DNA from: a virus
Length of the DNA stretch: 37,914 nucleotides
Virus record (IMG/VR): IMGVR_UViG_3300010885_026004
Location: 1-37,914 of that record
Reading direction: 5' to 3' (one strand)
Below the pieces are notes generated by a model. The model saw only the letters and a program-made list of their open reading frames with translations, did not search any database and was not told the origin of the DNA. Both the position numbers and the translations under genes were made by a program. Positions 1 through 37,914 of this stretch are shown piece by piece. How positions within the stretch are numbered: position 1 is the stretch's first letter; each line of letters starts with the position of its first letter.

Positions 1-171
1 CTGCGCGGGCTGCTGCGTGGGATGCTGCGCGGGCTGCTGCGGGGTATGCTGCGGAGGCTGCTGCGTGGGATGCTGCGGGGGCTGCTGCGGCGGCTGCTGC
101 GGGGGATGCTGCGCGGGCTGCTGCGGGGTATGCTGCGGAGGCTGCTGCGGGGGATGCTGCGCAGGCTGCTC
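1..171 (+). repeat. 12-bp tandem repeat array at the left edge
   Basis: About fourteen degenerate copies of a 12-base unit of the form (g/a)ctgctgcgnggn run without a break from the window edge. The array lies in the coding region of the partial gene ending at 227 and gives a four-residue protein periodicity. Because the unit is a multiple of three and lacks stop codons, several frames are open: one gives LRGLLRGM-like text, one AARAAAGYAAEA-like text, and the reverse strand gives QQPPQHTP-like text. Confidence 0.9.
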
Positions 172-227
172 AAGCTACCCACTTTCGAACGTTGGTTCCC
201 AATCCATTTAAGGAGGCAACCAAATGA
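3..227 (+). CDS. C-terminal part of Ala-rich repeat phage protein (5' end outside window)
   Basis: The frame open from base 3 encodes a string of four-residue units (AAWD, AARA, AAGY, AAEA) followed by a short unique tail ending FKEATK. Its TGA (225-227) overlaps the ATG of the next gene in an ATGA junction, the same coupling used by the following genes, which is why I prefer this frame to the competing open ones. Ala-rich runs with W, Y, D, R and E at regular spacing are known C-terminal extensions of small phage proteins of unknown function, and would form long amphipathic helices. The matching N-terminal type begins at 37606 on the other edge, so the two are probably pieces of one gene. 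Function is unknown. Confidence 0.7.
   Translation, partial: ARAAAWDAARAAAGYAAEAAAWDAAGAAAAAAAGDAARAAAGYAAEAAAGDAAQAAQATHFRTLVPNPFKEATK
210..227 (+). repeat. 18-nt direct repeat, copy 1 (RBS plus ATGA junction)
   Basis: AAGGAGGCAACCAAATGA is present here and, identically, at 37592-37609. Each copy holds a strong Shine-Dalgarno (AAGGAGG), the last codons of the upstream gene (EATK) and the ATG of the downstream gene. If the genome is circular, the two copies flank the Ala-rich repeat gene. Confidence 0.9.
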
Positions 228-559
228 GCGACGAGTTCACGGTGAAGCCTTTCGACCTCGCCCGTACCCTAGAGCGCGAACTCGCCGCCGCACGAGCAGA
301 AAGCGAAGAGCAGGCTCGGCTACTTGGCATGAGTGCTGAACGGGAGTGCGATCTCCGAGGAAGACTGGAGCGGTTAGAACGCGAACTTGCCGCAGCGCGG
401 GCCGAGGTGGCTGCGTTGGCAAAAGCAGCGGAAGCCGTACTTGAAAGCTATATCATCGAGAAAAAAGTAGAGGCGGGACATCCTTGCCCTGAGAATTTGG
501 TGATATGCAGAGAACTCCGCGCCGCAATCGCCGCCGCACGCATAAAAGAACCCAAATGA
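224..559 (+). CDS. coiled-coil hypothetical protein (111 aa)
   Basis: The start is set by the ATGA overlap with the upstream gene and by AAGGAGG seven bases before the ATG. The protein contains repeated heptad-like blocks (two LERELAAARAE copies near residues 16-26 and 50-60), so it should form a parallel or antiparallel coiled coil. The C-terminal third contains ENLVICRELRAAIAAARIK. No catalytic motif is visible. Small coiled-coil proteins of this kind are common in the early regions of phages. It sits first in a chain of overlapping genes and is probably translated together with them. Function is unknown. Confidence 0.8.
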   Translation: MSDEFTVKPFDLARTLERELAAARAESEEQARLLGMSAERECDLRGRLERLERELAAARAEVAALAKAAEAVLESYIIEKKVEAGHPCPENLVICRELRAAIAAARIKEPK

Positions 560-819
560 ACGGCAAAGGTAGTTCACCCCGCAATCTCGGGCCGCAATTC
601 CGCGACAACTATGACAACATTTTCCGCACCCCCACCCCTATGAAACCAGTTCCAACACCGAAAACCGGCGACAGCACCAAATGGCAAAAGGTCGCCATTC
701 GTAAACAAGCCAAACCGCCCAAGTACGAATCCATCAAAAACGTCTACGACGACATCGAAACCGGCTACCAGCACTTCATTCAAAAGCGCATGAGGCTCAC
801 CAAAGGAGACACACCATGA
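556..819 (+). CDS. small basic hypothetical protein (87 aa)
   Basis: I start this at 556, where the ATG overlaps the preceding TGA (ATGA), rather than at the upstream in-frame ATG at 505, which lies inside the neighbour. The protein begins MNGKGSSPRNLGPQFRDNYD and is rich in Lys, Pro and Asn, with a more ordered C-terminal half (YESIKNVYDDIETGYQHFI). No known domain is recognised. Its stop overlaps the next start in the same way. The basic charge would allow nucleic-acid contact, but that is only inference. Confidence 0.75.
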   Translation: MNGKGSSPRNLGPQFRDNYDNIFRTPTPMKPVPTPKTGDSTKWQKVAIRKQAKPPKYESIKNVYDDIETGYQHFIQKRMRLTKGDTP

Positions 820-1361
820 GCACCCCCGACAAGAACCTTTATTCCCTCTGCAACTGCCATCCTCTTAACACCGCCTTCGTGCCTGACCTGGTAGCCACTC
901 CTGACATTGCCGACAGCCTCAAGATCACCAACTGCACGGACGGTATCCTTTACGCCGGCTGGATTAAGGGCGGTTACGAGGACTGCGTAGACATCAACAA
1001 CCACTGCGAGCACATCGAGGTCAACGCCGAGCTGTTTGAGCCTACCGGCTCCTACGTTGCCACCATCAAGGGAGGATCCCGGTGGATTTATCTCAAAGGC
1101 ATGGTGCGCGGCCACGGCAAGATTGTAGACATAGATCTCGGGAACATATCAGACCAATCGGACAACATGACTGAATATGTCACGTTGAACCTCACCCACG
1201 AGAACGGCGAACCCATCACGATCCGCATCTTGGGCTGCACTGATCCTATCATTATTAACAAGGACCAGCAGGAATACAAGGTAACCTTCGCCATTTGGAA
1301 GCCCTTCCGCCCCTACTTCCTCAAGATCTACAAACAACTGAAGAAAGTCTTACCCATATGA
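816..1361 (+). CDS. conserved-looking phage protein, possibly beta-helical (181 aa)
   Basis: This is the best-initiated gene of the cluster: AAAGGAGA lies nine bases upstream of the ATG, and the start overlaps the preceding stop. The middle of the protein alternates short beta-like stretches with Gly and Asn turns (TNCTDGILYAGWIKGGYED, IKGGSRWIYLKGMVRGHGK), a pattern suggestive of a small right-handed beta-helix or beta-sandwich. The C-terminus is basic and aromatic (WKPFRPYFLKIYKQLKK). Several Cys residues occur (CNCH, NCTD, DCVD, NHCE), but they are not in a clear zinc-finger spacing. I do not recognise a family, and the role is unknown. Confidence 0.8.
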   Translation: MSTPDKNLYSLCNCHPLNTAFVPDLVATPDIADSLKITNCTDGILYAGWIKGGYEDCVDINNHCEHIEVNAELFEPTGSYVATIKGGSRWIYLKGMVRGHGKIVDIDLGNISDQSDNMTEYVTLNLTHENGEPITIRILGCTDPIIINKDQQEYKVTFAIWKPFRPYFLKIYKQLKKVLPI

Positions 1362-1465
1362 GCTTCACCCTGTACTTGTTAGCTTGCTTTGGCTGTTTTT
1401 GCCTCGGCTTCTTCCTCTGTGCCCTCCTAGCCATGTCCAACGACATTAACCGCGACGACGACTAA
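1358..1465 (+). CDS. single-pass membrane microprotein (35 aa)
   Basis: Its ATG overlaps the previous stop (ATGA). The 35-residue product starts MSFTLYLLACFGCFCLGFFL, a Cys- and Phe-rich hydrophobic helix of about 20 residues, and ends in the acidic tail NDINRDDD. The likely topology is one transmembrane helix with a charged cytoplasmic C-terminus. Small early membrane proteins of phages often act on host envelope functions, but nothing here says which. Confidence 0.65.
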   Translation: MSFTLYLLACFGCFCLGFFLCALLAMSNDINRDDD

Positions 1466-1469
1466 TCCC

Positions 1470-1646
1470 ATGAAACGAACGCTTAACCTCAATCTCTCCA
1501 CCCATGATGTTTCCACCATCGTGGACGCCCTGCAATACGCTGCCATAATGCTTTCCACCCAAGCAAATTGCGGCATCCCTAGCTCTCTTGCAAAACGCGC
1601 CACCCGCGTTCACGCTAAGCTTTTGGAGCAAACCAAGCGCCCATGA
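1470..1646 (+). CDS. small hypothetical protein (58 aa)
   Basis: Begins MKRTLNLNLSTHDVSTIVDA four bases after the previous stop and ends in an ATGA overlap with the next gene. The opening beta-strand-like segment followed by an amphipathic helix (HDVSTIVDALQYAAIML) resembles the helix-packing of small phage accessory proteins. No motif identifies a function. Support comes from the overlap chain and the codon-like composition. Confidence 0.65.
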   Translation: MKRTLNLNLSTHDVSTIVDALQYAAIMLSTQANCGIPSSLAKRATRVHAKLLEQTKRP

Positions 1647-2218
1647 ACTTTGCAGAACGCGCTTTTGAATCCTGCAAGGCCAAGGCTGACGAGCTGGGCC
1701 GCAAGCTCTCCGCCGACGAGTGGAAGGGAGTCGTCCAGGCGGAATACGACGCCGCGCACGCTGAATGGCTGGAGGAGGCAAATGCCCCTAAGTTAGACCG
1801 CCGCGCCCAAGCGGAACTGTTCAACGCCATTGCCATGGCCTGCGGAACCAACCCGCTGGAATGCACGAGCGCCATGAAGCGCACAATAGCGGTGGCGCTC
1901 GCTGACATTCGTTCCGTCTCGCCGGGGCTGACTCCCGACGAAATAGCCAAGAGAGCAAGGACTTACAAGACGAAGCACCGCGATTGGCCGCTCACAGTCA
2001 TGTCACTTGCTAAATACTGGGGTGATTTAGGAACAAACGACATGGGGCGTACCTATGCCGCCCAAGTGGGCCTAGAGCCGCCAAATTGGAAGGAAACGCT
2101 GCCTAGGCTCATGCCTGACGCCGAGCCTGCCACCATCAGCTACATGATAAACCAGCTCGGGTGGAACCGCATTTCGGCCTCGATGCAGGAAACGATCCGA
2201 AAGAACTGCGCCGTATGA
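1643..2218 (+). CDS. putative replisome-organizer / helicase-loader-like protein (191 aa)
   Basis: The start at 1643 uses the ATGA overlap. Residues about 95-130 read TPDEIAKRARTYKTKHRDWP, then a leucine-rich helix and LAKYWGDLG. This arrangement (RA.xY...+xxxWPLTxxxLxKYW) is typical of the C-terminal part of phage replication proteins that recruit the host helicase, usually with an N-terminal winged helix. The N-terminal half here is helical and charged rather than a clear winged helix, so the assignment is tentative. It is followed by a DNA-binding-like small protein and an HNH protein in the same overlapping chain, which fits a DNA-metabolism module. Confidence 0.55.
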   Translation: MNFAERAFESCKAKADELGRKLSADEWKGVVQAEYDAAHAEWLEEANAPKLDRRAQAELFNAIAMACGTNPLECTSAMKRTIAVALADIRSVSPGLTPDEIAKRARTYKTKHRDWPLTVMSLAKYWGDLGTNDMGRTYAAQVGLEPPNWKETLPRLMPDAEPATISYMINQLGWNRISASMQETIRKNCAV

Positions 2219-2478
2219 CCAAAGCCAAAGAACGCCCCCGCAAGCGTCCCCGCATCTACGGTCCCCTCTTGCCCAAGAAAAACTGGCTGGGGCGCCCACG
2301 CCCCCAGAAGTATTACACGCACACCCCATGGTCTACCGTCCTAGCCATGCGGGAGGACTTTTGGGGCGGCATGGGCCTGCCGCAGGTGGCCATCAAATAC
2401 AACCTTTCCCATTCCTACACTTGGCAAATCTGCCACGGCTACCGTCGCCGCTACCCCGAAAAATCCGCCAGAACATGA
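2215..2478 (+). CDS. small basic HTH-like protein (87 aa)
   Basis: I choose 2215 (ATGA overlap with the gene before) over the in-frame ATG at 2161. The N-terminal 40 residues are very basic and Pro-rich (RPRKRPRIYGPLLPKKN), like a nucleic-acid-binding tail. Residues 52-80 (REDFWGGMGLPQVAIKYNLS, then an aromatic helix ending GYRRR) resemble a helix-turn-helix in which PQVAIKYNLS is the turn and recognition-helix start. A DNA-binding role is inferred. The last codon overlaps the start of the HNH gene. Confidence 0.65.
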   Translation: MTKAKERPRKRPRIYGPLLPKKNWLGRPRPQKYYTHTPWSTVLAMREDFWGGMGLPQVAIKYNLSHSYTWQICHGYRRRYPEKSART

Positions 2479-2840
2479 AATCTACCAAAACCCGCTGTTC
2501 CGGCCTTTGGACAGAAGCCCGTTTCGCTTCGTTTATCAAATCCGCCCTACGGGGGGCGTCCAACCGCTGGGCTCCTAAGCATAATGCCCGTAAAGCGGCC
2601 AGGATCGCCCGCAATCGCTATTCCTGTTCCCTCTGCCACCACATCGTGGGCAACAAGAACATTGCCATTGACCACATCAAACCCGTCGTAGACCCCATCC
2701 GGGGCTTTGTCTCATGGGACGAGTACATCCATCGCCTCTTCTGCGAGGCAGACGGCTTCCGCGCCATCTGCAAGGACTGCCATGACAAGGTGACCGCCAA
2801 CCAACGCGAGATCCGCAGCGCCCACAAGAAACCCGCCTAA
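2475..2840 (+). CDS. HNH-family zinc-binding nuclease-like protein (121 aa)
   Basis: The start at 2475 is set by the ATGA overlap. The fold signature is clear: CSLC at 51-54, then IDHIKPV with Asp66-His67, and a second metal pair CKDCH at 99-103. Two CxxC-type pairs around a D-H core are the usual architecture of phage HNH proteins with a structural zinc. The third HNH element is likely in the Asp/His around 96-107. Free-standing HNH proteins in phages can be homing enzymes or packaging partners of terminase, and the sequence does not decide between these. It ends the left early operon and converges, with a four-base overlap, on the last gene of the late operon. Confidence 0.8.
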   Translation: MKSTKTRCSGLWTEARFASFIKSALRGASNRWAPKHNARKAARIARNRYSCSLCHHIVGNKNIAIDHIKPVVDPIRGFVSWDEYIHRLFCEADGFRAICKDCHDKVTANQREIRSAHKKPA

Positions 2841-3706
2841 GCCGTTCCCCTAATCTGAAAATCGAACACGTCGTCATCACCCTTCTGACTGCGCCTAGGC
2901 GTTATCTCAAACTCAATCCAGCCGAGCGTGCTTGGGCTTCTGCCCGCATCGACGTTGTAGCTCACTTTACCGTTCTCGTAGCTTTTAAGGAATGACCCCG
3001 TGCGGCCCAGCCAGGGCACCCGTTCCCGCACTATCAGTTCCCCGGTGGTTCCCTTGCTGCTCAAAACCAGCCGCGGCGTGCTTGGAATGCACCCTTTTTT
3101 GTGGTCGTGCCCCATCAGGTAGAAATCAGCCATCGCCGTCGTCACCATCTTCTCCAGCGTGTTAAACGTGCTGCCCGGTAACGATCCGCCGCCTTTCCCA
3201 TGATGGGCGAAGACATCCAAGGACTGCCGGCAATCCCCCCTGTTCTTGAACCGGAAACTTAACCGGATAAAAGAGCACACCCCCAAGAACTTCGTATTGA
3301 GCGCCGCCGCCAGCACATGGTCCGTCGTGTCGCCGTTCCCAAAGTCGAAGTAATGGTTGCCCCCCAGCATCCCAATCATCCGCCCGCGCATAAACCCAAG
3401 CTCGTTTACCAAGGTCTTGCTCACTCCCTTGTAAACGTCCTTGAGCGTGTTCCTCGTCGTATCGTGCAGTCCCTCGTTTGCCAGCACAATGCGCTCCGAC
3501 GTGCTCACCCCGTCCGTGTAGTCACCCATTCCCAAGAACAGGGCATTCTTCTGCTTCTTGGCATAGGCTAGAAACTGACGCCAATGCTCATCCGCGTGCA
3601 AATCGCTATCGCGGTGGATGTCCCCAAAGGGGATAAGCTTGAACGGCTTGTTGATTTCCACCTCCACCTCGACACGGTGGGTGGTGAACAAGCCGGTAGT
3701 TTTCAT
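2837..3706 (-). CDS. calcineurin-like metallophosphoesterase (289 aa)
   Basis: All metal-binding blocks of the metallophosphoesterase superfamily are present in order: GDIH at 28-31, GMGDYTD at 59-65, GGNH at 115-118, HHG at 168-170 and GHDH at 199-202. These coordinate a two-metal centre that cleaves phosphomonoesters, cyclic nucleotides or phosphodiesters including DNA. The substrate cannot be told from the sequence. The gene is the last of the late operon, downstream of two holin candidates. Phage members of this superfamily include nucleases and nucleotide phosphatases. The initiating ATG has no Shine-Dalgarno. Confidence 0.85.
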   Translation of the reverse strand: MKTTGLFTTHRVEVEVEINKPFKLIPFGDIHRDSDLHADEHWRQFLAYAKKQKNALFLGMGDYTDGVSTSERIVLANEGLHDTTRNTLKDVYKGVSKTLVNELGFMRGRMIGMLGGNHYFDFGNGDTTDHVLAAALNTKFLGVCSFIRLSFRFKNRGDCRQSLDVFAHHGKGGGSLPGSTFNTLEKMVTTAMADFYLMGHDHKKGCIPSTPRLVLSSKGTTGELIVRERVPWLGRTGSFLKSYENGKVSYNVDAGRSPSTLGWIEFEITPRRSQKGDDDVFDFQIRGTA

Positions 3707-3712
3707 CCAGGC

Positions 3713-3865
3713 TTACTTACCGCTCTCTGTGCGCCATTTCCATAGCAGGTAAGCTATGCCAAGAATGCCGCCAATCAGGCCGGTCACTTGGTTCCATTGG
3801 CTCAAGGTCAGGTTAGCAACGATTGGCGTACTAGCTGCCAATAGGTCTTTGTGGTCGATGGACAT
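3713..3865 (-). CDS. single-TM small protein, holin candidate (50 aa)
   Basis: A complete 50-codon frame lies between the phosphoesterase and the next membrane protein: MSIDHKDLLAASTPIVANLT at the N-terminus, one Gly- and Leu-rich transmembrane helix (about 28-43, GLIGGILGIAYLLW) and the basic tail KWRTESGK. A short hydrophilic N-terminus, one helix and a basic C-terminus match class III / pinholin-like lysis proteins. Position next to a multi-helix holin-like gene supports a lysis cassette. The function is inferred. Confidence 0.65.
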   Translation of the reverse strand: MSIDHKDLLAASTPIVANLTLSQWNQVTGLIGGILGIAYLLWKWRTESGK

Positions 3866-3874
3866 GAGGGTAAA

Positions 3875-4291
3875 TTACTTGGATCCTCGACTGTACCTAG
3901 CTCCAAACCACCAAAAAATCGCCGTAAACGATCCAAAAATGATTTCTGGTCCCATCGCCGTCTGAGCCTCCGGTGTAGCTTTTGCGTATACGGCGGCAAT
4001 AATAATAATCGCGGCCCACGTCAGCAAAGGACGGGTGGACTGCTTCAAGGCATCTACGCAGAGGTAGAGATTGCTCACCCAAGGGCTGGCATTGGCCGGA
4101 ATCTGGAGAGATTCCCCGCCATTCTGGGATGCAGCGAAAGCCTTCCACGCCTCCGTCTTCTCCGCTGCATCCACCTGCGCCTTCATCATCGCTATCTTGT
4201 TCTTCGTGTCAATCCAGTCAGTCACGCAGTGCAAGGCAGAGCCCAAGATCCCGCCCCCAGCTGCGTTAAACAAGATGTCGATGAAACTCAT
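3875..4291 (-). CDS. three-helix holin-like protein (138 aa)
   Basis: Three hydrophobic segments are visible: residues about 5-25 (FNAAGGGILGSALHCVTDWI), 88-105 (LLTWAAIIIIAAVYA) and 117-133 (IIFGSFTAIFWWFGARYS). A charged coiled-coil stretch (KMKAQ-like, AAEKTEAWKAF) joins the first two. The closing WWFGxR motif after the third helix is typical of the three-TM holins of gene-transfer agents and many podophages. Its start overlaps the preceding stop (TAATG). It probably forms the membrane lesion that releases lysin. Confidence 0.7.
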   Translation of the reverse strand: MSFIDILFNAAGGGILGSALHCVTDWIDTKNKIAMMKAQVDAAEKTEAWKAFAASQNGGESLQIPANASPWVSNLYLCVDALKQSTRPLLTWAAIIIIAAVYAKATPEAQTAMGPEIIFGSFTAIFWWFGARYSRGSK

Positions 4292-4602
4292 TACTCTCCC
4301 GCTTCTTCGTTGTAACCGCCGCTATCCATGCCAAGGGCTTCCTTCTTGGGGCTGATGACCGCATAACCATTCTGGCTAATGGTCTTGCCGGGGCCGATCT
4401 TGGACAGATCAACCTCCATGCGGGCGGGACGCAGGACGTAATCGGGCATCCCCGTGATGCGGTCTCCTTTGCTCGGGGTGCAGCAACAGGGGCCATGATT
4501 GGAGCCGGGCAACTTGCGATTGCTATCCTGGCTGGGCTTGCTGGCGACGCCCTTCGTGCTGATCGAAACGGGGCGGGTAACAGACGGCGACATATTTTTC
4601 AT
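4291..4602 (-). CDS. hypothetical protein, unstructured N-terminus (103 aa)
   Basis: The first 60 residues are Ser-, Lys- and Pro-rich and look disordered, with an unusual CCC triplet (GPCCCTPSK) around residue 40. The second half (MPDYVLRPARMEVDLSKIGP) is more regular. The C-terminus is acidic (YNEEAGE). It sits between the ejection-protein-like genes and the holin, overlapping the holin start by one base (TAATG), so the two are probably translationally coupled. It could be a minor virion component. No family is recognised. Confidence 0.65.
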   Translation of the reverse strand: MKNMSPSVTRPVSISTKGVASKPSQDSNRKLPGSNHGPCCCTPSKGDRITGMPDYVLRPARMEVDLSKIGPGKTISQNGYAVISPKKEALGMDSGGYNEEAGE

Positions 4603-4650
4603 AATGGTCTTATCAGAAGTTCTGGTGAGGTTGACGAGTAGTTTCCTAAC

Positions 4651-6267
4651 TTAGCGAAGCGCCGCTTGTCCTACAAAGCGGGCAAGGTTTGCTGCAAATG
4701 CGGGGTCTTCTACGCCATAGCGAGGAGCAGACATTACCTTTTGGTAAAGAGGACTCATCATGGCTGCTCTGGATACTTTAGGAGTCATCAACGCGGCTGC
4801 CGTGCCAGCAGCGATTTGCCCCGGCAATCCCGACCCAGCACTACCAGCACCCATAAATGCTAAAGCTCCAGCTCCACTTGCACTAACCGCAGATTGAAAC
4901 CCAATTGCAGACGGGGCTTGGACATCGGAAATTTCACGCATTACTTTAGGCATCGTGTCGTGTGATCGGGCAATTAATTCAAGACCGCCATCTAAATTAC
5001 GGCGATTCTTATCCCGTACAGAGGCAATAAATGGAGCGGATACATTTCCTTCCACCAAAGAATCACGTACTACCATAGCCTTAGAAACAAGGCGACGAGC
5101 GGCTTTGTATTCTTTGGTCAATTCTGGGAACCCAGTATTCGTTAAAAGCGTTTCAAGACTTGTTTCAAGGTCATCAACTCGCCCGTCCAGGGCTTGCGCT
5201 TCTTTACGCAAAGAAGGCGTGCCAGCCTTTTCGTTTGTTGGGCTTTTGTACTGATTCCATTTAGCCCTAGCTTCCGCTCGCGTGTCTTGAATGTTCTCAA
5301 GAATGTCTGCAAATTTAGGCCCAACCGACGGACTTATGCTCTTAATTTCTTCCATCGGCTTGGAAAGTTCACGGATATGGTCTGTTACGTGAATTGCATC
5401 CAGCTTATTATCTTTAGGAAATTGAATATCTTCGCGGGCGAGCTTATTGATAACTCGTTGATTGTATTCGTTGGCTTTTCTTTGAACATTCGTAGCTCCA
5501 CCCGATAGTTCCGTCATGGCTTGGTTTATGCCAGACTCACGATAAGTGAGCGTTGGATCTACTTTGCCGCCAACTGCCTGCCAATCCTTTACGTTTTGAT
5601 TGGTAACAGCATCATTTACCATGCGCTCAGAAGCTTCTTGAGCCGCCGCACCTTTGCCCGCAACCTGCTTGATTTTAGCGCCAACTGTTCCGCTTGCTAC
5701 CGAAAGAAATTGTTCAAGCGCATTAGGAGCGCGGCCCTCGTCAATGGCCGTTTGAGCTGTTTTGCCAAGGAAATTAGCGGCAATGAATTTAGCTGCATCT
5801 TCGGCAAGTGGAGTAAGGGCTCTTTTAACCGGCTTGAGTAATTCGCCGCCTGGAGGCGCATTGACGATAAAAGACTCGGCCATTTTACCCCATTGAGGAA
5901 ATTCTCCCTCGCGCACTTGCCTGATGCCTTCCGCGCCAGCTCCACCAAGACCTCCCAAAATAGGCATGGCAATAGGAGCGGCAACGCCCGTCATCGCACC
6001 TATCGCATGGCCGGTAGCCGCCGCACCTGCTTCCATGCCAATATCTCGCAACCCACCACCAGTAACTTCAGCGGCTTGCTTTAGCTTGTAAAGCGGAGAC
6101 GCGGTATTGTCCACGGGAGGCGGCTTTATCCCCATGCGTTCATTGTCTTCTTTCTGCTGCTGAGAACGGGCCAATGCGATAAAAGCCTCTACTTTGTCCG
6201 ATCCGTGACCGGCATCGGCAATTTGCTTTGCCATATCCTCAATCTGAGAGTCGGTATAAGCAGCCAT
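4651..6267 (-). CDS. putative internal virion / ejection protein (538 aa)
   Basis: A long helical protein with an Ala- and Gly-rich hydrophobic block near residues 68-112 (GGGLRDIGMEAGAAATGHAI, then a run with repeated GG), a highly charged coiled-coil middle (about 230-400) and a second Gly/Ala membrane-like block near 460-490. Proteins with this alternation, located after the tail-hub gene in podophages, are injected with the DNA and form a channel through the envelope (as T7 gp14-gp16 or P22 gp7/gp16 do). No lytic domain is visible. It follows two further large Ala/Gln-rich proteins in the same operon, and the three probably form the internal core. The family is not named with certainty. 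Confidence 0.6.
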   Translation of the reverse strand: MAAYTDSQIEDMAKQIADAGHGSDKVEAFIALARSQQQKEDNERMGIKPPPVDNTASPLYKLKQAAEVTGGGLRDIGMEAGAAATGHAIGAMTGVAAPIAMPILGGLGGAGAEGIRQVREGEFPQWGKMAESFIVNAPPGGELLKPVKRALTPLAEDAAKFIAANFLGKTAQTAIDEGRAPNALEQFLSVASGTVGAKIKQVAGKGAAAQEASERMVNDAVTNQNVKDWQAVGGKVDPTLTYRESGINQAMTELSGGATNVQRKANEYNQRVINKLAREDIQFPKDNKLDAIHVTDHIRELSKPMEEIKSISPSVGPKFADILENIQDTRAEARAKWNQYKSPTNEKAGTPSLRKEAQALDGRVDDLETSLETLLTNTGFPELTKEYKAARRLVSKAMVVRDSLVEGNVSAPFIASVRDKNRRNLDGGLELIARSHDTMPKVMREISDVQAPSAIGFQSAVSASGAGALAFMGAGSAGSGLPGQIAAGTAAALMTPKVSRAAMMSPLYQKVMSAPRYGVEDPAFAANLARFVGQAALR

Positions 6268-6269
6268 GA

Positions 6270-8006
6270 TTATTTGGGGTTTATCGTTCCCTTTGGAACC
6301 AAAAGCTTGAACATATCGGCTATTGGATTATTCGATTCCGTATTTCCCGTGTTGGGATCGTTTACCACCTCTGATGCCATTGCACTAAGGCGTTTGCTTT
6401 TAGTAATTTGAGGGATTGGCGAATTACTAGGGGTTCCGTTAATAGCTGAAGTAAGGTCGTTTTGTTCTCCTTCTGTAAGCGTAAGCGGATGCGTGCGATT
6501 CCAGTTATACTTCGCAATGCGGATTTTATTTTCATCTATGCCTGCTTCACGCAAACTATTGATAAAATCAGCCCTCTTTTCTTTGTAATCTGCCGCTCGA
6601 TCAACAAGATTAGAAATAGCTATATTGCCTTCTTTGGTTTTGGTGGTCGATTTGCCATAATCCTGCAATAACCTAACATCTTGATCGGATGCAGGACGTA
6701 ATTCCTTAACGCGATTAATAATTTGATCTCCGGCCAAATTATTTAGCGTATCATACGAATCAATGCCTTTTACGTCCATGCCAAGCGCCTTGCCTGCTTT
6801 TTTGAAGGCGTTTACAGTTTCGGCACCCGTTCCAGCGTAAAGGTTGGGATCGGACAAGGCTTTGCGAAATGCAGCAGAATCAGCTTTTTCTTTTTGGGCG
6901 TCTCGGCCAGCGGAAATATCGGCCTCATTTTCTTTAACCGCAGCTTCATTTAGAAGCTCAGATTGTTTAATCCGACCCCGTTGAACTGCTTCCGTATCAG
7001 GATTTGTACCAGCTTGCGTTTCCCAATGGAATCGCCCGTTGGCATCTTGTTTAATAGTTGGGACGGTGCCAGGAGGCACAATTCCTTTAGCAATTGCATC
7101 AAGAGCACCTTGAGAAGCCCCCTCTGGAGTATCATATCCTCGGGTTTTCTTTTGAGCAGACTCCCATTCTTTAGCCATTTCCCGCTGACGTGTTTGAACT
7201 GGCTGAAGGTTTTTGCCAGTAGGTCTTTTTCTTAAATCAGTTGCCGCATCATCGATTGTTGGAGGAGTCGGAGCTGAAAGCCAATCGCCGCCAGCCTGCG
7301 CTTGTGTTGCAGGTGGCATAAAATTAGCGACTCCACTAGGCATAACGCGAGATCCAACAGGAGCCCCCATGAATTGGGAAACCCCAGCCGGCGTATTCTG
7401 CGTTGCAGCTTGTGCCGCTTCTGGACCTGCCACATTTGAAATCAATTCTTGAAAGTTGGAAGAATCGGAAACATTAGGAGTAGACCCGTTTGTTTCTTTA
7501 GAAGGCGGAACTTTGCCACGTGTAGCCAAGTAATCCTGATAATCACGTTCTTCGTTTTTCTGCTGCTCTAAATCATAGTTAGCCCGATTGGCTTGCGCTG
7601 TTGCCAATGCGGCCTGCGCGTTGCGAGCAACATTCTCTTGCTGCATCTGCTCCATCTTCTTGGAAGTGATAGTGCCTTCCATGAACGAACTTAGGCGAGT
7701 GTACTTCTGCTTCAGATTCTCGGAAGGATCTGTCTGCAAAAACATCTTTAACTTCTCTTCATCCGGTTTATTATCTGCACCAACCGGAGCGAAAATCTCA
7801 GGGTGCGTGGAAAGGATGTTCTCTATCGCCTTGTTCTTTGCCTGCAAGTCCTTGTTTTCCTCCTGCCTCTTAGCAAAGAAGTCCATCACGCCACCAGCCG
7901 CATTGCTGATGGCTCCAATGCCCTGCGCACGGGCCTGCGCCGCAGATTCCATGCCTCGGCCAAGAAGCTGTCCGCTTATGTCGGTAATACCAGGATTATA
8001 GGGCAT
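6270..8006 (-). CDS. putative internal virion protein (578 aa)
   Basis: Begins MPYNPGITDISGQLLGRGME, then a long Gln-, Ala-, Lys- and Glu-rich helical region (about 40-160), a Pro/Gln/Thr-rich linker (about 170-280) and a second helical domain with PSDQ- and NRTHPLTLTEGEQ-type segments near 430-530. The length, coiled coils and position between two other large helical proteins suggest an ejection or core protein. The start codon has no Shine-Dalgarno. It is separated by two bases from the next gene. I do not recognise a specific family. Confidence 0.55.
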   Translation of the reverse strand: MPYNPGITDISGQLLGRGMESAAQARAQGIGAISNAAGGVMDFFAKRQEENKDLQAKNKAIENILSTHPEIFAPVGADNKPDEEKLKMFLQTDPSENLKQKYTRLSSFMEGTITSKKMEQMQQENVARNAQAALATAQANRANYDLEQQKNEERDYQDYLATRGKVPPSKETNGSTPNVSDSSNFQELISNVAGPEAAQAATQNTPAGVSQFMGAPVGSRVMPSGVANFMPPATQAQAGGDWLSAPTPPTIDDAATDLRKRPTGKNLQPVQTRQREMAKEWESAQKKTRGYDTPEGASQGALDAIAKGIVPPGTVPTIKQDANGRFHWETQAGTNPDTEAVQRGRIKQSELLNEAAVKENEADISAGRDAQKEKADSAAFRKALSDPNLYAGTGAETVNAFKKAGKALGMDVKGIDSYDTLNNLAGDQIINRVKELRPASDQDVRLLQDYGKSTTKTKEGNIAISNLVDRAADYKEKRADFINSLREAGIDENKIRIAKYNWNRTHPLTLTEGEQNDLTSAINGTPSNSPIPQITKSKRLSAMASEVVNDPNTGNTESNNPIADMFKLLVPKGTINPK

Positions 8007-8021
8007 CGTCGTTAGATGAGA

Positions 8022-9983
8022 TTAACCACCGCCAAAAGCTGAACCAAGTCCTTGACCAAAGCCTTTGACGCCGCTGCCAATCAAGCCAGCCCATAGCGCC
8101 GTGTTTGCCGCCCCCGTCGTTGCGTTACCGCTCAAACGAGCCGCCTCAATCGCTGCCGCATTGTTCATGCCCGCAATGTTCTGCGCCGCAGCCGCATTGA
8201 AGTTGGTGTTGTAAACGTCCTGAGCATACGGATTAAACGGATTAGTCATCTGCTGGGCATACTGATTGCCATACGCGCCACTAGACAAGCCCGCCGCCTG
8301 ATTGAACAGATTCTGGTTGGAACCTACGTTCTGCGTCTGCATCCCGTACTGCTGACCCAGCACCGCCGCCATTGGGTCAAAGACGTTTGCCGTCTGCGCC
8401 CCAATGCCTTGGTAAAGCTGCCCCATCGACGTACCTAAATTGGTACGGGCCTCATTCTGACGCTGGCGGGACAACGCATCCCGATTCATTATTTCAGCCC
8501 CGATTGCCCCCTTGCCCATAACCAACCCACGGGCGGCATACGCCTCACGGGCCGCTTGCTGGGCATTACGAGCATCCTCGGCTGAAAGCTGACCCGTCTG
8601 AGCCTGCTGGAGCCGGGCTAGGTCAGAAGTGACCTGGTTGCCTGCCGTATTCTGGAACTGGGAAAGACCGGCATAAAGCTCAGGGTTGGACTGCTTCCGC
8701 AGATCAAGAGCCTGCTGGGCATACATCTGGGCATCGGCAATGTTGCCAGCCCGCAAGGCGCTGTTGGCCCTAGCCGTCTGCTGCGCCGCCATATCGGTCA
8801 ACCCATAGTTGATGCTGGCCATGTCGCCAACACTGCCCCGCAAACGATTCGTGTCGGAAGTGGTGACGTTCTGAGCCGTCTGCCCATACAATGCCGCAAT
8901 CTGAGGCATCAGCCTCTGAAGGTCGGTCAAAGACTGGCTGCCTTCGTTGTAGTAATTGCGATTGCCGGCAGCGGCGGTATTTGGAGCGGTGTACACGGGA
9001 GCGGCGGGTCCAGTTGAAAAGTTAAAGGTATTGGGGGTGGAGCCTACGGTGCCACTTCCAGTGCCGGAACTTGTGCCACTGCCGGTTGAGACGGTTCCGC
9101 TTCCGGTGCTAGAGCTTGTGCCGCTGCCGATTGGAATTGTGCCACTTGAAGTTGAGACGGTTCCGCTCCCTGATCCGATAGTACCGCTTCCAGTGCCGCT
9201 TCCTTCATTAACGACGTAGGGAGGCATCGCGGTAACCCCAGTATCAATCTGACGCCCAATGTAAGCATCAAGGTTGGCTAAACCGCGAGATTGTGCAATG
9301 GCCCTGCGAGCCGCCTCTTCCTGCGCCAACCTTTGCTCATTAACATTTACGGCTGGAAGAACCGTAACGCCGGGCGCACCAATTTCTAAACGACCCATTC
9401 CGGGCGGATTAAATACGCTCGTCGGAGCAATTTCGTTTCCATATTGGTCGTATTGCTTGCCAATAGGAACTTGTACTGGACCCATTTGAACAACGGGACC
9501 GGGATTGGGAGTATTTCCATTAAAGATGCTTCCCAAAAGTCTTCCGGCGCCTGCACCTACCGCGCCAGGTAAACCACCCGACGCCAAGCCACCAATCAAT
9601 GTTGAACCCCAACTTCCAGCCGTATTTCCACCTGCATTAACATTTACACCTGGAGCAACCGTAATGCCGGGGCCGCCAATAGGAATCCCGCCGGGGGTAA
9701 ACGCTCCCGTGGAAGCGCCACCGCTGCTAATGTACTGTTCCCACGAACTTGGGTCATAGCCGCTAGCACCACCAGAAGGCCCATATATCGTGCCGCCCAT
9801 CGGATCATTGCCCCCAGTAGGACTGGAAGTGTTGGCCCATTGAGGATCAGGCGTCCAAGGCTCGCCATTTCTAGGTTGAAACAATCCAGTCCCGAAAATG
9901 TCCCCGATTCCCCCCAAGTACCCCAAGTTGGGATCTTGATTGCCTTGATTCTGATACTGAGTTGAAGGAAATTCGTCAGCCAT
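8022..9983 (-). CDS. putative virion protein with Gly/Ser/Thr repeat linker (653 aa)
   Basis: Three regions are visible. Residues 1-260 are Gly-, Pro- and Asn-rich with two related GVTVxPxVNVN segments (GITVAPGVNVNAGG and GVTVLPAVNVNEQR). Residues about 265-325 are an almost pure G/S/T repeat built from GSGT units. Residues 345-653 are a helical Ala/Gln-rich domain with QQAAREAYAARGLVMGKGA and NEARTNLGTSMGQLYQGIG. The last pattern is common in podophage proteins encoded just after the tail-hub gene and thought to be internal or tail-needle components. The GSGT run is low complexity and may vary in length. Function is inferred from position. Confidence 0.6.
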   Translation of the reverse strand: MADEFPSTQYQNQGNQDPNLGYLGGIGDIFGTGLFQPRNGEPWTPDPQWANTSSPTGGNDPMGGTIYGPSGGASGYDPSSWEQYISSGGASTGAFTPGGIPIGGPGITVAPGVNVNAGGNTAGSWGSTLIGGLASGGLPGAVGAGAGRLLGSIFNGNTPNPGPVVQMGPVQVPIGKQYDQYGNEIAPTSVFNPPGMGRLEIGAPGVTVLPAVNVNEQRLAQEEAARRAIAQSRGLANLDAYIGRQIDTGVTAMPPYVVNEGSGTGSGTIGSGSGTVSTSSGTIPIGSGTSSSTGSGTVSTGSGTSSGTGSGTVGSTPNTFNFSTGPAAPVYTAPNTAAAGNRNYYNEGSQSLTDLQRLMPQIAALYGQTAQNVTTSDTNRLRGSVGDMASINYGLTDMAAQQTARANSALRAGNIADAQMYAQQALDLRKQSNPELYAGLSQFQNTAGNQVTSDLARLQQAQTGQLSAEDARNAQQAAREAYAARGLVMGKGAIGAEIMNRDALSRQRQNEARTNLGTSMGQLYQGIGAQTANVFDPMAAVLGQQYGMQTQNVGSNQNLFNQAAGLSSGAYGNQYAQQMTNPFNPYAQDVYNTNFNAAAAQNIAGMNNAAAIEAARLSGNATTGAANTALWAGLIGSGVKGFGQGLGSAFGGG

Positions 9984-9993
9984 AAAGAAAAGG

Positions 9994-10488
9994 TTAGCTT
10001 GAAGGACCAGCGCGGCTTGCTTCTACCCAGTACGTCCCATCTGAAATGAACATGGCCACGTACCATTTGTTGGTACTGTTCAACGCATACGTGCCCGTCT
10101 TCTTGAAATTAGTCCCAAACGTGATGGTGTTGCTCGCCGTCCCATCCGTCGTGAAAATGATGTTCAGATGCGTTCCTGCCGGCAGAATGGCTGAAGCGTT
10201 AAGCGTGGAACTGGTATTGCTCGTACAATTTACAATGCGCGTATTCCCGTGCAAATTGTCGCACGTAATCGTAATTGTACCGCTAAACGACTCGGTTGTG
10301 GCTGATCCCTCTAGCGCCGTATTTGCCGCAATCGTCAGCCCGCTAATAGTCAAATCAGACGCTAAATTGTCTGAAGTGATCTCATTGTTGCCAATCGTTA
10401 CCGTAGGCTGACCAAGCAGATTGAGCTTCGTCGCCGTAATCGGATCTGAGACGCCTGTGAAAGTGTAGCCGGGAGTGACTGAGGCCAT
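9994..10488 (-). CDS. small beta-rich virion protein (164 aa)
   Basis: Thr-, Asn-, Ser- and Ile-rich throughout, with regular beta-strand patterns (DLTISGLTIAANTALEG, SGTITITCDNLHGN) and an N-terminal ITATKLNLLGQPTVTIGNN segment of the type found at the start of phage fibre or decoration proteins. It lies directly downstream of the tail-hub gene. The C-terminal KWYVAMFISDGTYWVEAS resembles the end of phage beta-sandwich domains that wrap a trimer. It is likely a short fibre or hub-associated protein. Confidence 0.55.
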   Translation of the reverse strand: MASVTPGYTFTGVSDPITATKLNLLGQPTVTIGNNEITSDNLASDLTISGLTIAANTALEGSATTESFSGTITITCDNLHGNTRIVNCTSNTSSTLNASAILPAGTHLNIIFTTDGTASNTITFGTNFKKTGTYALNSTNKWYVAMFISDGTYWVEASRAGPSS

Positions 10489-10490
10489 AA

Positions 10491-13154
10491 TTATACTTGG
10501 ACGAGGTTGGAGCGAGAGCCAGGGCGATTCTCAAAGCCTGCCGTCGTAATTTGAATGTACCCCTGCGTATTGGTTACCGTCATCCAGCTCAAGCGGTTTT
10601 GTCTGCGGGTAATCAATGGGATACGGAGTGTCTGCGTCGCTTCCGGCAAGAAACCGCTCTGAGGCTGAACGCTGTCCGGCCCCGTTGAGTAGTCTTTCCG
10701 GTAGGGACGGTTGTAATCGTCGTTGGCGTTTGTCAGGTCGTAAGCCGTATCGTTGTAGCGCCACGATTCCGCACGGGAATACTCCTGATCTGTCAAAAGG
10801 ACGCTTTCTTCGTTTATGCCGTCCGAAAACGAACTGACCGAAAACTTGGGCCTCCAAGTGTACAAATCCACAAACAACCGGCGTTGAACCGTGATGTTCT
10901 CATCCACTTGGTAGGCTCGGGTGGTAATGCTGGTCGAAACCTCTGCCAACGTCCCACCAGAAATGTCGTTAAACCCTTCATCCGTAACAAAAATACGCCC
11001 GTCCTCGGTGATGGCGTGCAACCGCTGCAACCCAAGGTAATTGGACAAAGCCCAACCTTGGATGCACATATTGATGCTATCCGCGAAGTTCCATTCTCCG
11101 TACCAGTTCTCAGTGACGAAGTTGTACACCGCCACCGTGTTGCAGAATGTGGAGTTATCGAGCGGCAGGGCCACGTACAGCTTGTTATCCCAGTAACCAA
11201 TGCTGATTTTGTAGGCCACGTTCCAGTTCACCCGGTCCATCAGCTTGTGGATCTTGATGGAAAGCGGAAGGGTCTTGTGCTGGAGGGCGTTGTTGGTCGA
11301 AGTGAGCGAAAGGAGATTGATGTTCCGGTTCGACACGTAGGCCAGATCGGGACCAATCGAGCACACCGCATTGATGCCCACGCAACCAACCTGCCGCGTG
11401 ATTTCGGTTGCCGTCACGTCAGTCAAACTGCCGTCCACGTTGTTCAGCACCATCACGGACTTGTTCTTGAACACCACCAGCGAACTCAAGCCAAAGGGGT
11501 AGGTTGTAACAAGAAAGTCCGAGCTGCCCGTGTTAATGTTAAACTCGTTGGCCAGCTCGTCGTAGATCGTGAAATCCAGCACATCGGACGCGCTGACCGT
11601 ATCCTTGCCATTTATGACCCAAAGCCGGTTTTGGTAGTAGGTGGCTTGGCTAGAGTACGGAATCGTCTGGAATCCAACGGAAGGGGTGGTCTCGGGCACC
11701 ACCAAGAAGTCGTGATCCCAATCGCCATCCCAATAAAGCGGAACCAAGTCCGGTCCTCGGAAAATGTACACGTAGTTGTTGCATTGAACTACGGTAGACT
11801 GGTTGTTGACGGTGTTAGCCCCAAGGGTGACTTGGCGGCTGGCTTTGCCAAAAGCGTAAAAGCCCACGTAGGTCGAACCTACCAGCATGATCCATTGGCT
11901 ACCAGAATCAAGAGGGTCAGAATAGACAGCAGAAGCCCATACGGCACTGGTAGCTTCCGAAGTCATTGCTTGGTTAGCGGTGCCCGTGGAGGATACCGCT
12001 ACAAAAGAATTGTTGCCAAAGGTAATGGCACTCCACGCGTTGGTGTTCACCGCTGATGAGTTAGTCCAAGTAACGCCATCCGTTGAGTTCATCACGGAAT
12101 TGGCAGCTACGCCGCTATTTCCCACCGCCGTGAAAACGGCATTCCCGTATACTACCGAGGTCCAGTCGTCGTTTGTGGTAGTACGAGCAACCCAAGAAAG
12201 TCCATTAGTGGAAGTCATTGCCCCAAGGACGTTACTTGCGGAAGTAGTCGCTACCGCTACAAAACTCCCGTTACCGTAAGTGACGCTTACGCAGCCGGCG
12301 GGATCGCTTGGGGTTGTGCGGGCGGTCCACGTTACGCCGTCAGGCGAACTCATGGCTTTGTTGACAGTGCCGCTACCACCGGAAGCCACGGCCACGTAAA
12401 TCCCTTCACCGTAGGCAACGGAACGCCAGTTGTGATTGGACTGGGTACCTGGAGTCGTTTGCAGGGTCCATGTCAGCCCATCAGCCGAGGTCATGGCTTG
12501 CGTGGTGCCGCCATCGCCATTCGCTACCGCCACAAAACCGCTAGCGCCATAGCAGACGCCACTCCAGGCATAGGGGGCGGCGCTGGCTTGCTCGGTCCAG
12601 TCAATGCCGTTGTAGCTAATCATCACCCGCGCATTGGTGTCGGCAATGATGTCGTCGCCACCGCTCGTAGCCATTGTGCTGCCATCGCTGACGCCAATGA
12701 TGTAATTGTCGGAAGCACTAGCCACCGCCACAAACTTGCCATTGCCATACGTTACCGCCGTCCAATCGGCAATGAACGTCGTGCTTACCGCCGTCCATGT
12801 CACGCCATCCGGCGAATACATGAGGTCATTGACGCCCGTACCGTCATCCTGCACCGCAACGTACTTGCCGTTTCCAAAAGCCACGGAACGCCAAGTCTTG
12901 TCTTGCGGGGTGGTCTGCTGCGCCCATGTGGCGTTAAGCTGAAACGGGGCCGTGCCTAACTCGGGGATGCAGACAAAACCGCCACGAGTAATGGCTGATT
13001 TCGTCGTAAAATCCATGTTTACCGCATCCTGTACCTGCCCCGGCGGAATGTCCTCAACGCTATCGTACTGGTTGACGCCAATCAGGTTGGTGTCGCCCGT
13101 CGTGGTTGAACGGTCGTCTTCTCCACCATTACGATATGAGCGGTAACGGTCCAT
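10491..13154 (-). CDS. tail-hub / gp10-like stabilisation protein with inserted repeat propeller (887 aa)
   Basis: The N-terminal 75 residues (IPPGQVQDAVNMDFTTKSAI, GGFVCIPELG) and the C-terminal half (WINGKDTVSASDVLDF, SLVVFKNKSVMVLNNVDGS, VGCVGINAVCSIGPDLAYVS, VTENWYGEW) match the plan of podophage tail-hub or packaged-DNA-stabilisation proteins. Between them, residues about 76-400 carry seven copies of a unit of the form W.xVxYGNGxFVAV...MxSxDGxTWT, which is a predicted beta-propeller. The start overlaps the preceding stop (TAATG). The operon position between adhesins and internal proteins fits a hub. The propeller may be a glycan-binding decoration; that part is inference. Confidence 0.7.
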   Translation of the reverse strand: MDRYRSYRNGGEDDRSTTTGDTNLIGVNQYDSVEDIPPGQVQDAVNMDFTTKSAITRGGFVCIPELGTAPFQLNATWAQQTTPQDKTWRSVAFGNGKYVAVQDDGTGVNDLMYSPDGVTWTAVSTTFIADWTAVTYGNGKFVAVASASDNYIIGVSDGSTMATSGGDDIIADTNARVMISYNGIDWTEQASAAPYAWSGVCYGASGFVAVANGDGGTTQAMTSADGLTWTLQTTPGTQSNHNWRSVAYGEGIYVAVASGGSGTVNKAMSSPDGVTWTARTTPSDPAGCVSVTYGNGSFVAVATTSASNVLGAMTSTNGLSWVARTTTNDDWTSVVYGNAVFTAVGNSGVAANSVMNSTDGVTWTNSSAVNTNAWSAITFGNNSFVAVSSTGTANQAMTSEATSAVWASAVYSDPLDSGSQWIMLVGSTYVGFYAFGKASRQVTLGANTVNNQSTVVQCNNYVYIFRGPDLVPLYWDGDWDHDFLVVPETTPSVGFQTIPYSSQATYYQNRLWVINGKDTVSASDVLDFTIYDELANEFNINTGSSDFLVTTYPFGLSSLVVFKNKSVMVLNNVDGSLTDVTATEITRQVGCVGINAVCSIGPDLAYVSNRNINLLSLTSTNNALQHKTLPLSIKIHKLMDRVNWNVAYKISIGYWDNKLYVALPLDNSTFCNTVAVYNFVTENWYGEWNFADSINMCIQGWALSNYLGLQRLHAITEDGRIFVTDEGFNDISGGTLAEVSTSITTRAYQVDENITVQRRLFVDLYTWRPKFSVSSFSDGINEESVLLTDQEYSRAESWRYNDTAYDLTNANDDYNRPYRKDYSTGPDSVQPQSGFLPEATQTLRIPLITRRQNRLSWMTVTNTQGYIQITTAGFENRPGSRSNLVQV
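11955..12929 (-). repeat. tandem propeller-blade repeats inside the tail-hub gene
   Basis: About seven imperfect units of roughly 45 codons each encode YGNGxFVAV followed by SxDGxTWT. The units are diverged at the DNA level but keep the aromatic and glycine positions, so the array is old rather than newly duplicated. Confidence 0.75.
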
Positions 13155-13951
13155 TATTGAAATTGGTATTTGATGAGCACTAAGCCCGATCCGCCATTAC
13201 CGCCACTATAACTAAAATTGGTAAGAGAACCACCTCCGCCGCCACCGCCTGTTCCATCGTAGGCATTGCTTCCATTGCTAGCGTTTCCGCCATCGCCACC
13301 ACAAGAAGCTCCGGTTCCGGGGTTCACTCCAACGGTAGAATAACCGCCACCTCCACCACCTCCACCGCAATAACCCGTACCGGAATTGATCCCAGCAGCA
13401 ATCGTATCGGAATCAACAAGTGCGGTGCCGCCGCTACCAGAATTTCCACCACTGTAACTCCCGCCACCTGCGTAAGAACTTGCGCCACCACCAGCGGCAT
13501 TGGCTTGACTAGCCCAATTACCAGCAGAATGAGAAGAACCGCCATCCGCGCCACCAGTTCCAGAAACACTTTTCCAAGGAGCACCATAGCCACCCAAAGC
13601 GGTAGATGAGTTAAAAGTAGTACTACCACCGCGTTGCGTGCTGGCACCGCTTGAACCACCGACACCACCGCTACCAATAACTACTGCATAGGTGCCAACG
13701 GCAATAGAACCGCTCGAAACATCTGTGACTTGCCCACCACCACCACCACCACCCGAAGCGGTTGCATCGGCATAATCGCCACCGCCGCCTCCACCTACCA
13801 ATACTCGGCGCGTAAAAATGCCTCCTTTGGTTACAACAAAGTTATCGTTTGTTGTAAACAGGTGGTACTTGTAATTGCCAACAGTCGTAACGGTCCCGCC
13901 CGTAGCTTGAATGAAATTACCCCCACCGAAAAATAGGGAGACAATGCTCAT
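13154..13951 (-). CDS. glycine-rich tail fibre tip / adhesin (265 aa)
   Basis: After an N-terminal segment of about 50 residues (FIQATGGTVTTVGNYKYHLF, then KGGIFTRRVLVG), the rest is dominated by polyglycine runs of six to eight residues separated by short variable loops, ending GGNGGSGLVLIKYQFQ. The closing strand after a polyglycine array is the hallmark of phage glycine-rich domains. In the adhesin gp38 of phage S16 such runs form a sandwich of polyglycine-II helices presenting receptor-binding loops. A second protein with the same domain is encoded at 31500-33539. Start and stop overlap both neighbours (TAATG). Confidence 0.75.
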   Translation of the reverse strand: MSIVSLFFGGGNFIQATGGTVTTVGNYKYHLFTTNDNFVVTKGGIFTRRVLVGGGGGGDYADATASGGGGGGGQVTDVSSGSIAVGTYAVVIGSGGVGGSSGASTQRGGSTTFNSSTALGGYGAPWKSVSGTGGADGGSSHSAGNWASQANAAGGGASSYAGGGSYSGGNSGSGGTALVDSDTIAAGINSGTGYCGGGGGGGGYSTVGVNPGTGASCGGDGGNASNGSNAYDGTGGGGGGGSLTNFSYSGGNGGSGLVLIKYQFQ

Positions 13952-14448
13952 TACGTTAGACCGCCACCCATGATGATGAACGTGTTGCTAGCTACGCAAA
14001 TAACAGAGGCAATTCCGTGCTGGGCCAGCGTCCGATTGCCCGTCGTAGCCGTACCAGCAAGGTACATGGTGGCAGACGTGCCCTGCGTAATTGTGATGTC
14101 GCTGCCAGAGTTGTTCACAATGACCACCGCATTGCCCGCGCTGAACACGCTGGCCGGAACGGTAACCCCGCTGTTCGTGTAAACGTGCTTACCGGCATCC
14201 GTCAGCAACAGGACATACGAAGTGGTTTTGCTGTTCTGCGGAATGTCGCGGAGGTCGCCCTTAACATCCGTCACCGTGCTGGTAGACGTAACAGCGGCAA
14301 ACGTCGGACTATCCCCAGATCCCAAGTTCTGGAAATGGGTGGCGGACCACTTGCGCGTGCCGTTGGTAACCCCATCCAGCGGCGTGTAATCGTCGGCAGC
14401 GGGAGAAGTCGCCGTCGTCGTGAAATTATGGATTAGCCTGGTAGCCAT
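13951..14448 (-). CDS. fibre-associated beta-sandwich protein (165 aa)
   Basis: The N-terminal 45 residues (HNFTTTATSPAADDYTPLDG, then GTRKWSATHFQNLG) look like a virion-attachment segment. The C-terminal 90 residues (DAGKHVYTNSGVTVPASVF, AVVIVNNSGSDITITQGTSA, HGIASVICVASNTFIIMGGG) form a repeating beta pattern typical of the small head or fibre domain seen in many phage fibre proteins. It directly precedes the glycine-rich adhesin with a TAATG overlap, so it may be the adhesin's connector or chaperone-like partner. Confidence 0.6.
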   Translation of the reverse strand: MATRLIHNFTTTATSPAADDYTPLDGVTNGTRKWSATHFQNLGSGDSPTFAAVTSTSTVTDVKGDLRDIPQNSKTTSYVLLLTDAGKHVYTNSGVTVPASVFSAGNAVVIVNNSGSDITITQGTSATMYLAGTATTGNRTLAQHGIASVICVASNTFIIMGGGLT

Positions 14449-14450
14449 GG

Positions 14451-14849
14451 TTATTTAAGACGACGCTTGAGCTTGTACTGACGCATCTCGGAATTGTCCG
14501 CAATGGTCTGAAGGAGGTTCTGCGTGCCGTTAGACGCATCCGTCATGTCTTTCTCAATTGAGGCGCAAAGCTCCTTTTCCGTAACTAGAAGAACGCTGAA
14601 AGCACCGTCATTGTCCTTGAACTCGTTAGCCGTAGCCGCATCTGCCGCCTGCTTTGTAATGTCGTTCAAGTCCGGCTCTTCCCCCAACCCGATCATGCGT
14701 TCTACTAGAGAATCGTACTCGTTTTCGTATGCTGGATAAAGCTCACCCAAGAAATCGTGGTCCTGGAGGAAGGTTTTCCCCTTGGCCAGATTGTGGGCGT
14801 TGTGGGAGTAAAGCTGGAGAGCGCGAAGGATGATGGCGGTGTTGTGCAT
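14451..14849 (-). CDS. Dps/ferritin-like protein (132 aa)
   Basis: I start this at the ATG at 14849, one base after the preceding stop, rather than at 14978 inside the upstream gene. The spacing of His19 (SHNAHN), His31 (LQDHDF), Asp46 and Glu50 (DSLVERMIGLG) reproduces the Dps ferroxidase set: 12, 15 and 4 residues apart, as for H31, H43, D58 and E62 of bacterial Dps. The DxLVER..LG helix end is also typical. Dps proteins form 12-mers that oxidise and store iron and can bind DNA. At 132 residues this is shorter than the usual 150-170 and has a basic tail (YKLKRRLK). Its place among fibre genes is odd. Assembly and iron binding are inferred. Confidence 0.7.
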   Translation of the reverse strand: MHNTAIILRALQLYSHNAHNLAKGKTFLQDHDFLGELYPAYENEYDSLVERMIGLGEEPDLNDITKQAADAATANEFKDNDGAFSVLLVTEKELCASIEKDMTDASNGTQNLLQTIADNSEMRQYKLKRRLK

Positions 14850-14850
14850 C

Positions 14851-15363
14851 TCAAAATAGTTTGAGGCTGATGGTAGCTTTCTCGGATTCAGTAAGCGTAA
14901 CAAACTGCCCCGTTTGGGGTTCCATGTAAACGATGCCCTGCTCGGTGACCGCCATGACGATGGAATGGCCTTGCCCAAAGCGCGTTACGTACCAGATGAG
15001 TCCCACCGCAAGGGTGTTTGCCCGGCTGCGGTCATGGAAGGACGTAACGTAATAATCGGTTTGAGCTAGGGCGACAAAGTTGTAGGAGAAGTGATTGCAG
15101 TCGAAACTGTCGTCCGCTTTTGCCACCCCTAGCTTAAATAGCCGATCCCGATACTTTGGGTAAAAATCAACTAGCCATTCCTTGCGGACTACGGCGTAGG
15201 AATTGTCCCCCACGTAGACCAGCCCGCCAACCTGCGTTCTAAGCTCATTACAGGTCAGGACGGTTCCGGCTGATGCTGCGGCGCTCGTTCGCACGCAAGA
15301 GCCCCCAAACAGGCAGGAAACGCCTAGGATGGCCCTTGCTAAGTGATGGCAGAGGGAGCGCAT
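14851..15363 (-). CDS. secreted papain-like cysteine hydrolase candidate (170 aa)
   Basis: The N-terminus has a basic start and a hydrophobic segment (residues 9-21, ARAILGVSCLFGG), which looks like a signal or lipoprotein leader. The body carries DSFDCNHFSYNF with Cys89, QGHSIVMAV with His133 and the motif MEPQTG with Glu148. A Cys in an FDCxxF helix, a His-led strand and an EPQTG turn are the pattern of a phage family with a papain-like fold whose substrate is not established. No other endolysin candidate is visible, so this could be the wall hydrolase, but its place among virion genes also allows a structural role. Confidence 0.6.
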   Translation of the reverse strand: MRSLCHHLARAILGVSCLFGGSCVRTSAAASAGTVLTCNELRTQVGGLVYVGDNSYAVVRKEWLVDFYPKYRDRLFKLGVAKADDSFDCNHFSYNFVALAQTDYYVTSFHDRSRANTLAVGLIWYVTRFGQGHSIVMAVTEQGIVYMEPQTGQFVTLTESEKATISLKLF

Positions 15364-15370
15364 GAACGGA

Positions 15371-15532
15371 TTAGTCCGTTGGGGAGGCGGGCTTTTCTAG
15401 GTCGGCCAGCTTGGCGGTGAGTTCTTCAATCTTGACGTGGGCTTCAGCCAGATTGTCGATCAGCAGGTTAATGGCCTGCTGGCTGACGCCTACGGTGATT
15501 TCGTTGCGGAACTGTTCTTTAGTTTTAGCCAT
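15371..15532 (-). CDS. small coiled-coil protein (53 aa)
   Basis: Start chosen at the ATG at 15532 (MAKTKEQFRNEITVGVSQQA), since the longer reading at 15571 runs into the upstream gene. The product is one amphipathic helix (INLLIDNLAEAHVKIEELTA, then KLADLEKP), predicted coiled coil. It lies between a fibre-type gene and the cysteine-hydrolase-like gene. Function is unknown. Confidence 0.65.
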   Translation of the reverse strand: MAKTKEQFRNEITVGVSQQAINLLIDNLAEAHVKIEELTAKLADLEKPASPTD

Positions 15533-15533
15533 G

Positions 15534-16478
15534 TTAGAGAAGGAGCCAAGCGGCGCCAGTGGAGTAGACACCCCGTTTGACTGCGCCGCCGCCTGTGGGA
15601 GCGGTGCCTATGCCGACGCCGGCAAGTTGCGTTGCGTCCGACACGAAAACGATGCCGTAGGTGTTGCCGGCAGCGGCGGCGGGGAGGGCGGCCACCGTGT
15701 AGGATTTGTGGATGACAATGCCCGCAAACGTCGCGTTCTGGCTGCTGTCGAGGGTGAGGGCGGTGGTGTAGTTTGTCTGAAGCGTCAGCGAAGTGGCTGT
15801 TGCCGTAACAAGATCAAGTTGTCCACTAGAGTTGAATCGGATGAATGACCCACCCACGCCACCAAAAATATAGGGATTCCCGCTGGACAATGCAAAACCG
15901 ATAGGTGCTGCTCCTCCGCCAATAAAACTTATTTGATTGGCAGCATTGCGATAGAGGCTGACATCCGTCCCAAACCCAATGCCGCCTGCGCTGGTGGTGT
16001 GGGCGGCAAGTTGGATTTTACCGTTAGCTGAGTCGGTGGTAGTGCCTAGAAGCAGATTGCCGGCATCGTTCAGCAACATCCACCCCGCCATTCCTGAGCC
16101 GTTGGCCCGCGTGCCAAAATAGAGACCGGCGGCGTAATTACCATCAGTCGCATTGATCTTATAGCCGCGGATAAATCCGTATTCCGTGGCAGTCGTGCCG
16201 GTGTAGTAACCGCGGAACGAAATCATGCCGCCGATTCCCGTGGCTATTGCCGTAACGTCGGTCACATCAAGCGAGCCATTTAGCGCGGACCCAGCAGCAG
16301 AAGGGGTTCCTAAAATAGAAACGCGGCCCGTCCCGCTCGGCGTTAGCGTGATGTTTTGGTTTGTGCCTTGGGCAGTCAGCGCAATGCTGCCAGTAGGCCC
16401 AATCAACTGGAACGTACCATTAACTACGTTTGTAGCTACACCACCACCCGTCAAAACTGAAGGATTGTTAGCAAGCAT
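15534..16478 (-). CDS. tail fibre / spike-like protein (314 aa)
   Basis: Gly-, Ala- and Thr-rich with a clear fibre layout. The N-terminal stretch (FQLIGPTGSIALTAQGTNQN, ITLTPSGTGRVSILG) is characteristic of the shaft of phage fibres. The middle contains short beta repeats (YGFIRGYKINATDGNYAAGL, LLNDAGNLLLGTTTDSANGK), also found in long fibres with LGTTTD-type motifs. The C-terminus AAAAGNTYGIVFVSDATQLA, ending in a GGAVKRGVY tip, is a common phage fibre ending. It is probably trimeric and exposed on the virion. Confidence 0.65.
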   Translation of the reverse strand: MLANNPSVLTGGGVATNVVNGTFQLIGPTGSIALTAQGTNQNITLTPSGTGRVSILGTPSAAGSALNGSLDVTDVTAIATGIGGMISFRGYYTGTTATEYGFIRGYKINATDGNYAAGLYFGTRANGSGMAGWMLLNDAGNLLLGTTTDSANGKIQLAAHTTSAGGIGFGTDVSLYRNAANQISFIGGGAAPIGFALSSGNPYIFGGVGGSFIRFNSSGQLDLVTATATSLTLQTNYTTALTLDSSQNATFAGIVIHKSYTVAALPAAAAGNTYGIVFVSDATQLAGVGIGTAPTGGGAVKRGVYSTGAAWLLL

Positions 16479-16483
16479 GGTAG

Positions 16484-16825
16484 TTAAGACTGAAATTCAG
16501 ACCCAAAAATAATGGAATTAGCCGTGGTCGTAGCCACAAACTTTGCCGCCTTTGCCGCCGCCTGACTCCAGGTGTACGCATTCCCATTGGTCAGAATGTG
16601 GCCGTTCGTCGCACTCGGAGTGCTGCCGTCAAACGTGCAATACGTCGGAGCCGCCTGCACATCCAGAATAATCATGTCCGTCCGCTCGTTAAACGCGGCA
16701 AACTGCACCGTAGCCGTAGAGGTAATGGTCAAACGCTGGCCAAGAACCGCTGCGCTCGTACCGTTTGTTTGCCCAACCGTCGAAAACGTCGGCTTGGGGT
16801 AGATGTTGTTTAGATTGTAAGCCAT
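16484..16825 (-). CDS. small virion decoration-like protein (113 aa)
   Basis: Beta-rich, with MAYNLNNIYPKPTFSTVGQT at the N-terminus, TITSTATVQFAAFNERTDMI in the middle and ANSIIFGSEFQS at the end. The sequence resembles small head-decoration or tail-tube-associated proteins of podophages that include a conserved aromatic YTWSQAAAKA. It is encoded between the head-tail connector gene and a fibre. No specific family is recognised. Confidence 0.55.
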   Translation of the reverse strand: MAYNLNNIYPKPTFSTVGQTNGTSAAVLGQRLTITSTATVQFAAFNERTDMIILDVQAAPTYCTFDGSTPSATNGHILTNGNAYTWSQAAAKAAKFVATTTANSIIFGSEFQS

Positions 16826-16843
16826 CTGATTTGTAAGTTGAAA

Positions 16844-18163
16844 TTACCAAGCCCTGTTCTGAGAAGTTGTGTGAGTGAAAACCTGCATGGTGATGGTGTC
16901 CGGCTGCTGGCGCTCAATACGGTCCCATTCCTCCAGCTTCTTCTGCTCCGCCATCTGATAAGCCTGCGACGCCTTATCCCATTGCCCGTCCTGCGTCAGC
17001 CAATCCGCATACGTCTGCCATACTAGCGGCTGACTCAGCATTTCCGGCACCGGCTGAATCACCCACTTAGCAGACGAACTCTCCGGGCTTTGCCCAGCCG
17101 TCGTAGCCGTAACGCACTTGTAGTAGTCGCTTGTCCCCGTACCGGCCCCGCTCGTCAGTGTGTAATAGATGTACTGCCCCGCCACGTAAGTAGCCGTAGC
17201 CGAGTATACGTCCCCCGAATAGTTGTAGGGAGCTTTCCGGTAATACGTGTAAATGGGATTGGCCGGATTGGTGTTGTAGGTGACGTAACCGTTTGTCCCC
17301 ATAAACCCACCCGCCGTGCTAATCATCTGAATCCCTTCCGAGTTGATGACAAACCCCTGCGGACGAGGGTAGGTAATCATGGCTGGATTGTCGATCCAAG
17401 CCTGAAAAAAGTTGTCGATGACGTTTTCCCCCGTCTGGTCCCACGGAATCGTAAACTGCTGCGGGGACGTGTTGGTCTGCTGAATCAGCAGCGCACCCCA
17501 CACGTACAAGCCCTTGGACGCATCACCGGCATAACTCAGCGTCGTTCCATCCGTCGAAACCTGCACGGTGGAACTCTGAGACGTTGCCGCCGTGCCGCTT
17601 GTGTACGTGATGGTACAAAGGAAGTAGCCGTTCGGGAATTGCTGGATGTTGGACGACGTTACGTTCGAACCTGCCCCCACCGTCCCCGATTGCACGTTAA
17701 AGAACGTGCTAAAGGTCGTGGTGCCATCATTAGCTGCCAAATAAACGTAACTGCGGCCATTCGGACGCACGTAGGCACTCAACTGATAGCCCGTACTTGG
17801 AAAACACGTTAAAGCGTTCTGGGCGACGTTGTGCGCCCCAGTCGCAGACGTTTCCATCACTTTGCTGGCCGTCACCCGGTTATCCGCCGGATTAGCAATG
17901 GAATTGGCCGTCACCGTCGTATTGGTGGCAGTCCAATAAGCCGTCTGGCTCAAATCATTCGGGTAAACCAGCAAATCGCCCGCAAATCGAGCTTCACCCC
18001 ATACGCTCAAATCCGTCCAATTGCCCGCACCCCAAATTTGACGCACATTGGCGTTCCACAGGTTATTGATGGATTCCGCAACCTCAGTCGTCAAACGACT
18101 CGTCGGAAGTCCAATCAAACCACAGATGTTTGCCAACGCACGAGAATATGGGATCGTTCTCAA
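16844..18163 (-). CDS. head-tail connector protein with inserted jelly-roll domain (439 aa)
   Basis: Residues 1-60 (ICGLIGLPTSRLTTEVAESI, NNLWNANVRQIW) and residues 235-439 (VIDNFFQAWIDNPAMITYPR, LSQPLVWQTYADWLTQDGQW, AYQMAEQKKLEEWDRIERQ) look like the two halves of an adaptor that sits under the portal. Between them, residues about 65-232 read as a carbohydrate-binding type jelly-roll: LSQTAYWTATNTTVTANS, ASKVMETSATGAHNVAQ, YQLSAYVRPNGRSYVYLAA and FPNGYFLCTITYTS. That pattern is widespread in phage fibres. The insertion makes the protein roughly twice the expected connector length. Confidence 0.65.
   Translation of the reverse strand: MRTIPYSRALANICGLIGLPTSRLTTEVAESINNLWNANVRQIWGAGNWTDLSVWGEARFAGDLLVYPNDLSQTAYWTATNTTVTANSIANPADNRVTASKVMETSATGAHNVAQNALTCFPSTGYQLSAYVRPNGRSYVYLAANDGTTTFSTFFNVQSGTVGAGSNVTSSNIQQFPNGYFLCTITYTSGTAATSQSSTVQVSTDGTTLSYAGDASKGLYVWGALLIQQTNTSPQQFTIPWDQTGENVIDNFFQAWIDNPAMITYPRPQGFVINSEGIQMISTAGGFMGTNGYVTYNTNPANPIYTYYRKAPYNYSGDVYSATATYVAGQYIYYTLTSGAGTGTSDYYKCVTATTAGQSPESSSAKWVIQPVPEMLSQPLVWQTYADWLTQDGQWDKASQAYQMAEQKKLEEWDRIERQQPDTITMQVFTHTTSQNRAW
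17468..17971 (-). other. jelly-roll (CBM-like) domain insertion in connector gene
   Basis: This segment encodes residues about 65-232 of the connector. The consensus features are an NxxxxxxW opening, a T.V.AN strand, a KxxETxxxGxHxVxQ strand and a sexxYxLSxYVxxxGRSxVxL strand, with a closing GxYVWGALL edge. Boundaries are approximate. Confidence 0.55.
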
Positions 18164-18538
18164 TTACGCCTTTTTGTCGGCGTACCATCCTCCGGTCAAA
18201 CCGTGTCTCGCGGCATTGACTTTGGGACGATAGCCTTTTGCACACATATGCGGATTATCCACTAAATACTCGGGCAGCCATTCATGCACGGCATTACCGT
18301 GCTGCTGCTGCAAACGAAAGAACAGCCGGGCATCAATACGGGCCGCCTGCTGTCCCAAACCATCCATCTGCGTGCTGCCTTGGCTCGCCATCACCCGTGC
18401 CAGCATCTTCTGATTCAAGTCCGTCTTTACCTTCTCCTCGGGAATTTTGCCCTCAATTTCACGCCAGAACTGGCGCACAAACTCAGGGGGGACACTTGAA
18501 ACGATGCCTTGGTCGGAAATGTGGTCGGCAGCAATCAT
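18164..18538 (-). CDS. small head/connector protein (124 aa)
   Basis: A helical protein with charged N-terminal half (PPEFVRQFWREIEGKIPEEK) and a C-terminal aromatic/His-rich stretch (QQQHGNAVHEWLPEYLVDN, then MCAKGYRPKVNA). It is preceded by a strong intrinsic terminator and directly followed, with no gap, by the connector gene. Position between capsid decoration and connector genes suggests a head-completion protein. No family is recognised. There is no Shine-Dalgarno, and the start sits right after the terminator T-tract. Confidence 0.6.
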   Translation of the reverse strand: MIAADHISDQGIVSSVPPEFVRQFWREIEGKIPEEKVKTDLNQKMLARVMASQGSTQMDGLGQQAARIDARLFFRLQQQHGNAVHEWLPEYLVDNPHMCAKGYRPKVNAARHGLTGGWYADKKA

Positions 18539-18540
18539 GT

Positions 18541-18578
18541 AAAAAGAAAGGGGCAGAGCCTCAGAGCGAGGATGCCCC
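18541..18578 (-). terminator. intrinsic terminator after the capsid gene block
   Basis: Read on the minus strand: GGGGCA, nested CCTC...GAGG, then TGCCCC (18578 to 18550), followed immediately by TTTCTTTTT (18549 to 18541). This is a textbook rho-independent terminator. It lies inside the late operon, so it should lower or stop transcription after scaffold, major capsid and the 155-aa protein. Confidence 0.85.
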
Positions 18579-18589
18579 AGGGTAGGGTC

Positions 18590-19057
18590 TTAACCCAAAC
18601 GCGGGTCGGTGCCCACGTCGATAATGTTCAGATAGATGTCCAGATCGCCCACAGTAAGCGCGCTCGGACTACCACCCGTAGCATTGGTGAACACCGCCAC
18701 CATGCTCGCAGTCGCCGTAGCGGTGCGGATGGTCGCGGTCGTCGGAACACCGGCAAGAACACCCGCCGTCAGAATGGACTGTGAGGTCACAAAACTGTTG
18801 GTGGTGGTCGTGGTGCCAATAACCACAGACATCGCCGTGGTGCCAGCAAAGGCAGTACGGACGTTGACGAGGGCATTGTTAACAACCCATTTCGCCGGCA
18901 GATTGCCCAGCGTCAGGGTAACGGTGTCAGAAGAGCCAGCGCCCAAAGCGATGTCGGCGTAATTGACGGAGTATTTTTGCGAGAACCCGCGAGCCTGCTC
19001 TTCCAGGGAAAGAGAAGCGGTACGGGCACGAGCGATAGTAACAGCAGTATCAGCCAT
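18590..19057 (-). CDS. head decoration-like structural protein (155 aa)
   Basis: The only late gene here with a strong Shine-Dalgarno (AGGAGG, seven bases before ATG), suggesting high expression. It has a short helical N-terminus (ARARTASLSLEEQARGFSQK) and a Thr-, Val- and Ala-rich beta body (SSDTVTLTLGNLPAKWVVNN, ALVNVRTAFAG, SVVIGTTTTTNSFVTSQSIL). It sits between the major capsid gene and a terminator, the usual place for decoration or head-stabilising proteins. No family name is certain. Confidence 0.65.
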   Translation of the reverse strand: MADTAVTIARARTASLSLEEQARGFSQKYSVNYADIALGAGSSDTVTLTLGNLPAKWVVNNALVNVRTAFAGTTAMSVVIGTTTTTNSFVTSQSILTAGVLAGVPTTATIRTATATASMVAVFTNATGGSPSALTVGDLDIYLNIIDVGTDPRLG

Positions 19058-19080
19058 GGTAATTTCCTCCTAGTTTAAGG

Positions 19081-20079
19081 TTAGCTGGTAGCGGCAAACT
19101 TGCCGAGACCAAGGGGGTTCTTCACCATGAGCGTCAGCGCCGCGAGGATGAACCCGCGACGACCGCCACCAAGGTCAGGAAGCTCGTTCGACTCAATGCC
19201 AAGCATATAGCCGATACCAACGAGTTCGGGATCGATGACGTAACCGCGAGCCTTCTGCTGGTTCGTGGTCGAAGACACATCCGCGCCATCGAGGATGCCG
19301 TTGAACAGATCGGGAACGACGGTGACGGTATGGAAGTCGCCAACGTACACCGTGACATCAAGGTCAATCTTGTGCTCGGTGGCGTCCTGCGTAACCATGT
19401 AGCTCTTCGCCGTGGTCGTGCCTTCCTGGCGCTGGAACTTCGAGATCGACCGCTTAAGCGACGGACCAGCGAACAGCGTATAGGTGCGACGACCGCCAAC
19501 CTGTTGGAAGATCGACTGGAACACATCGTTGAACGCCGATTCACCAAGCGAAGCGGTGGCGGTGGTGTCGATGGAAGCAGACGGGGTACGGAACGAGGCC
19601 GGAACGTCGGTGCCGGGGGTCGTGCTGATCCACTTGCCGAGCGCCCGCAGCTTGTAGGGAGCCGGAGGGGCTTCCTGCTGGCGGTCGTTGTCGGAGCCGA
19701 TACAGGCTTCAATGTCGCGCTTGAGTTCGCGCATCGCCTTCATTTTGGCGTTGGCAACTTCAGACGAAACACCGGCCACATCGGAAGCCTCCTGCAAGCG
19801 GGAGACCATCCACTGTTCGCGGAACTGTTGGACATAATTGCCAACGCGAGCGCGGTTGACGGCCTGATTGCTAAAAGCCAGTACGTCCTGACCTTCAAGA
19901 ATACCACCGAAATTGGGGGCGGAAAGCGAATCGACCTGCCACTCTTGGTAGGCATTGGTCATGCGCTTGGTCTTGGAGAAGGTGGAAACCTTCGGAGTAT
20001 CTTCGGGAGCCAGGATCGTGAGGAAATCGGTCAAGTCCTCGCGGTCGCCAGCGACGTTGTAAGTAGTAGAGAGAGCCAT
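19081..20079 (-). CDS. major capsid protein, SU10-like HK97 fold (332 aa)
   Basis: The N-terminus DREDLTDFLTILAPEDTPKV, followed by NAYQEWQVDSLSAPN, is the signature of the SU10-type major capsid family (DUF5309). It continues with VQQFREQWMVSRLQEASDVA, a CIGSDNDRQQ loop and the C-terminal ELPDLGGGRRGFILAALTLM. The protein forms the icosahedral shell. The ATG lies six bases after the scaffold stop, and its upstream sequence (GTTAACTAACATG) has no Shine-Dalgarno, which is notable for what should be the most abundant virion protein. The neighbours scaffold, decoration and portal confirm the role. Confidence 0.9.
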   Translation of the reverse strand: MALSTTYNVAGDREDLTDFLTILAPEDTPKVSTFSKTKRMTNAYQEWQVDSLSAPNFGGILEGQDVLAFSNQAVNRARVGNYVQQFREQWMVSRLQEASDVAGVSSEVANAKMKAMRELKRDIEACIGSDNDRQQEAPPAPYKLRALGKWISTTPGTDVPASFRTPSASIDTTATASLGESAFNDVFQSIFQQVGGRRTYTLFAGPSLKRSISKFQRQEGTTTAKSYMVTQDATEHKIDLDVTVYVGDFHTVTVVPDLFNGILDGADVSSTTNQQKARGYVIDPELVGIGYMLGIESNELPDLGGGRRGFILAALTLMVKNPLGLGKFAATS

Positions 20080-20084
20080 GTTAG

Positions 20085-21188
20085 TTAACGATTAGATTTT
20101 GAGAGTTCACGAGCCAAAAGGAACTGCGCTGCTTGATTTGCCGTGACGCCACCACTCTTGGACATTGCCGAGCGCATTCCTTCCAACTGACTTTGGGTCT
20201 TAGTTTGCGACGGTGCGCGATTGTCAGATCCAGAAGAAGATACCAAGGCTTGGGCAGGAGGAGGGGTCTTAGACACAGATATGTTTGGTTTTGTGCTGGT
20301 CTTAGATCGCTTCTCCTTGGCCTCAAGCGCCTTCAACCCCTCAATCTGCACCCCAATAATCCAATCCGCGTTCGGAAGGTTACGGAGCCACGGCATAGCC
20401 ATGTAAGCCTGTTGGGCTTGTACATATTCTGGAGCTGACTTGTCTCTCAAGAAGGGAAACTTCTCAAAAGCCACCTGTTGTGCTTGATTCTTGGTCTGAA
20501 GGAATTGGGCTCGGGCCGGGATGTCATCCTCCAACGTCTTTTCAGCGTTACGGAGAATGGTTTTAAGGGCGTCGCGGTTGACGACTGTTTCACCCATACG
20601 AAAGGGTTCAAAGTCGTCCCGATCCAACTGCTCTTGGGCAAATCGCTTCGCTTCTTTGGCTTGCTGATGCAGCTTACCAAGGTCCGCAATGTTCTCGATC
20701 TGAGCAAGGGGGGCAGTTCCCTGCGGTAAAGGAGTCAGCGGTACAGGCTGCTGTTCCTGAGATACCTGACCCTGCTGCTGCATGGCCAGAGTAAGCTCAT
20801 TCACTTTTGCCTCTAACGCTTTCCGCTTCGCCACTTCCTTACCAATTCGCTTATCAATCTTCTTCTTTAGCTCGGGCGAATAATCCTGAGAATGAACGTC
20901 TCCTTCCGGCTCACCTTCGCCTTCAGCTTGCGCGTCAGACTGGGATTCACCGTCCGGGGCAGACTCAGCTTGCGCTGCTTCTGGGTTAGCGGAGTTTTCT
21001 GCAGGCGATGCCTGTGTAGTCTGTTCCGCTGTAGCTGCTTGAGCTTTAGCATTCTCCGCCTCCATATTGAGGAGACGTTGCGCGGCTTGAGCAACCGTCA
21101 GATTACTTTTCGGGGCATCACTATTTGCGGTGGGCGCTTGAGGCGCTTCTGCTGGCTGTGAAGTAGCGGAGGTCGAATCGTTGGTCAT
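20085..21188 (-). CDS. capsid scaffolding protein (367 aa)
   Basis: An acidic, Gln-, Ala-, Ser- and Glu-rich N-terminus (about 1-105), then a helical, charged core (SPELKKKIDKRIGKEVAKRK, ALEAKVNELTLAMQQQ) and RDDFEPFRMGETVVNRDALK near residue 195, with a variable Ser/Thr-rich end. Disordered ends around a coiled-coil core and the position immediately upstream of the capsid gene are typical of scaffolding proteins, which direct procapsid assembly and are then expelled or cleaved. No protease gene is visible nearby. Confidence 0.75.
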   Translation of the reverse strand: MTNDSTSATSQPAEAPQAPTANSDAPKSNLTVAQAAQRLLNMEAENAKAQAATAEQTTQASPAENSANPEAAQAESAPDGESQSDAQAEGEGEPEGDVHSQDYSPELKKKIDKRIGKEVAKRKALEAKVNELTLAMQQQGQVSQEQQPVPLTPLPQGTAPLAQIENIADLGKLHQQAKEAKRFAQEQLDRDDFEPFRMGETVVNRDALKTILRNAEKTLEDDIPARAQFLQTKNQAQQVAFEKFPFLRDKSAPEYVQAQQAYMAMPWLRNLPNADWIIGVQIEGLKALEAKEKRSKTSTKPNISVSKTPPPAQALVSSSGSDNRAPSQTKTQSQLEGMRSAMSKSGGVTANQAAQFLLARELSKSNR

Positions 21189-21257
21189 GGGTTTAAGCCC
21201 CCAAGGGCGAAGAACAAGGCGGATGCCTAGTGCAAGTAGCGGTGCTTATGTCTTGCG

Positions 21258-21286
21258 TTAGAGTCAATCATTATTTTGAACTCTAA
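21258..21286. promoter_or_regulatory. inverted repeat, operator candidate
   Basis: TTAGAGTCAA (21258-21267) is mirrored by TTGAACTCTAA (21276-21286), identical apart from one extra base. It ends two bases before the ATG of the HTH gene at 21289 and lacks a T-tract on either strand, so it looks more like an operator or mRNA structure than a terminator. Confidence 0.5.
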
Positions 21287-21288
21287 TA

Positions 21289-21609
21289 ATGGCTAGCGTA
21301 ACCGAAACCATGAAGGCTATACGCTACTTGCTGGAGAAGTACGGCAATGTAGAGCCTACAGGCGCGTCTCCCTCCATTGAAAAAGACCGGCCCCGTCACT
21401 TTCCCATTAGCAAAGCTACTCGACGCGAAATCCTTGTCCTGCGTGAGAACGGAATGACGGTAGCCAACATTGCCATCACTATCGGACGATCAATTACGAC
21501 CGTCCGCAACGTCCTCAAGATGCACGCTGCTCGGCTTCAAGCTCGGCGCGTTGCGTGTGCTGTTGCACAAAGTCCTCATACAGCGCCGCAATCGCCTCGT
21601 AAGCCCTGA
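21289..21609 (+). CDS. small HTH DNA-binding protein, moron-like (106 aa)
   Basis: The only plus-strand gene between portal and scaffold in the late operon. Residues 44-80 (SKATRREILVLRENGMTVAN, then IAITIGRSITTVRNVLKMHA) form a clear helix-turn-helix of the Hin/resolvase or sigma-like type, with GMTVANIAITIG as the turn. The last 95 bases overlap the convergent 99-aa gene. An inverted repeat sits immediately before its ATG and may be an autoregulatory site. A small gene in opposite orientation, inserted with its own control between two virion genes, is the layout of a phage moron. Confidence 0.6.
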   Translation: MASVTETMKAIRYLLEKYGNVEPTGASPSIEKDRPRHFPISKATRREILVLRENGMTVANIAITIGRSITTVRNVLKMHAARLQARRVACAVAQSPHTAPQSPRKP

Positions 21610-21814
21610 TCTCGCCTAGCGCCGCCAAGGTCAAACGCTCATCCTTTACTACGAGGTCGTTGATTGAGTCCAACATGGCATTCCGCTGAAGTTCACGGAT
21701 CTCGTCTATGAAATCGGCAAATGCGTCATTACCGGCCAAACGATACAGGGCTTGTTGAAGCCGAGCTGACTTTTCGGCAGTGGTCAGCAAGGTTTTGGAT
21801 GTTTTCTTAGGCAT
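21515..21814 (-). CDS. portal-linked hypothetical protein (99 aa)
   Basis: Starts in a TAATG overlap with the portal stop, so it is translationally coupled to the portal gene. The sequence is helical and acidic (ADFIDEIRELQRNAMLDSIN, then DLVVKDERLTLAALGEIRAY) and matches in style the short proteins between portal and scaffold in many podophages, whose role is not established. The C-terminal third is antisense to the end of the HTH gene. Confidence 0.7.
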   Translation of the reverse strand: MPKKTSKTLLTTAEKSARLQQALYRLAGNDAFADFIDEIRELQRNAMLDSINDLVVKDERLTLAALGEIRAYEAIAALYEDFVQQHTQRAELEAEQRAS

Positions 21815-23964
21815 TAACGGGGATTAGGAGTGGCGGGCATTGGTCCCGGCATAGCGGCACCAAGCTTACCAATCTGAGCGTTTTGTGACTGCACCATCTG
21901 CTGCTGGTATTGCTTGGCGCGGGCGTCGATACGCTCCTTGAAGTTCTTGTCCTGTGAATAACGCTGCTGCACATCCGGCTGTTGCAGGTACTGCTGCATG
22001 ACTTGCAGGCCCAACTGCGGCGGCGTCCCGATCTTGATGTTGCGGGGAATGCCGGCAAAGATTTGAGCAAGATCGGCGTGTTCGTCGTCTACCACTTTCT
22101 GCTGACCGGCCTGCACCGGACGCAGGATGCGCTCGGCAGCATTGGGGTCGATGTTGGCAATGAACATCTGACAAAGGGCGGACCAATCAATGACGCCATC
22201 GCGGTCAAGGGACTGTGCGGCTTGAATGATGGCGTTCCATTTTTCCGACATCCGCTTGAAATCGGTAGACTGCACATCCCATGACAGGTAGAAATCAAAC
22301 TCCTCGTTGATTTCACCCTTCTGGAACACGGAAGCATCGGCGTCTTTGACGCCCATGACTCGGAACATCACCTCATCCTGACCGTACTGCTTGTAGAGCT
22401 TCCACACTTGGCGAAAGACTCGCGCCATACAGGACAGGAACTTATCCACTTCAAACTGATTGAATATGGGGTCAATGGATGGATCGCCTTCCTTGGACGC
22501 AAAGCCGTTGTACTCCTTGAACGACGCTTCCAGCAGACTTTCAGAGTTCTCCGTGTTCATGTCGGGAGCCGGACGATCCGCGTAGTGGTATTCGTTCGCT
22601 CGACGTTCGCTAATCATGGCGCCCGGACCCCAACGGCCTGGGGGACGACCTTGCGGATAACAGATAGGCGGGAGAATGGCGATGGAGGCCGCATCAATGC
22701 GGCTATCCTTGTGCGCCTTGATCTGGTCCTGCCACGGTTTACCCGGCTCCGGTACACCGCGAGAGTCATGCAGCTTGCGGCTCAGGTACTCGCGGCGATA
22801 AAGGATAAACGGGTATTGTCCGTGCGCGTAGCCAAGCAGCCCAGTCTTGGCGTAACCCTCGTGCTTACTGTCAGGAGGAAGATGCGGGTGAAACACCGTG
22901 CAATAGATGCCCGGCACCCCGTCCTCGTCAGAAAGCCGCTGATAACAGTACACCACGCCAATCCGATCCGTGAAACGCTGCTGCGTGTAAACAAATGAGC
23001 GGCTGATGGGCTGAAGGTACTCGGACGGGCTGATCGTAATCAGGCGACCGCGCTGCGTGCGAATAGCAGCCTCAACCCACTCTTCGTCCCAATCGTCATC
23101 GCGTACCATGGCCCGCAACTTTTCCGCCGTGAAGTATTCCACGCGGTAGATGCCGGGAGCTTGCTCCAAATCCGTCGAAAACGACGGGATAAACAACTGT
23201 TCATCCAGATTGAAGGCGCGGATAATCGGGTAGCTGCGTTCCGGCCCTTCCATTGGCACAGAGGTTTCACCCTTCTTCCGCAAATCCTTCAGCATGGAAG
23301 CAGCTTTGCCTTTGCTGCATCCGTACTGCTCGGTGAAGATCATTTTTAGATCCTCAGAAGCAGCGTCATCCTCAATCAAAGCCTGCACATCAATCTGCGG
23401 AAACTGAGTTTGCAGGTCATTTAGCCGCACGTTGACCAACACTTTTTCACGGCGCTTTTCCCAAAATACGCCCATGGCCGACAAGCCCTTTTCCTTGGCG
23501 TAGTTGGAGAAGATTTCAATCTCGCGGTCTACCTCGGGAATCTGCGTCTGGATGAGCCAGCGCATGAAATTAGACACAATCTGAGAACGGGCGGCGTCCG
23601 TACTCTCGACGGGAATAGCGGAAAGGTTGGCCCGTTTGAATGCCATGACCTCCATGGCCACCTTCTTGTTGATGATGTTATCAACCAAGAACACGCGCAG
23701 GTCGGACGCACCATCCCACGGGGTGGGACTGATCTTGCTGCCTTCGCGGGCGTGCTTCTTGCCGTCAGCGGATTGACCGTTCCAAAGGGCAAAGCGGGTC
23801 TCGTAATTCAGCCGGCATTGGTCGATGTACGGCTGGTTGTCGCGCACGCAGTCTTCAAACGCCTTTTTGAGTAGGCCAAAGTTTGGACCTTCATTCTCGG
23901 CGGGGGCAAGCTGGAGGCCGGGGTCAGCAGGCACCGAAATGGCGTTTGAATCAATGCTACTCAT
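21814..23964 (-). CDS. portal protein (716 aa)
   Basis: A 716-residue protein with the podophage portal layout: N-terminal NYETRFALWNGQSADGKKHA and PTPWDGASDLRVFLVDNIIN, a stem/wing region with AKEKGLSAMGVFWEKRREKV, then YPFILYRREYLSRKLHDSRG and the C-terminal barrel (KVVDDEHADLAQIFAGIPRN, QLGLQVMQQYLQQPDVQQRY). Gln-rich barrel ends are usual. The dodecameric portal forms the DNA entry vertex, docks the terminase and binds the connector. It is encoded directly after the terminase gene and coupled to the 99-aa protein. Confidence 0.88.
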   Translation of the reverse strand: MSSIDSNAISVPADPGLQLAPAENEGPNFGLLKKAFEDCVRDNQPYIDQCRLNYETRFALWNGQSADGKKHAREGSKISPTPWDGASDLRVFLVDNIINKKVAMEVMAFKRANLSAIPVESTDAARSQIVSNFMRWLIQTQIPEVDREIEIFSNYAKEKGLSAMGVFWEKRREKVLVNVRLNDLQTQFPQIDVQALIEDDAASEDLKMIFTEQYGCSKGKAASMLKDLRKKGETSVPMEGPERSYPIIRAFNLDEQLFIPSFSTDLEQAPGIYRVEYFTAEKLRAMVRDDDWDEEWVEAAIRTQRGRLITISPSEYLQPISRSFVYTQQRFTDRIGVVYCYQRLSDEDGVPGIYCTVFHPHLPPDSKHEGYAKTGLLGYAHGQYPFILYRREYLSRKLHDSRGVPEPGKPWQDQIKAHKDSRIDAASIAILPPICYPQGRPPGRWGPGAMISERRANEYHYADRPAPDMNTENSESLLEASFKEYNGFASKEGDPSIDPIFNQFEVDKFLSCMARVFRQVWKLYKQYGQDEVMFRVMGVKDADASVFQKGEINEEFDFYLSWDVQSTDFKRMSEKWNAIIQAAQSLDRDGVIDWSALCQMFIANIDPNAAERILRPVQAGQQKVVDDEHADLAQIFAGIPRNIKIGTPPQLGLQVMQQYLQQPDVQQRYSQDKNFKERIDARAKQYQQQMVQSQNAQIGKLGAAMPGPMPATPNPR

Positions 23965-24007
23965 TGGTAGTTGCGCTAATGTAGGCCATGATTAACGCAA
24001 GGATAAA

Positions 24008-26536
24008 CTAATAGGAGAACGTGCGTCCATGCTCTCCGATTTTATCAATGTCTGAATACTCGCAGTTAGATACACAAAGGTAGCGCAAGCAGTCGATTGG
24101 ATCCTTGGTGGCTTCATCTTTGCCCCCTTTGGCGGTGTATTCCTGCATGGCGTAAATCAGGTTCTGGCAACGCTCTGAAATGTACAGCTTGGGGGAGTTA
24201 AGCACCGACAAGGGAAGCTTTTCGTCGTAAGATAGCAGGCCGTTAATCAACTGTAACCCGTTTTCAATCTCAACACCCGGCGCAGGGATAAAAGTCATGC
24301 CGGCATCATCCAACTCGCTGATGATGGTAGTGGCTCCATCGGCAGATTGCCGTTCCGCCGCACCCAAACGAGGATCAATAAACCTCTCAAAAATAGGTTC
24401 CCCGTTTTCACAGTTCTCCATCAACTCCACGTAGTCTTTGATCCCTTTTTTTGAGCCTTTTTGCGCCGGCCCCGCTTTACCTTCAACTCCGGTACCTGGC
24501 AGTGCCCAATCATCGTAATCGGGCCATTCTCGATACACCCACCAAGTTCCAGCCGGATCGACTGCGACCCACAGCATGAACCAGTTCTTTGATCCGGCTG
24601 GGTCGAGCACCATGTAACGGGTTGCTTTGTAATCCGCATCTTTAATCCACGGTAGCTTGTCGTGAGCAATGACATTAACCTCTTTAGAAAAGCCGGGAAA
24701 GACCGAGGTGATTGCTTTTGTGGGGATGCCATAGGCTCGGGCGAGGACTTCATCTCGACTACGCCCGACGATCTTGTGGCGAAAGTCACTTGTGTCAATG
24801 AACTGGTTATCTTCCGTCCAGAAGTAGTGGATAATGGTGCCGGGGCGGGAAAGGGATTCTTGAATGACGGGCAGTTCTTTTCCAACAAGGGGAGCATATC
24901 TCTTTTTAAGAGTACGCGTCCGTCCAAGGATGTCCTGCACGAGCGGGGTCCATCCGGTGAGGGTAGTGAAGGTAAGGATGATGCGGCCATGATAGTCAAT
25001 GGTTCGGTACTGAAGCGTCTCAAACAGCTTCTGCGCCATTTCTTCATCCCCCCATATCAGATGCGCCTTAAATCCTTCTGCCACCTGAGCATCGGCTTGG
25101 TAGGAACGATAGTTGCCAAACTTGATAGAACCACCCCGTTTGGCCCCTTGGATGGGGGGCAGGATGGCAATGTTATCGGTAAAGCCATTCTTCTGGCTGT
25201 ACTGGAGAGAATGATTCATGCCCTTTTTGACGGGCAGGTTGCGGATACCCACGGGCAGGGCGTCCCAGATCATGCGCTGCTGGTCCTCAATGCTCCGGTC
25301 TTCATTGACGTGGTAGGCTCGTACATCCGCATTGGGAATAGAACCTGCGGCCCACACGCACAAACGGCTGGCTAGCGTGCTTTTGGTTGAATTGTGGTGC
25401 AACACTCCCGCTACTTCATAACAGCCATAGGCGGGAACAGTCATATCCCACTTGACAGCTATTCCCGCTAATTTAATATGTGTGACGTATGCCACACCAC
25501 GACAAAATTGATTATCCCGTAAAAGAAATCCGTCAGTGGATTGCAGAAGGTTGGACGCAACAAAAGATTGCCGAATACCTTGTGCAAATTCTTGACGGTC
25601 GCATAACGCCAAAACTGATTTACAAGGTCTGCCGAAAACACGGGATAAGATGCCAACGAACCGGACCGCGTTCTGGTTCAAAGCATCCCGAATGGCGCGG
25701 AGGTAGAATAAAAGACCGCGTTGGTTACATCCACGTTTATGTTCCCGACCACCCTGAATGCATGCGTATTTCAGAAGCTCGTCGCTTAAAAGCGGGCGGC
25801 AAGTATTACCGGAAAGAGTGTTACATCCAAGAACATCGGCTAGCGATGGAAAAACACCTAGGGCGCTATCTTGAGGTTCAAGAGGTAGTCCATCACATAA
25901 ATGGCCAAAAGGACGACAATCGCTTGGCCAACCTTGTCCTGTTTCGATCCAATGCTGAACACTTGGCTGCTGATCTAAAAGGCCGTTGTCCCAAGTGGAC
26001 TGAGGACGGAAAAGACAAGCTCCAATTCTCAAGGCTGAAACGGGTAGCCAAAGCCCGTTTGCGCAAAGCACACGATGCTCAAGAGAAGCTACAAATCGTT
26101 GACCAGTTGACAGCTCAACTTCCGCCATCATACCGGCAGGCTTTTGAAACGGCTGTTCGGCCCTTGCTATCACTTGCTTAATGCCATCAAACGAATAAAC
26201 GTGATGCGGCCCTTTGATGCTATCAATACGCCGGTTAATTCCGGCTATGGGGTCGTAAATCATTGTATCCCCGCGTAGGCAACGATTGCCGCCAAGAATG
26301 ATATGGTTCTGGTACTTGCCCCAGTTGGCCATGACATCTTTCCAAGCGGCAAGGGTCCACCCGCTACCCACTGGGTTGTCCAACGCTGCCGCATCCATCT
26401 TCTCCCTGAACGCCAGGTACTCGCCTAGCTGTTCCTTGGGCCACGTTTCCAGCTCGGCCATGGGATGCACCGGAACATAGGGAATCCCAAAGTCCGGTTG
26501 GAAGTCGTCAGCGTAATGAACGTCACCCAGCGCCAT
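24008..26536 (-). CDS. terL: terminase large subunit, interrupted in frame by an intein (842 aa precursor)
   Basis: The ATPase-nuclease that packages DNA. The Walker A loop reads GGNR (82-85) then STKST (383-387), split by a 297-residue intein. Without it the protein is 545 residues, normal for TerL. Walker B is LIWGDEEM and the coupling motif LTFTTLTGW. The C-terminal nuclease shows VLDPAGSKNW, a second AVDPAGTWWVYREW strand, and DEATKDPIDCLRYL. Because the P-loop is broken, the ATPase cannot work until the intein splices out. Its start overlaps the 68-aa gene (TAATG). Splicing is inferred, not seen. Confidence 0.92.
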   Translation of the reverse strand: MALGDVHYADDFQPDFGIPYVPVHPMAELETWPKEQLGEYLAFREKMDAAALDNPVGSGWTLAAWKDVMANWGKYQNHIILGGNRCLRGDTMIYDPIAGINRRIDSIKGPHHVYSFDGIKQVIARAEQPFQKPAGMMAEVELSTGQRFVASLEHRVLCANGLWLPVSALRIGACLFRPQSTWDNGLLDQQPSVQHWIETGQGWPSDCRPFGHLCDGLPLEPQDSALGVFPSLADVLGCNTLSGNTCRPLLSDELLKYACIQGGREHKRGCNQRGLLFYLRAIRDALNQNAVRFVGILSRVFGRPCKSVLALCDRQEFAQGIRQSFVASNLLQSTDGFLLRDNQFCRGVAYVTHIKLAGIAVKWDMTVPAYGCYEVAGVLHHNSTKSTLASRLCVWAAGSIPNADVRAYHVNEDRSIEDQQRMIWDALPVGIRNLPVKKGMNHSLQYSQKNGFTDNIAILPPIQGAKRGGSIKFGNYRSYQADAQVAEGFKAHLIWGDEEMAQKLFETLQYRTIDYHGRIILTFTTLTGWTPLVQDILGRTRTLKKRYAPLVGKELPVIQESLSRPGTIIHYFWTEDNQFIDTSDFRHKIVGRSRDEVLARAYGIPTKAITSVFPGFSKEVNVIAHDKLPWIKDADYKATRYMVLDPAGSKNWFMLWVAVDPAGTWWVYREWPDYDDWALPGTGVEGKAGPAQKGSKKGIKDYVELMENCENGEPIFERFIDPRLGAAERQSADGATTIISELDDAGMTFIPAPGVEIENGLQLINGLLSYDEKLPLSVLNSPKLYISERCQNLIYAMQEYTAKGGKDEATKDPIDCLRYLCVSNCEYSDIDKIGEHGRTFSY
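25452..25479 (+). promoter_or_regulatory. sigma70-like promoter candidate for the antisense HNH gene
   Basis: TTGACA at 25452-25457, a 16-base spacer and TAATAT at 25474-25479. The -35 is a perfect consensus and the -10 matches four of six. The ATG at 25489 is only nine bases past the -10, so a transcript would be nearly leaderless. The element lies within the intein's block F coding sequence, on the opposite strand. The host's promoter rules are unknown. Confidence 0.45.
25489..26181 (+). CDS. HNH homing endonuclease nested antisense inside the intein (230 aa)
   Basis: A complete gene on the strand opposite TerL, lying wholly within the intein. The N-terminus is a helix-turn-helix (VKEIRQWIAEGWTQQKIAEY). 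Then come a basic linker and GYIHVYVPDHPEC. The HNH core is near residues 117-165: QEHRLAMEKHLGRYLEVQEV, then VHHINGQKDDNRLANLVLF and SNAEH. The paired HH, the DN and the final H are the usual HNH_3 residues of intron- and intein-linked homing enzymes. It has no good Shine-Dalgarno. The final 40 residues are antisense to block B. It would cut intein-free terL alleles; this target is inferred from location. Confidence 0.85.
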   Translation: MPHHDKIDYPVKEIRQWIAEGWTQQKIAEYLVQILDGRITPKLIYKVCRKHGIRCQRTGPRSGSKHPEWRGGRIKDRVGYIHVYVPDHPECMRISEARRLKAGGKYYRKECYIQEHRLAMEKHLGRYLEVQEVVHHINGQKDDNRLANLVLFRSNAEHLAADLKGRCPKWTEDGKDKLQFSRLKRVAKARLRKAHDAQEKLQIVDQLTAQLPPSYRQAFETAVRPLLSLA

Positions 26537-26742
26537 TACCGTTTCCTCCGCTTCTTCTCAAAAGCTTCCTCATCCTTCTCAATCTTGTCGAAAGCATCCA
26601 ACAGGCTGGCCCATGGCAACGTGCCCTGACCGTCAATGTTGATGCCTTCACGGGTAGCCGTGATGGACAAGCGGGCATACTCCCGCGCCTCCGGTTCCCA
26701 CGGTTCTACCATCCACTCCACGTTGGTCACTTTAGTGAGCAT
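26536..26742 (-). CDS. small hypothetical protein upstream of terminase (68 aa)
   Basis: Begins MLTKVTNVEWMVEPWEPEAR and ends in a very basic, charged tail (EEAFEKKRRKR). A Shine-Dalgarno (GAGG) precedes its ATG, and its stop overlaps the terL start (TAATG), so it leads the late operon and sets up terminase translation. It is too short and too unlike known small terminases to be called one. The acidic-aromatic N-terminus suggests a compact beta fold. Confidence 0.65.
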   Translation of the reverse strand: MLTKVTNVEWMVEPWEPEAREYARLSITATREGINIDGQGTLPWASLLDAFDKIEKDEEAFEKKRRKR

Positions 26743-26879
26743 GGTTTACCTCACCAATCCACTGCATTAAGAACAATACTAATGAATCCGTTGCGTCACA
26801 GTATTAGTACGTCTTATACGTCGTTCACGAATGGCGAACAGGTTTGCCCACGGTTGGCCGTTCTTTCCATTTTAAGGCG
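26743..26879. promoter_or_regulatory. divergent control region between late operon and glycosyltransferase
   Basis: No gene lies between the two divergent starts. TACTAAT (26777-26783) is mirrored by ATTAGTA (26803-26809), an inverted pair centred between the two transcription units, which is operator-like. AT-rich TATACG and TTAAGG segments follow on the plus side. It probably holds the late promoter on the minus strand and a promoter for 26880 on the plus strand. Confidence 0.5.
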
Positions 26880-27779
26880 ATGACTCAAACACGTCGCATC
26901 CTTATCGCTACCCCACTAAAAGGGGACATTCCAAAGGCTTATCTCCAGACAAGCCTTCAACTGGTCAACAGCCGGTTTGAAAACATCAAGCTGGACTTTC
27001 TCCTGCTGGATGGTCCTGCCGTACAGATGGCCCGCAACGAGATTGCCAGTTACGCCCTTGAACAGAAGTTCGATGAACTTGTATTCTGGGACAAGGACAT
27101 CCAGGCAGACGTGGACGGCATCAACCAGACTGCCGGCGCCATGGTGCGCCTATTCTCCCATGACGTAGACATTGTATGCGGGTTGTACTCGACCCGCTCC
27201 CTTGAAACCCATTGGCATATTGACGCCCTGCCTGATGAAGAAGCCAATGCGGACGGACTCCAAAAAGTAAACCGTTCGGCCATTGGTTTCTCCAAGATCA
27301 AGACTTCCGTGTTCCGTAAGCTGACCGAGGACAACCCTGACCGCGTTGCCTACTTGATTGATCCCAACCGTGCGCCCAAAACCATCACCGAATGGTTCCC
27401 CATGGGCATCCAAGGCCGGAACACCCCGGAAGGCCGCATCAAGGAAATCAAAAAGATCCTCGGGGATGCCAGCCGCAAAGACCTCAAGCCCGAAACCGTC
27501 ATTTCCCTGATTGATCGGGCGCTCACCATCAAGAACGACCAAGTAAACCTGTTTGCTTCAGAGGACTACTGGTTTTGCGACATGGCTCGTGCTTCCGGCA
27601 TCGACATCTACGTCGATACCCAACTTATCATGGGACACGAGGGCCGTTGCGTGTTCCCCCTTACGACCCCGCGCCTTCTCTCCGTTTTATCCGAGCCTTG
27701 GCGCAAAGAAGAGCTGGCTGCCTTGAAAGCCAAGATCCAATCCGATCAAGCGGCCAAAGCTCAAGCCGCCAAGCCATGA
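26880..27779 (+). CDS. GT-A-like glycosyltransferase (299 aa)
   Basis: I choose the ATG at 26880 because AAGG lies just upstream, over the TTG at 26844. The GT-A features are a Rossmann-like opening (RRILIATPLKGDIPKAYLQ), AVQMARNEIASYAL near residue 47 and the metal-binding DKD at 71-73 inside FDELVFWDKDIQAD. The C-terminal acceptor side has EDYWFCDMARASGIDIYVDT followed by MGHEG. Such phage enzymes transfer sugars to DNA, virion proteins or host surface glycans. The target is unknown. It overlaps the next gene (ATGA). Confidence 0.75.
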   Translation: MTQTRRILIATPLKGDIPKAYLQTSLQLVNSRFENIKLDFLLLDGPAVQMARNEIASYALEQKFDELVFWDKDIQADVDGINQTAGAMVRLFSHDVDIVCGLYSTRSLETHWHIDALPDEEANADGLQKVNRSAIGFSKIKTSVFRKLTEDNPDRVAYLIDPNRAPKTITEWFPMGIQGRNTPEGRIKEIKKILGDASRKDLKPETVISLIDRALTIKNDQVNLFASEDYWFCDMARASGIDIYVDTQLIMGHEGRCVFPLTTPRLLSVLSEPWRKEELAALKAKIQSDQAAKAQAAKP

Positions 27780-27985
27780 GCACCTACAACCTCAAGATCA
27801 GCCAGCTTGAGCGCGAGCGCGACAAATGGCACATCATGTACAAGCATTCCCTTGCTTCTTGGTGGGAGGAATACAACACCAACATCCGCCTCACCAACAC
27901 CGTCAAGGAGCTGTCAGCTCAACTTCAACGACTTCAGCAACGCCAGAAGGCACAGCCAAAGAAGAAACAGAAGCCTGCTCAATAA
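27776..27985 (+). CDS. coiled-coil protein coupled to the glycosyltransferase (69 aa)
   Basis: Start set by the ATGA overlap (27776). A single long helix (NLKISQLERERDKWHIMYKH, then SLASWWEEYNTNIRL) and a Lys/Gln-rich tail (RQKAQPKKKQKPAQ). It may tether or regulate the enzyme encoded before it. The last 83 bases are antisense to the convergent gene ending at 27903. Confidence 0.65.
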   Translation: MSTYNLKISQLERERDKWHIMYKHSLASWWEEYNTNIRLTNTVKELSAQLQRLQQRQKAQPKKKQKPAQ

Positions 27986-28430
27986 CCTTAGCTAGGGGCT
28001 TTCCCATCAGCTTGGCCAGTATCTCCTCCTTGGAGAGCTGGCCATAATTGTTTACCTGGATGTTTACGTTGGCATTGCCTGCCGCGCTCATCTGGGCCAG
28101 CCGCTGCCGCTTATCAATCGCCACGCTTAGATTGAACCCCAGCGTCGGCAATGGCGTGTCATCCACCGTGTCCAGCATCCGGTCCACAATCCGATCCGCC
28201 AGTTGATCGAGCTTATTCCCCAGCCTCTGGTTAAATTCGTCCACGGATATACCCACTATGCGTTGAAAAAGCTTTTTATCACTATCCGACACTCCCATCA
28301 AATGAGGGCTCTTTCGCAAGCCCAAACCATTCCCCTCCAAAGTAGCCATCGCCAGCTTGTTCACCAGCACCTGTGGCGTGTACACCGCCCTCGTTGCGAT
28401 TATCCCGGCCTTTGGCTTCCCCTTCGGCAT
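27903..28430 (-). CDS. possible small terminase / DNA-binding protein (175 aa)
   Basis: An N-terminal basic stretch (MPKGKPKAGIIATRAVYTPQ), an acidic helical centre (GNKLDQLADRIVDRMLDTVD) and the segment LSVAIDKRQRLAQMSAAGNA followed by VNIQVNNYGQLSKEEILAKL. The phrase 'IDKRxxLxxxxxxxNVNIQVN...' closely resembles the C-terminal half of phage small terminases and related packaging regulators. The N-terminal HTH is not obvious, so the call is tentative. It follows the compositionally skewed gene by three bases, as a two-gene operon. Confidence 0.5.
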   Translation of the reverse strand: MPKGKPKAGIIATRAVYTPQVLVNKLAMATLEGNGLGLRKSPHLMGVSDSDKKLFQRIVGISVDEFNQRLGNKLDQLADRIVDRMLDTVDDTPLPTLGFNLSVAIDKRQRLAQMSAAGNANVNIQVNNYGQLSKEEILAKLMGKPLAKVIEQASVSSLAVPSGVAEVVEVELTAP

Positions 28431-28433
28431 AAC

Positions 28434-29318
28434 CTACCGCACCCCTTCCACCCGCTCAATAGCCCACTTCGTCGCCTCCTCCCTCGCCCTAGCCAAGAAC
28501 TCATCCCCATTCCCCTCCGCCTTCTCCTCATGCACATACGGCACATAGGGCTGCACCTCCTCCTCCACCTTTACCCCCACCTTCATCGCCTCCCCAGCAC
28601 TCCCCCCAATATACCCAATAGGCTTTACTAACAACCCCGCATACACCTCCGGCACATCCAACCGCTCCACCACCTCCCATTCCTTATCCACCCCATCCGC
28701 ACTACTCCACACCTGTCGCACCCTCACCTTCTCCGCATTACACAAATTCATCCCTCCCTTAGCACACTTCCCCCACACCCCTTCCACATTCACCTCTACA
28801 TACCACTTGTTCCGACACTTCACCCCTATCACCCCCTCTTTTACCCCATCATCGTTTCCTGCTTGACTACTTGGCTCTTTCCCCTCCACCTCCCGTAAGG
28901 GAGCAGTGCTACTACCGCTGTCTACACCTGCCTCTCCCACTGCCACAGCCGATTCACTCGACTGCAAAATTTCTACCCTAGGCGTGGATTTATCCAAATC
29001 TCCAGCGGTGCAGTCCTGGTTGACCCCCTCCCCCCCTGTTGGCTCCGCCAAGGGGGCAGAGGCGGGCACGGCACCTGTGAGCTGAGCACTGAGAGGCCCG
29101 ACAGGGCGCTGTAGCTGCTCACCAATCGTGCCCTCAGCCGATTGCTCTTTTGAGCTGCCGGAAATGGGAGCGATCTTATTTGGCTCTTTGGGCTTATTGC
29201 GGGAGCCCCTTGGACGGCCTAGCCTAGCAGGCTTGGAACGCGTGATTGTGGGAGTGCGGGGCGGGAGGGGGGCGGCGAGGAATGAAGGGAGCGGAGGAAG
29301 GGCTGAAGGGGAAGGCAT
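28434..29318 (-). CDS. hypothetical protein with AT-hook-like motif (294 aa)
   Basis: Start placed at the first ATG (29318); a TTG at 29360 would extend it by 14 residues. The N-terminal part is Pro/Ser/Ala-rich and disordered, with RLGRPRGSRNKPK at about 33-45, an AT-hook-like DNA-minor-groove motif. The C-terminal 150 residues look folded (GVIGVKCRNKWYVEVNVEGV, VWSSADGVDKEWEVVERLD, PEVYAGLLVKPIGYIGGSAG). The coding strand is strikingly C-poor and G-rich from about 28434 to 28850, unlike neighbouring genes. This may mark recent acquisition. Function is unknown. Confidence 0.55.
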   Translation of the reverse strand: MPSPSALPPLPSFLAAPLPPRTPTITRSKPARLGRPRGSRNKPKEPNKIAPISGSSKEQSAEGTIGEQLQRPVGPLSAQLTGAVPASAPLAEPTGGEGVNQDCTAGDLDKSTPRVEILQSSESAVAVGEAGVDSGSSTAPLREVEGKEPSSQAGNDDGVKEGVIGVKCRNKWYVEVNVEGVWGKCAKGGMNLCNAEKVRVRQVWSSADGVDKEWEVVERLDVPEVYAGLLVKPIGYIGGSAGEAMKVGVKVEEEVQPYVPYVHEEKAEGNGDEFLARAREEATKWAIERVEGVR

Positions 29319-29437
29319 AAGCTGATGCAAAGGGAATCTAATGCTGGAACGCAAGCTCAATAAGCTGTGCTACTGCGTGAGAAAGGGAGCGAATTGGAGC
29401 TTGAAGAGCGCAATGATTGCGGCATGGTGGGTGATGT

Positions 29438-29456
29438 CAGAGGCAATACGCCTCTG
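29438..29456. repeat. hairpin repeat, copy 1 (CAGAGGC...GCCTCTG)
   Basis: CAGAGGC, five bases, GCCTCTG. The same hairpin recurs at 29849-29872 with one inserted base and a longer stem. Both copies lie shortly upstream of a leader starting AAACTAG and a plus-strand gene. Confidence 0.7.
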
Positions 29457-29466
29457 GAGAATAACA

Positions 29467-29485
29467 AAACTAGAAAACAAAATGA
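29467..29485 (+). promoter_or_regulatory. repeated translation leader, copy 1
   Basis: AAACTAGAAAACAAAATGA, ending in the start codon of the gene at 29482. The identical 19 bases occur at 30285-30303, and a shorter version (AAACTAG...CCATGA) precedes the gene at 29903. It has no Shine-Dalgarno; a purine/A-rich unstructured leader may replace it. Confidence 0.65.
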
Positions 29486-29790
29486 GCACACAGCAAATCC
29501 TAGAGCAAATTAGCATCAACAGCCAACGCCTAGCGGCGCTGGCGGCGCAGACGGCGGAGACTGTAGAGGCAGCGAGATTGGCAGAGTTAGCGTTGAGGGA
29601 TGCCTCGACCGGCAATTATGCACAACCCTCAACGATGGTAGCGGCGCTGATTGCGGCGCTGGTAGATATTGAGGCCATCGCAAACGGCACGGTAGTCGGT
29701 TGGACGGCAGCGCAACGGGCGGATGAGCGGTATTGTCGCGGTGCGGTAATTGGAGCGGCTCGGCGGGCGCTCCGCGAGGCTGGCAAATAA
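29482..29790 (+). CDS. small helical hypothetical protein (102 aa)
   Basis: I start this at 29482, where the repeated leader ends, not at 29341. The product is Ala-rich and helical (MSTQQILEQISINSQRLAAL, then AAQTAETVEAARLAELALRD), with a C-terminal half containing AALVDIEAIANGTVVGWTAA and ERYCRGAVIGAARRAL. It is first of several small accessory genes that share hairpin-plus-leader signals. No function is recognised. Confidence 0.6.
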   Translation: MSTQQILEQISINSQRLAALAAQTAETVEAARLAELALRDASTGNYAQPSTMVAALIAALVDIEAIANGTVVGWTAAQRADERYCRGAVIGAARRALREAGK

Positions 29791-29848
29791 GGCCTACTCC
29801 GCAAACCACCCTGCTACCTCTCACGAGGCGCGGGGTTTTTCGGTGCCA

Positions 29849-29872
29849 GCCAGAGGCAATTACGCCTCTGGC
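29849..29872. repeat. hairpin repeat, copy 2
   Basis: GCCAGAGGC, six bases, GCCTCTGGC: a nine-base-pair stem, a longer version of the hairpin at 29438-29456. It follows a GC-rich stretch with GGGGTTTTT (29831-29840 area), so the end of the upstream transcript may also lie here. Confidence 0.7.
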
Positions 29873-29902
29873 AAATGCCCGAAACAAACAAACTAGATTA
29901 CC

Positions 29903-30178
29903 ATGAAAATCTCTATAGATCGTATCAACAGCATCGGTATCCGAAACGAATACCTGGCGGCGCATTGCAACCACGCCGAGTTCTACGGCACATTCCGGCA
30001 TCCTAATCACCCCGAGAGTCGAGACTGGTGCATCACGCTCTACAGCGTTTGCGACGAGCTGGTTTTCGAAACCAACGGCGACCCTGTTTGGGCGTCGGAG
30101 AGCGAGGATTTCGGCGCCTTGGCCGCTGAGTACGGCATCGACGTTGACGCGCAGGTGCGCGGCGAGGAGGAGGTATGA
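29903..30178 (+). CDS. hypothetical acidic protein (91 aa)
   Basis: Preceded by AAACTAGATTACC and the ATG, a variant of the repeated leader. Begins MKISIDRINSIGIRNEYLAA; an aromatic middle (AEFYGTFRHPNHPESRDWCI) is followed by an acidic C-terminus (ASESEDFGALAAEYGIDVDA). It overlaps the next small gene. No family recognised, but the mixed hydrophobic/charged pattern is that of a folded protein. Confidence 0.6.
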   Translation: MKISIDRINSIGIRNEYLAAHCNHAEFYGTFRHPNHPESRDWCITLYSVCDELVFETNGDPVWASESEDFGALAAEYGIDVDAQVRGEEEV

Positions 30179-30270
30179 TGAAAAAGATTCTCCCCTGCCT
30201 TTCCTTCTTTTTGCACGCGGCCCTATGGATTGGCGCCTGTTGGGTTATGGCGCAAATAGTTCTCGGCTAA
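30175..30270 (+). CDS. single-TM microprotein (31 aa)
   Basis: Begins MMKKILPCLSFFLHAALWIG and ends ACWVMAQIVLG. One hydrophobic helix with a basic N-terminus, which fits an inner-membrane peptide or a signal-anchor. The start overlaps the previous stop (ATGATG). Such peptides are easy to overcall, but the coupling supports it. Confidence 0.5.
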   Translation: MMKKILPCLSFFLHAALWIGACWVMAQIVLG

Positions 30271-30284
30271 ATCAAATCGAACAC

Positions 30285-30303
30285 AAACTAGAAAACAAAA
30301 TGA
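30285..30303 (+). promoter_or_regulatory. repeated translation leader, copy 2
   Basis: AAACTAGAAAACAAAATGA, identical to 29467-29485, ending at the ATG at 30300. Confidence 0.65.
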
Positions 30304-30404
30304 AAATCACCCGTTCCTATGCACGTTCCGGCAACGTGCTAAGGAATCGCGTATTTCTATGCACGTCCGCCCAACTTACCTTAGGCCACTTACCTCGGAC
30401 CTAA
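30300..30404 (+). CDS. short basic ORF (34 aa), possibly vestigial
   Basis: MKITRSYARSGNVLRNRVFL, then a short tail, stop at 30404. Supported mainly by the perfect copy of the repeated leader before it. The protein is short, and it is followed by about 150 bases without a gene, so it may be the remains of a deleted gene whose leader survived. Confidence 0.35.
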   Translation: MKITRSYARSGNVLRNRVFLCTSAQLTLGHLPRT

Positions 30405-30555
30405 TTCCGAGATCCAATTTGCCAGGTTCATTTTACCCGGATTTTTGGGATTGAAATTTGATTTCCCATTTTAGCCCGGAGAATGGGGGCAAAATTCAAT
30501 TTCCCGTTTTTCCGTTCTCGCTTTTCCGCAATAGTTACGACTTACCTCAAGGCCC
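30405..30555. other. AT-rich non-coding spacer with imperfect direct and inverted repeats
   Basis: No open frame of note. It contains two similar T-rich segments, TTGATTTCCCATTTT and TTCAATTTCCCGTTTTT, and GGGA...TTCCC-type inverted pieces. It probably carries the promoter/operator of the HTH-methyltransferase operon that starts at 30556. Confidence 0.5.
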
Positions 30556-30732
30556 ATGAAATCTAACCTTCCACAAACCGATTCGCCAAAATGTTTTTTG
30601 AGCGATTTGCTGCACCTTGTTCGCGTTTGTCATAAAATCTCTGCCAAGCTGCCCGATCACGAGCGTTCGGAATTGCTAGAAGCGGTTGCCGACCTCGAAC
30701 GCTACCCAATGGACCTTGGAGGCGACCAGTGA
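30556..30732 (+). CDS. small helical hypothetical protein (58 aa)
   Basis: Begins MKSNLPQTDSPKCFLSDLLH and continues with a helical, charged segment (SAKLPDHERSELLEAVADLE). Its TGA overlaps the GTG start of the HTH gene (GTGA), so the two are coupled. No function recognised. Confidence 0.6.
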   Translation: MKSNLPQTDSPKCFLSDLLHLVRVCHKISAKLPDHERSELLEAVADLERYPMDLGGDQ

Positions 30733-30950
30733 ACACGCCCACAGAACCGCAGGAAAGTGCCTTTGCTTTGAGTTTACGGGCCTTTCGGGCGCAGTTAGGG
30801 TGGTCACAGGGGGTGGCCGCTGCTTACCTCGGGATTGCGCCCCGTACCTTGGAGTATTGGGAAAGCGGACGACCTGAGCGGGTGCCCAGTCGCGTGTGCC
30901 AAGCCGGTGCGTTTTATCTGCTGACGCACGCTTGTAAGGGGGGCAAATGA
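30729..30950 (+). CDS. Xre-like helix-turn-helix regulator (73 aa)
   Basis: Starts at GTG (30729) overlapping the previous stop. The HTH is clear: FALSLRAFRAQLGWSQGVAA then AYLGIAPRTLEYWESGRPER, i.e. WSQGVAAAYLG / PRTLEYWESG, the usual Xre/HipB helix 2-helix 3 pair. It ends in an ATGA overlap with the methyltransferase remnant. Small Xre proteins next to methyltransferases are often controllers of their expression. Confidence 0.8.
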   Translation: MNTPTEPQESAFALSLRAFRAQLGWSQGVAAAYLGIAPRTLEYWESGRPERVPSRVCQAGAFYLLTHACKGGK

Positions 30951-31417
30951 ATGAGCTGGCACTTTTCGCGGGCGCTGGTGGCGGCATACTCGGAGGAACA
31001 CTCCTCGGCTGGCGCACTGTTTGCGCCGTCGAGTGGGAGCCCTACGCCGCGAGCGTACTTATCCAGCGACAGAATGACGGCATTCTCCCGGCTTTCCCGA
31101 TTTGGGATGACGTTCGCACCTTTGACGGACGACCCGGGCTGGAGGCGATGGTCAAGTGGTCAACCCCAACAGCGCACAATGCCAAGGAAACGAACGCGCC
31201 ATCCGAGAGCAACCTGCACACGCCAACACTTGCGGCCCAAGCTGGTGGCGCGTTGAACCCGACGTGGGTCGAGTGGCTCATGGGGTGGCCGCTCGGGTGG
31301 ACCGACTTAAAGCCATTGGAAATGGACAAGTACCAGCAGTGGCAGCACTCGCATGGTCTATCCTCGGACAACGCTAGCAACGAATGCGGAAAGCACTTGT
31401 CAGGCGCTAATCCCTAA
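30947..31417 (+). pseudogene. C5-cytosine methyltransferase remnant (internally deleted, 156 aa)
   Basis: The first 65 residues are the N-terminus of a DNA cytosine-C5 methyltransferase: the SAM-binding motif I (ALFAGAGGGILGG, 4-16), then CAVEWEPYAASVLIQRQNDG and PIWDDVRTFDGRPG. The catalytic PCQ and ENV motifs and the whole target-recognition region are missing. The sequence jumps to a C-terminal module ending ALNPTWVEWLMGWPLGWTDL. That tail normally ends proteins encoded beside phage methyltransferases. The gene therefore looks like an in-frame deletion fusion, without methylation activity. It could still bind SAM. The ATG overlaps the HTH stop. Confidence 0.65.
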
Positions 31418-31440
31418 CGCATAAATTGCGGACAAGCGCG

Positions 31441-31495
31441 AAGCCCTCGGAAGAAAGCCGACAACTCAGGCCCAATTTCGAGGGCTTTTTGTCGG
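31441..31495. terminator. overlapping bidirectional terminator
   Basis: Plus strand: AAGCCCTCG (31441-31449) pairs with CGAGGGCTT (31479-31487), followed by TTTTT. Minus strand: CCGACAA (31495-31489) pairs with TTGTCGG (31464-31458), followed by CTTTCTTC. The two stems interleave, so only one can form at a time on either RNA, or they form a pseudoknot. It separates two convergent operons. Confidence 0.65.
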
Positions 31496-31499
31496 TATT

Positions 31500-32078
31500 T
31501 CACAGCCCGTATTCCTCGACGACAATAAGGCCGTTGCCGCCGGCACCACCCGCTCGATTGACCGCTGCAAGGGCAATGCCACCTGATCCACCAGCGCCAG
31601 CGGTGCCTGCAATGCCTGCCGAGGCGGCAATTTGACAGTCGCCGCCACCTGCACCCATCCAGCCGGGGGCGCCAGCGCCAGAGGAGGCCACGGTGCCCGA
31701 AAACCGTGCGCCGTAACCTCCAGGTGACCCCGGCACGTTCAAGTCGCCGTTTGTGCTGATTGCACCGCCGGCACCACCATCGCACACGCCTACAGCGGTT
31801 GAGGCGACGACAAATGTGCCTCCTGTGCCGCCCCTACAGGTCACGGTGGTTGCGCCCACGGTCAGCGTTGTATTTCCGCCCGTGCCACCGTTGCCACCCG
31901 TTGCCACGCCTGCGGTGCCGCCCGTACCAATTGCCACGGTATAAGCCGTCGAAGCCGTAACGGTAAAAAGCACTTCGGCGTAACTGCCGCCACCGCCACC
32001 ACCGCCAACCGCCGCCTGCGACGCAACACCAACAACGCCACCGCCGCCACCGCCTGCGGCTTGCATACGTACCAGAAT
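31500..32078 (-). repeat. glycine-codon-rich repeat region (fibre tip)
   Basis: Dense GGN codons give polyglycine runs of six to seven residues, alternating with variable loops. The same type of region fills 13154-13800 in the other adhesin. Such tracts are prone to recombination. Confidence 0.6.
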
Positions 32079-33539
32079 GCGGGTGCAGCCTGCCGGAGAC
32101 GTGTAGGTGACCGTAGCCGTCGAGGTGATGACGGTGCGAGAGAGAAATCGGAAAACCGCGCTTGAACTCAGGTTGGTGCCGCTGATTGCGCCTGTGCTGA
32201 CAACGGAGGACGGCGTGATGGCTCCGAGTGCCAGGGTGATGGCAGGGGTGGTGCTCGTGCTCGTGACCGTCCCGCTGACTCCGTTGGCCGTTGCGACGCT
32301 CACGGCAGTCACCGAGCCGTTGCCCGTGCCGGCCCCTAGATTCGTCCGCGCCGTCGCTGCGTCCGTTGCCCCGGTGCCACCGTTGAGGATCGCAACGGTG
32401 CCGGTGACATTTGCCGCCGTCCCGCTGGTGTTCTGGTTAAGCGTCGGGAAATCCGCCGCCACTGCGATGCTTGGCACACCCGTTGTAGTCGTGTTTTTGA
32501 GGATGCCCGTCGCAAGACCAGCCAGACTGGTCCCGTTGATTTTCGTCACCGCTGCCGTCAATGCCCCGGTGGAGCCGCTGGCCGTTACGTCGCCCGTAAT
32601 GCTTATGGTCTGATCTCCGGTGTTGGTTCCGCTGCTCGTGCCGGCGTGAGATCCAGTAATTGAGCTGGTGCCCGTGACTGCCAGCGTTGGGGTGGTAGCG
32701 CCCGACAATACAACGCTGTTGACCGACGTTGGCGTGATTGCGCCCAGCGTGAGCGTGATGGCTGGCGTTGTACTGGTCGAAGTGACCGTGCCGCTGATCC
32801 CATTCGCTGAAACAACGGAAACACCCGTGACCGTACCACCACCGCCACCGCTAGCTGCTATGGTCACGCTCTTTGCCGTGTTATCCGTCGTCAGAGTCAC
32901 GTTTGTCCCTGCCACCAGCGTCAACGCCTGACTCGTGCTGGTCGTCGTTACCGTCGTCTGGCCACTCACCACCACCGAACCGAACAGATTCTGGTCGCCC
33001 GTGTTGCTGTTACTCAGGTTGCTGCCGGTCACCGTACCACTTGCCGCCACACTGGTCGGAGTGATAGCGCCAAGGGCCAACGTGATCGCCGGGGTGGTCG
33101 AGGTCGAGGTCACGCTGCCGCTCACGCCGTTAGCCGTTGCCACACTCACGCTCGTCACACTCCCGTCTCCAGTGCCCGCTCCCAGCGCCGTCCTAGCTGC
33201 CGCTGCCGTCGTCGCTCCCGTCCCGCCGTTAGCCAGAATAAGCGTGCCTCCCACGGTCAGCGTGCCTGCGGTCGTAATAGGTCCACCTGTTAGCGTCAGG
33301 CCCGTTGTGCCTCCGCTGCCGCTCACACTCGTCACCGTGCCGCTGCCGCCTCCACCACCGCCTGTTGCCGCAATGGTAAGGGTCGTCGCATCGGTCCCCT
33401 CTGTCTGCGTCAGGGTGATGTTGCTGCCTGCTGCAATGTTGAGTTCCGATTGGCTTTTGAGAGCTGTCCCAGAGATGAGAATACGCAGCGGCGAGGTTGC
33501 CACGGTGCGCAAAAGTTCAACTGTGCGGCTGAAGATCAT
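31500..33539 (-). CDS. long tail fibre with sequence repeats and glycine-rich tip (679 aa)
   Basis: Shaft features: two NGGTGAT/ARTxLGAG elements (103-122 and 385-404), which are common in phage fibres, and three copies of a block reading SVTSVSVATANGVSGSV then TSTSTTPAITLALGAITPTS (about 126-164, 236-272, 408-445). Short Gly-rich hinges separate them. Residues about 488-679 are a glycine-rich receptor-binding domain with GGGGGG runs and the closing GGAGGNGLIVVEEYGL. It is encoded away from the main late operon, next to a glycosyltransferase-like gene. This is the second glycine-rich tip in the phage and is likely a host-range determinant. Confidence 0.75.
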   Translation of the reverse strand: MIFSRTVELLRTVATSPLRILISGTALKSQSELNIAAGSNITLTQTEGTDATTLTIAATGGGGGGSGTVTSVSGSGGTTGLTLTGGPITTAGTLTVGGTLILANGGTGATTAAAARTALGAGTGDGSVTSVSVATANGVSGSVTSTSTTPAITLALGAITPTSVAASGTVTGSNLSNSNTGDQNLFGSVVVSGQTTVTTTSTSQALTLVAGTNVTLTTDNTAKSVTIAASGGGGGTVTGVSVVSANGISGTVTSTSTTPAITLTLGAITPTSVNSVVLSGATTPTLAVTGTSSITGSHAGTSSGTNTGDQTISITGDVTASGSTGALTAAVTKINGTSLAGLATGILKNTTTTGVPSIAVAADFPTLNQNTSGTAANVTGTVAILNGGTGATDAATARTNLGAGTGNGSVTAVSVATANGVSGTVTSTSTTPAITLALGAITPSSVVSTGAISGTNLSSSAVFRFLSRTVITSTATVTYTSPAGCTRILVRMQAAGGGGGGVVGVASQAAVGGGGGGGSYAEVLFTVTASTAYTVAIGTGGTAGVATGGNGGTGGNTTLTVGATTVTCRGGTGGTFVVASTAVGVCDGGAGGAISTNGDLNVPGSPGGYGARFSGTVASSGAGAPGWMGAGGGDCQIAASAGIAGTAGAGGSGGIALAAVNRAGGAGGNGLIVVEEYGL

Positions 33540-33570
33540 GCTCCGGCTTTAGCTCTGTAGTCTCAGAAGC

Positions 33571-34491
33571 TCAAGGGCTGTTTGCTACCAGCGAAGCGCG
33601 TTCCGGCATCCACCCGCCCAACAGCAGGCTGACCGCCTCCGCCTTAAACGGAGCCACCGCCCTGGCCATTTGATAAAACGTGCTTTTCTCCAGCCCAATG
33701 GCATCGGTCGCAAACGCTAGCCCCGTAAATTCAGTCAGGGCATCGAGCGTCAAATCCCACTTGCTGATGCGGTAATACTCCAGCGCCTCGGCACAGAGCT
33801 GATGCGTGCCCTGTTTTGAACTGCTCGGAAGTTTCAAGACAGCCGACAACGGATTCAAAAGCTTAGACTGCGGAACATTCTTGACCCACTCATCCGCCAC
33901 CTTTCGGTCGTCCGTGATGTGGTAAATCCGTTCCTTCTGATGCGGCATGAGCGCCTCGTATTTCTCAAGCCAGCCCTTCATTGCATCCCCATCACTCCGA
34001 TCCGTGCCCCTTAAATGCACCACCGTTGCCGGGAGCTGCATCCCTGCCAGCCGTCGCTCTATTTCGACAGCCACCTTTGACTTAAACCTCAAATGCTTCG
34101 CCACATGGTAGCCGTCATAACGCCTCCATCCGGCTCCATTGGTGACAATAATGTCGCCAGTCCCTTTCTCGTAGCTCTCTCGCATGATCTCAGCGACGAA
34201 AGGGTCACGCTGCTGCCATTGAGTGATGGGCCGCATGATGGAAGCCATGTCCCATGTCTCAGGCATTATCTTCGCTCCCTCCAACTTTCCCACTTCTTCC
34301 AGCGTTAGAACTTTGACTCCCTCCAGGTCAAAGAAGTCCCAGAAGTCGAATTTCCCATGTCCCCAATTTTCATCTTTCCAGTCCACGCAGATGGCTGCAT
34401 CGTGCTTGGCGCAATAGGCAAGAAGATGGGTCAAGACGGTCAATCTATCTCCAAACCCTTCCCATGCTTTGAACACGATGACTTGCTGCAT
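33571..34491 (-). CDS. fucosyltransferase-superfamily (NodZ/POFUT-like) protein (306 aa)
   Basis: Opens with VIVFKAWEGFGDRL, in which GFGDRL corresponds to the G-x-G-N/D-x-L donor/acceptor loop of the fucosyltransferase superfamily. HLRGTDR at 159-165 corresponds to the conserved motif I (HxRR/GTD) that binds GDP-fucose in NodZ and POFUT enzymes. Later motifs (HITDDRKVADEWVKNV, FTGLAFATDAIGLEKSTFYQ) also fit motif II and III. It could fucosylate the fibre encoded next, or the host surface. The start lies after an A-rich stretch, and AGAGG touches the ATG. The assignment rests on two motifs. Confidence 0.65.
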   Translation of the reverse strand: MQQVIVFKAWEGFGDRLTVLTHLLAYCAKHDAAICVDWKDENWGHGKFDFWDFFDLEGVKVLTLEEVGKLEGAKIMPETWDMASIMRPITQWQQRDPFVAEIMRESYEKGTGDIIVTNGAGWRRYDGYHVAKHLRFKSKVAVEIERRLAGMQLPATVVHLRGTDRSDGDAMKGWLEKYEALMPHQKERIYHITDDRKVADEWVKNVPQSKLLNPLSAVLKLPSSSKQGTHQLCAEALEYYRISKWDLTLDALTEFTGLAFATDAIGLEKSTFYQMARAVAPFKAEAVSLLLGGWMPERASLVANSP

Positions 34492-34796
34492 CCTCTTTTT
34501 TTAGGCTCACGCCTAGTCCGCACTCAACCTTAAAAGGTCTACCGCGTTTTGGCTCGGGCAACTGTAACGGCTGCATAGCTCACCCCTTGAGAGGATGAGC
34601 TAGGTCTTACGCGCCTTGGACGGGGTGCCACGGTACATTGAGAGGTCCGCTCGGAGGTGCCACAAGCACACGGATAAACTCTCGGCTCACTAATTCACTC
34701 TTATGCCAGCGGGTAATCGTTCTGGCTGCCGATCTGACGGATGGCAGGACTCCCTGTTAGGGTGGTCGCTCATCATTCTTTTGATCGTGTGTCAGG
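34492..34796. other. non-coding region with several hairpins
   Basis: No convincing gene in about 300 bases. Hairpins seen: TAGGC-tcac-GCCTA (34502-34515); TAGCTCA...TGAGCTA (34576-34582 with 34596-34602); CTGCC-g-ATC...GAT-GGCAG near 34727-34749; CCCT-gtt-AGGG near 34752-34762. GGTGCCAC occurs twice and TTGAGAGG twice. No tRNA T-loop was found. It is probably the 5' leader of the gene at 34491 (minus) and/or a structured RNA. Confidence 0.5.
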
Positions 34797-34837
34797 AAAA
34801 GAAAAACCCGAGGGCTGTGACAGCAGCACGCTCGGGT
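34797..34837 (-). terminator. intrinsic terminator (attenuator candidate) upstream of the fucosyltransferase-like gene
   Basis: On the minus strand ACCCGAG (34837-34831) pairs with CTCGGGT (34812-34806), then TTTTTCTTTTC follows. It sits about 310 bases before the ATG at 34491. Its 18-base loop contains one arm of a longer stem (see the RNA feature), so its formation may be conditional. Confidence 0.65.
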
Positions 34838-34888
34838 CTTGGGCATTACCCCAATAAAGTGATACTCAATTGAGCTGCTGTCACAGTC
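34806..34888 (-). ncRNA. structured RNA with a 15-bp long-range stem competing with the terminator
   Basis: GGCTGTGACAGCAGC (34813-34827) pairs with GCTGCTGTCACAGTC (34874-34888): 14 Watson-Crick pairs and one G-U. Inside are TTGGG-cattac-CCCAA (34839-34854) and the palindrome CTCAATTGAG (34866-34875). The left arm lies entirely in the loop of the terminator hairpin (34806-34837). With no linker between the two stems, both cannot form fully, so this looks like a switch or a short regulatory RNA. The strand is chosen from the T-tract. Confidence 0.5.
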
Positions 34889-35033
34889 AACGAGGGAAAA
34901 GACGTACCCTAACCCGCTTTGTTTCAATCTTTTTTAGATTCTGTGCATTTTATTCTCGTATATTGCAAAGGTGTCCCTCAACGTCTGCACATCGAGGCCA
35001 CACCGGCAACGATGCCAACCAAGACTAGATCCA
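34889..35033. promoter_or_regulatory. AT-rich divergent promoter region
   Basis: Between the structured RNA (minus) and the early operon (plus) lies AT-rich DNA with TATATT at about 34960-34965 and AATCT-t-AGATT-type pairs near 34927-34940. No promoter can be fixed exactly, but divergent transcripts must start here. Confidence 0.4.
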
Positions 35034-35270
35034 ATGCTCACCAACATCTCCAAACTTTGCTCCATGTGGTCCACATGGGGCTTTAATAAGCGCGATGCCA
35101 TTCACGGCATCATCCTGTTTAGGATGAAGCTCGGCAACGCTCGGGGAAGTGGAAACAAAGCTTCCAAGCGTGCCGCAAAGATTGAAACCAACGCATGGTT
35201 CGACCACCACGCCCGGCTGACCGAGGCCGAGGTTGACCGCATGGCCGTCCTTCTGGAGGACAAACGATGA
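35034..35270 (+). CDS. small basic hypothetical protein (78 aa)
   Basis: Start uncertain: the ATG at 35034 is used here, though GTG at 34971 would add 21 residues. The protein has MLTNISKLCSMWSTWGFNKR, a Gly/Lys/Arg stretch (KLGNARGSGNKASKRAAKIE) and a C-terminal helix (DHHARLTEAEVDRMAVLLED). Ends in an ATGA overlap. Probable nucleic-acid contact, inferred from charge. Confidence 0.6.
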   Translation: MLTNISKLCSMWSTWGFNKRDAIHGIILFRMKLGNARGSGNKASKRAAKIETNAWFDHHARLTEAEVDRMAVLLEDKR

Positions 35271-35434
35271 TCGAGGACATCACCGTTGAAATCTGCAACC
35301 ATGACTGGGTGTTCTGCGATGACTCTTTTGACCATGACTGGGCCGGCGGCGAAACCCAGCTCGATGTTTACTGGGAATGCCAGACCTGCGGGGTCTGCAC
35401 CCGCAAATGCCCAGCTCAATTTATCAACGACTAA
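35267..35434 (+). CDS. small Cys-rich (zinc-ribbon-like) protein (55 aa)
   Basis: ATGA overlap with the previous gene. The product has DWVFCDDSFDHDW and then ECQTCGVCTRKC, a CxxCxxC...C cluster typical of small phage zinc proteins. The acidic N-terminal half and zinc cluster suggest a protein-interaction role. Function unknown. Confidence 0.65.
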   Translation: MIEDITVEICNHDWVFCDDSFDHDWAGGETQLDVYWECQTCGVCTRKCPAQFIND

Positions 35435-35435
35435 C

Positions 35436-35612
35436 ATGAGAAATGCTCTTATTATCAACAGCCTAGCCTACTACTGGCTGAGTCAGGCCCGGGTCTGGCA
35501 ACGCGCTTGGGCGCTGGCAGCCCGTTACAACTCTCATCCCACCGTCCTTAATGTCTGCCGTGCCCAAATGCGCGATTGCGCCAAGTGGGCGATCAACGAA
35601 GTCCGCCGCTAA
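35436..35612 (+). CDS. small helical protein (58 aa)
   Basis: Starts one base after the previous stop: MRNALIINSLAYYWLSQARV, then WQRAWALAARYNSHPTVLNV and a basic end. A helical hairpin-like pattern, with aromatic and basic residues; no known family. Confidence 0.55.
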   Translation: MRNALIINSLAYYWLSQARVWQRAWALAARYNSHPTVLNVCRAQMRDCAKWAINEVRR

Positions 35613-35619
35613 CCTCCCC

Positions 35620-36135
35620 ATGAAACTCTACGAAATCCATTCCGAGATTGAAGCAATCTTCTCCACCATTGAAGACATATTGTCCAATCCAGAAGCCTCG
35701 CCAGAGGCCAAGGAGGGCGCATTAGCGGGCCTCCAAGCCCAACTGGCGGAGTTGACCCTCGCCAAGACGGATAAGGCGCTGTATTTGGCCAGAAAGGTCT
35801 TGAACCTCGATGCCGAGGCGGAAGCCGTAAAGGCTGAGAAGGGCAAGTTGGCTGCTCGTCAAGCGCGGCTAGAGCGCCAGGTCGAGGCCATAAAGGGCTA
35901 CCTCCAGACTTCCCTGACCGCCGGCGAAAAGCTCAAAGACAACGTTGTCCAAATCGGCTGGCGCAAGTCCGTTGGCGTCGTCATGCGGGCGGATGCCGAG
36001 TCGTTGCCCGCTCGCTTCCAGCGGGTAAAGGTTGAGGCGGCGGTCTCGATCATCAAAGAAGCTTTACAGCAGGGCGACGTTGAGGCTGAGAAGTACGCAG
36101 TCTTAGAGGAACGCAACAACGTCCAAATCAAATGA
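35620..36135 (+). CDS. Gp157-family early phage protein (171 aa)
   Basis: Matches the Siphovirus Gp157 plan: MKLYEIHSEIEAIFSTIEDI, a central coiled coil (KAEKGKLAARQARLERQVEA), IKGYLQTSLTAGEKLKDNVV then IGWRKSVGVVMRADAE, and a C-terminal AVSIIKEALQQGD with AVLEERNNVQIK. The 'lI.igWRkS..v.v' strand is the family's hallmark. Gp157 genes sit with recombination and ssDNA-binding genes and have been linked to phage resistance in lactic-acid-bacterium phages. Start chosen at the ATG at 35620; it overlaps the next gene (ATGA). Confidence 0.82.
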   Translation: MKLYEIHSEIEAIFSTIEDILSNPEASPEAKEGALAGLQAQLAELTLAKTDKALYLARKVLNLDAEAEAVKAEKGKLAARQARLERQVEAIKGYLQTSLTAGEKLKDNVVQIGWRKSVGVVMRADAESLPARFQRVKVEAAVSIIKEALQQGDVEAEKYAVLEERNNVQIK

Positions 36136-36305
36136 CCGAAAACGACCAGCTAGACCTGCTCCAGAAGATAATGATTGGGATTGTCCTCTGGGTGTGCCTC
36201 TGCGCCACGGTGGTGATCGGAGTCCACACCTACCTTGCTCTCAAAAACGAAGGCGTAAACAAAGTTCAGTTCTCCATTCCGCCGGCTACGCTTAAGAAAA
36301 AGTAA
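36132..36305 (+). CDS. single-TM small protein (57 aa)
   Basis: ATGA overlap. Begins MTENDQLDLLQK, then one transmembrane helix (IMIGIVLWVCLCATVVIGVH) and a hydrophilic C-terminus (KVQFSIPPATLKKK). Probably an inner-membrane protein with its N-terminus in the cytoplasm. Role unknown. Confidence 0.65.
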   Translation: MTENDQLDLLQKIMIGIVLWVCLCATVVIGVHTYLALKNEGVNKVQFSIPPATLKKK

Positions 36306-36316
36306 TTTTAGCCAAG

Positions 36317-36346
36317 AGGGGCCGAGGCTTCCACACCCCGGCCCCT
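36317..36346 (+). promoter_or_regulatory. stable hairpin before the ssDNA-binding-like gene
   Basis: AGGGGCCG (36317-36324) pairs with CGGCCCCT (36339-36346), loop 14. There is no T-tract, so it is more likely an mRNA processing, stability or attenuator element than a terminator. Confidence 0.5.
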
Positions 36347-36402
36347 TGAACGCTACCAACAACAAACCGATCAGTAAAAAACAGTCAGTCAAAACAAATA
36401 TC

Positions 36403-37065
36403 ATGCCCATCACCGCACCAGTCGGAGGATCTAAATCGGAACCCATCTCAGCAGGCGCTCATCACGCGATCTGCTACGGGGTCGTATCAATCGGCACGCA
36501 GCCCACCCAGAGCAAAGAATACGCTCCTAAGAAGAAGGTCGTCATCCTCTGGGAATTGCCCAACGAGCGTGCCGATTTTGGAGAAAAGAAGGACCAGGCT
36601 CGGGCTACCAGCCGCCGGTACACGCTCAGTATGAACCCGAAGGCGTCCCTCCGCAAAGACCTTGAGAATTGGCGGGGTCGTCCCTTCACGGACAACGAGG
36701 CCGCTAAGTTCGATATTAGCAGTTTGATCGGGGCCAACTGCTTCATCAACTGCGTACACGAGGACCGCGCCGGCACCGTCTACGCCAACGTGGCCTCCAT
36801 CATGCCATTGCCCAAGGGAATGCCCAAGAAGACCAACGAGAATCCGCCCATGTATTTCTCGGTCGAGGAGGCCATTGAGAATGCGATGATTACATTAACC
36901 CCCGACATTGAGTTTCCGAGCAACCTGCCGGGCTGGCTCCAAGAGCGCGTAAAAGCGTGCGGCGAATACATCAGCTACTGCGGCGAAAAGAACACGCCCA
37001 AGGCACCGGCTCCCGCCGCGCCTAAAGCAACGCAGGCTTCGCTGGGCGAAGACACGCCGTTCTAA
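36403..37065 (+). CDS. probable phage ssDNA-binding / recombination-partner protein (220 aa)
   Basis: Start at the ATG at 36403. Key segments: HHAICYGVVSIGTQPTQSKE, KKKVVILWELPNERADFGEK, YTLSMNPKASLRKDLENWRG, RPFTDNEAAKFDISSLIGAN and YANVASIMPLPKGMPKK. This 'SLxxKAxLRKxLExWRGRxFT...FDlxxLIGxxC' plan belongs to a phage family found next to Gp157 and recombination genes. The acidic, Pro/Ala-rich C-terminus ending in GEDTPF is typical of ssDNA-binding proteins, whose acidic tail recruits partners. The exact biochemical role is inferred from neighbours and tail. Confidence 0.65.
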   Translation: MPITAPVGGSKSEPISAGAHHAICYGVVSIGTQPTQSKEYAPKKKVVILWELPNERADFGEKKDQARATSRRYTLSMNPKASLRKDLENWRGRPFTDNEAAKFDISSLIGANCFINCVHEDRAGTVYANVASIMPLPKGMPKKTNENPPMYFSVEEAIENAMITLTPDIEFPSNLPGWLQERVKACGEYISYCGEKNTPKAPAPAAPKATQASLGEDTPF

Positions 37066-37070
37066 ACGCC

Positions 37071-37385
37071 ATGAACGCTACCACTACTTCCACACAAACC
37101 TTGGGCGAATGGCTCAAGGATCGGGGCATCGCTCAATGCTGGGACAACACGCAAGAGGCATGGAAAGCTTTGTTCATCGAGACGGCTGACCTGATTGCCG
37201 AGGAGAAAGGGTCTGTTACTGCCGAGGAGGTTGTTGCCTCCATTGGCTACCCAGAAGGGTCTCCCAACGCCATTGGAGCCGCCATGAACAAATGGGCCAA
37301 GGCTCGCAAAGCGATTCCCACCTACGAGAAAAGCCTACGGGCCTCCCGTCACTCCGCTATCATATCACGCTGGCACACAAAATAA
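37071..37385 (+). CDS. phage accessory protein (104 aa)
   Basis: Starts five bases after the preceding stop. Contains YPEGSPNAIGAAMNKWAKAR and a C-terminal RASRHSAIISRW. The 'SPNAIGAAxxxAxRxGxI...SxRxxxHAxxIxxW' style is common in small proteins beside phage replication genes, whose function is not established. Confidence 0.65.
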   Translation: MNATTTSTQTLGEWLKDRGIAQCWDNTQEAWKALFIETADLIAEEKGSVTAEEVVASIGYPEGSPNAIGAAMNKWAKARKAIPTYEKSLRASRHSAIISRWHTK

Positions 37386-37387
37386 CC

Positions 37388-37609
37388 ATGAACAAACTAC
37401 CTATCAAAGAGGGGCTAAAGCGCCAGGCTTTGCTGCTGCAACGCATCATGAATGGATTAAGCCCCAAGGAAGCCGCCTACGAATGCGGTGTGGCTCACAC
37501 CACTGCCTATCGCGTGCTCTGGCAGGCAGGTTTTTATCGCTGCTTCCTAAAAGAGGAGGAATGGCAGCACATTCTCAAGCGCAGAATACAGAAGGAGGCA
37601 ACCAAATGA
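37388..37609 (+). CDS. small HTH-like protein (73 aa)
   Basis: Starts two bases after the preceding stop. RIMNGLSPKEAAYECGVAHT then TAYRVLWQAGF is a helix-turn-helix with PKEAAYECGV as the turn. The end of the gene holds copy 2 of the 18-nt repeat and the ATGA junction with the next gene. Likely a DNA-binding regulator. Confidence 0.7.
   Translation: MNKLPIKEGLKRQALLLQRIMNGLSPKEAAYECGVAHTTAYRVLWQAGFYRCFLKEEEWQHILKRRIQKEATK
37592..37609 (+). repeat. 18-nt direct repeat, copy 2
   Basis: AAGGAGGCAACCAAATGA, identical to 210-227, with the same gene-end (EATK), Shine-Dalgarno and ATGA roles. Confidence 0.9.
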
Positions 37610-37914
37610 ACACATTACTAAAACTCTCACCCGTTGATTTCTGCGACGCGACCGATGCGTGTAGCGAGGGCCGCGACTACGCCCTGACCCAGCCTACAAT
37701 GGCTGCGGTGTGGGACAACTGCTCACGCGCCGATTGGCTGCTTTGGATTTGCCGGGAGGTGAAAGCTTTTCCGAACGACCGCACGCTGCGGTTGTTTGCG
37801 GTTTGGTGCGCTCGGAATACTCCTATCGTGGATGGCCGCAAAACCGGTGACCTGATTACTGATCCGCGCTCGTTGGCTGCGTTGGAGGTCGCTGAACGGT
37901 ATGCAGTCGGGAAA
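37606..37914 (+). CDS. N-terminal part of Ala-rich-repeat type phage protein (3' end outside window)
   Basis: Strong AAGGAGG and ATGA overlap. The visible 103 residues (MNTLLKLSPVDFCDATDACS, NCSRADWLLWICREVKAFP, RLFAVWCARNTPIVDGRK, RSLAALEVAERYAVGK) are the N-terminal domain of a phage family: 'C......A...Ad.LLWl......D.R.lrlfA.wcar......D.Rs..ALevAEryA.G'. That domain is normally followed by AAAWDAARAAA-type repeats, exactly what the left edge encodes. Direct end-to-end joining is out of frame by base count, so at least some repeat sequence is missing between the edges. Function is unknown. Confidence 0.75.
   Translation, partial: MNTLLKLSPVDFCDATDACSEGRDYALTQPTMAAVWDNCSRADWLLWICREVKAFPNDRTLRLFAVWCARNTPIVDGRKTGDLITDPRSLAALEVAERYAVGK

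Follow-up and report, generated by a model that had tools for sequence, protein, structure and literature searches.

The large terminase gene (terL) of the virus analysed here, represented by a DNA stretch of 37,914 nt that is referred to as the window, is interrupted in its P-loop by what is best explained as a homing intein with its endonuclease in a gene of its own, which lies on the opposite strand and is transcribed antisense. We assign this reading a probability of roughly 0.86. In the proposed mechanism, the TerL precursor would be translated through the entire intein, and the two Hint halves would assemble into one fold across a flexible linker of non-conserved sequence, excise the intein and restore Walker A, as suggested by fold, motifs and homologues with an empty site. 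The complementary strand of the linker would code for an HNH endonuclease, and statistics on the sequences argue for its transcription antisense to terL, putatively from a sigma-70-like promoter located in the DNA that codes for the C-terminal end of the intein. The HNH protein would then cut or nick intein-less terL alleles of co-infecting phages, whereupon repair would copy the element in; presence/absence of the insert, mismatches clustered beside the site and conflicting trees are consistent with this step. Selection preserves the amino acids of the HNH protein on one strand, and merely an open frame opposite the nuclease core. Such a design breaks the rule of the intein-fused endonuclease, and it would allow inteins to express the endonuclease independently, as had been known for introns. 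Both DNA strands code and each bears a visible mark of selection, and one stretch specifies two folded domains. The coordinates of all features are collected in Table 1.

Table 1. Features of the terL locus in the window (positions of the whole stretch).
Feature	Position	Strand	Basis
terL, large terminase precursor, 842 aa, intein in P-loop	24008..26536	-	ORF list; weak Pfam Terminase_6N; insert-free homologues
C-extein, 460 residues, starting STKSTLASR (second half of Walker A; +1 Ser)	24011..25390	-	
N-extein, residues 1-85, ending ...ILGGNR (first half of Walker A)	26282..26536	-	
Intein, 297 residues (TerL residues 86-382), Cys1 ... His296-Asn297	25391..26281	-	
Hint N-terminal part, intein residues 1-94, blocks A and B	26000..26281	-	mostly confident model
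Intein residues 95-260, predicted disordered, antisense of HNH core	25502..25999	-	pLDDT mostly <50
Hint C-terminal part, intein residues 261-297, blocks F and G	25391..25501	-	
HNH endonuclease gene, 230 aa, ATG start, entirely within intein, opposite strand	25489..26181	+	
Helix-turn-helix-like region, HNH residues 11-50, putative DNA binding	25519..25638	+	three model helices; sub-threshold HTH_33
HNH catalytic region, residues 112-165	25822..25983	+	family match, conservation, model
HNH C-terminal helical region, residues 172-228, opposite folded Hint	26002..26172	+	
-35-like TTGACA, antisense to intein C-terminal coding sequence	25452..25457	+	
-10-like TAATAT, 16-nt spacer, ending 9 nt before HNH ATG (nearly leaderless if used)	25474..25479	+	

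Judged from sequence and structural model, the TerL insert is an intein with features of the class 1 type (Cys1, block B His, a His-Asn end, +1 Ser and a Hint fold). Its junctions, ILGGNR/CLRGD and VLHHN/STKSTL, split Walker A into GGNR and STKS, and the boundaries are fixed by comparison with related terminases, 76–85% identical to the window TerL and present on ~70 contigs, in which GGNRS[STA]KS is uninterrupted. The TerL homologues thus comprise both ~70 alleles that are empty at the same codon boundary and numerous occupied relatives. Cys1, His69 (block B), Asp279, His296 and Asn297 of the intein are invariant among 16 relatives, and the +1 residue is Ser. A profile built from 16 relatives matches the Mtu RecA intein with E = 1.4e-8, and the AlphaFold model of the window intein, which is of high confidence over most of residues 1–94 and 261–297 and mostly below a pLDDT of 50 in between, retrieved solved Hint inteins in Foldseek at E ~1e-6. 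Single-sequence scans of the window TerL against Pfam, PHROG and NCBIfam gave no intein match above threshold (gathering level for Pfam and NCBIfam), a shortfall that the profile searches of relatives resolved. Pfam Intein_splicing exceeds its cut-off in two relatives of the same architecture, L119 (59 bits) and L217 (44.8 bits), the match spanning the antisense gene in both, and a relative that lacks the HNH gene, L308, lies above the threshold of TIGR01445. N- and C-terminal intein profiles match 45 and 44, respectively, of the 47 host ORFs representing the clusters introduced below. The P-loop intein of 297 residues proposed in the first-pass annotation is thereby borne out by profile and fold matches and by invariant splice residues. 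The same is true of its statement that the expected in-frame endonuclease is missing: the sense product of the middle of the intein is disordered in the model and has no match to any family. A nucleotide search with the insert across the phage collection returned zero matches.

The ORF on the opposite strand is an HNH endonuclease by motif and predicted fold. It matches Pfam HNH_3 with E = 8e-11 and HNH PHROGs down to 3e-20, in agreement with the complete 230-aa gene first annotated at 25489–26181. His135, His136, Asn144 and Asn148 are invariant among 17 relatives and His158 is nearly so. The protein model has a mean pLDDT of 86 and comprises an N-terminal helical, helix-turn-helix-like region, the HNH core and C-terminal helices, the latter missing from a 171-aa lineage (L004). 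Among solved structures the closest is that of I-HmuI, a homing endonuclease from a phage group I intron, albeit as a weak match. Comparison of the two models indicates that one strand specifies an ordered enzyme and the other a disordered linker.

The arrangement recurs widely. We collected 185 antisense HNH ORFs of this design, 109 of them distinct, which form 47 clusters at <70% identity, and the relative phase is constant in that HNH codon position 1 always lies opposite host position 1. HNH relatives of at least 47% identity are antisense in an open host frame in 19 of 19 cases; further relatives from an alignment-based search (77/77) and from a search with a distant seed (17/17) are likewise antisense. 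When relatives were retrieved by the intein rather than by the HNH, 76 of 80 carried an antisense HNH (one of these, L300, as a remnant) and none an HNH on the sense strand. Loss of the antisense frame from a conserved intein had been named beforehand as an observation that would count against this architecture. Most relatives retain both frames open, and the exceptions are four mini-inteins of 127–142 residues that lack the HNH (L273, L283, L308 and L316) and the one with a remnant. From the sequences, loss or decay of the HNH with retention of the intein is a stage expected of a homing element. L300 and L253 are apparently of one intein lineage, the former with 136 aa and an HNH remnant, the latter with 310 aa and an antisense gene, and appear to record a natural deletion. 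The host ORFs are mostly TerL, and the insertion points within its P-loop differ (e.g. GGNRLGK/T in L176). The TerL of L119 (994–4608, minus strand; a 1205-aa frame) has, besides its P-loop intein with antisense HNH, an apparent second large intein-like insert near the C-terminus (CYDVETEIL...CGN/CLRYA).

Evidence of mobility comes from closely related occupied and empty loci and from tree comparisons. Over 900 flanking nt, the occupied L024 and the empty L042 share 98.1% identity. Of their mismatches, 6 fall within the 50 nt next to the site on one side and 3 on the other, and further out they are few except for a divergent block ~400–600 nt upstream. A comparison of L075 with L077 gave 99.6% identity across 3 kb on the downstream side, where 8 mismatches fall within the first 100 nt. 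In L010 and L018 the C-exteins are 97.5% identical and the HNHs 58% identical; the HNH data reject a tree in which that TerL group is kept together (AU p = 0.0015), so that the HNH and TerL trees conflict. In Klebsiella, Escherichia and Enterobacter phages, whose TerL is 65–72% identical to that of the Pectobacterium phage Abuela, matches only flank the insert. Presence/absence polymorphism, co-conversion-like tracts and tree conflict are what a homing endonuclease would leave behind, although ordinary recombination between co-infecting phages cannot be separated from homing on sequence alone. These data also bear on the possibility that the HNH serves DNA packaging and the intein is merely its seat. 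The gene does lie inside terL, within a phage terminase module, and HNH proteins encoded close to terminases are known to take part in packaging; a work cited in PMC10448857 names them as a widespread component of packaging machines. Still, ~70 relatives with a closely related TerL have neither insert nor HNH at the locus, related units also occur in SNF2-type and strawberry-notch helicases, and the HNH tree disagrees with that of TerL, which makes a packaging function of the HNH very unlikely.

Returning to the reading as a homing intein with an antisense endonuclease gene, its double coding can be followed in substitution patterns. The HNH ORF overlaps intein residues 34–265. Its core (residues 1–171) lies opposite the disordered stretch, whereas its C-terminal helices (~172–228) lie opposite folded Hint sequence (intein residues ~37–93), so that ~180 nt code for two folded domains simultaneously. 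Synonymous reshuffling of the window HNH codons predicts 7.15 stops in the TerL frame where none is seen, and 0 of 2000 shuffles left the frame open; the other two antisense frames contain 11 and 12 stops. Over the 47 clusters, host-frame stops number 0 against 326 expected under the same reshuffling. It should be noted that the clusters (<70% identity) are related, so that counts across them are not fully independent. They were also chosen for being antisense; the absence of stops is not created by this choice, as the unselected retrievals are likewise antisense and open. For the window and L001, pN/pS in the HNH core is 0.17/0.69 in the HNH frame, and inverted, 0.32/0.20, in the intein frame. 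Over HNH residues 172–226 the values are 0.22/0.30 and 0.20/0.33, i.e. pN < pS in both frames, and the same holds for this dual-fold part in most other pairs. As read from these comparisons, the HNH amino-acid sequence is under purifying selection and the intein frame opposite the nuclease core is only kept open. Coding on both strands, as initially suggested, is thus upheld, and the arrangement is conserved in 47 clusters.

That the element is dead, with an intein that still splices and an HNH ORF that is a relic open by chance, is very unlikely in view of the clear purifying selection on the HNH frame and the invariance of its catalytic residues, even if the HNH-less mini-inteins and the single remnant demonstrate that loss is possible. 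Removal at the RNA level would relate the locus to group I introns, in which antisense homing-endonuclease genes are known and where, as is suggested by sequence for the window, the endonuclease gene is expressed apart from the host gene. In such introns, however, splicing occurs on RNA, and stops within the insert would do no harm to the host frame. Here the frame is kept stop-free and the Hint fold and splice residues are conserved, and Rfam searches for group I/II intron ribozymes returned no match, either for the window region (E <= 1) or for six relatives (gathering level); a self-splicing intron with an antisense endonuclease gene is therefore hardly credible. The remaining notion, that the antisense ORF is a codon-bias by-product opposite a real in-frame intein domain, draws on the chance occurrence of long antisense ORFs in GC-rich DNA and is refuted by conservation of the HNH frame and not of the intein frame in the core, by the curated HNH family match and by the pLDDT of 86 for the HNH model as opposed to mostly <50 for the sense product there.

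For the homing intein with its antisense gene, a promoter-like signal of the TTGACA/TATAAT kind upstream of the HNH start lends support to uncoupled HNH expression, as far as sequence can indicate. TTGACA occurs within 90 nt upstream of the HNH in 23 of the 47 clusters, compared to 3.3 expected when the host frame is recoded synonymously. A promoter score of at least 10 out of 12 is reached in 16 clusters (1.4 expected; 0–1 in control windows). The promoter is absent or weak in ~20 of the 47 clusters, some of which have a Shine–Dalgarno site and no clear promoter. Where the −10 element abuts the start, a Shine–Dalgarno site is found in 0 of 15 cases, and where it lies further up in 9 of 12 (Fisher p = 4.7e-5, post hoc). 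This spacing pattern would fit a mixture of nearly leaderless and led transcripts. Among the window's own genes, 4 of 24 have a Shine–Dalgarno site, with starts picked by hand.

Homing endonucleases have been reviewed as either free-standing from introns or fused in inteins (2014; PMC3943268). Large inteins of the Mtu RecA type resemble that of the window in their Hint fold, Cys1, His-Asn end and insertion in a conserved active-site motif, and in lodging the endonuclease between blocks B and F; theirs is a LAGLIDADG enzyme translated in frame, whereas that of the window is of HNH type and antisense. Fractured genes in which the host gene is split, with split inteins and free-standing endonucleases, were reportedly described by Dassa in 2009. 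The yeast WHO elements have genes outside the host reading frame, some of them opposite to the target gene (PMC7282813). In both cases the endonuclease is a gene of its own, as in the window, but is not antisense inside an uninterrupted intein. Inteins in mycobacteriophage TerL occupy several insertion sites in the ATPase domain, and their endonucleases are mostly LAGLIDADG enzymes between the splicing domains, an antisense gene not being mentioned in the passages covered (PMC5050341). The nearest report is the hidden HNH of ShiLan, which is encoded on the same strand and in which neither intein nor intron splicing elements were detected by its authors (PMC11855218). It shares with the window overlapping frames, a host frame that is kept open and a disjunct distribution, and its HNH is of related type (40% identical over ~92 residues). 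Conversely, the ShiLan HNH is out of frame on the same strand while the opposite strand is used in the window and the relatives examined, and it has no splicing domain, while window-type elements possess a Hint domain. No antisense endonuclease inside an intein was found in our literature search, which leaves out a 2025 preprint by Gosselin, Arsenault and Gogarten on non-canonical phage intein architecture (10.1101/2025.01.02.630785); that preprint aside, the initial remark that this is not an established arrangement for inteins holds for the literature covered.

Taken more widely, it seems fairly likely that these elements represent an old and extensive class of inteins with antisense endonucleases that has escaped recognition so far. 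The homing gene would have its own promoter in the complement of the sequence for the intein C-terminus, often with a nearly leaderless transcript, which would uncouple endonuclease expression and timing from host protein and splicing; the unit as a whole would have spread among P-loop sites of TerL and to helicase genes. Among isolated phages, the architecture occurs in seven Pectobacterium phages (including Abuela), Dickeya phage Setonix and Pseudoalteromonas phage PHS3, which makes the design testable now. It also exposes a blind spot of annotation, and similar elements have probably been overlooked elsewhere. In the Pectobacterium phages the locus is annotated as a lone long ORF and the HNH is missed. 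The GenBank entry of PHS3 (L337, KX912252) lists a TerL truncated to 391 aa next to an HNH gene of its own, and misses the N-terminal and intein coding; the TerL frame is actually 708 aa long and runs through the intein opposite the HNH. Bacterial genome contigs carry the intein with antisense HNH also in a SNF2-type helicase (L189) and in a strawberry-notch helicase (L217). The latter, from Polaromonas (L217:3–8225, minus strand), is a 2741-aa strawberry-notch-type helicase polyprotein with the intein and antisense HNH in Walker A (GFVNHN/TGVGKGR). In the scan of bacterial genomes, 44 of 53 HNH relatives did not lie antisense in this manner and nine were flagged. Two of the nine, L206 and L225, lie antisense in phase 2, lack intein motifs and are probably spurious. 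The HNHs of Providencia PSTNGR2lys, Streptomyces BRock, Streptomyces Wakanda, Manatee Spring MW202481 and Pseudanabaena Pan2 look free-standing. On a contig of a Nitrospira MAG, a 989-aa N6/N4 DNA methylase ORF (L203:1523–4489, minus strand) has an antisense HNH at ~3016–3474 (plus strand) in the same phase; intein halves are not detectable there, and the locus may be a ShiLan-like insertion in antisense orientation.
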